From: Planctomycetia bacterium
Lineage (GTDB): Bacteria; Planctomycetota; Planctomycetia; Pirellulales; UBA1268
Reading direction: 5' to 3'
NCBI GenBank assembly: GCA_014192425.1
Contig: BJHK01000025.1
Span: forward strand, 1-49,684
DNA: 49,684 nucleotides
Positions within the stretch are counted from its first letter, which is position 1; every line of letters begins with the position of its first letter. The position numbers and the translations under genes were made by a program. The notes under the pieces were generated by a model. That model was not told the DNA's origin. It worked only from the letters and a program-made list of their open reading frames with translations, and made no database searches. This document shows positions 1-49,684 of the stretch, piece by piece.

Positions 1-95
<95 letters not shown>

Positions 96-441
96 GTCAA
101 GGGGCCGCGCGATGAGAAGTGGATGAGACACACCTTCTCCGCCCCAAAAGCCGTCCGGCAAGCGGTTCGGCAGTGGCCGCGCGGGCCAGCGTGGTCAGGC
201 CCTTGCGCAGAGCCTGGAGAAGTGGCTCGCAGCACGGCATCGCGGCGAGCGGCTTGCAGCGAACTCTGGCGAGGAATCGCTGCGTGGCCTTCTGACGAGC
301 GTGCCTTCCGCATCTGCCCCGGTGCTACAGCGGCTCGGGCTGGGAAAAAATCGTGAGCGAAGCGGATTTCGGATCAGCAGGAAGGGCTCGATCGCATACT
401 CGCCGCGAAAAACTGCTCCTGTCCCTCCCGTCCCCATTGTC
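96..441. other. No supported gene
   Basis: About 345 bases with no convincing gene. The frame of the following methyltransferase-like gene is open from about position 127, and a GTG at 301 could extend that gene upstream. The extra residues are basic and low in complexity, so I treat this stretch as non-coding or as an uncertain N-terminal extension. Confidence 0.4.
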
Positions 442-1110
442 ATGGCAAGGTCTGACGCCCGCGGCCGGCCGGATGCAGACCGGGGCCGCCCCCGGCCGAT
501 GGCAGCGGTGCAGCGGAGGAGGCGGCGTGGCCCGCCGCCGGTGCGTTTCCCGGACGGTGGTGCGACCGTGGCCAGGCTCGGATTCCTCGAAGCGACGTGG
601 CTGGCACGGTTCTCGCGTCCGGCCGGCGAGCGGGTCGTCCATCGCGCCGTCCTTCGCGCCCCGCCGCGGCGCATCCTTGAAATCGGCCTCGGCACGCTCC
701 TGCGGACGCGGCGGGTGCTGCGGGTGGTGGGCGCGCGTCTCGACGCGACGTCGATCCACTACGTGGGCCTCGACCGGTTCGAGGGACGGCAGCCCGGCGA
801 CCCCCCGGGGGTGACGCTCAAGGAAGCGCATCGCGGGCTGCACGGGCAGGCCCGCGTCCAGCTCGTTCCGGGCAACGTCGACACCGCTCTGTCTCGCGTC
901 TGCAATCACCTCGCTCCCTTCGACCTCGTGCTGATCTCGGCCGACACAGACGAGCGGCAGCTCGATCGCTGCTGGTTCTTCCTGCAGCGGCTGACGACCG
1001 CGACCAGCCGGATCCTCGTCGAAGAGCGGCCCGGTGCGGCCTGGGCGACGCTTTCCAAGCAGCAGCTCGACGACCGCGCGGCGCGGACCGTGATGAAGCG
1101 GGCCGGCTGA
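442..1110 (+). CDS. SAM-dependent methyltransferase-like protein
   Basis: A 222-residue protein. Its middle carries ILEIGLGT, which resembles the SAM-binding motif I of class I methyltransferases, followed about 25 residues later by [10 protein letters not shown] (an acidic motif II-like strand end) and then [12 protein letters not shown], which fits the strand-4 region. The first 50 residues are Arg/Pro rich, so the true start may be the ATG at 499; GTG 301 is a longer alternative. No substrate can be named. The gene points toward leuC with an 88-bp gap. The fold call is inferred from the motif pattern alone. Confidence 0.55.
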
Positions 1111-1198
1111 ACGCCCGCGCTGCCGGCCGGCGCTGGCGACGGACGGCGTGGGGCGGTACATTGTTCGCATTCGATCTCGCTGCCCAGACGACCCACCG

Positions 1199-2605
1199 AT
1201 GCCAACGCCGCGCACGCTCCTCGACAAGATCTGGGACGACCACGTCGTCTGCACGCCCGCCGGTGAACTGCCGATCCTGTACATCGACCGGCACCTCGTC
1301 CACGAGGTGACCAGCCCCCAGGCCTTCGAGGGCCTGCGGCTGGCGGGCCGCCGAGTCCGGCGGCCCGAGGCGACGTTCGCCACGCCGGACCACAACGTCC
1401 CCACGAGCGATCGCCGGCTGCCCGTCGCCGACCCGGTGTCGCGGCAGCAGATCGACACGCTGCGGGCCAACTGCCGGGAGTTCGGCATCCGCCTCTTCGA
1501 CCTCGACGACGCCGACCAGGGGATCGTGCACGTCATCGGCCCGGAACTGGGCATCACCCAGCCCGGGATGACGATCGTCTGCGGCGACAGCCACACGGCG
1601 ACCCACGGCGCCTTGGGCGCGCTGGCCTTCGGGATCGGCACCAGCGAGGTCGAGCACGTGCTGGCCACGCAGACGCTGCGCCAGGCGAAGCCGAAGTCGC
1701 TCGAGGTCCGCGTCGACGGCAGGCTGTACCCCGGCGTCACGGCCAAGGACCTCGTCCTCCATATCATCGGCCGACTGTCGACCGAGGGAGGCACCGGCCA
1801 CGTCATCGAGTACACCGGCCCCTGCATCCGCAGCCTCGGCATGGAGGAGCGGATGACGGTCTGTAACATGTCGATCGAGGCCGGCGCCCGGGCCGGCATG
1901 ATCGCTCCCGACGTGACGACGTTCGACTATCTCCGCGGCCGCGACCTCGTGCCGCGGGATTTCGACAGGGCCGTGGCCGCCTGGGAACGGCTGCCGACCG
2001 ACCCCGGCGCCGCCTACGACCGGGTCGAGATCTACGATGCCGCGGCCGTCGTGCCCCAGGTCACGTGGGGCACGAATCCGGCCCAGGTCACGGGCGTGGA
2101 CGCCGCGGTGCCCGACCCCGACTCGTTCTCCGACCCGAACGACCGTGGCAGCGCGGCGCGGGCGCTTGAGTACATGGGACTCTCCGGCGGCACGCGGATC
2201 GTCGACATCCCGCTCGACAGGGTGTTCATCGGTTCCTGCACCAACAGCCGCATTGAGGACCTGCGGGCCGCCGCCCGCGTGGTGCACGGCTACCGGGTGG
2301 CGGGGCGGGTCGCGGCGATGGTCGTGCCCGGAAGCGGCCGCGTGAAGCGGCAGGCGGAGCAGGAGGGGCTCGACCGGGTGTTTCGCGATGCTGGCTTCGA
2401 CTGGCGCGAGGCGGGCTGCAGCATGTGCCTGGGGATGAACCCCGACACGCTCGCGCCGGGCCAGCGCTGCGCCTCCACGAGCAACCGCAACTTCGAGGGC
2501 CGGCAGGGGAAGGGGGGGCGGACGCACCTCGTCTCGCCGGCGATGGCGGCCGCCGCCGCGGTGGCCGGTCACTTCGTCGACATCCGCGGCTGGGAGTATC
2601 GCTGA
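1199..2605 (+). CDS. leuC: 3-isopropylmalate dehydratase, large subunit
   Basis: Catalyses, with LeuD, the isomerisation of 2-isopropylmalate to 3-isopropylmalate in leucine synthesis (cytoplasm). The 468-residue length is normal for the family. The start [15 protein letters not shown] matches family N-termini; an upstream in-frame ATG at 1148 would add an atypical leader. The [4Fe-4S] ligand cysteines are visible in [12 protein letters not shown] (about residue 346) and [11 protein letters not shown] (about 407-410), and [19 protein letters not shown] is the conserved aconitase-type motif. The stop overlaps the leuD start by one base, so the two subunits are translationally coupled. Confidence 0.97.
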
Positions 2606-3222
2606 TGCGGGCCTTCGTCGAGCACACCGGCGTGGTCGCGGCGCTCGACCGGGCGAACGTCGACACCGACCAGATCATCCCCAAGCAGTTCCTCAAGCGG
2701 ATCGAGCGGACCGGCTTCGGGCAGTTCCTGTTTTTCGACTGGCGGTTCGGCGCCGACGGCGCACCGAATCCCGACTTCGAGCTCAACCGGCCGGAGGCGG
2801 CCGGCGCGAGCATCCTTCTCGCCCGGCGCAACTTCGGCTGCGGCTCCAGTCGCGAGCATGCCCCATGGGCCCTCGCCGACTACGGCTTCCGCGTGGTCGT
2901 GGCCCCCACGTTCGCCGACATCTTCTTCAATAATTGCTTCCAGAACGGCATGGTTCCGGTGCGGCTCGACGAGGCCGACGTGGAGCACCTGTTCCACCGC
3001 GCCCGGGAGGCGGCCGCCCGGGGCGATCGGTACCGGCTGACCGTCGACCTGCGCAGCTGCACGATTGGCGACGACACCGGCTTCTCGCGGGCGTTTGTCG
3101 TCGATCCATTCCGCCGGCGCTGTCTGCTCGAGGGCCTCGACGACATCGGGCTCTCGCTCCGACACGCGGCGGAGATAACCGCCTGGGAAACGGCCCATGG
3201 CCTGCCCGCCGCGGCACACTGA
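2605..3222 (+). CDS. leuD: 3-isopropylmalate dehydratase, small subunit
   Basis: Swivelling domain of the LeuCD isomerase, 205 residues, typical length. [14 protein letters not shown] near the N-terminus and [13 protein letters not shown] around residue 80 are hallmark LeuD motifs. The ATG overlaps the leuC stop (TGATG), which fixes the start. The downstream secreted-protein gene begins inside the last 26 bases of leuD, so leuCD and the next genes probably share a transcript. leuA lies about 4 kb away on the opposite strand and leuB is not in the window. Confidence 0.97.
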
Positions 3223-4195
3223 CCGCCCCCCGTGCACCGGCTGGTTCGCGGGGTGCACGGTCCTCGTCGCCCTCGTGCTGACGGGCGGCCAGGCTGCCGA
3301 ACCGGCCCTGACCCCGCTCGTCGACGACGTCCCGGCCCTGACGAGCCTTGCAACGCCGGCCAATGGCCAGACCGTCTACTGCCTCGACGGCGAGTCGGCC
3401 GCGGTGATCGCCCTCGACCCGCGGGCGCCCGACAGGCGGAGGACGGCGCTCGCCGCGTCCGGCGCCGGGCCGCGGCCGCAGGCCATCGCCTGCCTCGATT
3501 CGAGCACGCTGGCGGCGCTGTGCGCGGAGGGACACGCCTGGTCGCTGCGAACATGGCGGGTCCAGCCGGACCGGGCGGCCGATCCAGCAACGCCGCTCCA
3601 GGCCGTGCCGCTGGGGACGGCGAACGAACCGACGACGACCACGCCGTGGCTCGTGGTGGGCCGCGGCCGAGAATGGCTCGCGGTCGTGGGCCTGCCCGCG
3701 CCGCTGCCCCCGGTGCTCCGCCTGCCGATCGCCGGTGCCCGCCTCGGTGCAGCGTCGGACCGCGGCTGCCCGAAACTCGCCGCCGGCACGCGGGCCGTCG
3801 CCGCCGCCGCGAGTCCAGCCGATGCGCTGGTGATCGTGACGTCGTCTGCCAAGGCTCCGGGCGACGCGGGGGGCGACATCGTCACCTACTACTCGGCAGC
3901 GGGCCGGCCGCTGCTCGCTCTCGACACCGGACTGCAGGGCGTCCGCGCGGCCGCATTCGGCCGCGACGACGGCGCCCTGTGGGTGCTGGCGGAGGCACCG
4001 GCGCCGGGACTGTGGCGGCTCGACGCCGTGTTCGCGGCCGGCCGGCAGGCGATCCGCGGCAGCCATGCCGCCCGGCTCGCGGCCGCCGCCGGCCTCGTCA
4101 GTCTCGACGATCGGACGGTCGCCGTGCTGGCCGGCCCGACCGACCGGCGGCTCGTCCGCCTCGACCTCGACACCACGGAGAACCCCGGGCCATGA
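3197..4195 (+). CDS. Secreted protein of unknown function
   Basis: 332 residues with a probable signal peptide: basic start, hydrophobic segment [13 protein letters not shown], then cleavage near GQAAEP. The rest is Ala/Gly/Pro rich with recurring short beta-type segments such as [15 protein letters not shown] and [11 protein letters not shown], suggesting a degenerate beta-propeller; this fold is inferred. It overlaps leuD by 26 bp and its stop overlaps the ATG of the next gene (CATGA context). I do not recognise a named family, and the link to leucine synthesis is only positional. Confidence 0.7.
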
Positions 4196-4524
4196 GCGGG
4201 TCGCGACGCGAGAAGATCGAGGCCTTGCTGCGGGACGATCCCGACGACGTCTTCCTGCGCTACAGCCTCGCCCTCGAGCTGCTCGGCGGCGACGAGTGGC
4301 CGACGGGTCTCGACATGCTCGAGGCCCTCTCCCGGGGCACGCCCCCGTACGTGCCGGCCTTCCACATGGCCGCCAGGCACCTCGTCCAGCGCGGCCGCAC
4401 CGAGGATGCCCGCCGCGCCCTCCGCGAGGGGATCGAGGCGGCCCGCGGCCAGGGAGAGTCACACGCCGCAGGCGAGATGGCTGAACTGCTGATGAGCCTC
4501 GGGGAGTTCCCCGAGGAGGCCTGA
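4192..4524 (+). CDS. Small TPR-like protein
   Basis: 110 residues. The protein looks all-helical, with paired helices resembling tetratricopeptide repeats: FLRYSLALELLGG (about 20-32), VPAFHMAARHLVQRGRTEDA (about 55-75) and a third helical stretch ending in AELLMSLGEF. No signal peptide, so probably cytoplasmic and a protein-protein adaptor. The ATG overlaps the end of the upstream secreted-protein gene. Partner unknown. Confidence 0.75.
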   Translation: MSGSRREKIEALLRDDPDDVFLRYSLALELLGGDEWPTGLDMLEALSRGTPPYVPAFHMAARHLVQRGRTEDARRALREGIEAARGQGESHAAGEMAELLMSLGEFPEEA

Positions 4525-4612
4525 GCCGACCGCGGCCTGCCGGCCTGCCGACGGCTGGCTACAATCCGCTGCACGAAACGCGGCGGCAGCCGCCGTCACC
4601 GGGAGCCGGCCG

Positions 4613-4960
4613 ATGAAGCTGATCATCGCGATCATCCAGCCCAACAGGCTGGAGAGCGTCAAGCAGGCGCTGTCCGAGGTCGAGGTCTTCCGGCTCACGG
4701 TCCTCGACGTCCAGGGCTTCGGCCGGCAGCGCGGGCACGCCGAGACGTACCGCGGCCACGAGATCGCCGTCAACCTGCTGCGCAAGGTACAGCTGCAGAT
4801 CGCCGTCAACGACGACTTCGTGGAGCCGACGATCGCGGCGATCGTGAAGGGAGGCCGGTCGGGGCCGCAGGGGGAGATCGGCGACGGCAAGATCTTCGTG
4901 CTGCCGATGGACGAGTGCGTCCGGATCCGCACCGGCGAGCGCGGCGGCGAGGCGATCTGA
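4613..4960 (+). CDS. PII family nitrogen regulatory protein
   Basis: A 115-residue PII signal-transduction protein (GlnB/GlnK family), a trimer that senses ATP/ADP and 2-oxoglutarate. Visible hallmarks: MKLIIAIIQP at the N-terminus, GFGRQRGHAETYRG in the T-loop and IGDGKIFVLP with VRIRTGERG in the C-terminal region. Two oddities: the T-loop position that is Tyr51 (the uridylylation site of E. coli GlnB) is Ile51 while Tyr46 is kept, and the segment before IGDGKIF (GGRSGPQG) is about three residues longer than in GlnB. So regulation by uridylylation at Tyr51 is unlikely. No amtB or glnA is adjacent; the next gene is a convergent sigma-54 activator 24 bp away. Confidence 0.93.
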   Translation: MKLIIAIIQPNRLESVKQALSEVEVFRLTVLDVQGFGRQRGHAETYRGHEIAVNLLRKVQLQIAVNDDFVEPTIAAIVKGGRSGPQGEIGDGKIFVLPMDECVRIRTGERGGEAI

Positions 4961-4984
4961 ACCGTTCGCGGCATTCCCGGCACG

Positions 4985-6967
4985 TCAGCGGCCGGGCTGG
5001 CTTTCGGCGGCCTGGCTTTCGGCAGCCCAGCGGGCCAGCTTGCGGTCGAGCGTCGACCGCTCGATCCCGAGGATCGCCGCCGCCTTCGTCTTGTTGCCGC
5101 CGACGGCCTCGAGCGTCGCGATCACATGCCGGCGTTCCAGTTCGCCGATCGTGATCGGCACGAACTTCCCCTTGCGGACGCCTCCGTCCCGGCCCGTGTC
5201 GCCGGGGGCTGAGATCGGGCTCAGGGCCACGTCATCGGGGCCGATCCACTCCTCCTGGGCCAGCACCACCGCCCGCTCGACGCAGTTCCTCAGTTCCCGG
5301 ATGTTGCCCGGCCAATGGTGGGACCGCAGGGCCGCGAGCGCCTCCGGGGTAAAGCCGCGGAGCCGCCGCCCGGCCTCGGCGGCGAACCGCTCCAGGTAGT
5401 GGACGGCGATCGCCTCGATGTCCTCCGGCCGGCGCCGCAGCGGCGGAACGACGATCTCGACTACCTTGAGGCGGAAGTACAGGTCGCGCCGGAACTCGCC
5501 GGCGGAGACGGCGGCCTCCAGGTCGCGGTTGGTGGCGGCGACGACACGGACGTCGACCTGAACCCGGGTGCTTCCCCCGACCCGCTCGAACGGATGCCCC
5601 TCGAGCACGCGGAGAAACTTCGCCTGGATCGACTGGCTCATCTCGCCGATCTCGTCGAGCATCAGCGTGCCGCGGTGGGCCGACTCGAACTTCCCGATCT
5701 TCCGCTCCGTGGCCCCGGTGAACGCCCCCTTCTCGTGCCCGAACAGCTCGCTCTCGAGGAGCGTCTCCGTGAGCGCGGCGCAGTTGAGGCAGATGAAGGG
5801 GCCGGCCTTGCGGTCGCTCGCCTCGTGGAGCGCCCTGGCGATGAGCTCCTTGCCAACGCCGCTCTCCCCGCGGACGAGCACCGTGGCCTTCGTCGCGGCG
5901 ACCCGCTGCACCTGGGCGACGATCCCCGCGAGCGCCGGGCTGACGACGATCATCTGCACGTCCGCGCCGAGCCTGCGCCGCAGCTGCTCGTTTTCATCCG
6001 CGGTGCGGGCGAGCCTCGTCGACAGGGCCTCGCGGGTGGAGAGGTTCTCGATCGCCAGGCCCAGCGCGTCGCAGACGGCGAGGACGAACTCCAACTCGTC
6101 CACCGTCCAGGGCGGCGCGCCGGGGGCGGCCTCGACGTGCAGCACGCCGACGGCGCGGCCGTGGGCGCGGATCGGGGCGGAGATGGTCGTGGCCGCCCGC
6201 GCGCCCGGACTTCCCGGGGCCGTCGCCAGCACGGCCTCGTTGCCGCCGAGGACGGCGGTGATCGCGCCGGCGGGCAGCGGCGGGGCCGGCCCAGGATCGG
6301 GCATGGAGGCCACCGGCACGACAGCCTCGCGGGCTGCGGCCGCGTTCTGCACGTCGGCCGCGTTCCGCGGCAGGAGCACGACGCCCCCGGCAGCGCTGAC
6401 GCCCTGGACCGCGGCGTCGAGTGCCTGCCGGGCGGCCGAGGCCAGGTCGTCGGCCCGGCCGAGCCCGAACGACAGCCGGCACAGCGCAGCCGCCGCCCGG
6501 CCCACGCGCGGCACCCGTTCCGCAGACTCATGGATGTCGTCGAGAAGCCGCGAGTTCGTCCGCCGGTGGCGGATGGAGGACTGCCAGGCCTGGATGTCGC
6601 CCGGCATCTCGCCGGTGCGGTCGAAGTCGGTGCCCAGGCCGGCGTCGGCCTCCGCCGGCAGTTCACCCTCGCAGTAGCGGAGTTCGGCGAGGCCGATGGC
6701 GATCACGTCGCCCGCCGAGAGCAGGGTGGCGGAGGCGATCGGGATGCCGGCGAGCAGCGTCCCGTTGCGGCTGTCGAGGTCGCGGAGCGTCCAGCCGCCG
6801 TCGGCGTGGAAGATCTCGGCGTGCACGCGGCTGGCCCGCTCGTCCTCGATGACGATCTGGTTGCTCGGCGCGCGGCCCAGCGTGTACCGCTGCCCCGTGA
6901 AGAGCAGGGTCACCCCGGGCCTGGACCCGACGCGTTCAACGACCAGGTAGGCAGCGATGACGATCAT
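4985..6967 (-). CDS. Sigma-54-dependent activator with FHA and GAF domains
   Basis: About 660 residues from the ATG at 6967; an ATG at 7018 would add 17 residues. Order: N-terminal FHA domain (YTLGRAPSNQIVI, SRVHAEIF, LRDLDSRNGT; roughly 10-100) that should read phosphothreonine, a GAF-like sensor (roughly 190-310), then the AAA+ sigma-54 domain with Walker A GESGVGKE (about 364), the sigma-54 contact loop GAFTGA (about 413), Walker B-like LMLDEIGE and the WPGNIRELRN motif. The C-terminus carries a Fis-type helix-turn-helix (NKTKAAAILGIERSTLDRKL). It lacks a response-regulator receiver domain; the FHA domain suggests input from a Ser/Thr kinase. Targets are unknown. Confidence 0.92.
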   Translation of the reverse strand: MIVIAAYLVVERVGSRPGVTLLFTGQRYTLGRAPSNQIVIEDERASRVHAEIFHADGGWTLRDLDSRNGTLLAGIPIASATLLSAGDVIAIGLAELRYCEGELPAEADAGLGTDFDRTGEMPGDIQAWQSSIRHRRTNSRLLDDIHESAERVPRVGRAAAALCRLSFGLGRADDLASAARQALDAAVQGVSAAGGVVLLPRNAADVQNAAAAREAVVPVASMPDPGPAPPLPAGAITAVLGGNEAVLATAPGSPGARAATTISAPIRAHGRAVGVLHVEAAPGAPPWTVDELEFVLAVCDALGLAIENLSTREALSTRLARTADENEQLRRRLGADVQMIVVSPALAGIVAQVQRVAATKATVLVRGESGVGKELIARALHEASDRKAGPFICLNCAALTETLLESELFGHEKGAFTGATERKIGKFESAHRGTLMLDEIGEMSQSIQAKFLRVLEGHPFERVGGSTRVQVDVRVVAATNRDLEAAVSAGEFRRDLYFRLKVVEIVVPPLRRRPEDIEAIAVHYLERFAAEAGRRLRGFTPEALAALRSHHWPGNIRELRNCVERAVVLAQEEWIGPDDVALSPISAPGDTGRDGGVRKGKFVPITIGELERRHVIATLEAVGGNKTKAAAILGIERSTLDRKLARWAAESQAAESQPGR

Positions 6968-7220
6968 CCCCGGAGGACCGCTGACTCCAATGAGTCTCGC
7001 GACAGAAGAGTATGGCATCCGGCGCCGACCACGGCAGGCCGAGTTCGGGGGGGGCGGAATTTTCGAAAAAAAACCGTGCCGCAGGGGACAGGCGGCCGGA
7101 CGGCTTCAGAGCCGCGCGGGGCCGCGCGTACCGGATCAACGGCTTCGCCCAGGGACTGGTTCGGCAACCGTGACGTACCCGCCGGTTGCCGGCAGCGACG
7201 GTGCGCGCCGCATCGTCGGG

Positions 7221-8768
<1,548 letters not shown>

Positions 8769-8946
8769 GCGCGGCTCGACCGGGCCGGGTGGGCCGGGCG
8801 TTTGGGCGTGCGGGAAACGTCGAAACACGAACCCGCATCGTACCCGCCCGAGCCATGAACGGGAGGCCGCCGCGATGCCGGCTGCCCGGTTTTCGGGTAG
8901 ACTTTGGCAAGTTTTCCCAGTCGCCCGCGGTCCGCCGGACGCCGAG

Positions 8947-10575
8947 ATGACCATGCACGCGACGACCGAAGCGTCTGCCGCAGCGGCCGAACGGCCACGA
9001 CCGGTCCCGGCCCACGCCGGGTACGGGCCGGTGTTCGATCCGGCCAGGCTGCGCCGCGGCATCAGCGGATTCGCCCTTCTGGCCGTCGGCGCCGGCCTCT
9101 GGTATTGGATCGCGACCCATCACTTCGGCGGCGGCCATGACGAGCCCGACGGCCGGCCGCGGCCGGCCGCGGGATCGAATCGGGACACGAGGCCCGGCCC
9201 GGCGGTGGTCACGCTTCCTGCGACCAGCGCGGCGGCGGGGGAGATCGAGCTCGCCACGGTCGCCGTCCGCCCCATCCGGGATCACCTCACGGTGCCGGGC
9301 CGGCTCGACTACGACGCCCGCCACAGGCTCGACTACGAGTCACCGGTGGATGGGATCGTCTCCAAGGTGTTCGTGCAGGTCAGGCAGAAGGTTTCAAAGG
9401 GTGACTCGCTCGCCGAGGTGTCGAGCCCCGACGTCGGCCTTGCCCGCGACGAGGTCCGGAAGCGGATGGACGACCGGCATATCGAAAAGAAGGGGGCGGA
9501 TTGGGCGACGGCAATCGCCACCAACGTCGAGAGCCTCCTCGACGCGCTGGCCGCCAGACCCCCCCTCGACGCGATCGAGCGGCAGTTCACCGACCGCATC
9601 CTCGGTGCCTACCGGGAAAAGATCCTCGGTGCCTACTCGCGGCTCGTGTTCTCCGAAAAGGTGCATGCCGGCACCCAGCAACTGGGGCAGGGAGGCGTGC
9701 TCTCCGAGCGGATCATCGACGAGCGCCGCAGCAACCTCGAGGTCGCCGCGGCGAGTTTTCGCGCCGCCTGCGAGGAAGCCCGGTTCCTCACCCGCCAGGA
9801 TCACGACCGGGCCCAGGCGTCGCTGCACCAGGCGGAGCGGCTCCTGCAGGTGTCGCGGGAAAACCTGCGGACGCTCGTCGGCAGCCGGCTGGAGGCCGAC
9901 ATCGAGGGAACGGGCACCTCCGACGCCGTCGCCGACCTCGAGCCCGATGCCGGCCCGGGAAAGTCCGGGGGGCTGAGCACGCTCGTGCTGCGAACCCCGT
10001 TCGACGGCCTCGTCGAAGAGATCTTCATGTCGCGCGGGGAGCGGGTGCGAAGCGGCGACCGGCTGTTCGTCGTCGCCGACACCGGGACGCTCTGGGTCCG
10101 GGCCCAGATCCACGAACGGCAATGGACGACCGTCGAGGTCACCGAGGGGCAGGAGGTGCGGGTCAACGTACCGGGCGCCGCCGACCACGACACGACCGCC
10201 CGCATCAAACACGTCGGCGCCACCGTCGAGGCCGAGTCACGGAGCGTGCCGCTGGTGGCGGAACTGGAGAACGACGACGCCCACTACAAGCCGGGCATGT
10301 TCGTGTGGGTCGATCTTCCCCAGGGGAAGCCGCGGGACGCCCTCGCCGTGCCGGCGGCGGCGGTGATGCGGCACGAGAGGCGGACGTTCGTCTTCGTGCC
10401 GGAGGCGGCGGGCCGCTACCTCCGGGTGGACATCGAGGCCGGTCAGGAGGAGGGTGGCTTCGTCGAGGTGAAACGCGGCCTCGAGGCGGGCCAGCAGGTC
10501 GTCGCCGGCGGCGCGTTCCTCCTCAAGAGCGAACTGCTGCTGGAAAAGGAAGAGCAGGCCGGCGCGGCCGGCTGA
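8947..10575 (+). CDS. RND efflux periplasmic adaptor (CzcB/CusB-like)
   Basis: 542 residues. A single membrane anchor (FALLAVGAGLWYWIA, about 40-55) is followed by a membrane-fusion protein: a barrel-sandwich half starting LDYESPVDGIVSKVFV, a long helical hairpin in the middle (about 160-320), the second lipoyl half LRTPFDGLVEEIFMSRGERV, and a beta-barrel ending in PAAAVMRHERRTFVFV. It would bridge the inner-membrane pump to an outer-membrane channel. The stop lies 52 bp before the pump gene. Start alternatives are the ATGs at 8947 and 8953. Confidence 0.9.
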   Translation: MTMHATTEASAAAAERPRPVPAHAGYGPVFDPARLRRGISGFALLAVGAGLWYWIATHHFGGGHDEPDGRPRPAAGSNRDTRPGPAVVTLPATSAAAGEIELATVAVRPIRDHLTVPGRLDYDARHRLDYESPVDGIVSKVFVQVRQKVSKGDSLAEVSSPDVGLARDEVRKRMDDRHIEKKGADWATAIATNVESLLDALAARPPLDAIERQFTDRILGAYREKILGAYSRLVFSEKVHAGTQQLGQGGVLSERIIDERRSNLEVAAASFRAACEEARFLTRQDHDRAQASLHQAERLLQVSRENLRTLVGSRLEADIEGTGTSDAVADLEPDAGPGKSGGLSTLVLRTPFDGLVEEIFMSRGERVRSGDRLFVVADTGTLWVRAQIHERQWTTVEVTEGQEVRVNVPGAADHDTTARIKHVGATVEAESRSVPLVAELENDDAHYKPGMFVWVDLPQGKPRDALAVPAAAVMRHERRTFVFVPEAAGRYLRVDIEAGQEEGGFVEVKRGLEAGQQVVAGGAFLLKSELLLEKEEQAGAAG

Positions 10576-10627
10576 CCCGCGGCGGTGTCGCCGCCGCGGG
10601 CCGCGCCCGCCCCCCGGAAACCGGACC

Positions 10628-13600
10628 ATGCTGTCAGGCGTCATCGAGTGGTCGCTCGCCAACCGGGCGCTCGTCATCGCGCTGTTCGTGCTCCTCGCCG
10701 TGGGCGGGCTGTTCGCCGCCACGCAGATCCCCGTCGACGCCGTCCCCGACCTCGTCAACGTGCAGGTGCAGGTGGTGACCGAGGCCGGCACGCTGCCGCC
10801 GCTGGAGGTCGAGCGGACGGTCACCTATCCCGTCGAGCTCGCGGTCAGCGGCCTGCCCGCCGTCGAGGAGATCCGGAGCATCTCCCGGCTCGGCATCTCG
10901 CTGGTCACGATCGTCTTCCGGGAGGGGACCGACATCCTCCGTGCCCGGCAGCTCGTCCAGGAGCGGCTCCCGGCTGCCCAGGCCGCGATCCCGCTCCCCG
11001 ACGCCGCGCCGCAACTCGGCACCCTGAGCACGGCCCTCGGCGAGATCCTCCAGTTCGAGATCCGCGGGGAGGGGCGGAGCCTGATGGACCTGCGCAGCAT
11101 CCTCGAGTGGGACATCGCGCCGGCGATGCGGACCGTGCCCGGCGTCACCGACATCAACAGCCACGGCGGCTTCGCCAAGAGCTACGAGGTGCAGGTCGAT
11201 CCCGACCGGATGTCGTCCCATGGCATCGCCCTCGGCGAGGTGCTCGGGGCGTTGGAGCGCAACAACGCCAGCACCGGCGGCGGCTATATCGTCAAGCATG
11301 GCGAGCAGCGGTTCATCCGCGGCGAGTCGTTGCTCAAGAGCGTGGCCGACATCGAGCAGGTCGTCGTCCGCAGCCCGCCGGGGGGCGTGCCGGTGCTCGT
11401 CCGCGACATCGGCACCGTGACCGTGGCCCCGCTCGTGCGGCAGGGGGCGGCGACCCGCGACGGCCGCGGCGAGGTGGTGACCGGGATGGTGATGATGATC
11501 CGCGGCGAGAACAGCCGGCGGGTCGTGGCCGCCGCCAAAGAGAAGCTGCGCGAGATCCGCGGCACGCTTCCGACCGGCGTCGAACTGGAGATCATCTACG
11601 ACCGCAGCGACCTGATCGGCCGGACGCTCGACACGGTGCTCCACAACCTCGCCGAGGGGGGGCTGCTCGTGATCGGCGTGCTGCTCGTGCTCCTCGGCAA
11701 CATCCGGGCCGGCCTGATCGTGGCCCTGGCGATCCCGCTGTCGATGCTCTTCGCCTCCAACCTGATGTGGGCCGCGGGGATTCCGGCGAGCCTGATGAGC
11801 CTCGGGGCGATCGACTTCGGCCTCGTCGTCGACAGCTCGGTGATCATGGTGGAGAACTGCGTCCGCCGGCTGGGGCTCGCTCCGCCGGGCGCGTCGAAGC
11901 TCGACGTCGTCCGCGACGCGGCGATCGAGGTCCGCGGGCCGACGATGTTCGGCGAGCTGATCATCGCCATCGTCTACCTGCCGATCCTGTTCCTGGAGGG
12001 GACGGAGGGGAAGCTGTTTCGGCCGATGGCCCTGACGGTGCTCTTCGCCCTCGCCGGGTCGCTCGTGATCTCGCTGACGCTGATGCCGGTGCTGGCCGCC
12101 ACGGTGCTCGGCCGCGAGGAGGAGCACGAGCCGCTGGTGATGCGGATCTTTCACTCCGCCTACCGGCCGCTGGCCCGGCTCGCCGTCTACCACCCGGTCG
12201 TCGTCTGCGCCTGCGCGGCGGTGCTCGTGGCCGCCAGCGTGCCGGTGGCGCTGCGGCTGGGGGCCGAGTTCATGCCCCGGCTCGACGAGGGCGACATCCT
12301 CATCGAGGTCGTCCGCCTGCCGAGCGCCACGCTGGAGGACTCGGTGCCGCTGACGACGCGGATCGAGAAGGTGCTGGGGGAGTTCCCCGAGGTCCGCACC
12401 GTGTTCTGCAAGACGGGGCGGCCGGAGATCGCCAACGACATCATGGGGGTGCAGCAGACCGACGTCTGGGTGATGCTCGAGCCGCGCGAGAAGTGGCCCG
12501 CCGCGCTGGGCCGCGACGTCCTCGTGGAGCGGATGTCGCAGGCCCTGTCGGCGGCGGTGCCCGGGGCCTCGTTCGGCTTCAGCCAGCCGATCGAGATGCG
12601 GGTCGACGAACTCGTGGCGGGGGTCAAGGCCGACGTCGCGGTGCTCGTCTACGGCGACGACATTGAGCGGCTCGGCGACATCGGCAAGCAGATCGAGGGG
12701 GTGCTGGGAGGCATCACCGGCGCCGCCGACGTTCGCGCCGACTGGCAGGCCAACGTCGCCTCGCTGCGGATCGACGCCCGGCAGGACCAGCTCGCCCGGC
12801 ACGGCATCGACGGCATCGACGTGATGCGAACGGTGTCGGCCATGGGGGGCATCCAGGCGGGCGTGATCTACGAGGGGCGGCCGCGGTTTCCCCTGATGGT
12901 GAAGTTTCCGCCGACGTGGCGCGAGGATGCCGACCGCGTGCCGCAGATCCCCGTCGGCACGACCGGTGGCCGGCCGGTGCCGCTCGGCGAACTGGCCGAC
13001 ATCCGCACCGAGGAGAGCCCGCCCTCGATCGAGCACGAGAACTCGCGCCGCCGGACGTTCGTCTCGGCCAACGTCCGCGGCCGCGACGTGGCGAGCTTCG
13101 TCCAGGAGGCACAGCGCCGGATCGAGGCCGAGGTACGGCTGCCGGCCGGCTACACGATCGGCTGGGGGGGCGACTTCGAGAACCTGCTTTCGGCCAGCCG
13201 CCGGCTGCTGCTGATCACGCCGCTCGTCCTCGGGCTGATCGCCATGCTCCTGTACACGAGCTTCAAGTCGCTCCGGCTGGCGACGCTCATCTTCTGCGCC
13301 GTGCCGGTGGCGGCCTCGGGGGGCGTGGCGGCGCTCGCCCTGCGCGGGATGCCGTTCTCGATCGCGGCCGGCGTCGGCTTCGTGGCCCTGTTCGGTGTCG
13401 CCGTGCTCAACGGCCTCGTCTGGGTGGCCGGCGCCGAGCACGCCCGCGAGGGGGGCCTGTCGCCGCGCGAGGCGGCGGTCGCCACCGCCGACGTGCGCAT
13501 CCGGCCGGTGCTGATGACCGCGCTCGTGGCCAGCCTCGGCTTCCTGCCGATGGCGCTGGCGACGAGCGCCGGCGCCGAGATCCAGCGGCCGCTGGCCACC

Positions 13601-13723
13601 GTCGTGATCGGCGGCATCATCACCAGCACGCTGCTCACCGCCTTCGTCGTGCCGGCGATCTATCCGTGGTTCGTGCCGCGGCACCGGCCCGAACCGCTCC
13701 TTGCCGGACACGCCCTGCGATGA
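10628..13723 (+). CDS. czcA: Heavy-metal RND efflux pump (CzcA family)
   Basis: 1031 residues, typical for HME-RND pumps that drive Co/Zn/Cd or Cu/Ag out of the cell with the proton gradient. The N-terminus is the standard first membrane helix plus IPVDAVPDLVNVQVQV. The fourth-helix motif GAIDFGLVVDSSVIMVEN keeps the D..D..E pattern seen in CzcA (Co/Zn/Cd type) rather than the CusA form, so divalent metals are the better guess. It follows the adaptor gene, and its stop overlaps the mazG-like ATG (GATGA). No outer-membrane factor (CzcC/TolC type) gene is adjacent. The symbol is family-level. Confidence 0.92.
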   Translation: MLSGVIEWSLANRALVIALFVLLAVGGLFAATQIPVDAVPDLVNVQVQVVTEAGTLPPLEVERTVTYPVELAVSGLPAVEEIRSISRLGISLVTIVFREGTDILRARQLVQERLPAAQAAIPLPDAAPQLGTLSTALGEILQFEIRGEGRSLMDLRSILEWDIAPAMRTVPGVTDINSHGGFAKSYEVQVDPDRMSSHGIALGEVLGALERNNASTGGGYIVKHGEQRFIRGESLLKSVADIEQVVVRSPPGGVPVLVRDIGTVTVAPLVRQGAATRDGRGEVVTGMVMMIRGENSRRVVAAAKEKLREIRGTLPTGVELEIIYDRSDLIGRTLDTVLHNLAEGGLLVIGVLLVLLGNIRAGLIVALAIPLSMLFASNLMWAAGIPASLMSLGAIDFGLVVDSSVIMVENCVRRLGLAPPGASKLDVVRDAAIEVRGPTMFGELIIAIVYLPILFLEGTEGKLFRPMALTVLFALAGSLVISLTLMPVLAATVLGREEEHEPLVMRIFHSAYRPLARLAVYHPVVVCACAAVLVAASVPVALRLGAEFMPRLDEGDILIEVVRLPSATLEDSVPLTTRIEKVLGEFPEVRTVFCKTGRPEIANDIMGVQQTDVWVMLEPREKWPAALGRDVLVERMSQALSAAVPGASFGFSQPIEMRVDELVAGVKADVAVLVYGDDIERLGDIGKQIEGVLGGITGAADVRADWQANVASLRIDARQDQLARHGIDGIDVMRTVSAMGGIQAGVIYEGRPRFPLMVKFPPTWREDADRVPQIPVGTTGGRPVPLGELADIRTEESPPSIEHENSRRRTFVSANVRGRDVASFVQEAQRRIEAEVRLPAGYTIGWGGDFENLLSASRRLLLITPLVLGLIAMLLYTSFKSLRLATLIFCAVPVAASGGVAALALRGMPFSIAAGVGFVALFGVAVLNGLVWVAGAEHAREGGLSPREAAVATADVRIRPVLMTALVASLGFLPMALATSAGAEIQRPLATVVIGGIITSTLLTAFVVPAIYPWFVPRHRPEPLLAGHALR

Positions 13724-14019
13724 CCCTGCGCGACTTTCAAAACCTGATCCGCGAGATGTACCACGACAAGGATGCGGCCCGCGGCGTCGAGGGGACGTTC
13801 ATGTGGCTCACCGAGGAGATCGGCGAACTCGCCACGGCGCTGCGGTCGGGAAGCCACGAGGAGCGGACGCTCGAGTTCGCCGACGTGCTCGCCTGGCTGG
13901 CGACGATCGCCAACGTCGTCGACGTCGACCTGGAGGAGGCGGTGGCCCGGAAGTACGGCGCCGGCTGCCCTGGCTGCGGACGCTTCGCCTGCACCTGCCC
14001 GGACGCCGAGAAACCATGA
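13720..14019 (+). CDS. MazG-like nucleotide pyrophosphohydrolase
   Basis: 99 residues, a single all-alpha NTP pyrophosphohydrolase domain. The Mg-binding pattern is visible as EEIGELATAL (about 31-40) and EFADVLAWL (about 53-61). MazG-type enzymes hydrolyse nucleoside triphosphates to monophosphates. An unusual C-terminal tail carries four cysteines in CPGCGRFACTC, which could bind a metal. It starts on the czcA stop and its own stop overlaps the next ATG, so it sits in a tightly coupled run of genes. Confidence 0.85.
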   Translation: MTLRDFQNLIREMYHDKDAARGVEGTFMWLTEEIGELATALRSGSHEERTLEFADVLAWLATIANVVDVDLEEAVARKYGAGCPGCGRFACTCPDAEKP

Positions 14020-16268
14020 TCGGCAGGACGGGGATCGGCATGACGGAGACTGGCAGGGTGGCCTGGGCGGCGGCGGTCGCGGTCATCGTCGCTGCGGCGG
14101 CAGCCGCTGCGGCGGAACGTCCCGCGGTCACGGTCGGCTTCGCCGGCGCCTACCGCGCCGGCGCCTGGACGCCGGTCGTGGTCAGCGGCAGTGCGGCGGG
14201 TGCACCCGAAAGGGGTGCCGGGGTGCATGTCTGGGCGCAGGATCCCGACGGGCAGTTCGTGCGGTCGCCGCCGGCCCGGATCGCGGAGCGGGCCGATGGA
14301 GCGGGCATCGCGACGGCGCGGGTCCGGTTCGGTCGGCCCGCAGGCCGGCTGCGGATCGAGTCTGGCGGCGCCGGCGGGGCAGGGGAGGAGCCGCGGTTCG
14401 TCGAGGTCGATCTGCCGCCGGCGATTCCCGCGACCGACCGGGCGCTGCTCCTGATCGGCGACCTGCCGGCGCTCGAACCGGCCCTGCAGCGGGCCTGGCA
14501 GGCGACGGTGCGGTCGGTTCCGGGCGCCGCTCTGACGCGGAGCGACGCGGCGTTGTCCGGTCCCCGGGCATGGGTCGTGCGGACCGACGGCGCCGCCGGC
14601 GCCGGTGCAGGGGACGAGCCGCGTGACTTCGACATGTTCGAGGCGATCGTTGTCTGCGGACGGTCGCTGCCGCGGGCCGCCCCGGCTCTGCTCGCCGGCA
14701 TCGACGCCTGGGTACGGCGCGGCGGCCGGCTCGTCGTCGCCGCCGGAGCCTCGGCCGCGACGATCCCCCCCGACTCTCTGGCCGGGGGCTGGCTGCCCGG
14801 CGCCGTGACACGCGTGATCACGCTGCGCGGGCCGCGCGCCGTCGAGGCCTGGGTGCGGGCGGGCCGGCTTCCGGATCGCGCCGAGGCGATCCGCGTCCCG
14901 TGGTTCGCCGACCCGCAGGCTCTGCCCGGCGTCATCGAGCGCATCGACGACGAGGCCGCCGCCGGCATGCCGCTGGTCGTGCGCCGGGCGCACGGCCTCG
15001 GCACGCTCACCTGGCTGGGCCTCGACGTCGATGCGGAGCCGTTTCGCGACTGGCCAGGCAGCGCGAACCTCGTCGCCACGCTCCTCGGCGAAAGGCAGGC
15101 GACCGGCGCGGCCAGCGCCAGCGACGGCCTGCGCGGCGTGCCCGATCTGGCGGGGCAGCTGCGGGTGGCCCTGGAGCGGTCCGCGCCGGGGTCGGACCGA
15201 CCGCCCGCCGCTCCGCTGCCATTCGAGCTGGCGATCGGCCTCGGCATCCTCTACGTGCTCTGCCTGTACCCGCTCGATTGGTGGCTCGTGTCGCGCGGCA
15301 TGCGCAGGGCGTGGCTCGGCTGGCTGTCGCTGCCGGCGATCGTGGCCGGCTTCACGCTCCTCACCTGGGGCATCGCGGCCCGCCGGTCGGCGCCGGCGGG
15401 GGGCAGCAGGTTTGCGGCGGCGGTCACGGACATCGACGCCGCCACGGGGCTCGTGCGCGGACACTCCTGGTCGGGCATCCACGTTCCCGGCAACGGCGCC
15501 GTCGCTGTGACGCTCGAGGTCGAGCCGACGCTCGGCACCGTCCCGACCGACCGGGCGATCTCCTGGCTCGCCGACGCCGGCACCGGCCTCGGCGCGAGCG
15601 ACGCGTCGACGGCCCATCCGGCGCTCACCGCGGCCGACTATTCCTACGGCGAATCGCTGGCGACGCTGGAGCGGGTGCCGATCGCGGCCGGGGCGACGCG
15701 GCTCTTCGAGGGGGAGTGGTTCGGCGCGCACCCGACTCCGGTCGTCAGCGGCACGCTCTCGGCCGACGTGCAGGGAACGTTGCGGGGCAGTTTTGCCCAC
15801 CACCTGCCGTTCCCCCTCGAAGACTGCCAACTGCTGCACGGCAACTGGCTGTACGACGTCGGCCGGCTCGCCCCCGGAGCCGCCCTCGACCTCGCCACGG
15901 GGCGGGGGCCGCGGTCGCTCCAGGCCGCGGTCACGCGGCGCCGGGCCAGCACGGAGCGGGAGCAGCTCACCCCCTGGGATCCGACGGGCACGGACGTCGA
16001 GCGGATCCTCGAGGTCGCCGGCCTGTTCGCGGCGGCCGGAGGGACCGGCTACACCGGTCTCGGCCCGGGACGCCTCCGCCGTCTCGACCTCACCACGCTG
16101 GCCGGGCTCGACCGGGCGCTGCTCGTCGGCAGGGCCGCGGAGCCGGCCACGGCCTGGGACTACTCATCGGGTCGCGTCGCCCCCCGCGGCCGGTATCGTA
16201 TCGTGATCCCGGTCGATCGCGCCGGTGATCCGTCACGCCCGTCTTCCTCCGCGAATGCCCAGCCATGA
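14016..16268 (+). CDS. Large membrane-anchored protein, function unknown
   Basis: 750 residues. An N-terminal signal or anchor (VAWAAAVAVIVAAAAAAAAE, about 12-31) leads into a long extracytoplasmic region with a von Willebrand/glutamine-amidotransferase-like stretch (LLIGDLPALEP; IDAWVRRGGRLVVAAG). Two close membrane helices lie about residues 408-458 (LAIGLGILYVLCLYPLDWWL and LPAIVAGFTLLTWGIA), then a second soluble part. The stop overlaps the ATG of an ABC ATPase, so it may be the membrane or substrate-handling partner of that ATPase, though it lacks a classical six-helix permease. Family not recognised. Confidence 0.7.
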   Translation: MIGRTGIGMTETGRVAWAAAVAVIVAAAAAAAAERPAVTVGFAGAYRAGAWTPVVVSGSAAGAPERGAGVHVWAQDPDGQFVRSPPARIAERADGAGIATARVRFGRPAGRLRIESGGAGGAGEEPRFVEVDLPPAIPATDRALLLIGDLPALEPALQRAWQATVRSVPGAALTRSDAALSGPRAWVVRTDGAAGAGAGDEPRDFDMFEAIVVCGRSLPRAAPALLAGIDAWVRRGGRLVVAAGASAATIPPDSLAGGWLPGAVTRVITLRGPRAVEAWVRAGRLPDRAEAIRVPWFADPQALPGVIERIDDEAAAGMPLVVRRAHGLGTLTWLGLDVDAEPFRDWPGSANLVATLLGERQATGAASASDGLRGVPDLAGQLRVALERSAPGSDRPPAAPLPFELAIGLGILYVLCLYPLDWWLVSRGMRRAWLGWLSLPAIVAGFTLLTWGIAARRSAPAGGSRFAAAVTDIDAATGLVRGHSWSGIHVPGNGAVAVTLEVEPTLGTVPTDRAISWLADAGTGLGASDASTAHPALTAADYSYGESLATLERVPIAAGATRLFEGEWFGAHPTPVVSGTLSADVQGTLRGSFAHHLPFPLEDCQLLHGNWLYDVGRLAPGAALDLATGRGPRSLQAAVTRRRASTEREQLTPWDPTGTDVERILEVAGLFAAAGGTGYTGLGPGRLRRLDLTTLAGLDRALLVGRAAEPATAWDYSSGRVAPRGRYRIVIPVDRAGDPSRPSSSANAQP

Positions 16269-17212
16269 TCGAGACGGTCGACCTGACGAAGAAGTACGGC
16301 GACTTCGTCGCCCTCGACGGGCTCGATCTGAAGCTCGCGCAGGGGGACCTGTTCGGCTTCATCGGCCCCAACGGCGCCGGCAAGACGACGACGATCCGCA
16401 TCCTCTCCACGCTCCTCGCGCCGACCTGGGGCGAGGCCTACGTCTGCGGCCATTCGATCTACACCCATCCGCGCGAGGTGCGGCGGGCGATCGGCTATAT
16501 GCCCGACATCTTCGGCGTCTACGACGACATGCGGGTCATCGAATACCTGGAGTTCTTCGCCGCCACCTACCGGATCGACGGGCCGGCGCGGCGCCGGGTG
16601 GCGGAGGAGTCGCTGGAGCTCGTCGACCTCGTCGCCAAGCGGGACGAGCTGGTGACGAGCCTGTCCCGCGGGATGACGCAGCGGCTCGGTCTGGCCCGCG
16701 TGCTGCTCCACGACCCGCAGGTCCTGCTCCTCGACGAGCCGGCCAGCGGCCTCGACCCGCGGGCCCGAATCGAGATGCGCGGCCTGCTCAAGCGGCTCCA
16801 GGGGCTGGGGAAGACGATCCTCGTCTCCAGCCACATCCTTCCGGAGCTCGCCGACATCTGCAATCGCGTCGGGATCATCGAATACGGCCGGCTTCTCGCC
16901 TGCGGCGACGTCCAGGAACTTCTCGCCCGGGTCCGCGGCCGGCCCACGCTGCGCATCCGCGTCAGCGGCGCGGCCGAGGCGGCGGCCCGGTCGCTGGAAC
17001 GCTGTCCGGAGGCGGCCGCCGTGACGATCCGCGACGGCGAACTCGTGGTCGCGATTGCTGACGGCGTCACCGACCATGCCCCGATCGCCGCCCGGCTGGT
17101 GGCCGAGGGCCACGGGATCCTCGGGCTGCGCGAGGAGGAGGTGAACCTGGAGACGGCGTTCCTCGAACTGACCCGCGGGGCGCTCGCCCGCCCCGAGTCG
17201 CCGCCGGCCTGA
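16265..17212 (+). CDS. ABC transporter ATP-binding protein
   Basis: 315 residues. Walker A GPNGAGKTTT (about 38), Q-loop region GYMPDIFGVYDDM, signature LSRGMTQR, Walker B VLLLDEPASGLDPRAR and the H-loop SSHILPE are all present, so it should be an active ATPase of the drug/Na/gliding-type exporter group. A C-terminal 90-residue extension follows. The permease normally encoded next door is missing here; the only linked membrane protein is the overlapping upstream gene. Substrate unknown. Confidence 0.93.
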   Translation: MIETVDLTKKYGDFVALDGLDLKLAQGDLFGFIGPNGAGKTTTIRILSTLLAPTWGEAYVCGHSIYTHPREVRRAIGYMPDIFGVYDDMRVIEYLEFFAATYRIDGPARRRVAEESLELVDLVAKRDELVTSLSRGMTQRLGLARVLLHDPQVLLLDEPASGLDPRARIEMRGLLKRLQGLGKTILVSSHILPELADICNRVGIIEYGRLLACGDVQELLARVRGRPTLRIRVSGAAEAAARSLERCPEAAAVTIRDGELVVAIADGVTDHAPIAARLVAEGHGILGLREEEVNLETAFLELTRGALARPESPPA

Positions 17213-17296
17213 GTTGCACGGGATCGGCCCGCGTGCCGTAGACTCGGCTGTCAAGCAACCGTGTTCATCCCCGTCCCCGTCAGCAGGAGTCAGGCC

Positions 17297-18100
17297 ATGC
17301 CGACAGCGGCCCAAGTTTCGCTTCCGATCCGTTGCCTCGCGGTGCTCTGCCTCGTCGTCGGCATCGCCCTGCCGGCGGCCGGCCAGCCGGCGAAGGAGTT
17401 GCTCGCTCCGCCGGCCGGCGCGAAACCGGGTGTTGATGGTGCGGCCGCCGACATGGGCTACGCGCTCGGCTACCAGATCGGCAGCCGGATCCGGCAGGAG
17501 CAGCAGCAGATGGGGACCGCGATCGACTACGCGGCCCTGGCCCGGGGCCTCGCCGACGCGGCGCAGGGAAGCAAACCGGCGCTCAAGGATGCCGACTTCC
17601 GCCGGGCAATGCAGAGTCTGGAGGCGGAGATAGAGCGCAGCGAGCGCGCGTTCGCCGAGCGGATGCAGGCGGCGGCCCGGAAGAACCTCCTCGCGGGAAA
17701 CGCCTACCTCGAGGCCAACAAGGTCAAGAAGGGGGTGGTTCTTATCCCCAGCGGCCTGCAGTACGAGGTGCTCAAGGAGGGCAACGGCCCGAAGCCGGCC
17801 CGCGACCACGTGGTCGTCGCCCACTACTCAGGGCGGCACATCGACGGCAAGGAGTTCGACGGCACCGATCCGAGCGGCGAGCCGGCGTCGTTTCCGGTGG
17901 CGGGCGTCGTGCCCGGCTGGCAGGAGGCGTTGCCGCTGATGAAGGCCGGCTCGAAGTGGCGGATCCATCTCCCGCCCGCGCTCGGCTACGGGGAGCGCGG
18001 CTCACCGCCCACGATCGAGCCGAACGAAGTGCTGGTGTTTGAAATCGAGCTGATCAAGACCGCGCCCGCCCCGGCCCCCGGCGGCCCGCGGGCTCCCTGA
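17297..18100 (+). CDS. Secreted FKBP-type peptidyl-prolyl isomerase
   Basis: 267 residues. The ATG at 17297 follows an AGGAG ribosome site about 8 bases upstream and gives a clean signal peptide (CLAVLCLVVGIALPAAGQPA). Then comes the FKBP N-terminal dimerisation domain (MGYALGYQIGSRIRQE, about 50-160) and the FKBP catalytic domain (about 170-255) with DHVVVAHYSGRHIDGKEFD, ALPLMKAGSKWRIHLPP and LGYGERG. This is the FkpA/Mip architecture: a periplasmic folding helper that isomerises prolyl bonds. Confidence 0.93.
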   Translation: MPTAAQVSLPIRCLAVLCLVVGIALPAAGQPAKELLAPPAGAKPGVDGAAADMGYALGYQIGSRIRQEQQQMGTAIDYAALARGLADAAQGSKPALKDADFRRAMQSLEAEIERSERAFAERMQAAARKNLLAGNAYLEANKVKKGVVLIPSGLQYEVLKEGNGPKPARDHVVVAHYSGRHIDGKEFDGTDPSGEPASFPVAGVVPGWQEALPLMKAGSKWRIHLPPALGYGERGSPPTIEPNEVLVFEIELIKTAPAPAPGGPRAP

Positions 18101-18245
18101 ACGAACGGCCGGAAACCCCGCTGCACCGGTTTCGGACCACGGCAGCCGGCTGGTTTTGGGGGTGATTTCCCCGATTTTTCCCTGCCCGGCGCTCGAAGCC
18201 CACACGGCCACCTGTCAGGTAGCCCGAATATCTTGCCTAGAATCC

Positions 18246-18279
18246 TTGCATTACCTAACCCGCAAACTATCCTTGCGGG
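18246..18279 (+). promoter_or_regulatory. Possible promoter with overlapping inverted repeat
   Basis: TTGCAT (18246-18251) and TATCCT (18268-18273) are spaced 16 bases apart, a plausible sigma-70-like promoter 80 bp before the Gly/Ser-repeat gene. The palindrome CCCGCAA (18259-18265) / TTGCGGG (18273-18279) with a 7-base spacer covers the -10 region and could be an operator. A second small hairpin, CCCCGAA-AGG-TTCGGGG at 18296-18312, lies in the leader. All inferred by eye. Confidence 0.3.
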
Positions 18280-18354
18280 CAATCGACGGCTTCGTCCCCG
18301 AAAGGTTCGGGGCGGGTGCCGTTCGGAGCGAGACATTCCCGGAGATCGATCGAA

Positions 18355-19461
18355 ATGATGGCGCTGCGTCCCTGGTTGAAGTCGGTCGGGTTCATGACGT
18401 GTGTGGCGGTCGCCGCGGCGGCCTGCACCGCCGAGGCCGGGTGGCATCACCGCCATCGTGCCGCCTACGGCTCCTCGGGCGGCTCGTCCGGCGGTAGTTC
18501 CGGCGGCTCATATGGTGGCTCGTCGGGCGGGTCGTACGGTGGTTCCTCCGGCGGCTCGTATGGCGGTTCGTCCGGCGGCTCCTCGGGCGGCTACGGCCTC
18601 TACGGGTCCTACGGCAGCTGGGGCGGACACCACGCTTACAAAAAGGCGATGCGTGCCTATCGCCACAGCCTTCACCACGGCTCCTACGGTTCCGCGGGCG
18701 GCTCGTCCGGCGGCTCGTACGGCGGCGGATCGTCGGGTGGCTCTTCCGGCGGTTCGTACGACGGCGGTTCCGCGGGCGGCTCTTCCGGTGGCTCGTACGG
18801 CGGCTACTCCGCGCCGGCCTACTCCAGCGGCTATTCCTCCGGCATGCCGATCGAGTCGTATCGCATCATCGGCGAGACGCCGTCGATGACCGGTGGCGAG
18901 GTGATTGTCGCTCCGTCGGCCACCGACTCGACCCGTTCCGAGCAGGTGCCCGCCGACGGCGGCCTGCTCGTCGTCGCGGTGCCGGCCGAAGGGACGATCT
19001 TCGTCAACGGCCAGCCGACGTCGTCGACTGGAGCCGTCCGTCGCTTCCTCTCCCGCGGCCTGGTGGCCGGGAAGCAGTATGAGTTCGTCGTTCGCATGAA
19101 GAACGGCGACGCCGAGGAGACCAAGGTCGTCTCGCTCGCCGCGGGCGAGCAGGCCAAGGTCTCGTTCGCTGCCGCTGCCGCCCCGAAGACGAGCCTCACG
19201 CTCCGCGTGCCGGCCGACGCGAAGGTCTGGCTCGCCGGCAACGCGACCGCCTCGGCGGGCGAGGTCCGGCACTTCGAGACGGCGGGCCTGAAGGCGGGCC
19301 AGTCGTGGAAGAACTACGAGATCCGCGTCGCGACCGTCGTTGACGGCCAGGAGCGGATGGTCTCGAAGGTCATCGACCTCGCCGCCGGCGACATGGTCGA
19401 ACTGGCCCTCGATCCGGCCGCGCGGACCGCGGCTGCCGAGTCCACCGCCGCCCTGCGGTAG
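18355..19461 (+). CDS. Secreted Gly/Ser-repeat protein with two TIGR03000-like domains
   Basis: 368 residues. The ATG at 18355 has a GGAG site about 10 bases upstream; a second ATG follows directly. A signal peptide (VAVAAAACTAEA) is followed by His-rich WHHRHR, then two blocks of SSGG/SYGG repeats (about 40-79 and 109-150) separated by a basic segment. The C-terminal half has two related modules: LLVVAVPAEGTIFVNGQPTS (from about 204) and LTLRVPADAKVWLAGNAT (from about 285), each continuing to an R.F.T/S.GL..G motif. This matches my memory of the planctomycete TIGR03000 domain. Likely a cell-surface structural protein; function unknown. Confidence 0.85.
   Translation: MMALRPWLKSVGFMTCVAVAAAACTAEAGWHHRHRAAYGSSGGSSGGSSGGSYGGSSGGSYGGSSGGSYGGSSGGSSGGYGLYGSYGSWGGHHAYKKAMRAYRHSLHHGSYGSAGGSSGGSYGGGSSGGSSGGSYDGGSAGGSSGGSYGGYSAPAYSSGYSSGMPIESYRIIGETPSMTGGEVIVAPSATDSTRSEQVPADGGLLVVAVPAEGTIFVNGQPTSSTGAVRRFLSRGLVAGKQYEFVVRMKNGDAEETKVVSLAAGEQAKVSFAAAAAPKTSLTLRVPADAKVWLAGNATASAGEVRHFETAGLKAGQSWKNYEIRVATVVDGQERMVSKVIDLAAGDMVELALDPAARTAAAESTAALR
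18472..18591 (+). repeat. Tandem Gly/Ser codon repeats, block 1
   Basis: Imperfect 12-24-bp tandem units encode ten copies of a four-residue SSGG or SYGG motif. Codon choice varies between copies (tcgggc, tccggc, tatggt), so the repeat is better kept at protein than at DNA level. Confidence 0.85.
18679..18804 (+). repeat. Tandem Gly/Ser codon repeats, block 2
   Basis: A second, less regular block with the same SSGG/SYGG units plus variants SAGG and SYDGG. It is separated from block 1 by about 29 residues rich in Tyr, His and Lys. Confidence 0.8.
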
Positions 19462-19492
19462 TCATCTCCGGGCAACCGGAAAACGCGATCAC

Positions 19493-19526
19493 AACTCCCG
19501 CGCGGCCGCCGGCCGCGCGGGAGTTT
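19493..19526 (+). terminator. Hairpin downstream of Gly/Ser-repeat gene
   Basis: A perfect 15-bp stem (AACTCCCGCGCGGCC / GGCCGCGCGGGAGTT) with a 3-base loop ends in a short TTT, 31 bp after the stop of the preceding gene. The very GC-rich stem fits an intrinsic terminator, although the T-tract is short. Confidence 0.6.
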
Positions 19527-19548
19527 CGCATTTCCGGGCAAATGCAAA

Positions 19549-19623
19549 TGGTGCCAGCCACCAAATCTGGAGAGGATAGGCAACTGCCTTGCGCAGCTAG
19601 CCCAGATTTGGTGGCTGGCACCA
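19549..19623. repeat. 22-bp perfect inverted repeat, REP-like
   Basis: The arms at 19549-19570 and 19602-19623 are perfect reverse complements (begin TGGTGCCAGCCACC, end CCAGATTTGG...CACCA) around a 31-base spacer. It stands alone between two genes and has no T-tract. Such conserved-looking extragenic palindromes may be REP/BIME-type elements or a MITE remnant; copies elsewhere in the genome cannot be seen here. Confidence 0.75.
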
Positions 19624-19696
19624 AAAGCTAGCACGACCCGCATCGTTTGCCCCGCTGTGGAGCCGGCCGACGGCGGCTTCCGATGCCAGACTGATC

Positions 19697-20302
19697 GTGA
19701 CCGCACACGCCCCTCCACACCCCGTCGCCATGTCGTCCGGCCGGCCGTCGGCCGTGGTCCGGATCGTGGTCTCGGCGTTCCTGATCGTGCACCTCCTGGC
19801 GGTCATCATCCCGCCGCTGGCCAGCCCGCCGCCCGCCAGCGAACTCGCCGGCCGAATCCGCGAGCCACTCCGACCGCTCATCGGTGCCCTGTACCTCGGC
19901 CACGGCTACCGATTCTTCGCCCCCAACCCCGGCCCCGGCCACACCATCCGCTGGACCGCCACGCTCGCCGACGGCTCGGAGCGGGAAGGACGGATTCCCG
20001 ACCGCGATGCCGACCGGCCGCGACTGCTCTACCACCGCCGGTTCATGGTGGCGGAGAAGATCGCCGCGCTCGTCCCGCCGACCGACGCGCCGGAAGAGAT
20101 CCGCACGCGGGCCAAAGCCGACTGGCTGCCGCTCGTGAAGGGCGTGGCCGGCCATGTCCTACGCACAACGGGCGCCGCCGAGGTCCGGCTCGAAACGATC
20201 GAGCACTTCCTTCCCGGTCCCGACGAGGTGATCGCGGGCACCGTCGAGCCCGATCTCGTCACGCCGCTGGGCCGCTATCAACTGCGGGAGACGACGCCGT
20301 GA
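19697..20302 (+). CDS. Membrane-anchored protein beside HTTM gene
   Basis: 201 residues from GTG 19697 (an ATG at 19730 is a possible start). One N-terminal membrane helix (VVSAFLIVHLLAVIIPPLAS, about 25-44) precedes a soluble domain with YRFFAPNPGPGHTIRW (about 70-85). Its stop overlaps the GTG start of the HTTM protein, so the two are probably made together and may form one complex. Family not named with certainty. Confidence 0.75.
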   Translation: MTAHAPPHPVAMSSGRPSAVVRIVVSAFLIVHLLAVIIPPLASPPPASELAGRIREPLRPLIGALYLGHGYRFFAPNPGPGHTIRWTATLADGSEREGRIPDRDADRPRLLYHRRFMVAEKIAALVPPTDAPEEIRTRAKADWLPLVKGVAGHVLRTTGAAEVRLETIEHFLPGPDEVIAGTVEPDLVTPLGRYQLRETTP

Positions 20303-21333
20303 GCAAGCGTGGGCATGTCATCGCGGCTCCGCCGGCTGTCCAACTGGCGGCGGAGCAGGGCAGGGCAGGGGAGGGCTCCTGGCTCGGCGACTGGGTGCGG
20401 GCCTGGGACCGGTTCTGGTTCACGCCCGCCGACCCGCTGCCGCTGGCCGTGATCCGCATCTGCACCGGACTGCTCCTCACCTGGTCGGCCCTCGTATGGC
20501 TTCTCGACGCCGAGGCGTTCTTCGGATCGCGGGGCTGGCTCGCGCCGGAGAACGTCGCCCGACTCAACGATCAGCCCTGGCAATGGAGTTGGTATTTTTC
20601 AGCCGAGGCAGCCGGGTCAGCCGCGTCAGCGGCCGCCATCCGTGGCCTCGCCGGCCTCGCCGTGGTGGCCGCGGTGATGCTTACCCTCGGCCTGGCCACG
20701 CGGCTGGCCGCGATCGTCTCGCTGGCGGGCCTGGTGAGCGCGGCCAACCGGGCGCCGCTCAATACCTTCGGCCTCGATGACACGCTCGGCCTGCTCCTCA
20801 TCGGCCTCGTCGTCGGTCCGGCCGGAGCCTGCCTGTCGATCGACCGCATTCTGGCGAACCGGCGTGGGGTTCCCCCGGCGGCACCGTCGGTCGCCGCCGG
20901 CATCGCCCTGCGGCTGATCCAGGTACACCTCTGCGTCGTCTACCTGTTTTCCGGCTGGGGAAAGCTCTTTGGGGCGAGCTGGTGGGACGGCACCGCCATC
21001 TGGGGGGCGGCGGCCAACGTCCAGTACCGGACGCTCGACCTCACCGGGCTCGCCCGGCATCCCCTTGTGACGAACGCCCTCACGCTGGGTACGCTGTTCT
21101 GGGAGGCTGCCTACCCGGCGCTCGTCTGGCCCCGGCTCACCCGCCGGCTCTGCCTGGCGCTGGCCGTGGCGGTCCACCTGGGCATCGGCCTCGCCATGGG
21201 CATGATGGAGTTCGGTCTGGCCATGATCACGGCCAACCTCGCCTTCGTGCCGGCGGCCGTCATGCACCGGTTCCTCGATCCACTGTTTTCCCATCACCGT
21301 TCCCCAGCCATGCCCTTGCGGAGTTCACCATGA
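20299..21333 (+). CDS. HTTM domain membrane protein
   Basis: 344 residues starting at a GTG inside the upstream stop (GTGA). Several membrane helices are evident (IRICTGLLLTWSALVWLL, LAGLAVVAAVMLTLGLA, LGLLLIGLVVGPAGACL and others). RICTGLLL.W and the HLCVVYLFSGWGKLFGASWWDGT region are characteristic of the HTTM family, bacterial relatives of the membrane part of vitamin K-dependent gamma-carboxylase. The biochemical role in bacteria is largely unknown. The end overlaps asd by 4 bp. Confidence 0.85.
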   Translation: MSKRGHVIAAPPAVQLAAEQGRAGEGSWLGDWVRAWDRFWFTPADPLPLAVIRICTGLLLTWSALVWLLDAEAFFGSRGWLAPENVARLNDQPWQWSWYFSAEAAGSAASAAAIRGLAGLAVVAAVMLTLGLATRLAAIVSLAGLVSAANRAPLNTFGLDDTLGLLLIGLVVGPAGACLSIDRILANRRGVPPAAPSVAAGIALRLIQVHLCVVYLFSGWGKLFGASWWDGTAIWGAAANVQYRTLDLTGLARHPLVTNALTLGTLFWEAAYPALVWPRLTRRLCLALAVAVHLGIGLAMGMMEFGLAMITANLAFVPAAVMHRFLDPLFSHHRSPAMPLRSSP

Positions 21334-22361
21334 TCGAAACGCTGGCCGTCGTCGGCGCCACCGGCGCCGTGGGCCGCATCATCGTCGAATCCCTCCTCGC
21401 CCGCCGCTTTCCCGCGCGACACATCAAGCTCCTCGCCTCGGAGCGGTCGGCGGGCCGGCCGATGGAGATCGGCAGCCGGCGGTTCGACGTCGAGGTGCTC
21501 AAGCCGGACTCGTTCACTGGCGTAGACATCGCCATCGGTAGTACGCCCGACGAGGTCGCGGCCGAGTTCGTGCCCTGGGCGGTGGAGCGGGGCACCGTGG
21601 TCGTGGACGAGAGCGCCTACTACCGGATGCAGCCCGACGTGCCGCTGGTGATCCCGGAGGTCAATCCCGAGGCGCTGGCGACGCACCGGGGAATCATCGC
21701 CAGCCCCAACTGCTCGACGACGCAGATGGTGATGGTGATGAAGCCGCTGCACGACGCGGCCCGCGTCCGCCGGGTGATCGTCAGCACCTACCAGGCCGTC
21801 AGCGGCGCCGGCCTCGCCGCCACGAAGGAACTCGAGGAGACGACCTCGGCCTGGCTCGGCGGCGCCGCCGCGCCACACCGGATCTTTCCCCATCCGATCG
21901 CCGCCAACTTGATCCCGCAGATCGGCTCGCCGCGGCCGGGCGGAGGCACGAGCGAGGAGCTGAAGATGGCGCTGGAGACGAAAAAAATCTTCGGTGACGA
22001 GTCGATCGGCGTCTGCGCCACCTGCGTCCGCGTGCCGGTGGCCAACGGCCACAGCGAGTCGATCCTCATCGAGACCGAGCGGAAACTCACGGCCGCCCAG
22101 GCCCGCGAACTGCTGGCGGCGATGCCGGGCGTGGTCGTCGTGGACGACCTCGACGCCAAGCGGTATCCGATGCCGCGCGACTGCAGCGGCCGCGACGAGG
22201 TGTTCGTGGGCCGGATCCGCGAGGACGCCTCGAGCCCCACGGGGATCGCGCTGTGGTGCGTGTCGGACAACCTGCGGAAGGGGGCGGCGACCAACGCGGT
22301 GCAGATCGCCGAACTGCTCGCGGCCGGCCGGCGGACGGGAGCGGCCACGGTGCGGGCATGA
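21330..22361 (+). CDS. asd: Aspartate-semialdehyde dehydrogenase
   Basis: 343 residues. Reduces aspartyl phosphate to aspartate semialdehyde with NADPH, the branch point to lysine/diaminopimelate, threonine and methionine. The N-terminal nucleotide loop is VVGATGAVG, the catalytic cysteine sits in SPNCSTTQMV (about residue 129), and STYQAVSGAG plus the ETKKIF and CVRVPV.NGHSES segments match the family. ATG overlaps the HTTM stop and the stop overlaps the truA ATG. Confidence 0.96.
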   Translation: MIETLAVVGATGAVGRIIVESLLARRFPARHIKLLASERSAGRPMEIGSRRFDVEVLKPDSFTGVDIAIGSTPDEVAAEFVPWAVERGTVVVDESAYYRMQPDVPLVIPEVNPEALATHRGIIASPNCSTTQMVMVMKPLHDAARVRRVIVSTYQAVSGAGLAATKELEETTSAWLGGAAAPHRIFPHPIAANLIPQIGSPRPGGGTSEELKMALETKKIFGDESIGVCATCVRVPVANGHSESILIETERKLTAAQARELLAAMPGVVVVDDLDAKRYPMPRDCSGRDEVFVGRIREDASSPTGIALWCVSDNLRKGAATNAVQIAELLAAGRRTGAATVRA

Positions 22362-23203
22362 CCCTGGCGGACGGGCCGCCGCCACTCCGGCGGATCGGCC
22401 TGCGGCTGACCTACGACGGCACCCGCTATTCAGGCTGGCAGACGCAGCCCGGCCGGACGACGGTGCAGGGGGTCGTGACCGAGGCGATCCGGACGATCTC
22501 CGGCGAGGAGGTGCTCGTCCGCGGCGCCAGCCGCACCGATGCCGGCGTCCACGCCCTCGACCAGGTCGCCGCCTTCACGACGTCGTCCGATCTTCCCGTC
22601 GACGCCTGGGTGCGGGCGCTCAATGCCCGGCTGCCCCCCGACGTGACCGTCGTCGCGGGCCGCGCGGTGGCCGCTGATTTCGACCCCGTCGCCGCGGCTG
22701 TTCGCAAGCGCTATCGCTACCGGATCCACGACGCCCCGTGGCGGCCGGTCCTGCAGCGACACCTCGTGTGGCGCTGGCGGGGCCGGCTCGACGAGCCGCT
22801 GATGCAGGCCGCGGCCGGGCAGCTCGTCGGCGAGCACGACTTCACGAGTTTTGAATCGACCCCGTCGACGCGGCTCTCGAAGGTGCGGACGATCCACTCG
22901 CTCACGGTCCGGCGGACGATGGCCGTGGACGAGTGCGGCGGTCCGGCGGACGACCGTCCCGGGGCCGAGGTCTGGATCGAAGTCGAAGGCAACGGATTTT
23001 TGTACAACATGGTGCGGATCATCGCCGGCACGCTCGTGATGGTCGGGGCGGGGCGCCGGCAGCCGGAGTGGGTCGGCGCGGCGCTCGCGGCCCGGAGCAG
23101 GCCCGCCGCCGGACCGACCGCGGCCCCGGCGGGTTTGGCACTCGTTTCGATTCACCTGGACTCACAAGCATGGCCCGGCTCCCCGAACGACTCGGCACGC
23201 TGA
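22358..23203 (+). CDS. truA: tRNA pseudouridine(38-40) synthase
   Basis: 281 residues. Converts U38-U40 of the tRNA anticodon stem to pseudouridine. LTYDGTRYSGWQTQP opens the protein and RGASRTDAGVHALDQVA carries the catalytic aspartate (about residue 60); KRYRYRI and the FLYNMVRIIAGTLV segment complete the family pattern. The ATG overlaps the asd stop (ATGA) and the last 34 bases overlap the kinase gene. Confidence 0.96.
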   Translation: MTLADGPPPLRRIGLRLTYDGTRYSGWQTQPGRTTVQGVVTEAIRTISGEEVLVRGASRTDAGVHALDQVAAFTTSSDLPVDAWVRALNARLPPDVTVVAGRAVAADFDPVAAAVRKRYRYRIHDAPWRPVLQRHLVWRWRGRLDEPLMQAAAGQLVGEHDFTSFESTPSTRLSKVRTIHSLTVRRTMAVDECGGPADDRPGAEVWIEVEGNGFLYNMVRIIAGTLVMVGAGRRQPEWVGAALAARSRPAAGPTAAPAGLALVSIHLDSQAWPGSPNDSAR

Positions 23204-24015
23204 AACTCGTCCAGCAGCTCGGCAGCGGCCGGCACTGCCAGATCTGGGAGGCCGTCGACGAGCGGACAGGCCAGCGGGTGGCGGTGAAGGCGATCGTTCC
23301 CGACAAGGCCGACGACAAGGAGCAGCGCGGGCTGCTCAGGCACGAGCTCAAGGTCGCCAAGTCGCTCGATCATCCGACGGTGATCCGCATCGACCGGCTG
23401 GAGGAGCAGGGGGGCGTGCCGCACCTCGTCCTCGAACTGTTTCCGCATCCGAACCTGAAGCAGCAGATCGTCGCCGGCACCGACGCCCTCGCGCCGCGGT
23501 TGCAGCGAATCGTGACCGAACTCTCGCTCGCGATCGATCACCTCCACGCCCGCGGCTGGGTGCACCGTGACGTCAAGCCGGAGAACGTGCTGGCGGCGCC
23601 GGACGGGCAGGTGAAGCTGATCGATCTGGCAATCGCGGCCCCGGCCGCCGGCCTGCTCGGCCGGCTTTTCGGCGCCGGCACGCGGGCCCAGGGCTCGCCG
23701 AGCTACATGTCGCCGGAGCAGATCCGCGGCGCACCGCTCGACGCCCGCTCCGACATCTATTCCTTCGGCTGCGTCCTGTTCGAGCTCCTCGCCGGGAGGC
23801 CGCCGTTCACGGCGCCGAACACCAACGACCTGCTCAACAAGCATGTCGCCGAGACCGCGCCCTCGATCGAGAAGTTCAATCGCAACGTGACGACGAGCGC
23901 GTCGGAGTTGCTTCGCCACATGCTCGCCAAGAAGCCGGCGGCGCGGCCCCGGTCGATGAAGGCGGTGCTGCAGCGCCTGCGTTCGATCCGCCTCCTGGAG
24001 CGACTTCCGGGCTGA
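23170..24015 (+). CDS. Hanks-type serine/threonine protein kinase
   Basis: 281 residues, essentially a bare kinase domain with no membrane helix or sensor, so cytoplasmic. Glycine loop LGSGRHCQIW (about 17), Lys in VAVKAI (about 40), catalytic loop HRDVKPENVL (about 134) and APE-equivalent SPEQ are intact. The Mg-binding DFG motif reads DLA (in KLIDLAIAAPA), keeping the Asp but losing Phe and Gly. The kinase may be active but is atypical. It overlaps truA by 34 bp. An FHA-containing regulator elsewhere in the window is a possible type of phospho-reader, but no link is shown. Confidence 0.9.
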   Translation: MARLPERLGTLKLVQQLGSGRHCQIWEAVDERTGQRVAVKAIVPDKADDKEQRGLLRHELKVAKSLDHPTVIRIDRLEEQGGVPHLVLELFPHPNLKQQIVAGTDALAPRLQRIVTELSLAIDHLHARGWVHRDVKPENVLAAPDGQVKLIDLAIAAPAAGLLGRLFGAGTRAQGSPSYMSPEQIRGAPLDARSDIYSFGCVLFELLAGRPPFTAPNTNDLLNKHVAETAPSIEKFNRNVTTSASELLRHMLAKKPAARPRSMKAVLQRLRSIRLLERLPG

Positions 24016-24122
24016 CTGCGGCCCCCCGCGCCGGCCGTTTTCCGGTTGACGCGGGCCGCGCGGCGCGGGGACAATTCTCGGTCGTCGTCCGTCACACGAG
24101 GATCGCCCGCGAGAGAAAGCCC

Positions 24123-25097
24123 ATGGCCGCAGGACTGCACAGGCTCCCGCTGGAAAAGCCGATCTACGAGATCGAGGACCGGATCGCGGCCCTCGAGACC
24201 GGTCCGCTCGGCGCCGGGCAGCAGGAGGAGGTCCGGCGCCTGAAACGCGAACTCGCCGACGTCCAGCGGCAGGTGTTCGCCGGCCTCGACGCCTGGCAGA
24301 CGATCGAGGTTTCGCGGCATCCCGACCGGCCGAAGACGAGCGACTACCTGGAGCTGGTGTTCGACGAATTCGTCGAACTGCACGGCGACAAGTCGTTCGG
24401 CGACGACCGGGCGCTGCTGACCGGATTCGCCAAGCTCGACCAGCACAAGGTGATGGTGCTCGGCCACCAGAAGGGGAAGACGCTCGCCGAGCGGCAGGCC
24501 TGCCACTTCGGCTGCGCCCATCCCGAGGGCTACCGCAAGGCGATGGGGAAGATGCGACTGGCGGCGAAGTACGGCCTGCCGGTGATCTGCCTGATCGACA
24601 CGCCGGGCGCCTATCCGGGCGTCGGCGCGGAGGAGCGCGGGCAGGCGCAGGTCATTGCCGAGAGCATGTTCCTCATGGCCACGCTGCCGGTGCCGATCGT
24701 CTGCGTGGTGATCGGGGAAGGGGGGTCGGGCGGGGCGCTGGGCATCGGCGTCGGTGACCGGGTGGCGGTCCTGGAAAATGCCTACTACAGCGTGATCAGC
24801 CCGGAGGGCTGCGCCGGCATCCTCTGGAAGAGCGTCGAGTTCAAGGCTGACGCAGCCCGGGCGCTGCGGATCCGGTCGCGGGACCTCAAGGAGTTCGGCG
24901 TCATCGACGCGGTGATCGAGGAGCCGGCCGGCGGTGCCCATCGGCATCCGCGGCAGATGGCGGCCCGGCTCAAGACGTATCTCGTCCGCTCGCTCCGAGA
25001 ACTCGTGTCCCAGCCGCGCGACGCGCTGGTGGCGGCCCGCTACGAGAAGTTCCGCGCCATGGGGAAGTTCCTCGAGCCCGAGGCGGCGGACGCCTGA
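24123..25097 (+). CDS. accA: Acetyl-CoA carboxylase carboxyltransferase, alpha subunit
   Basis: 324 residues, usual length. Transfers carboxyl from carboxybiotin to acetyl-CoA to make malonyl-CoA for fatty acids. N-terminal LEKPIYEIEDRIAAL, then HGDKSFGDDRALLTG, HQKGKTLAERQACHFGCAHP, the oxyanion region DTPGAYPGVGAEERGQ and GEGGSGGALGIGVGDRV are all present. The first ATG at 24123 matches family N-termini. Monocistronic in appearance: 107 bp from the kinase gene and 57 bp to the next small gene. Confidence 0.97.
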   Translation: MAAGLHRLPLEKPIYEIEDRIAALETGPLGAGQQEEVRRLKRELADVQRQVFAGLDAWQTIEVSRHPDRPKTSDYLELVFDEFVELHGDKSFGDDRALLTGFAKLDQHKVMVLGHQKGKTLAERQACHFGCAHPEGYRKAMGKMRLAAKYGLPVICLIDTPGAYPGVGAEERGQAQVIAESMFLMATLPVPIVCVVIGEGGSGGALGIGVGDRVAVLENAYYSVISPEGCAGILWKSVEFKADAARALRIRSRDLKEFGVIDAVIEEPAGGAHRHPRQMAARLKTYLVRSLRELVSQPRDALVAARYEKFRAMGKFLEPEAADA

Positions 25098-25154
25098 AGC
25101 CGCGGTCGGGACGCTCGCTCGACGCGGCCACCCGAGCGAGAAGATCGTCTTACC

Positions 25155-25499
25155 ATGAAAACCACGTTGTCGAGCAAAGGGCAGATCGTGCGCCCGTCGG
25201 CAGTGCGCCGGAAACTGGGTCTCGTCATCGGTGCGACGCTCGACGTCGCCCTGGAAGCGGGTCGCATCGTCCTCGAGCCGGTCGGCGAGCGGCCGCGACC
25301 GCCCAAACTTGGAACCGACCGGAGCACCGGCCTGCCGGTGCTCGAATCCGCAACTCGCGGTCCGCGGCTCACATCGGACCAGGTCAAGGAACGTGCTGGC
25401 GGACGTTCCGTTGCGTCGAACTCGGCAGCCTGCCGCCGCACAAGCGGGGGGGAGGGGGGCCGGGTCAGCCGGCCGCGACGGCCGCGCGAAACTCCCTGA
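25155..25499 (+). pseudogene. AbrB/MazE-type antitoxin, frameshifted
   Basis: The first 80 residues are a swapped-hairpin AbrB/MazE DNA-binding domain (MKTTLSSKGQIVRPSAVRRK; LDVALEAGRIVLEPV) followed by the common LGTDRSTGLPVLES and LTSDQVKE. In relatives this ends in a short LLADFP-like tail. Here that tail (VLADVP) sits in the +1 frame, and dropping the single C at 25392 would restore it. As it stands the protein runs on with 34 unrelated residues to 25499. No PIN-domain (VapC) toxin follows; the next gene is convergent. Either a decayed orphan antitoxin or a sequencing error. Confidence 0.6.
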
Positions 25500-26085
25500 T
25501 CAGGGCGGTCTCGCCCAGATCGAACCGGCGGGCCACAAAGGCGTCGATCATCGCGGCCGACAGGCCGGGGAGCCCGATGCTCGACGCGATCGGCTCGTAG
25601 CCGTCGCCGGCCCGGGCCAGCATCGTGAGCCCGGTGCCGTCGTGCCGCCAGACCTCGGGCACGCCCATCGCCGCGAAGAGCTTCAGCTTGGCGATCGCCG
25701 AGGAGGTGATCTCCACCTCGATCACGAGGTCGGGGGGCGGATCGAGGAGCAGATCGACTTCGTCCTTGGGCCGAATCTCGTCGGCATGGGCGATGTAGTA
25801 CGACTCGTCCGGCTCGAAGGCACGATCGAGGTCGCTCCGCTTGAACGTCGTCGACGCGCAACTCAGGATCTCGATGCTACGGACCTCGGAAAACGTCTCG
25901 ACCATCCGGCCGATCAGGCAGCCGAGTTGTTCGTGCTGGCGACGGGGGGTCATGAGTTCGAGCATTCCACGGTCGTAGGTCATCCGGGGCACGCTTCCGC
26001 TGCGGCCCTCGACGAGTTCCAGAAATGTCTCCCAGCGGACGTTGTCGAGCACGGTGCGGGTTTCGGCGGGCGCGAGCAGCGGCAT
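25465..26085 (-). CDS. Uma2 family putative endonuclease
   Basis: 206 residues from ATG 26085 (an ATG at 26127 would add 14). Matches the Uma2 (DUF820) restriction-endonuclease-like fold: MTYDRGMLELMTPRRQHEQL near the N-terminus, EPDESYYI in the middle and PPPDLVIEVEIT with the acidic catalytic residues of a PD-(D/E)xK site, then KLKLFAAMGVPEVWR. Such genes occur in many paralogues in planctomycetes and cyanobacteria; their role is unknown. Its 3' end overlaps the frameshifted antitoxin by 35 bp. Confidence 0.88.
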   Translation of the reverse strand: MPLLAPAETRTVLDNVRWETFLELVEGRSGSVPRMTYDRGMLELMTPRRQHEQLGCLIGRMVETFSEVRSIEILSCASTTFKRSDLDRAFEPDESYYIAHADEIRPKDEVDLLLDPPPDLVIEVEITSSAIAKLKLFAAMGVPEVWRHDGTGLTMLARAGDGYEPIASSIGLPGLSAAMIDAFVARRFDLGETALIREFRAAVAAG

Positions 26086-26246
26086 CAGGCACCTCGGCGT
26101 GGAAAGGGAGAGTCCTGCACGAGACACTGAACAGAATAACAGTCATTCCGCCGGCGTCAAGGTGGGCTCGACCGGGCTCGGCAAGGAGACTTTTCCCCAA
26201 TGCGTACCGGCTCCGATCTCGACACCGACCGCGGCACGGGCGCTCA

Positions 26247-26384
26247 GGCCAACGCATCTTGATCGTGGCCATCGATGGGTATGCCTTCGTGGTTCCATTC
26301 GTGGCCGACGGCGACATGCTGTTCATGAAGACGATCATCCCGAGCAGGACGATGACGAAACGTCTCTTGGGAGACAGGCGGTGA
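26247..26384 (+). pseudogene. C-terminal remnant of a small toxin-like protein
   Basis: One frame encodes RILIVAIDGYAFVVPFVAD followed by MLFMKTIIPSR and a stop at 26382-26384. This resembles the C-terminal half of roughly 90-residue toxin-like proteins (BrnT/DUF497-like; family name recalled, not checked). The N-terminal half is not found in any frame upstream, so the gene appears truncated at its 5' end. Confidence 0.4.
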
Positions 26385-26429
26385 ACACACTCGATCGTGA
26401 GGAAGCCTGGCTGTGGAGGAAGAAATTCC
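26381..26429 (+). pseudogene. Remnant of the partner antitoxin start
   Basis: A GTG at 26381 overlaps the toxin-like stop (GTGA) and opens with VNTLDREEAWLW, similar to the first residues of small helical antitoxins that follow such toxins (pattern L..EE..L). After about 15 residues the likeness ends where the convergent carotene dioxygenase gene begins. Together with the previous entry it suggests a decayed toxin-antitoxin pair. Confidence 0.3.
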
Positions 26430-27545
26430 CTACCACACTCTCATTTCGAGCATCTTGCACAAGTCCATTGCCGGCCGGCTGATCGAGCGTCCGCGGCCAT
26501 CGTCGGCGTGACCGCCCGGTATTTCAAGAAAGCCACCGCCCCGCTGACCAGCCATCCGCCGCAGCGCCTCGCCGAGCAGTTCGTGTGCCGGCGTGACCAC
26601 GAGATACGCCGCGATCGAGACGATCGCCAGGGCCCGCAGCGAGTGGTCCGTTGACCACAGCCACCAGGCCGCTCCGATCGCCACCCAGGCGGGAACGAGC
26701 AGGGGCAGGGCGGCGCGGTGGACGTTCACGAGCCCGCGGCCAAGGGCGGCCCACGAGCAGGGCCGGCGGCCGGTCAGCGACTCCACGAGCGGCTCCATCT
26801 GCCGCCAGCCGTGCCAGACCAGGAAATACAGGCCGACGGCAAACAGCGGATCGGTGAACCAGCCCAGGCTCACGATCACGGCCAGGTCGGCGAGCAGCTT
26901 CAGCCCAGCCCGCCGGCTGCCGGGCCGCCGCGTGGCCAGCACTGCCTCGGCCACTGCAGCCGCCACGCTCACGGCGACCAGGCCCAGTCCGGTCGCGCGG
27001 ACGGTCGCAGGCGGAAACAGATCGGCCGCCGCCCCGCGGCCGACGGCCAAGGCGGCCAGGTCTGCAGCGACGGCGGCGGTCGCCTCCGGCCAGGCGGCGA
27101 GGGGCACGGCCACTGCGAGACATCCGCGCAGCAGCGCCGCACCGGGTCCGCCGCGGATGGCCGAATCGACGCTCTCGGTGTCGAGGTGTGCCGCCCCGAA
27201 GTGCCAGCAACTAAAGCCCGTGAAGGCCACGATCATGGTCAACGGTGCAGAGACGAAACCCGCCAGCACCGCGGCCATGGCCGCCCCGTATGCCAGCCAC
27301 ACGATCGCCAGCGGCCAGCCCTGCCAGGCTCGATGGCTGACGGCGAAGTCGGCGCCGCCGTGCGGCAGTCCGATGAAGCAAAGGGCGACGACCCAGGGCA
27401 AGGGGCCAACCGCCGCCGACCACGCTCCGCCACCGAGAGCACCCGCCAGGGCGGCGGCCGCCATCAGGGCCAGCGGCAGGCGGCGGAAGGCGACCTCTCG
27501 AAACCGCTCTGCAGCACCCCCACCGTCCCTCGTCTCCCCGTGCAC
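26430..27545 (-). CDS. blh: Brp/Blh-type beta-carotene 15,15'-dioxygenase
   Basis: Membrane enzyme that cleaves beta-carotene into two retinals. 371 residues from a GTG at 27545, chosen because AGGAGGT lies 6 bases upstream; an in-frame ATG at 27584 lacks such a site. About nine hydrophobic helices. The iron-ligand-type histidines occur in GLPHGGADF (His62), CWHFGAAH (His115), FLVWHGWRQ and VVTPAHELL, matching the Blh pattern. It follows the rhodopsin gene on the same strand with a 71-bp gap, which is the classic opsin-blh arrangement and strongly supports the call. Carotene-making crt genes are not in the window. Confidence 0.85.
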   Translation of the reverse strand: MHGETRDGGGAAERFREVAFRRLPLALMAAAALAGALGGGAWSAAVGPLPWVVALCFIGLPHGGADFAVSHRAWQGWPLAIVWLAYGAAMAAVLAGFVSAPLTMIVAFTGFSCWHFGAAHLDTESVDSAIRGGPGAALLRGCLAVAVPLAAWPEATAAVAADLAALAVGRGAAADLFPPATVRATGLGLVAVSVAAAVAEAVLATRRPGSRRAGLKLLADLAVIVSLGWFTDPLFAVGLYFLVWHGWRQMEPLVESLTGRRPCSWAALGRGLVNVHRAALPLLVPAWVAIGAAWWLWSTDHSLRALAIVSIAAYLVVTPAHELLGEALRRMAGQRGGGFLEIPGGHADDGRGRSISRPAMDLCKMLEMRVW

Positions 27546-27616
27546 GGCCCACCTCCTATCCGCATAACGCCCGTCCGCCGGCATCCCGGCGGACGGGCCA
27601 TGCAGGTCGCCGGGAG

Positions 27617-28378
27617 TCAGGCGGCGGAACGGCCGCGATGACTCATCGCCTTGATGCCGTGGTACGCCACGAGACCGAAGCCAACCTTGTTGATGACGTC
27701 GGCCACGTTGTAGATGATCTCGCGATACTCACCGGCGCCGGCCCGGGCCATCAGGAAGCCGATCGGGTAGATCGCCCAGCCGATGAGCACGAACAGTCGC
27801 ATCGTGCCCAATGCCTTCGCCAGCGGCGGCGGAGCGTCCGCGATCGCCTGGCCCAGCGACACGAACAGCACGCCGACGATCAGCAGCTCGAACGCGCAGG
27901 ACACGAGGAAGAACGTCCACCAACGCTGGGAATCGACCACGGAAGTCTCGGCGATGAACGCCGTGACGATCATCGCCACGTCGAGGACCACGAGTTGCCA
28001 GAAGAACTTGGCCCCCCGATCCCCGAGCCGAAGCAGCAGCGGAAACTTCAGCAGCAACAGCGGCGTGGTAAACAGCCAGTCGATGTACCGCAGGGCGGTC
28101 GGGAAACCCTGCCCAGACTGATACACGCCGGTCATCTTGTAATAGTGGAAGCAGGCGATCCCGCAGACCAGCCCCGCTACCACCATGGTGCTGCGATATT
28201 CGGGCGCTACGTCGTCGCGGAGCAGGAAGAAATAGAGCGCCCCCGCCCCCATGGCGACGGTGCCGGCGAAGAACAGATACAGCGTCAGGGTCTGGAGCAG
28301 CGTGCCTCCGGCCTGGGCCTGCAAAAAATCCATCGAAACGCCGGCGGCATCGGCCGCGGCAAACAAGCAGGAAGTCAT
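27617..28378 (-). CDS. Proton-pumping microbial rhodopsin (proteorhodopsin-like)
   Basis: 253 residues, seven membrane helices. The ATG at 28378 has a strong GGAGGA site 4 bases upstream. Retinal-binding Lys231 lies in helix G (NVADVINKVGFGLVAY) with Asp227 four residues before. Helix C reads RYIDWLFTTPLLLLKF: Asp100 is the proton acceptor, Thr104 matches, and the donor position (Glu108 of proteorhodopsin) is Lys111, giving a DTK motif as in Exiguobacterium rhodopsin. His78 aligns with proteorhodopsin His75, which pairs with the acceptor. Leu108 at the colour-tuning site (105) predicts green absorption. The downstream blh gene would supply retinal. Confidence 0.93.
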   Translation of the reverse strand: MTSCLFAAADAAGVSMDFLQAQAGGTLLQTLTLYLFFAGTVAMGAGALYFFLLRDDVAPEYRSTMVVAGLVCGIACFHYYKMTGVYQSGQGFPTALRYIDWLFTTPLLLLKFPLLLRLGDRGAKFFWQLVVLDVAMIVTAFIAETSVVDSQRWWTFFLVSCAFELLIVGVLFVSLGQAIADAPPPLAKALGTMRLFVLIGWAIYPIGFLMARAGAGEYREIIYNVADVINKVGFGLVAYHGIKAMSHRGRSAA

Positions 28379-28814
28379 GAGTTCCTCCCAGAAAAGAAGC
28401 CCCCGCCGACACGACGGGTGGCACATCGGATGTGAAATTCCCTGTTCAGAGAACCGCGTCCACTGCCTGCCCCTAACGTGAAATGTTACGCCCGCCAGCG
28501 ATTCCGATCTCGGCGGAGCCGACGAACTGCCCGCGAACCAAACGGTCGCGACGCTTCCGACACCTGGCAGCCGCCCCGTCAGTCACGCAGTTCCGTGTAC
28601 TTCCGGCTCCTCGGCCACGCCGGCCAGTTTCGCCGCGTCGGCCATGTCGACCTCGACCTCGGCGTCGGTCTTCCGGAAAACCAGCCCCCTGCCCAACGTC
28701 CGATAATGTCTCTTATGTCCGGAAAGGACCCTTGTTTTCCAGCGTTTTTTGCATGTCGAGCCCTGTCCCCTTCGGACCTGTCCGCCTCGGACCGCCGGCC
28801 GTCATCGTCTGCTG
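28379..28814. other. Intergenic region upstream of rhodopsin gene
   Basis: 436 bases without a supported gene. It must contain the rhodopsin promoter on the minus strand and the 3' end of the cvpA transcript. Two GTGAAAT copies (28432-28438 and 28478-28484; ATTTCAC on the rhodopsin strand) lie 46 bases apart in the part near the rhodopsin start and might be regulatory. Short open frames here look like noise. Confidence 0.4.
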
Positions 28815-29690
28815 TCAGCGAATCGGAAGCGGGCTCTGCGGACCGACCGGGAAGCGAGCCGGCGGCTGTGGCGGCGCGGGCTGCTGCACCGGCTGCTGCG
28901 GTGCCTGAAATCGCTGGGCAGCGGCAGGCCACGACTGCTGCTGAGGGAAGGCCGGCGGCGCGGCCGTGGATGCCGGATACGGCGGAGCCGCCGGCTGCGA
29001 CCAAGCGGCCCGGCTAGCGGGCTGGGTGGCGGGCTGCCCTGCCGCCTGCCGCGTCCCCTGCCCCGTAGCCTCGGTACCCGTCCACGCCGCCGCCGACGTC
29101 ACGGCGTCGAAGAACGACCGTGCCGGCGTCGTTCCACCGGTCGGCTGCGTCGTCGCCAGGCCCGGCCCGCCGGGCTGGGCGAGCTGCTCGCGGAATTGCC
29201 GGACGAATGGATCGACGGCCTCGATGACCTCACGGGGCAGATACTGGTCGGCCCGCACGATCAGCTCGGCGACGAGCCGGCCGCTCCGGCTGGCGACGAT
29301 CTGACCGCGGTACCCCGGGGCCAGGGTGATGGCGAAGAACGTGACGACCACGCAGAGCAGCACGCCCTTGGCCAGCCCCAGCAGAAGGCCGAGCTGGTGA
29401 TCGAAGGCCGAGAGGTGAATGGCGTCGATGAAGCCGGCGACGATCCGGAACAGCAGCCAGACCGCCAGCGACGTCGCCAGGTACAGCGCGAGCATCGCGA
29501 TCAACTTGTTCCACGGCGCCTGCTGGCCGAAGAACGGGGCGAGCGGCCCACCGAAGCGGATCGCCACCCAGCTGCTGGCGGCGATGCCGGCGATCCAGGC
29601 CAGTTGCCAGACGATCCCCTTGAAGTAGCCGAGCACGGCGGCGGCCGCGAGCAGGCCGATCATCACCAGGTCATATCCTTCGATCGCCAT
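28815..29690 (-). CDS. CvpA family membrane protein
   Basis: 291 residues. Four N-terminal helices (LVMIGLLAAAAVLGYFKGIV; LAWIAGIAASSWVAI; IAMLALYLATSLAVWLLF; LGLLLGLAKGVLLCVVVTF) within the first 130 residues match the CvpA (colicin V production) family; GYFKGIVWQL and GLLLGLAKG are typical. The C-terminal half is an unusual Pro/Gln/Ala-rich tail, probably disordered. CvpA proteins affect envelope integrity and, in enterobacteria, colicin V secretion; the precise role here is unknown. Confidence 0.85.
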   Translation of the reverse strand: MAIEGYDLVMIGLLAAAAVLGYFKGIVWQLAWIAGIAASSWVAIRFGGPLAPFFGQQAPWNKLIAMLALYLATSLAVWLLFRIVAGFIDAIHLSAFDHQLGLLLGLAKGVLLCVVVTFFAITLAPGYRGQIVASRSGRLVAELIVRADQYLPREVIEAVDPFVRQFREQLAQPGGPGLATTQPTGGTTPARSFFDAVTSAAAWTGTEATGQGTRQAAGQPATQPASRAAWSQPAAPPYPASTAAPPAFPQQQSWPAAAQRFQAPQQPVQQPAPPQPPARFPVGPQSPLPIR

Positions 29691-30117
29691 CGACGTGCTC
29701 CGAAAGCCCGCGCGGTCCCGACCCGGCAGACCGCAATCCGGCCGTCGGGGCCGGGAGTCTAGGGACGCGGCCGTCGTCGGCCGAAGACCAAATCACGGAC
29801 GGCGGAATCGACGCACGCGACGCCGCTGCCAGAAACAACTCGGCCGACGCATCTTCGCCAGCCGCCACACATTGCCCATCCTTCTCAAAGCACGCCATCG
29901 GCAGCAGCGGACCACCGGCCCGGGGTAGCGATTCCCCAACCCGCGAACTCCACCGCAGCACCTGTCAAAGCCGGGGGCGGGCAGGGGGTATCCGCTGTCG
30001 GCAGCACCGGCAACTGACGATACAGAACCGGTGTGCGCCGCTGCCGCGATCGTCGGCGCGGCGGATACGCGCCGCGCCCGATCCGGGAGCGACGGTCTCC
30101 GTGGGGGTGTTTTCGCC
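29691..30117. other. Intergenic region, nothing recognised
   Basis: 427 bases between divergent genes (cvpA to the left, YdjM-like to the right). It presumably holds both promoters. I see no RNA gene, repeat or clear small ORF. The frame of the right-hand gene is open from 30031, so part of this could be coding if translation starts further upstream. Confidence 0.4.
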
Positions 30118-30942
30118 GTGCCCGGCTTCCAAGTGCACATCACCGGCTCGACCGTCATCGGCGCCGGCTATGGATTGGCAGCCTGGTACTGGGGCGGGAT
30201 GCCTCCGATGACCTGTGTCCTGGCGGGCGGCCTGTGCTCGGTGTCGGGCATGCTGCCCGACCTCGACAGCGGACCGGGCATCCCGCTCAAGGAAAGCGTC
30301 GCCTTCGGCGCCGCCGTCGTCCCGATGATGATGATCCACCGCTTCCACCAGTGGAACCTGCCACTGGAGGCGATGATCATCGCCGGTGCGGCGCTGTACC
30401 TGGCGATCCGCTTCGGCGTCACGTGGCTGCTCAAGAACCATGCCCACCACCGGGGCATGTTCCACAGCCTCCCGGCGGCGGCCATCGCCGGCCAGGCCGC
30501 GTTCCTCGCCTTCTGGGCCGAGGATCCGCTGAAGCGCTACTTCGTTGCCAGCGCCGTGGTGCTCGGCTTCCTCTCGCACCTCGTGCTCGACGAGATCTGG
30601 AGCGTGAAGTTGGGGATGTTCGGACCGAAGTTCAAGAAGTCGTTCGGCACGGCCCTCAAGTTCTACGGCCCCGTCGTCTGGCCGAACCTGCTCACCTGGG
30701 GCATGGCGGCGGTCCTCGGCGGCATTGCTGCCAGCGACGCCGCCTGGACCGAGGGGCAGGCGGCGTACCTGCAGCGGATGCGGCACGCGCAGGGCACCTT
30801 TAACCAGCAATTCGACCAGGTTCGCACCGCCCTGCCGAATCTGCCCTCGTATCCCTCTCAATACCAGCAGCAGTACCGGTACCCGAACCAGCCGACACCG
30901 GGCGGCTATCAGAACTACCCGCAACCGCAGTATCGCCGCTAG
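30118..30942 (+). CDS. YdjM-like membrane-bound metal-dependent hydrolase
   Basis: 274 residues from GTG 30118; upstream starts back to 30031 are possible. PGFQVHITGSTVIGAGYG opens like the family; MLPDLDSGPG, the NHAHHRGMFHSLPAA motif and FLSHLVLDEIW give the conserved His/Asp set of YdjM-type inner-membrane hydrolases. Several helices between. The C-terminus (last 50 residues) is Gln/Tyr/Pro rich and unlike the family. A pair of hairpins directly follows the stop. Substrate unknown. Confidence 0.82.
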   Translation: MPGFQVHITGSTVIGAGYGLAAWYWGGMPPMTCVLAGGLCSVSGMLPDLDSGPGIPLKESVAFGAAVVPMMMIHRFHQWNLPLEAMIIAGAALYLAIRFGVTWLLKNHAHHRGMFHSLPAAAIAGQAAFLAFWAEDPLKRYFVASAVVLGFLSHLVLDEIWSVKLGMFGPKFKKSFGTALKFYGPVVWPNLLTWGMAAVLGGIAASDAAWTEGQAAYLQRMRHAQGTFNQQFDQVRTALPNLPSYPSQYQQQYRYPNQPTPGGYQNYPQPQYRR

Positions 30943-30948
30943 CTGTCC

Positions 30949-31021
30949 GTGGAAAAAGCCGCCCATGGCCGCTTTTTCCACGTGGTCGACCCAGGAAACG
31001 CCGAGGGTTTCCTGGGTCGAC
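30949..31021 (+). terminator. Two consecutive hairpins after YdjM-like gene
   Basis: Hairpin 1 (30949-30981) pairs GTGGAAAAAGC with GCTTTTTCCAC, plus 3 more pairs after one mismatch, loop CAT. Hairpin 2 (30985-31021) is a perfect 15-bp stem (GTCGACCCAGGAAAC with GTTTCCTGGGTCGAC) and 7-base loop. They begin 7 bp after the stop. Neither has a T-run after it, so they may act as a tandem terminator or as 3'-end stabilisers. Confidence 0.5.
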
Positions 31022-31163
31022 GGTCACCGCAGCGTGCGGCGGCAGATTTGTTCCACAGCCTGGTAGGCCAAAGCGGGGTCGATTTTCCGGTCGGGAGGCG
31101 GCTTGCGAACCGGCCGCGGCCCGCCGATCATGGGTCTTTTCATCCGTCCCGCGGACCCGATTC

Positions 31164-32078
31164 ATGCCACCATCGCCGGCCGCCAGCGCGGGTTTTCAGG
31201 GCCTCGCGGGCCTCGCGATGTACCTCGCGATCATCGCCACCGCCGCGTTTGCCGGCGGTTCGTCGGTGGCCTTTCTGGCGCTCACGCACCGGACGATGCA
31301 GGTTCTCCTCTCGTTCACCGGCGGCGTCCTCCTCGGCGTCGGCCTCCTCCACCTGCTGCCCCACGCCATCCTCGAGTTTCGCGGCGACGTCCAGGCGACG
31401 ATGCTCTGGGTCGTGGCCGGGTTCTTCCTGATGTTCCTCCTCGAGCGGGCCTTCCACGGCCACGCCCACCACACGGCCGACGGCGGGCCCGAGCAGCACC
31501 CGCACACGCATGGCGAATCCTGTGGTCACGCCCATCGGCACGGCCGGCAGGCCAGCCCCTGGAGCTGGTGCGGCGCCTTCGCCGGCCTCGCCCTGCACAG
31601 CCTCGCCGACGGAGCGGCGCTGGCGGCCTCGGTCGGAAGCGACGCCGCCCACGGCGGTGGCCTGCTCTCCGGCGCGGCGACGTTCCTCGCGATTCTCCTC
31701 CACAAGCCGTTCGACTCGGGCATCATCGCCACACTGATGATCGAGGCGGGCGCGTCGGCACGGCTGCGTCGGATCGTGATCGCGGCCTATGCGACCGTCG
31801 TGCCGCTCGGCGCCGTTGCCTTCCTCGCCAGCCTGCATGTCGCCGGCCCCCAGCAGTCGGCGATCGTCGGGCCGGCGATGGCGATGGCCGCAGGCGCCTT
31901 CATCTGCATCGCCGCGGCCGACCTGCTGCCGGAGGTCCAGTTCCACAGCCACGACGCGGTCCTGCTCACCACGTCGCTGGCCCTCGGCCTGGCCACGGCC
32001 TGGGGGATCACGGCCCTGGAGCGGGCCTCGCACGCCCACCACGCGCATGCGGGCCGCGCCGCGGTCCACGGTCACTGA
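31164..32078 (+). CDS. ZIP family metal transporter
   Basis: 304 residues, about eight helices. TGGVLLGVGLLHLLPHA in helix 2, GLALHSLADGAALAAS in helix 4 and ILLHKPFDSG in helix 5 are the ZIP metal-path motifs with the essential His and Asp residues. The cytoplasmic loop between helices 3 and 4 is very His rich (HGHAHH, HPHTHGE, HAHRHG), as expected for Zn/Fe sensing or binding. It probably imports divalent metal. Convergent with the next gene, overlapping by 7 bp. Confidence 0.9.
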   Translation: MPPSPAASAGFQGLAGLAMYLAIIATAAFAGGSSVAFLALTHRTMQVLLSFTGGVLLGVGLLHLLPHAILEFRGDVQATMLWVVAGFFLMFLLERAFHGHAHHTADGGPEQHPHTHGESCGHAHRHGRQASPWSWCGAFAGLALHSLADGAALAASVGSDAAHGGGLLSGAATFLAILLHKPFDSGIIATLMIEAGASARLRRIVIAAYATVVPLGAVAFLASLHVAGPQQSAIVGPAMAMAAGAFICIAAADLLPEVQFHSHDAVLLTTSLALGLATAWGITALERASHAHHAHAGRAAVHGH

Positions 32079-32626
32079 GCCGCCACGTCGAGCCCGCGCC
32101 GCAGCCGCTCCGCGCGGACCTCGTTCATGACATCGTCGATCAGCGCCTGCTGACGGCGGATTCGCGGCACCTGGGCCTGGAAGCACCAGGCGATCAGGCC
32201 GCCGATACCGATCCCACCGAGGAGATGCGGCGTCACCCAGCCGCGGGTTCCGGGCCGGCCGGAGGCGGGATCGGCCGCCCCGCCGAGGGCGACGATCGCC
32301 ACCACGCCCAGCATCCCGGCCAGCGCGAAGGGAAACGCTCCGCGCTTGAGCCGGCGGCCGCGTTCCACGAGGCCCGCATCGAGCCCGTAGGCCTCGACCA
32401 CCTCGCGGACCCAGCGGCCCGTGCCGATGAAATAGGTGACCACCATGCTGTTGACGAGCACGATGACGAGCGCGGCGAGCACCCCCGACAGCCGGTGCAC
32501 CGTGCCCCAGCGCAGGACGCCGGGGTCGGTCTGGTCGTGCAGGTCGCCGATCCACAGGCCGAGCCCCGCGGTCGCCGCGAGGAGCGCGACGGCGAAGATC
32601 GCCGCCCGGGAAAAGAACGCCGTCAT
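32072..32626 (-). CDS. Small four-helix membrane protein, unknown
   Basis: 184 residues with about four hydrophobic helices: IFAVALLAATAGLGLWIG (N-terminus), RLSGVLAALVIVLVNSMVV (about 45-63), FALAGMLGVVAIVALGG (about 100-116) and HLLGGIGIGGLIAWCFQA (about 133-150). HRLSG and YFIGTGRWVREV are notable but I cannot name a family with certainty. Convergent with the ZIP gene (7-bp overlap) and divergent from pdxA, with 124 bp between starts. Confidence 0.75.
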   Translation of the reverse strand: MTAFFSRAAIFAVALLAATAGLGLWIGDLHDQTDPGVLRWGTVHRLSGVLAALVIVLVNSMVVTYFIGTGRWVREVVEAYGLDAGLVERGRRLKRGAFPFALAGMLGVVAIVALGGAADPASGRPGTRGWVTPHLLGGIGIGGLIAWCFQAQVPRIRRQQALIDDVMNEVRAERLRRGLDVAAQ

Positions 32627-32750
32627 CGCCTGCTGCCCGCCTTCCTGGGGAAACCACCGGCCCCGCCGGCCGCCGTGCCGCCGACCGCTGCACCGGCAGC
32701 CGAATCGCTATAGAGTTTAGTCGCTCGCACCTCCGGCAGCAGACCCCCCG

Positions 32751-33866
32751 ATGACCGCCACCCATTCACACCCACCGGGAGCCGACCCGCCGACGGTCCT
32801 CGTCACCTGCGGCGACCCGGCCGGCATCGGGCCGGAGATCGTGGCCCTGGCATGGGCGGCGACACCCCTCCATGGCGAGGCGCGGCTGCGGGTCGTCGCC
32901 GATGCCGCCCAACTCGCCGCCGTGCTCGCCGCCCGCCCCGCCCTCCCCCGGCTGCGCCTGACCGTCGTGCCCGGCGACGATCGCCGGGCATCGACCGCCT
33001 CCGAGCTGCTCGTGATCGATTCCGCCGCGACGCCGCACGCGGACGCCACGATCCCCGTCGGCGTGGTCTCCGCGGCGGGAGGCCGGGCCGCCGCCGGCGC
33101 CGTCGAGGCCGCCTTCCGGCTCGTGCGCGACGGCGCCGGGCAGGCGATCGTCACCGGCCCGCTCCACAAGGAGTCGCTCCACGCGGCCGGCTACGACGTG
33201 CCCGGCCACACCGAGCTGCTCGCCCGGCTCTGCGGCCTGCCCGACGAGGCGGCGTCGATGATGCTCTGGCTGCCGGCCACGGAGCCGGGGCGGACCGGCC
33301 TCGGCGTCGTTCATGTCACGCTTCACGAGCCGCTGCGCACGGCCGTCGCCCGGCTCTCGACGGCGGGCATCGTCGCCGCGGGCCGCCGGCTCGCCGACAT
33401 GCTCGGCGCGATCCTCGGTCGGTCGCCACGCCTCGCCGTCGCGGCCCTCAATCCCCATGGCGGCGAGGGGGGATTGTTCGGCGACGAGGAAGCGCGGCTC
33501 ATCGCCCCGGCCGTTCGGCAGCTCGCCGGCGCCGGACTGGACGTCACCGGTCCTCTCCCCGCCGACACGCTCTTCCTGCGGGCGTCACGCGGCGCGTTCG
33601 ACGGCGTCGTGGCGCTGTACCACGACCAGGGGCACATCCCCGTGAAGCTCCTCGGCATGCACCGGGCGGTCAACGTGACACTCGGGCTTCCCGTGGTGCG
33701 GACGAGCGTGGCCCACGGCACGGCCTTCGATATCGTCGGCCGTGGAGCCGCCGATCCGGCGAGCATGCTCGCGGCCCTCGACGTCGCGCGGCGGCTCGTC
33801 GCGGGGGGCTGGCCGGCCGATGTCAGGGCCGCATCGGCCCCATCCCCGCCACGTAGCCATCGGTGA
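32751..33866 (+). CDS. pdxA: 4-hydroxythreonine-4-phosphate dehydrogenase
   Basis: 371 residues; slightly longer than usual because of a Ser/Pro/Arg tail. NAD-dependent oxidation step of the DXP-dependent vitamin B6 route. TCGDPAGIGPEI at the N-terminus, TGPLHKESLHAAGYDVPGHT (metal-binding His), LNPHGGEGGLFGDEE and the YHDQGHIPVKLLG motif (His) are diagnostic, along with SVAHGTAFDI near the C-terminus. The last 44 bases overlap the convergent LolA-like gene. No other pdx gene is visible. Confidence 0.95.
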   Translation: MTATHSHPPGADPPTVLVTCGDPAGIGPEIVALAWAATPLHGEARLRVVADAAQLAAVLAARPALPRLRLTVVPGDDRRASTASELLVIDSAATPHADATIPVGVVSAAGGRAAAGAVEAAFRLVRDGAGQAIVTGPLHKESLHAAGYDVPGHTELLARLCGLPDEAASMMLWLPATEPGRTGLGVVHVTLHEPLRTAVARLSTAGIVAAGRRLADMLGAILGRSPRLAVAALNPHGGEGGLFGDEEARLIAPAVRQLAGAGLDVTGPLPADTLFLRASRGAFDGVVALYHDQGHIPVKLLGMHRAVNVTLGLPVVRTSVAHGTAFDIVGRGAADPASMLAALDVARRLVAGGWPADVRAASAPSPPRSHR

Positions 33867-34806
33867 CGTCGCTCATGCCGATCTGTGGAGCGGGCCGGTA
33901 GATGAAGGCGGAGGCATCGACGGGCTCTCCCGGCCTGATGTCGAAGAGGTCGAGGACGGCGATCGGTTCCGGAGGCCGTGGATCCACCGGTCGCGGGCCG
34001 GGAATCGCCAGGTACTCGATCCGCCGGGGGAGCAGGTCGCTGCGCGTGATCGTGAACCGGACGCTCCACGGCATGCCGTCGGGCATTTCCGCCGGCAGGA
34101 CGCCCTCGGCCCGGCGGGTCGCCTCCTGCAGCGAAGGCACGAGCACGGCCAGGGATGCCTGATGCCAGCGACCTTCGACGATCCACACCGGCTGGCCGTC
34201 GACCTCGGCCGCGGTCGCGGCCTGGAAGCGGAACCACTGTCGCATGAGCCACAACGACCGCTGCAGGCCGCCGAGGTGGGGGGAGATGGAGTTCTCCCCC
34301 AGCGGCCCGAACTGGGCGAGCCGCTCCCTGACCCGGCGCACGTCCGTCCGCTCAAGCCTTGGCGGGCTGGCGCCGAGCCGCCGGTAGGACCAGGCGGTGA
34401 CACCGTCGCTGACCTCGACGGTCTCGAACGTCTCCGTGTCGGCATTGAGCAGCGACTCGAGGCGGTAGCGCTGCTCTTCGCCGATTCCCGACTGGACGTA
34501 CAGGCCGCTGCCCACGAGCACCCGGCTGCCGATCCGCGTCTTCTGCCGAAACCTGATCTGGACCGACGGCAGGCGGTCGACCGCGACCAGCGCTCCGGCG
34601 AGGATCCGCTCCGCCTGGGCTGCGGGCGACTCCGGCTCCGCATCGGCCGGAACAGCGCCGCCCGCGCCGCGGGCATAGACGCTCGTCGCAGCCGGTTCGC
34701 CCCGCGCGGCAGGCGGGGCGGAAGCGGCCGTCCACGGGGCAGCCGCGAGCACGACGGCGACCCGTCGCAAAAAGCCGGGCGATCTGGCGAACCTGGAGAC
34801 TCTCAC
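33823..34806 (-). CDS. Secreted LolA-like protein
   Basis: 327 residues from GTG 34806, chosen because it gives a signal peptide (GFLRRVAVVLAAAPWTAASA). The body has AERILAGALVAVDRLPSVQIRFRQ (about 60-85), then long alternating strands such as GLYVQSG, EEQRYRLESLL, TFETVEVSDG and AWSYRR, recalling LolA/LolB-type barrels and planctomycete outer-membrane lipoprotein-sorting-like proteins. It is convergent with pdxA (44-bp overlap). Start and family are moderate guesses. Confidence 0.65.
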   Translation of the reverse strand: MRVSRFARSPGFLRRVAVVLAAAPWTAASAPPAARGEPAATSVYARGAGGAVPADAEPESPAAQAERILAGALVAVDRLPSVQIRFRQKTRIGSRVLVGSGLYVQSGIGEEQRYRLESLLNADTETFETVEVSDGVTAWSYRRLGASPPRLERTDVRRVRERLAQFGPLGENSISPHLGGLQRSLWLMRQWFRFQAATAAEVDGQPVWIVEGRWHQASLAVLVPSLQEATRRAEGVLPAEMPDGMPWSVRFTITRSDLLPRRIEYLAIPGPRPVDPRPPEPIAVLDLFDIRPGEPVDASAFIYRPAPQIGMSDVTDGYVAGMGPMRP

Positions 34807-35013
34807 GACTGAGTGGACTTTGTGGATTTTGCCAAAGAATCGGGCCCGCAGGCGTCGAAGAACCTTCCGTGCGGACCGCGACCTTCGCGGGGATCCCGAC
34901 CACCTGCACGACAGCGAGTGTAGGGAATCGGGTCCTGCCGGCCCATGCCGGAATCGGTGCCTCGGCGGCTCCGCACGCTGGCTTTGCATGTTTTCCGGCC
35001 TGGAGGTGCTGCG

Positions 35014-36270
35014 ATGTTGAACCGACGCCTGCATGGGTTCGTCGGCATGTCCCTGGCGGCGACGCTGACGGGGTGCCACCTGCCCGCCAACTCTCCCTTC
35101 ACCGGGCTGGCCCAGTTGCGGCCGATCGCCACGCCAAAGACCAACGTCCTGCCCCCCGCCGCGATGCTCCATCATCCCGGCCCGGGAGTGGAAGGCCCCG
35201 GCCCGGGCATCATCCGCCCGGCCTCCTACGAGGCGGCCATGGAGGCGGCGGGCGCGGGAATGGCCGGCCCCGGCGGCCTGCCGGCCATGGCCCCGACCTC
35301 GCAGATCGGCTTCATCGGTCCCGACGGCATGCAGGTCCGCTGGGACGTGTCGGCGATGGGGGGCTTCGATTCGGCAGCCCTCGTCGCGCCGGGACGCTAC
35401 GACTTCCCGCAGGGAGCGATCTATCGGCTCAAGCTCACCAACATCACCGGCCGCGAGGGGATCGAGCTCTATCCGTCGTTGGAGGTGGCGCCGGTGACGC
35501 CGCGGACGGCCGCCTACCTCGCCCACAACGCGATCCCATTCCAGATCACCGAGGAGGATCTGGACCAGGTGACGAGCGGCAACTTCGTCACCAAGGTCGT
35601 CTACCTTCCCGACCCGGACTACCAGGAACTCGCGGTGGCGGGCGTGGAGACGCTCGTCAGCACGCGGCTCGATCCCGGCTGTGATCCGGTGGTCGAAGCC
35701 GACCGGCGCGGCTCGATCCTCGCCGTCATTCGCATCGGCAACAAGGACCTCGAGGCGCCCGGCGCGGCTGGTGCGGCCGGCGTCGCGGGTGGTCCACTGG
35801 CAGCCGGCGGACCGGGAGGCGCGGGTGCCTGCGGCATCGCCGGACCGCTCGGCCTGCCCTGCGGCGGCGACTCGTCGCAGCTTCCGCCAGCATTCGTGGC
35901 CGGCATGACCGCGCCCCAGTACGGCATGCCGATCACCGGCACGCCGATCGGGCTCCCCGGTCCGGCCCACATACCGCTCGGCGTGCCCGCCGGCCTGCAG
36001 CGGCACACGATCACCAACCACACGAAGATGCACATTCCGCCACCGTCCCGGGAGATGTCCCTCCACGTCCAGGAGCATCCCGGCCTGAGCTATCCCAAGC
36101 CCGCCCGCCACGCCTATGTCGCCGAACGGCACGACGTGCCGAACATCCGGCTCGGCCAGCCGCGGGCGGACAGGACCCGGTTCATGGACAACGGCGGGCC
36201 CGACCCCGACGCCCTCGGCCCGGGCCGGATCATCCCCGGCGCGCCCTGCCCGCCCGAGCCGCTGGAGTGA
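35014..36270 (+). CDS. Lipoprotein with planctomycete-type repeat domain
   Basis: 418 residues. ATG 35014 has GGAGGT 7 bases upstream. A lipobox (SLAATLTGC) predicts lipidation at about Cys21. Middle region: IYRLKLTNITGREGIELYPSL (about 140-160) and FVTKVVYLPDPDYQELAV (about 190-207), a module also found in the next gene. The C-terminal part is rich in Gly, Pro, His. First of three genes joined by 4-bp overlaps. I do not recognise a named family; an envelope function is inferred from the signal. Confidence 0.8.
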   Translation: MLNRRLHGFVGMSLAATLTGCHLPANSPFTGLAQLRPIATPKTNVLPPAAMLHHPGPGVEGPGPGIIRPASYEAAMEAAGAGMAGPGGLPAMAPTSQIGFIGPDGMQVRWDVSAMGGFDSAALVAPGRYDFPQGAIYRLKLTNITGREGIELYPSLEVAPVTPRTAAYLAHNAIPFQITEEDLDQVTSGNFVTKVVYLPDPDYQELAVAGVETLVSTRLDPGCDPVVEADRRGSILAVIRIGNKDLEAPGAAGAAGVAGGPLAAGGPGGAGACGIAGPLGLPCGGDSSQLPPAFVAGMTAPQYGMPITGTPIGLPGPAHIPLGVPAGLQRHTITNHTKMHIPPPSREMSLHVQEHPGLSYPKPARHAYVAERHDVPNIRLGQPRADRTRFMDNGGPDPDALGPGRIIPGAPCPPEPLE

Positions 36271-37019
36271 GCCGGACGATCCGGACCATCATGCACCCAT
36301 CATCGTCGATCCGCAGTCCGCGGTGCGTGCCGCGGGAACGGAGCGAGAACAACACCCGAGAACCTTTCCGGACAGGGACCGCGCTGTGGGTCCCCCGCTG
36401 GATGCCGGCGACCGCTGCGCTCGTCCTCGGAGCCGTCCTGGGCATTTCCCAGGCGGCCGCTGAAGCGAACGCGGCGGACCCATTCGCCGACAGAACCCCA
36501 CCGGGAGCGATTGGCGCCCAGCGGCGGCCCCAGCCCGGTCCCCGTCCGGAAACGGAACTCCCCGCCGCGGTGCAACCGACGGCGATCCACGGGCCGGCTG
36601 GCCTGCGAATCGCCGTCGAGACGGCCGATGGCTGGTCGCCCTTGCAGTCCGGCCCGCTCCGCATGGGTCTCGTCGTCGGCCAGGCCTATCGGCTGAAGAT
36701 CGCCGGCATCCCCGGCCGCGAAGGGGAGGAACTGTTTCCCACGGTTCGGATTCTCGCCCGGCTGGCGACGCCCCCGGGCATGGCTTGGCGGTTTCCCGTC
36801 GAGGTCGTGATTGACGCCGATGATATCCGCATCGCCCTCGATGGGGCGCACGTGCGGCGCGTGGTGTACCTGGCCTGCGACTCGTCCCGGCCCGACGTCG
36901 TGGCCGCGAAGTGGTTCGACGTCCGCCCGGGGAACGACGCCCTCGACGTGGCCCGCACGCTCGGCGAACCGGTCGCCGAGCTCGTCATCGGCAACCGCCA
37001 TCCGGCATCCAACCCATGA
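36267..37019 (+). CDS. Secreted paralogue of the upstream lipoprotein domain
   Basis: 250 residues from the GTG in the upstream stop (GTGA); ATG 36402 is likely if the signal peptide (ATAALVLGAVLGISQAAAE) is to be N-terminal, and ATG 36291 is a third choice. YRLKIAGIPGREGEELFPTV and HVRRVVYLACDSSRP match the module of the preceding lipoprotein (YRLKLTNITGREGIELYPSL; KVVYLPDPD), so the two are related by duplication. Its stop overlaps the next gene. Function unknown. Confidence 0.72.
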   Translation: MSRTIRTIMHPSSSIRSPRCVPRERSENNTREPFRTGTALWVPRWMPATAALVLGAVLGISQAAAEANAADPFADRTPPGAIGAQRRPQPGPRPETELPAAVQPTAIHGPAGLRIAVETADGWSPLQSGPLRMGLVVGQAYRLKIAGIPGREGEELFPTVRILARLATPPGMAWRFPVEVVIDADDIRIALDGAHVRRVVYLACDSSRPDVVAAKWFDVRPGNDALDVARTLGEPVAELVIGNRHPASNP

Positions 37020-38329
37020 TCGAAGCGACGTCGGCCGACCGGCACGGTCTCCGCTGGATTCGCATCCTGGCGATCGCCGTCGGCGCCCTCGTGCTCGCGT
37101 CGTGCCGGTCGCTGGCGCCGACCGCGAACCTGGCGATGGATGCGGTCGTCGCTGCACCCGCGACCTCAGCGACTCCCGCGCTCGACGCGTCCGCACCACG
37201 TGCCGCGCAGCCGGCCGCCGGCCGCGTCGTCGCCGCGACGCCGGCAGAGGGCCTGGCCTTGCTCGCACCGGCCGTGCAGCGGACCGCGCTCGAGACCCCC
37301 TGCCCTCCCCTGCCCCGGCTCGGCTCCGACTCCTGCCCGGTCGGCGCGGGACCGTGCGGCGCGGCGACCTGCGGATCGGATGCCTGTCCCATACCCGGGT
37401 TCGTCCCCGTCGCAGGCCCGTGCCTCGTCTGTGACGGCGGCGATGCCGGCGCACCGGCGCGGCCGCGCGGCGTCGACGGCATCGGCAACCTGACCGCCGG
37501 CGACACGGTGGCCCGCTTCCGCGCCGCCGACGACGGCCCCGAGGCCGACGAGGTCCGCCTCGTGGCGTCGAACTGTACCTGCGTCTTCGCGCCCCGCTTC
37601 GGCGCCGTTCGCGAGGTCGTGCGTCCCTTCGAGGATGCGGCGCCCCAGGGACCGCGTGGCATCGCGCTCGACACCCACGTCGGCCAGGAGACGCGGCTCC
37701 AGCCCGTCGCCCGGAACACGCAGAACCTCGGACCGGAGTCGGCCCGTAAGGCGCTGCTCGGGATCGCCGTCGCCGAGCGGCTTGGTCCGCTGGCAGTGGA
37801 CCAGGGGGCCGGCCCGCACGAGGATCGGAACGCGGCCGGACCGGCCGTGCGGCAGCAGGCCGACCAGCCCGGCTTCGGCCGCTCCAGCCAGCCGCCGCTC
37901 ACGCAGATCGGCTTCGACGTGCCGATGGCCTGGACGTGCATCCAGGAGGCCAACGTCCTCGTCGGCGGCCAGGCGGCCAAGTCGGTCGCCCGGGACATGG
38001 GCACGGCGACACTCCGCTTCGAGAGCCCGGGCCGGGCGCAGCTCACGATCTGCAAGCGGGCTGGCACCGACACGGCCCGGACGGGCGAGGAACTCGACTT
38101 CACGATCTTCCTCCTGAATTCGGGAGACCGCCCGCTCACCGACCTGGTCGTCGTCGACGCCCTGCCGGAGCGGCTGACGCTGATTCCCGAGTCTCCCGCC
38201 TCCAGCCTGCCGGCGGCCTTCTCCACCGAGATCGGTGACGACGGCGCGGTCGTCCTGAAATGGAAGCTCGAGGGCACGCTCCGCCCGGGCGAGAGCGGCT
38301 TCGTCCGCTTCCGCACGCTCGTGGAGTAG
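37016..38329 (+). CDS. Lipoprotein with DUF11-like C-terminal domain
   Basis: 437 residues. Signal with lipobox-like ALVLASCRS (Cys about 29). A cysteine-rich stretch (about 97-145: CPPLP, CPVGAGPCG, CGSDACPIPG, CLVCDGG) may hold disulfides. The last 100 residues start AQLTICKRAGTDTARTGEEL and contain FTIFLLNSGDRPLTDLVVVD, the Ig-like DUF11/conserved-repeat pattern of surface proteins. Third gene of the 35014-38329 set, so the three likely act together at the cell surface. Confidence 0.8.
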   Translation: MIEATSADRHGLRWIRILAIAVGALVLASCRSLAPTANLAMDAVVAAPATSATPALDASAPRAAQPAAGRVVAATPAEGLALLAPAVQRTALETPCPPLPRLGSDSCPVGAGPCGAATCGSDACPIPGFVPVAGPCLVCDGGDAGAPARPRGVDGIGNLTAGDTVARFRAADDGPEADEVRLVASNCTCVFAPRFGAVREVVRPFEDAAPQGPRGIALDTHVGQETRLQPVARNTQNLGPESARKALLGIAVAERLGPLAVDQGAGPHEDRNAAGPAVRQQADQPGFGRSSQPPLTQIGFDVPMAWTCIQEANVLVGGQAAKSVARDMGTATLRFESPGRAQLTICKRAGTDTARTGEELDFTIFLLNSGDRPLTDLVVVDALPERLTLIPESPASSLPAAFSTEIGDDGAVVLKWKLEGTLRPGESGFVRFRTLVE

Positions 38330-38446
38330 CGGGCCGCCGCACCGTCACGGTCGCGGCGCAGCATTGCGACCGCGGGGGGCACGGGAGTAGTCTCTGGCTT
38401 CCGCGGTCACGCGCCGCCCCCTGGACACCCACCACCCGGAGATCGT

Positions 38447-39775
38447 ATGCGCCCGGATCCGGACCTCCCCACGTGTCTCGCTTCCTGTCTCGCCGCCGGC
38501 CTGATGCTCGTTGCAGCGGGATGCAGTCGCGGCCCCGGGCCGGCCGCGACGCCGCCACGCGACGCCGCTGTCGCGCCGGCCGACCGGTTGGAACGGAATT
38601 CGAATTCCCCCGTCGGCGCGGTGAATCCAGGCGTTGAACGCGACGGAACACCCAAGCCCACCGTCCCCCCGCAGCCGCTGGTGGTGCCCCCGCTGCCCGA
38701 CGGCACGCCAGAGGAACTGCTCGCCTTCGTCACCAACCTGCAGACGACGAAGGTCGAGCCGCAGTCGCGGGAGGAACTGCTCGGCTACGTGCAGGGAATC
38801 TGCAGCCGGGGCATCGAGGCCGCCGAACGCATCCTCGCCACCGTCCCCGCCAACGACCCCAACGGCCTCAAGGCCAGCCGCCTCAAGCTCGAGAGCCTGA
38901 TGATGCTCTCGGACCTCGACGAGGGGGGCAAGCCGAGCCGCGACCTCGCCGCCTACGCGCAGGCGTTGGCCGACGGACCGACGCCCGCGCTCGCCCGGCT
39001 CGGCAAGCGCACGCTGATCATGCTGGCCGCCCAGAAGGCGTTCGCTGCCAACGACATGGCGGCTGTCGCGGCGGCCATTCCCGACCTCGTCACGCGAATG
39101 GCCGACGTGTTGGCCGCCGATCCCGACGACACGGAGAGCGCGAAGCTGGCCGGCAGCCTCGGCCGCGCGGCTGAGCAGATCGAGATTCCGGGCCAGGCGG
39201 CCCCCGCCATCGCCGCCTACGAGACGTTCGCTCGGACCCTCGAGAAGAGCAGTGTGCCCGGCATCCAAAAGGTCGCCGCGAGCATGGCCGGCACGGCCCG
39301 TCGGCTGGGTCTGCCCGGCAAGCCGATGGAACTTGCCGGCACACGGCTCGACGGCACCGCCTTCGACGCCGCGTCGCTCGCCGGCAAGGTCGTGCTCGTC
39401 GACTTCTGGGCGACGTGGTGCGGCCCCTGCCTGCAGGAGATCCCCAACATTCTCGCCCAGTACGAGAAGTACCATGCTCAGGGGTTCGAGGTCCTGGCGA
39501 TCAGCCTCGACGAGAGCCGGGAGGACCTCGACGCGTTCCTCGCCGGGCGAAAACTCCCCTGGCCGATCCTGTTCAGCGGAAAGGGCTGGGAGGATCCGCT
39601 GGCCCGTTCCTACGGCATCAGCGGCATCCCGCAATTGATCCTCGTCGGCCGCGACGGCAACGTGATCAGCACGACCGCCCGGGGCGAGCGGCTCGGCGAA
39701 CTGCTCGCGGGGCTGTTTCCGGCCGACGACGGCGCCGCCGCCCCGGCCGCCACGCAGCCCGACGCCGCACCATGA
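38447..39775 (+). CDS. TlpA-like thiol-disulfide lipoprotein
   Basis: 442 residues. ATG has GGAG 6 bases upstream. Signal with lipobox-like LMLVAAGC (Cys about 26). A helical linker (about 75-280) precedes a thioredoxin-fold domain with [19 protein letters not shown] (WCGPC about 323), cis-Pro region GISGIPQLILVG. It would reduce or oxidise disulfides outside the cytoplasm. The stop overlaps the aminotransferase start. A closely related protein lies at 41685-42878. Confidence 0.9.
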   Translation: MRPDPDLPTCLASCLAAGLMLVAAGCSRGPGPAATPPRDAAVAPADRLERNSNSPVGAVNPGVERDGTPKPTVPPQPLVVPPLPDGTPEELLAFVTNLQTTKVEPQSREELLGYVQGICSRGIEAAERILATVPANDPNGLKASRLKLESLMMLSDLDEGGKPSRDLAAYAQALADGPTPALARLGKRTLIMLAAQKAFAANDMAAVAAAIPDLVTRMADVLAADPDDTESAKLAGSLGRAAEQIEIPGQAAPAIAAYETFARTLEKSSVPGIQKVAASMAGTARRLGLPGKPMELAGTRLDGTAFDAASLAGKVVLVDFWATWCGPCLQEIPNILAQYEKYHAQGFEVLAISLDESREDLDAFLAGRKLPWPILFSGKGWEDPLARSYGISGIPQLILVGRDGNVISTTARGERLGELLAGLFPADDGAAAPAATQPDAAP

Positions 39776-40896
39776 GCCTGCCCGCCGCGCGTGGTCCGGT
39801 CGCTCGTCGGGCCGGAGCCTTCGACTCCTCCGGCATCCGCAAGGTCTTCGACCTCGCGGCCCGGCTCGAGGATCCGATCAACCTCTCGATCGGCCAGCCC
39901 GACTTCGAGATGCCGGCCGTCGCCCGGGCGGCGGCCCACGAAGCGATCGAGGCGGGCCGCAACGGCTACACGCCGACGCAGGGCATCGCGCCGCTGCGCG
40001 AGCGGCTCGAGGAGCGGGTGCGCCGCGAGACGGGGCAGCCCGACCGACGGCTCTGCGTCACCAGCGGTTCGAGCGGCGCGCTCGTCCTTGCCCTGATGGC
40101 GTTACTCGATCCCGGTGACGAGGTGATCCTCTTCGAGCCGGCTTTCGTGATGTATCGGCCGCTCGTCGAGTTCCTCGGCGGCCACTGCGTGATCATCGAC
40201 ACGTCGCCGTCGTTCGCCATCGACGTCGAGCGGGTGGCCGCGGCAATCACGCCGCGCTGCCGGGCGATCCTCCTCAACACGCCCGCCAACCCGACCGGCG
40301 TGGTGGCCGACGCCGCCACGGTCCGCGACCTCGCCCGGCTGGCGGAGAGCCGCGGCGTCACGCTGATCAGCGACGAGCTGTATCGCGAGTATTGCTACGA
40401 CGCCCCGTTCGCCTCCCCTGCCCTGCACTCCGAGGCGGTCGTCGTCATCGACGGCTTCTCCAAGTCGCACGCCATGACGGGCTGGCGGGTGGGCTGGATC
40501 CACGGGCCGCGGCCGATCATCGACGCCTGCACGATGCTCCAGCAATACACCTTCGTCTGCGCCCCGCAGGTCGGGCAGTGGGCGGCGCTGGCCGCGCTCG
40601 ACGCCTCGCTCGACGTGCCGCTGGGAGAGTGCCGGCGCAAGCGCGACACGCTGATGGCCGCGCTGCGCGACCACTACGAGTTCGTCCACCCGGGCGGCGC
40701 CTTTTATCTCTATCCGGTCGCCCCGGGCGGCTCGGGCCGGGCCTTCGCGGAGCGGGCCGTGGCCGAGGAAAAGCTGCTCGTCGTCCCGGGCAGCGTGTTC
40801 GGCGCGGCCGACACCCACTTCCGCATCGCCTACACGGTGAGCGACCGGACGCTCGACCGCGGCATCGCCGCCCTGCAGCGGCTCGCCCGGCCATGA
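39772..40896 (+). CDS. PLP-dependent aminotransferase, class I/II
   Basis: 374 residues. Fold-type I transaminase: INLSIGQPDF near the N-terminus, NGYTPTQGIAPLRERL, the LLNTPANPTG motif (about 165), ISDELYREYCYD, and the PLP lysine in VIDGFSKSHAMTGWRVGW (Lys about 231). Closest in look to aspartate/aromatic aminotransferases; the substrate cannot be fixed. It overlaps the TlpA-like gene upstream and the deoC start downstream, an unusual mix that suggests operon packing more than a shared pathway. Confidence 0.93.
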   Translation: MSLPAARGPVARRAGAFDSSGIRKVFDLAARLEDPINLSIGQPDFEMPAVARAAAHEAIEAGRNGYTPTQGIAPLRERLEERVRRETGQPDRRLCVTSGSSGALVLALMALLDPGDEVILFEPAFVMYRPLVEFLGGHCVIIDTSPSFAIDVERVAAAITPRCRAILLNTPANPTGVVADAATVRDLARLAESRGVTLISDELYREYCYDAPFASPALHSEAVVVIDGFSKSHAMTGWRVGWIHGPRPIIDACTMLQQYTFVCAPQVGQWAALAALDASLDVPLGECRRKRDTLMAALRDHYEFVHPGGAFYLYPVAPGGSGRAFAERAVAEEKLLVVPGSVFGAADTHFRIAYTVSDRTLDRGIAALQRLARP

Positions 40897-41597
40897 CCCG
40901 GGATGCCGCCAAGCTCTCCCCGACGCCGGCCGCGGTCGCCCGGGCCATGGACCATGCTGTGCTGAAGCCGGAGTACACGGCCGCCGATCTCGCCCGGCAT
41001 GCGGCCGTCTGCGTGGAGCTCGGCGTCGGCTGCCTGTGCGTGCGGTCGGTGGACGTCGCCGCCGCGTCCCGGCTGCTGGCCGGCACGCCGGTGGTCGTGG
41101 CGAGCGTGGTCGGCTTTCCGCACGGTGCCCAGCGGCCCGAGGTCAAGGCCCGCGAGGCGGCGCTGGCGATCGCGGACGGCGCCCGCGAGCTCGACATGGT
41201 GATGGCCATCGGCGGCTTCCTGTCGGGGGACCACGCCGCCGTCCGTGACGACATCGCGGCGGTCGTCCGCGAGGCGCGGCCCGCGCGGGCGGTCGTCAAG
41301 GTGATCCTCGAGACCTGCCTGCTCTCGGGCGTGCAGATCGCCGCCGCCTGCCGGCTCGCCGAGGAGGCGGGCGCCGACTTCGTGAAGACCTCGACCGGCT
41401 TCGGACCGGGCGGGGCCACGCCGGAGGCGGTGCGCGTGATGCTCGACACGGTCGGCGGCCGGCTCGGCGTCAAGGCATCGGGGGGCATCCGCACCTGGGA
41501 TGCGGCCGTGCGCTACCTGGAGATGGGCTGCAGCCGCATCGGCGTCGGGGACGCGGCCGGCATTCTCGCCGGCCGGCCGACCGGCGCCGGCTCCTGA
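40893..41597 (+). CDS. deoC: Deoxyribose-phosphate aldolase
   Basis: 234 residues. Cleaves 2-deoxyribose 5-phosphate to glyceraldehyde 3-phosphate and acetaldehyde in nucleoside salvage. MDHAVLKPEYTAADL, VASVVGFPHGA, ELDMVMAIG, VVKVILETCLLS (Lys/Glu of the relay) and ADFVKTSTGFGPGGAT with the Schiff-base Lys are all seen, then VKASGGIRTW. ATG overlaps the aminotransferase stop (ATGA). Confidence 0.96.
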   Translation: MTRDAAKLSPTPAAVARAMDHAVLKPEYTAADLARHAAVCVELGVGCLCVRSVDVAAASRLLAGTPVVVASVVGFPHGAQRPEVKAREAALAIADGARELDMVMAIGGFLSGDHAAVRDDIAAVVREARPARAVVKVILETCLLSGVQIAAACRLAEEAGADFVKTSTGFGPGGATPEAVRVMLDTVGGRLGVKASGGIRTWDAAVRYLEMGCSRIGVGDAAGILAGRPTGAGS

Positions 41598-41684
41598 CCG
41601 CCGCGTTGTCACCGCCCTTCCGGTGCGGGTAGCCTGTCCTCCGGTAGCCCACCCATCCACCCGTCCCTCCCTGCCGAGGCGATC

Positions 41685-42878
41685 ATGGTTTCATTCCGCC
41701 GCACGCTGGCCCTGCTGCTCCTGCTTACGGCCCTCGATGCGGCGCCGGTCCGCTCCCAGGAGGCGCCACCCGCCGCGCGGCGGCAGCCACCGGCCGACGC
41801 ACCGGCGGAAGACACGTCCGACGACGGCGGCGGCCGCGGCGTGCGGCTGCCCCCCGTTCCCGACGGCCAGCCCGCGGAGATCCTCGCCTACGTCGAGAAG
41901 ATCAGCGATCCGGCGGCCATGCCGCGGTCCACCGGCCGAAGGCGCTACTACAAGCGGAAGGTCGCGGCCGCCTACGCCGAGGCGGCCGCCAAGATCCTCG
42001 CCCAGGTCAAGCCCGACGATCCGCTGTACCTCGAGGCCGTGCAGCTCGGTCTCGACGGCTTCGCGACGCTCAAGGCGCTCGGCGAGGAGAAGGGGGCGGC
42101 GGCGGGCCGCCTCGCGTTCGCCCGGACACTCCTCGACTCCCCGAACGCGGAGGTGGCGAGAATGGCAAAGCGGGTCGTGCTCGCCGCCGAGGTCGACGCG
42201 GTCTACGAATCGCGGTCGGCCGAGGGTGCCGGCCGGCTCATCCAGGACCTCGCCGCCCTGCTCGTCGCCACCAAGTCCGAAGCCCGCTCGGCGCAGATCG
42301 CGGCCCAGCTGGCGAGCGACCTCGAAATGCTCCCGGACGGCACGGACGCCGCGCGGCGGGCCTTGGAGACGTTCCTGCCGCTGTTCGCGGCCAGCGAGGA
42401 TCCGCTCGTCCGCGTCCGCGCCGAGGAGGGGGAGGCGGTGCTGCGCCGGCTGTCGCTGCCGGGCAAGCCGCTGGCGCTCGAGGGGACGCGGCTCGACGGC
42501 ACGCCCTTCGATCCGCGGCGGCTCGCCGGCAAGGTCGTGCTCGTCGATTTTTGGGCCACGTGGTGCGGGCCGTGCGTCAAGGAGATCCCGAACCTGGTCG
42601 CGCTCCGTGAGAAGTATGGCAGGCACGGCTTCGAGGTGCTGGGGATCAGCCTCGACGACGACCGCGATGCGCTCGACGCGTTTCTGACCGAGCAGAAGCT
42701 GCCCTGGCCGGTCCTCTGGTCCGGCAAGGCGACGCGGGACCCGCTGGCGGTCCGTTACGGCGTCCGCAGCATCCCCTGCCTGTTCCTCGTCGGCCGCGAC
42801 GGCAACGTTCTGTCGGTGAACGCCCGCGGCGAGACGCTGGAGAAACTGCTCGCCGAGCTGTTTCCCGACGTCAGATGA
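41685..42878 (+). CDS. TlpA-like thiol-disulfide protein (second copy)
   Basis: 397 residues with a signal peptide ([18 protein letters not shown]), no lipobox cysteine. Same plan as the 38447 gene: helical linker then thioredoxin domain [19 protein letters not shown] (WCGPC about 292) and [11 protein letters not shown]. Shared segments such as LPGKP.. and [32 protein letters not shown] show the two are paralogues by duplication. It is 87 bp after deoC and convergent with the long sulfatase (24-bp gap). Confidence 0.9.
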
Positions 42879-42902
42879 CGGCGCGCGGATGATCGGCACT
42901 GG

Positions 42903-45284
42903 TCATGGCTTGAGCAGCTCGAACGTGATTTTCTCGATCGTACCCGTGAATGCGAACGTGCCTTTGTAATCGGGACTGATGGGGGTGATCGAGTCGCGGC
43001 CGACCTCGAACGGCTCCAAGCCGTGGCGGAAGATCGAACGCTTTACTTTGCCTTCGCCGGCGGGCTTTCCGTTCACGAGCAGCTTGAGCGTGCCTGCCCC
43101 TTCCTTACCACCGTCCGGTGTGAACTCCGTTTTCAACGTCACCTTGCCTTCAGGCAGGCTTTCCGTGCCGGGGATGGTCACGTCCGCAAGGTCGAAGAAC
43201 GTGTAGCGAAAAACAGGCTTGCCGCCCTTCACGTACAGCGACCAGCCGGCCGAGAACGCCCCGGCACAGGTCACGACTCCCTCCGCGCCGCCTTTGGGGA
43301 TGTTCAACTCGGCGGTGATGGTATGCCCGCGCGGAAAGAGCTGCGGGCCGATGGGTTCTGGCAACCACACGTTGTTCCCGAAATAGGCCCAGCTCGTCTT
43401 CGGTTCACCGGATTCGCGAAGCTTCGGGTCGAACCGCTCGGAGAAGCGTGGGTCGAACGGCAGCACGTCGTACTTCTTCGCCTCCTCCAGGAATTTGCCT
43501 TGGAGCTCTTTGAGTTTTTCCGGCATCTTCGCCGCGAGGTCGTCGGCCTGGCTGAAGTCCTCGTTGACGTTGTAAAGCTCCCACGGGGCTTTCTGGAAGT
43601 CCATGTTGCGGCCGAGCGTTTCCCACGGGAACCCGTACTTGCTGCACGCCACCCAGCCGTCGTGGTAGATCGCGCGGTTCGTGGCCAGTTCGAAGTACTG
43701 CGTCGTCCGCCGGTCCTTGGCCGTGGCGTCGTCGAACGAGTAGAGCATGCTCACGCCCTCGATCGGCTTCTGCACGATGCCGTTGACGACCTGCGGTTCG
43801 GGGATCTTGCAGGCTGCCAGGATCGTCGGCACAACGTCGATGACGTGATGGAACTGGTTGCGGATCTCACCCTTCGCCTTGATGCCGGCGGGCCAGTGAA
43901 CGACGAGCGGGTTGCGGGTGCCGCCGAAGTGGCTCGCCACTTGTTTGGTCCACTGGAATGGTGCATTCATGCACCACGCCCAGCCGACCGGGACGTGCGG
44001 CTCGCTCGTCGGCCCGCCGATCTCGTCGATCCGCTTGATTGTGCTCTCCAATCCCAGTTGCACGCCCAGTAGGCTGGCAACTTCGCTGAACGTGCCCTCC
44101 AGCCCGCCTTCGGCGCTGGCGCCGTTGTCGCCGACGACATACATGACGAGGGTGTTGTCGAGTTCACCGGAGGTCCGCAGGCTTTCGATGAGTCGGCCGA
44201 CTTCGGCATCGGTATAGGCCATGTATGCGGCGTAGTTCTCCATCAGCCGGGTGTAGACCTTCTTCGCATCCGCCTTCTGCTCGTCCCAGGCGGCGACTTC
44301 CTTCGGCCGTGGCGTGAGTTTGGTTCCCTTCGGGATGATGCCCATCTCCAACTGCTTGGCGTGGGTCAGTTCGCGCTGTTTGTCCCAGCCGTGGTCGAAC
44401 TTGCCCGCGTACTTCTCGCGCCATTCCTTCGGGGCGTGATGTGGGGCGTGGACGCCGGACGTGCTGAAGTAGTTGAACCACGGCTTGTCGGGGCTGGCGG
44501 CCCGAATATTCCGCGTCCAGGCGATCGCCTCGTCGGTCATGTCGGCGGTAAAGTGGTAGCCCTGCTCCGGCGTCTTCGGCTGTGGTGTCCAGGTGGTGTT
44601 GCGGTAGATCGTCGGATGGTACTGGTGCGTCTCGCCCTGGTTGAAGCCGTAGAAGGAGTCGAACCCGAGGCCGGTCGGCCAGCGGTCGAACGGGCCGGCG
44701 GGGCTGATGTCCGGCTCCGGTGTGTTGTGCCACTTGCCGAACATGCCGGTGGCGTAGCCGTTGTCGCGCAACATCTGCGAAACCAGGGCCGTACTCTTGG
44801 GCACGATGCCCGTGTAGCCGGGGAAACCGGTGCCCATTTCGATGATGACACCGGTGGCGCAACTATGGTGGTTGCGGCCGGCGAGCAGAGCCCCGCGTGT
44901 CGGGCTGCACAAGGCGGTGGTGTGGAACCGGGTGTACTTCAGCCCGTTGTTCGCCAGCTTGTCCATGTGCGGCGTCGATACGGGCCCGCCGAACGTGGAG
45001 CACATACCGAAGCCGACGTCATCGAGCAGGATAAGCAGCACGTTCGGGCAGCCTTTCGCCGCCTTGGCAGGGCGCGGGAAACTCGGCGTGGAGTCTTTGT
45101 AGGTTTCGGCGATCTTGCCCGTGAACTCGGGATCGGGCTTGGGAAGTTGTGAGCCATCCGCCAGGGGCGGTTTGGCCTTACTGTCTTGGGCGGACGCCTC
45201 GGTCAGGCGGCCGAACGCGGCCAGCCAACCGAGCGCACAGCCGACCGCAACGAACGCGGCTGAGAGAAGGAATCGCGAACGCAT
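42903..45284 (-). CDS. Arylsulfatase-type sulfatase, long form
   Basis: 793 residues. AGGAG upstream of the ATG. Signal peptide (LLSAAFVAVGCALGWLAAFG). The catalytic formylglycine motif is LCSPTRGALLAGR (Cys about 120), preceded by NVLLILLDDVGFG with metal-binding Asp residues; other active-site parts are GKWHNTPE and SGVHAPHHAPKEW. About 200 C-terminal residues look beta rich. It likely hydrolyses sulfate esters, for example of algal polysaccharides, after export and maturation by FGE or anSME, neither of which is here. Lower G+C than the genes to its left, and just distal to the cassette array. Confidence 0.93.
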   Translation of the reverse strand: MRSRFLLSAAFVAVGCALGWLAAFGRLTEASAQDSKAKPPLADGSQLPKPDPEFTGKIAETYKDSTPSFPRPAKAAKGCPNVLLILLDDVGFGMCSTFGGPVSTPHMDKLANNGLKYTRFHTTALCSPTRGALLAGRNHHSCATGVIIEMGTGFPGYTGIVPKSTALVSQMLRDNGYATGMFGKWHNTPEPDISPAGPFDRWPTGLGFDSFYGFNQGETHQYHPTIYRNTTWTPQPKTPEQGYHFTADMTDEAIAWTRNIRAASPDKPWFNYFSTSGVHAPHHAPKEWREKYAGKFDHGWDKQRELTHAKQLEMGIIPKGTKLTPRPKEVAAWDEQKADAKKVYTRLMENYAAYMAYTDAEVGRLIESLRTSGELDNTLVMYVVGDNGASAEGGLEGTFSEVASLLGVQLGLESTIKRIDEIGGPTSEPHVPVGWAWCMNAPFQWTKQVASHFGGTRNPLVVHWPAGIKAKGEIRNQFHHVIDVVPTILAACKIPEPQVVNGIVQKPIEGVSMLYSFDDATAKDRRTTQYFELATNRAIYHDGWVACSKYGFPWETLGRNMDFQKAPWELYNVNEDFSQADDLAAKMPEKLKELQGKFLEEAKKYDVLPFDPRFSERFDPKLRESGEPKTSWAYFGNNVWLPEPIGPQLFPRGHTITAELNIPKGGAEGVVTCAGAFSAGWSLYVKGGKPVFRYTFFDLADVTIPGTESLPEGKVTLKTEFTPDGGKEGAGTLKLLVNGKPAGEGKVKRSIFRHGLEPFEVGRDSITPISPDYKGTFAFTGTIEKITFELLKP

Positions 45285-45346
45285 TGTGCCAGCTCCTGGG
45301 TGCGCGTGAGTCGAGAGAGTAGTGTGTTGATCGAGACGACTTTGGG

Positions 45347-45443
45347 GCCGAACGACGAACCTCAGCAGCGGCGGGGGCAGAGTGAGTCGTGAAATCCAGA
45401 TAGCCTACATGCCCCCGGTGTCTGCTGCAGCGTTTTGTTGGGC
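45347..45443 (-). other. attC recombination site 1
   Basis: 97 bp. Boxes on the plus strand: GCCGAAC (45347-45353) and GTTGGGC (45437-45443; fits GTTRRRY). The arms pair through CTCAGCAG / CTGCTGCAG and again through GGGGGCA / TGCCCCC, with two unpaired bases on the right arm. It lies at the 3' end of the truncated sulfatase, whose stop codon falls inside it. Confidence 0.8.
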
Positions 45444-46667
45444 CAGCCTTTCGCGTGGAAAGAGTGTTGCCACCCAGAGACTTCCCGTCACTTCTTCGGA
45501 ATCACCGGCTTTGTTCTCATGCGGCGATGGCTTACCCTCACCGATGGTGGCCATGGCGTCCTTCCCGTCGAACGGCTTGGTGGGGTCGCCCGTACCGCCA
45601 GCAAGTGCCAGCAATGTCGGCATGACATCGACATGGTGCAGCGGTTCGTTCACCACACAGGGTTTGAGTTTCGCCGGCCAATTGACGATCGCCGGCAACC
45701 TGACGCCGCCTTCATGTAGGCCGCCTTTACCGCCGGTAAACGGGGTGTTCGTGGCCGGCGGCTTGGAGCCGAGGGCGACACCCCCGCTGGCCTCGCGCTC
45801 TTCCGGCGACCGCGCCCCCGTGGCGAAGAGCGCGCTGGTAGCCCCACCGTTGTCAGTGGTGAAAAGGATCAGCGTGTTCTCGCGCATCCCCTTCTTCTCC
45901 AGAGCGGCGACGACGCGGCCCACCTGTGCGTCCAGTCCGCTGATCATTGCGGCGTACTCGCGGTGCTCCTTGTCTGGGAAGATCTCCCGATAGGCGTCCG
46001 CGTCCTCCTTCGGAGCCTGATACGGAGCGTGCGGCGCAAGGGACGCGAAGTACAGGAACATCGGCTTCGACTTGTCGTGCTTCTCGATCAGGCCGACCGC
46101 CTCGTCGCCGATTTGTGTGGTGTAGTAGCCGTCCTCCCTGAGGAAGGTTCCGTTACGCTGCCAGTCGACCACCCCGCCACGGTCCTTCGTGAAGTAGTCG
46201 ACCTCGCCAACGACGTTTCCATAGAAGTGGTCGAACCCTCGGCTATTCGGCCAGTACTTCTTGTCCGCATGGCCGAGGTGCCACTTGCCGACCATATACG
46301 TGCTGTAGCCGATCTCCTTGAGGGCTTGGGGAAGCGTCTTTTCGTCGGCCGGAAGGCCGTACTTGTGGCTGGGAAAGATGACCAGCGTCTGTAACCCGTG
46401 CCTCATCGGATAGCGGCCAGTCAGTAAGGCAGCGCGGGCCGGGGTGCAGAGCGGCAGGCCGTAGTACGATTCGAGGCGCACCCCGTCCTTCGCCAGGATG
46501 TCAATGTTTGGAGTTTTGATCTTGCTGCCGCGGCAGCCGAGGTCGGCGTTGCCGAGGTCATCTGCAAGGATGATGACAATGTTCGGCTTGTCCGCGGCCC
46601 ATGCGGCGCGAGACCCGCAACTGAAGGCCGCAGCGAAGACAGCAAAGATCACACGGAATCGAATCAC
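45405..46667 (-). CDS. Sulfatase in an integron cassette, C-terminally truncated
   Basis: 420 residues from GTG 46667 with a GGAG site about 11 bases upstream. Signal peptide (VIFAVFAAAFSCGSRAAWA), NIVIILADDLGNADLG, the formylglycine motif LCTPARAALLTGR (Cys about 75), GKWHLGH and FTTDNGG are intact. After GEGKPSPHE (about 375) the sequence no longer resembles sulfatases: the usual C-terminal subdomain of roughly 80-100 residues is missing, and the last 12 residues are read from attC (45347-45443). The start lies 33 bp from the neighbouring attC, as for the other cassettes. Activity is doubtful. Confidence 0.88.
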   Translation of the reverse strand: MIRFRVIFAVFAAAFSCGSRAAWAADKPNIVIILADDLGNADLGCRGSKIKTPNIDILAKDGVRLESYYGLPLCTPARAALLTGRYPMRHGLQTLVIFPSHKYGLPADEKTLPQALKEIGYSTYMVGKWHLGHADKKYWPNSRGFDHFYGNVVGEVDYFTKDRGGVVDWQRNGTFLREDGYYTTQIGDEAVGLIEKHDKSKPMFLYFASLAPHAPYQAPKEDADAYREIFPDKEHREYAAMISGLDAQVGRVVAALEKKGMRENTLILFTTDNGGATSALFATGARSPEEREASGGVALGSKPPATNTPFTGGKGGLHEGGVRLPAIVNWPAKLKPCVVNEPLHHVDVMPTLLALAGGTGDPTKPFDGKDAMATIGEGKPSPHENKAGDSEEVTGSLWVATLFPRERLAQQNAAADTGGM

Positions 46668-46700
46668 GATGCCATCTCCTCAAGAGTGCGAACGTCTGAT

Positions 46701-46790
46701 GCCGAACGGCGGCGATCAGCGGCTCGCGACCCACGGGCCAGCAATCACGCACGACGACTCCCGCGAGGCCATTGCATCGCGTGGTTAGTC
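46701..46790 (-). other. attC recombination site 2
   Basis: 90 bp, boxes GCCGAAC (46701) and GTTAGTC (46784-46790), both one mismatch from consensus. Arms GCGATCAGCGGCTCGCGA and CGCGAGGCCATTGCATCGC pair with two unpaired bases on the right arm. The TAA stop of the 113-residue gene is formed within the R'' box. Confidence 0.8.
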
Positions 46791-47126
46791 CTTGAGGATC
46801 CACCGTGGCAGCGGAATCGCCTCGCTTCTTGCAGCTATCAAAAGAACGCCTGAGGCAAGCACGAGCACGGGTATCTCGACTTCCACTTTCAATACACCCA
46901 TCTGCCGCAACACGGACAGCACGCTCGCAAGGCCGAAGAAACCCGCGATAACGAATGAAACTTTGTCGAAGCCGGAAAGCACAATCGCGAGGACGCCAAC
47001 GACAGCGAGCGCCAGGGACCAAGCCCAGTCGACAGTCGGGATAAAGCCGAGACTGCTGAGCAGCCAGCCGCCGCCTACTGCGACGAGCAGAACCCCGAGA
47101 ATCAGTGACGTCCGATCTTGTTGCAT
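46785..47126 (-). CDS. Cassette gene: small membrane protein
   Basis: 113 residues, hydrophobic, about four helices: SLILGVLLVAVGGGWLLSSL, WSLALAVVGVLAIVLSG, FVIAGFFGLASVLSVL and IPVLVLASGVLLIAA. The pattern of paired short helices with a Gly-rich start resembles LiaF/DUF5668-type membrane domains, without proof. It begins 20 bp after attC 3 and its TAA stop sits in the R'' box of attC 2, typical of compact cassettes. Confidence 0.78.
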   Translation of the reverse strand: MQQDRTSLILGVLLVAVGGGWLLSSLGFIPTVDWAWSLALAVVGVLAIVLSGFDKVSFVIAGFFGLASVLSVLRQMGVLKVEVEIPVLVLASGVLLIAARSEAIPLPRWILKD

Positions 47127-47146
47127 GGGAAAAGTCTCTCAGGGTG

Positions 47147-47236
47147 GGCTAACGACCGGCGATCAGCAGCTCGCCGCTCTTGGATTATGCCTACCGCAGG
47201 ACGTTAGGGCGAGGCTGCTGCATCGCTTGGTTCTGC
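47147..47236 (-). other. attC recombination site 3
   Basis: 90 bp, boxes GGCTAAC (47147) and GTTCTGC (47230-47236, degenerate). Arms GGCGATCAGCAGCTCGCC and GGCGAGGCTGCTGCATCGC pair perfectly except for two unpaired bases. It ends the 210-residue cassette, 26 bp after that gene's stop. Confidence 0.8.
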
Positions 47237-47262
47237 CTGCGCGCTATTCCGATTGACGACGC

Positions 47263-47895
47263 TCACTGCGTTGTTTCAAGGATAACCGGGAACGCGATTA
47301 CCTTGCGATCGTTGGGCAATCCCTCGTACGCCAAGGGCTCGTTGCTCAAACTGAATCCGGAAGCTGACGAGCGGACGACATACTTGGAACTGAGGCTTTG
47401 AGTAGTCCGAGCCCAGCTGAATTTGGTGCTCAGCTTGAGACGGGCGTTGAATCGGGCGACACCAAGCCCATCGGACAGACCTTCACCAACAGGGTCGCCG
47501 GATGCTGCATCGATAATCTGACATCTTGCACCGGCAACTGCGGCTCCATCGCGATCGTGCACCTCGCACACGATCGGAACGGATTCTTCGCCCATGGCCG
47601 ACCAGTACTCAGCGTTCAAAGCGATACCGGCACCAGTCGCGCCAATAGCGGCTATCAACAGTCCCAATAGGCGCTTTGACTGCGACCGAAAGCAGACAAC
47701 GGCACCGGCGACCAGAAGAGCGACACCGATTCCGAAGATCGCTAGATAAGGGAACCACGGGGCGAACATCAGATAAAAGTTGAACGCCAACATCGCGGGT
47801 AGAATCGCGAAAAGACCGATGAACAGGGTGGCGTTCGCGAGGGATGCCGTGTGTTCCGGAAGTGCAGAGCTCGGGTTGTGAGGCGGCGAGTTCAT
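47263..47895 (-). CDS. Cassette gene: membrane protein with Ig-like domain
   Basis: 210 residues. Three helices in the first 95 residues (LANATLFIGLFAILPAMLAF; YLAIFGIGVALLVAGAVVC; LLGLLIAAIGATGAGIAL), then an exposed domain with VPIVCEVHDRDGAAVAGARC and GLSDGLGVARFNARLK, which looks like a carboxypeptidase regulatory-like (Ig) fold. The ATG is 26 bp after attC 4. Two Cys in the domain may pair. Function unknown. Confidence 0.78.
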   Translation of the reverse strand: MNSPPHNPSSALPEHTASLANATLFIGLFAILPAMLAFNFYLMFAPWFPYLAIFGIGVALLVAGAVVCFRSQSKRLLGLLIAAIGATGAGIALNAEYWSAMGEESVPIVCEVHDRDGAAVAGARCQIIDAASGDPVGEGLSDGLGVARFNARLKLSTKFSWARTTQSLSSKYVVRSSASGFSLSNEPLAYEGLPNDRKVIAFPVILETTQ

Positions 47896-47921
47896 GGAAG
47901 GCGACGATGGCTCACTTCTCG

Positions 47922-48010
47922 GCAGAACGCTCGCGATCAGCGGCTCGCGACCAAGGGATTATCCACACCGTCGGATTTTATCGCGAGTCCGCTGCATCGC
48001 TTAGTTGGAC
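47922..48010 (-). other. attC recombination site 4
   Basis: 89 bp, boxes GCAGAAC (47922) and GTTGGAC (48004-48010). Arms GCGATCAGCGGCTCGCGA and TCGCGAGTCCGCTGCATCGC pair with two unpaired bases. The central part (GGATTATCCACACCG) is nearly the same as in site 6. The methyltransferase ORF runs through most of it. Confidence 0.85.
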
Positions 48011-48821
48011 GATTAGCCTTGGGCGCTTGCCCCATCACGACCTGAAATGTGTCGCGGACGACGAAGTCCGCGGGGGTCGCAGCGGCAAGGGACCGCTCAA
48101 GTTGTTTCTGAATGCCTGCAATTCGACTGGCGCGAAGACACTTCACATCCACGTAGCTCCAAATCAGCGCTGCACACAGCTCAGCAGAGAGTCGCCGCCG
48201 ACGGCTATAAGTTTTTCGCCGACAGTTGAGAAAGCCCCTATTCCGGGAAAAGTCCGCGTAGCCCGTGGCAAACAGATTGCGAACCTCGCGGGTGGGACGC
48301 GGTATCCAAAACTCCGGCACATACGGCACGATCACATCCCCAATAATTTCGTAGACCGCGTCCGTGAAGGTCGGTTGGTGCCAGATCCCCAAAAACCAGC
48401 CGCCTGGCTTGAGAAGTGAGAAGATCCGTCCGTAGAAAACCTCTCGGGGAATCCAGTGGAGAGCGCTTGCAGCCACGACGAGGTCATACCGCTGCGCGGT
48501 TCTGAAGGCCTCGAAAGTCGTCTGGTGGATGTGCGTATCTGCGGCGTCGCGGTAACGTCGACGCAGCAGCCGCGCAAAGGCGGGACCGGGTTCAAGGACG
48601 TCGAGATGAAGAGCGTGGGTCAGCAACTGCTCCGTCGCTTGCCCCGACCCTGCGCCTACCTCAAGAACATGACGCAGCTTCCGACCCGATAGGCCGTTTT
48701 TCCGCATCGTCGCCACCGCGTCCCTGAAGCTGATCTCGGGATACGAAGGCCTCGCCGCATCGTACTCCTTGGCGACCAGCGCGAATGCCAGTTTTCCGCG
48801 AATATCAGTGTTGAAAAACAT
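47937..48821 (-). CDS. Cassette gene: class I SAM-dependent methyltransferase
   Basis: 294 residues. SAM motif I is VLEVGAGSGQATEQLL (about 52-67), followed by LDVLEPGPAFA (motif II), YDLVVAASALHWIP (about 112-125) and LLKPGGWFLGIW. N-terminal AKEYDAARPSYP is common in Methyltransf_11/25 proteins. Substrate unknown. The ATG lies 14 bp after attC 5. The last 23 or so residues are translated from attC 4 itself and so are probably not functional sequence. Confidence 0.85.
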   Translation of the reverse strand: MFFNTDIRGKLAFALVAKEYDAARPSYPEISFRDAVATMRKNGLSGRKLRHVLEVGAGSGQATEQLLTHALHLDVLEPGPAFARLLRRRYRDAADTHIHQTTFEAFRTAQRYDLVVAASALHWIPREVFYGRIFSLLKPGGWFLGIWHQPTFTDAVYEIIGDVIVPYVPEFWIPRPTREVRNLFATGYADFSRNRGFLNCRRKTYSRRRRLSAELCAALIWSYVDVKCLRASRIAGIQKQLERSLAAATPADFVVRDTFQVVMGQAPKANRPTKRCSGLAIKSDGVDNPLVASR

Positions 48822-48835
48822 GGGCCACTTCTATC

Positions 48836-48924
48836 GTCCAACGGCTGCCTTCAGCAGATCGCAGCCAATCGATTCTCAATACCGCAGGATGTCATCGCGA
48901 TTCTGCTGCAAGGCTTTGTTAGGC
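48836..48924 (-). other. attC recombination site 5
   Basis: 89 bp with consensus boxes GTCCAAC (48836) and GTTAGGC (48918-48924). Arms GCCTTCAGCAGATCGC and GCGATTCTGCTGCAAGGC pair with two unpaired bases on the right. It ends the 187-residue cassette. Confidence 0.88.
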
Positions 48925-48946
48925 ATTCCTGGTCAAGACCCCGACC

Positions 48947-49510
48947 CTATTCTGCGCGAGCTTTCTCCAACTCGGCCAGCAGCTTCAAAAGCCGATCTCG
49001 AGCTCGCATAATCTCGGCTTGCCAGTCGTCGTTGTTGATTAGGAACTGCTTGTTGCCGGAGATAAGTTGGGCATAGGACTGAAACAGAGATCCTGCTGCA
49101 GTGATCTCAGCAGCCCGTAGTGCCGTGGCGGCATGAGCGGCTTGCGCTTCAGCTTGCCTGGCCAGTTCGTCACGAGTCTGCGCCAATTCAATGCGCTGAA
49201 GGGCAAGTTCCTTCCGCTGTAGGAGCAACGTATAGGCGAGTGCGGCAAACGCTAGACCAGAAAAGAAAGTGTTCAGCGCACCAAACATGTCCCCAAACTG
49301 ACCTCGGCTACTCCAATCGTTGAATACTCCGGAGAGCACCAGACCGTAAGCGATGGCGACCACGGTGATACCGAGCGCCCCAAGCCCCAGCGGCCATAGA
49401 GGTTCTGTGGCGAGATTTGTCCTGTTGAGCTGGGTATCGGCGTCGTTCATGGCGTGGATTCCACGGGACTCATCGCCTGTGAATTGAGGTGGACGGGCAA
49501 CCACAGTCAT
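48947..49510 (-). CDS. Cassette gene: membrane protein with coiled coil
   Basis: 187 residues from ATG 49510, preferred because it is 43 bp from attC 6, like the short leaders of the other cassettes; ATG 49450 is an alternative. Two helices (LGALGITVVAIAYGLVLSGVF, about 43-63, and LNTFFSGLAFAALAYTLLL, about 79-97) are followed by a long charged helix (QRKELALQRIELAQTRDELA...) predicted to form a coiled coil, with a Lys/Glu-rich end. This plan is frequent in phage-defence and cassette genes of unknown role, but no function is shown. Confidence 0.75.
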   Translation of the reverse strand: MTVVARPPQFTGDESRGIHAMNDADTQLNRTNLATEPLWPLGLGALGITVVAIAYGLVLSGVFNDWSSRGQFGDMFGALNTFFSGLAFAALAYTLLLQRKELALQRIELAQTRDELARQAEAQAAHAATALRAAEITAAGSLFQSYAQLISGNKQFLINNDDWQAEIMRARDRLLKLLAELEKARAE

Positions 49511-49524
49511 CGCGATGCCAACAC

Positions 49525-49542
49525 GGCTCTGGCTCTGGCTCT
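49525..49542. repeat. Short 6-bp tandem repeat
   Basis: Three copies of GGCTCT stand between attC 6 and the start of the 187-residue cassette gene. Probably a chance microsatellite. Confidence 0.6.
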
Positions 49543-49553
49543 GGCATCCTGTT

Positions 49554-49641
49554 GCCTAACGCCGCCGATCAGCGGCTCGCGACCTTGGATTATCCACACC
49601 GACCGATTTTATCGCGAGTCCGCTGCATCGGCTTGTTAGAC
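49554..49641 (-). other. attC recombination site 6
   Basis: 88 bp with consensus boxes GCCTAAC (49554) and GTTAGAC (49635-49641). Arms GCCGATCAGCGGCTCGCGA and TCGCGAGTCCGCTGCATCGG pair with two unpaired bases. It belongs to a cassette whose gene lies beyond the window edge; only 43 bp of that cassette's remainder is visible. Confidence 0.88.
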
Positions 49642-49684
49642 CGGGCCGGATCGTAGGGGTGATACATTCATGCTATCTGTGGCT

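Follow-up and report, generated by a model that had tools for sequence, protein, structure and literature searches.

Evidence for a chromosomal integron cassette array in a planctomycete genome that encodes two integron integrases

Six attC sites and five gene cassettes at the end of the contig

The window, by which we mean the whole stretch of DNA that was analysed (49.7 kb), is contig C25 of a genome (G000) of 3.98 Mb in 70 contigs. The genome contains 13 loci of the planctomycete-type PSD1 family, none of which was detected in 14 control genomes, in agreement with the planctomycete-like character assigned in the first-pass annotation. Between position 45347 and its right end, the window carries six sites with the anatomy of attC recombination sites, each 88-97 bp long and oriented, like the genes, along the minus strand. 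Read on that strand, every site follows the plan R''-spacer-L''-variable centre-L'-spacer-R', and the sites enclose five cassettes, each with a single ORF on the minus strand. The features are listed below from the right end of the contig; scores were obtained with a paired-arm scorer (described in the next section), E-values with a covariance model built from the attC sites of the genome itself, and the core match is the complementarity between neighbouring sites that is treated further below.

49554..49641, minus strand: attC site 6, the upstream-most; score 52.1 (window maximum), E=3e-27; R''=GTCTAAC, R'=GTTAGGC
48842..49559, minus strand: cassette 5, including attC site 5; ORF 48947-49510, 187-aa predicted membrane/coiled-coil protein; core match 7/7
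48836..48924, minus strand: attC site 5; score 42.1, E=3e-25; R''=GCCTAAC, R'=GTTGGAC
47928..48841, minus strand: cassette 4; ORF 47937-48821, class I SAM methyltransferase domain (Methyltransf_12, E=1e-12); core match 7/7
47922..48010, minus strand: attC site 4; score 31.5, E=6e-27; R''=GTCCAAC, R'=GTTCTGC
47153..47927, minus strand: cassette 3; ORF 47263-47895, 210-aa protein with a weak MG3-like match only; core match 7/7
47147..47236, minus strand: attC site 3; score 27.7, E=2e-20; R''=GCAGAAC, R'=GTTAGCC
46707..47152, minus strand: cassette 2; ORF 46785-47126, 113-aa LiaF-TM-like membrane protein; core match 6/7
46701..46790, minus strand: attC site 2; score 28.4, E=5e-18; R''=GACTAAC, R'=GTTCGGC
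45353..46706, minus strand: cassette 1, distal; ORF 45405-46667, 420-aa sulfatase (PF00884, E=7e-65); core match 6/7
45347..45443, minus strand: attC site 1; score 32.1, E=5e-5; R''=GCCCAAC, R'=GTTCGGC
42903..45284, minus strand: second sulfatase gene (PF00884, E=6e-64), directly past the last attC

The stop codon of cassette 4 lies within attC site 4, and the match of the cassette 2 protein to LiaF-TM (E=2e-4) is under the gathering score. Site 1 is the last and most diverged attC of the array (29.7 bits with the genome covariance model). Neither the paired-arm scorer nor this model found an attC below 45347, and the second sulfatase gene, whose own 3' end has no attC, is either the boundary of the array or a degenerate terminal cassette.

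Cassettes on other contigs of the genome encode HicA-like, ParE-like, DUF4279 and DUF4345 proteins. The contents include toxin-antitoxin and function-unassigned proteins; no resistance cassettes were noticed among the cassettes viewed. Compared with other genomes, the attC sites are up to 91% identical, while the cassette genes are hardly shared: among the window cassettes, only cassette 2 was found, as DNA, in a relative (G016, 74%).

Detection and anatomy of the attC sites

A covariance model of known attC sites, from which the variable centre had been trimmed, missed the sites of the window, most likely because of this trimming, and a paired-arm scorer that leaves the centre free was therefore built. 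It scores both arms and 14 base pairs, and was trained on 15 attC sites, none of them from this organism, taken from annotated plasmid integrons (class 1 cassettes blaIMP, blaOXA-1, catB3, aadA2 and others; Vibrio sp. HDW18; the cyanobacterial Kovacikia), which were found by their cores and then aligned by their arms. When the scorer was run on both strands of the whole window, the top six places were exactly the six sites; the best scores apart from these were 31.2, given by one of the six read on the opposite strand, and then 25.2. The highest score in 200 dinucleotide shuffles was 34.3, and values of at least 28 arose at 0.04 per strand. Sites 2 and 3, each taken alone, lie near the tail of the shuffled background. 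An Rfam search gave no match, which carries little weight, as Rfam may hold no attC family. It should be added that the trimmed model recovered two short attC sites on contig C23 (E=1e-7 and 5e-6); these are 49-51 bp long, lie inside an array of long attC sites (C23:419-469 and 688-736), and score 32-39 bits with this model, which was made from class 1 and further known attC sites.

The first-pass annotation had described six sites of 88-97 bp with the attC plan and self-complementary arms, separating single-gene cassettes on one strand, and this description holds in each of these respects. The outer boxes, given there as near RYYYAAC/GTTRRRY, often read GTTCRRY instead of GTTRRRY, in most cases balanced by a G in the opposite box. 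Sites 4 and 6, which it had called nearly identical, are only 84.3% identical, and the other pairs share 46-69%.

Folding of the attC sites was analysed by covariation in a set of 27 attC sites from this genome and its relatives. Standard pairs occupied 92.4% of the pair cells, and changes on both sides of a pair were seen in 36 cells; shuffles gave 12.2 +/- 2.7 such cells, and slid registers gave 1-7. Compensatory changes include CAGCGG/CCGCTG versus CAGCAG/CTGCTG and, in the spacer stem, A-T and G-C pairs swapped to T-A and C-G. In the fold, the L'' arm has two unpaired bases, placed like the extrahelical bases of known attC sites.

Core linkage between neighbouring attC sites

Insertion of a circular cassette at G|TTRRRY leaves the R' box with six final bases that come from the cassette that follows, and R' should therefore complement the R'' box of the next attC better than that of its own site. 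In the window, the successive links between R' and the next R'' match at 7, 7, 7, 6 and 6 of 7 positions (33 of 35 in total), and the observed order of the sites is the best among the 120 permutations. Over all seven arrays, 19 of the 23 links are perfect, including all 14 in the arrays of contigs C23 and C2, and 156 of 161 positions are complementary; permuted links gave a mean of 124 and a maximum of 144, so that a value as high as the observed one did not occur in 100,000 permutations (p about 1e-5). The mean match between R' and R'' within a site is 5.4. This core linkage is the trace left by the insertion of circular cassettes at G|TT, and it is the strongest single evidence for an integron mechanism. 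The comparison of R' of site n with R'' of site n+1 is, moreover, a cheap check for circular-cassette insertion that can be used on fragmented genomes. All six sites of the window are genuine attC recombination sites.

attC sites in the rest of the genome

With the covariance model built from its own attC sites, 35 attC sites were found on eight contigs: 11 on C23, 7 on C2, 6 on C25 (the window), 4 on C4, 3 on C11, 2 on C1 (one weak), and 1 each on C28 and C6. They form a homogeneous family (65-78% mean column identity), and site 5 of the window shares 91-95% identity with four attC sites of C23. Several of the array contigs finish in array repeats. Identical ends of 127 bases, a typical assembler k-mer length, are present on C23 (1-127), C4 and C11, and consist of a cassette end and an attC. 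Contigs C23 and C11 are identical up to the GTT crossover core and then continue into different cassettes; a single cassette end therefore precedes several different cassettes, which we attribute to duplication or to population variants.

Two integron integrases and their attI sites

The window array is truncated by the end of the contig at 49684, and neither intI nor attI was found on the window's own contig. Both had been proposed as things to look for beyond the window, and were found elsewhere in the assembly, together with further arrays. Two integron integrases score above the curated cut-off of TIGR02249 (265 bits): IntI-A on contig C22 (460 bits) and IntI-B on C10 (420 bits). Both genes are intact ORFs, and the proteins are 48% identical to each other. 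The alignment of IntI-A with Vibrio IntI4 (2A3V, a solved structure) covers almost the full length and takes in both the integron-specific insert and the catalytic region at the C-terminus. The relatives of IntI-A are distant, with 60% identity at most. The layout of IntI-A is classical, and that of IntI-B is reverse, the gene being read towards its attI.

On both C22 and C10, an attI site adjoins intI. The sequence that precedes intI-A recurs on C33, there without intI; both copies are alike as far as CCGCCTAATRATTGTTC (ATTGTTC) and differ beyond it, and the C33 junction GTTCGGC complements the R'' box GCCGAAC of the attC of the following cassette. The attI-A site was defined on these grounds. 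The C33 copy of the attI-A/intI-promoter region extends over G000:C33:18430-18716 (L055:10431-10717), and is followed by a cassette and an attC that is cut by the contig end. A different attI site, ...CGGAACCGTAYAATTAAGAGTT, lies downstream of intI-B, and in the relative G016 the attI-B motif follows the end of intI at a distance of 264 bases. Further copies of this motif, with no integrase beside them, are present at G000:C9:125-290 and at about G000:C6:233270-233440. The copy on C6 keeps the linkage rule, the junction reading GTTCTCA and the attC of the cassette containing TGAGAAC; the gene of this cassette runs opposite to the usual polarity.

The predicted promoter of intI-A (G000:C22:297-336; L046), TTGACA-17-CATATT, contains GAACGCATGTTC, a candidate SOS box with a GAAC-N4-GTTC palindrome like that of the Gram-positive LexA box. 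The promoter of the genome's own lexA gene has a half-site only, and in the copy on C33 one half of GAACGCATGTTC is missing.

Integrons in related genomes

An integron integrase is encoded by 13 of the 21 members of the genus and by 3 of the 15 other members of the family, and matching attC sites were found in 31 of the 60 genomes searched, the present genome included. An intI gene contiguous with this kind of array was seen in relatives only. In G013 (contig C19), intI is followed on its 3' side by eight attC sites in the same direction, and in G027 (C9) by at least six; both are complete reverse integrons. G018 (C3) and G008 (C138) have the classical layout.

A quick version of an integrase tree was built from 102 non-Treponema integrases, with an array-side label that derives partly from where contigs stop and is to that extent a proxy. 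IntI-B falls into a group of 34 rows (SH-aLRT 96) in which the array side, partly by this proxy, is 3' in 30 and 5' in none, and IntI-A falls into a separate planctomycete group (SH-aLRT 99) that is mostly classical. With the same proxy in the array side, IntI-B has the reverse (Treponema-type) layout, in which intI is read towards attI in the same direction as the cassettes. The clade of IntI-B, in which the reverse-layout integrases come together, covers Acidobacteriota, Gemmatimonadota, Myxococcota, Planctomycetota and others.

Interpretation

The region from 45347 to the contig end is, with a probability of roughly 0.96, the distal portion of the cassette array of a chromosomal integron. 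The first-pass annotation, which had recognized an integron cassette array from the raw sequence, was correct: the array is genuine, as supported by the attC anatomy, polarity, fold and core linkage, by the presence of intI and attI in the genome, and by arrays of this kind beside intI in relatives. Its proposal of a sedentary chromosomal integron also fits, given the homogeneous attC family, the toxin-antitoxin and unassigned cassettes, and the intI genes of the genus. Because the window array is joined to neither intI in the assembly, it is, strictly speaking, an attC cluster with its integrase on another contig.

Integrons keep single genes as exchangeable cassettes, and each unit of this array is one minus-strand gene followed by an attC. 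An IntI protein would bind one folded strand of the attC (the bottom strand in known integrons), cut at G|TT of the R' box, excise the units as circles and insert them at attI or at another attC. IntI-A, IntI-B or both presumably act on the window array, the reaction probably using the bottom strand by analogy with characterised integrons, and both integrases are probably active at present.

The alternative that survives best, which we nevertheless regard as improbable, is that of a former integron decayed into an immobile, fossil cluster beyond the integrase's action. The contig without intI, the divergence of the last site (29.7 bits) and the two of five window links with 6/7 matches, against the uniformly perfect links of C23 and C2, would suit a fossil; the good stems and cores at most sites, the two intact intI genes above the curated cut-off, and the point just behind GTT at which C23 and C11 diverge, a sign that cassettes of the genome may have been shuffled recently, speak against it. 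That the integron is mobile, borne on a transposon or plasmid, is very unlikely: the distance of the relatives of IntI-A (no more than 60% identical) would be compatible with it, whereas array contigs that reach hundreds of kb, the spread of intI across the genus and family, and the homogeneous attC sites are not what it predicts. Finally, an interspersed palindromic repeat of the REP/BIME or MITE type that merely resembles attC would likewise be palindromic, intergenic and repeated (35 copies in the genome), and was rejected as barely credible, since the copies occur only in tandem arrays and not scattered, their polarity in the window is always that of the genes, the genome has integrases and attI sites, and the core-linkage rule, inexplicable for a transposed repeat, contradicts it.

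Elements of this kind are already known, as both planctomycete integrons and models of their attC sites have been published. Integrons in Planctomycetes were listed by 2008, with more than one intI noted in several genomes (PMC2426708), and Planctomycetes are among the taxa with sedentary chromosomal integrons and taxon-specific attC sites, numerous enough for a covariance model (Ghaly et al. 2021, PMC8352920). The present array resembles these sedentary integrons (PMC8352920) in its single-gene cassettes placed in tandem, in the R''/L''/L'/R' plan and homogeneity of its attC family, and in the TIGR02249-family IntI, but the genome differs in having two integrases and orphan attI copies. Class 1 integrons share the attC plan, and IntI-A is 52% identical to IntI1; the closest class 1 attC by eye is that of blaIMP-1 (TGCAGC / GCCGCTGA). 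Unlike class 1 integrons, the present system is chromosomal, with homogeneous attC sites and with no resistance cassettes seen. Reverse integrons were described in Treponema denticola and its relatives (PMC3607928, PMC4909258), whose intI branch clusters with the intI of Kuenenia and Blastopirellula (PMC3607928); IntI-B likewise reads towards attI and the cassettes, but here a second, classical integrase coexists with it. In a small literature search, no description was found of a single genome in which a classical and a reverse integrase share one attC family and in which intI-less attI copies are also present. The array is ordinary in kind and above average in context, the pairing of classical and reverse integrases being the interesting extra. 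We suggest, as a tentative reading that is somewhat more likely to fail than to hold, that the chromosome carries a distributed integron, in which a classical and a reverse integrase, from IntI clades that separated long ago, share a single attC family, with the orphan attI sites on C33, C9 and C6 as additional docking and expression points in trans. If this is true, such a genome, with a common pool of cassettes for two integrases of opposed layout and with attI sites to spare, would make it possible to study how integrase specificity and layout evolve.

Three minor observations may be added. An attC 91% identical to site 5 of the window is located at G047:C2:627946-628039, in a genome from another family of the same order, and may reflect cassette transfer. 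The left end of the window's contig (1-95) is an almost pure run of G, probably a sequencing artefact. Two identical stretches of 137 bases (G000:C16:3959-4095 and 4254-4390), 295 bases apart, lie near a XerC/D-like integrase at C16:4637.
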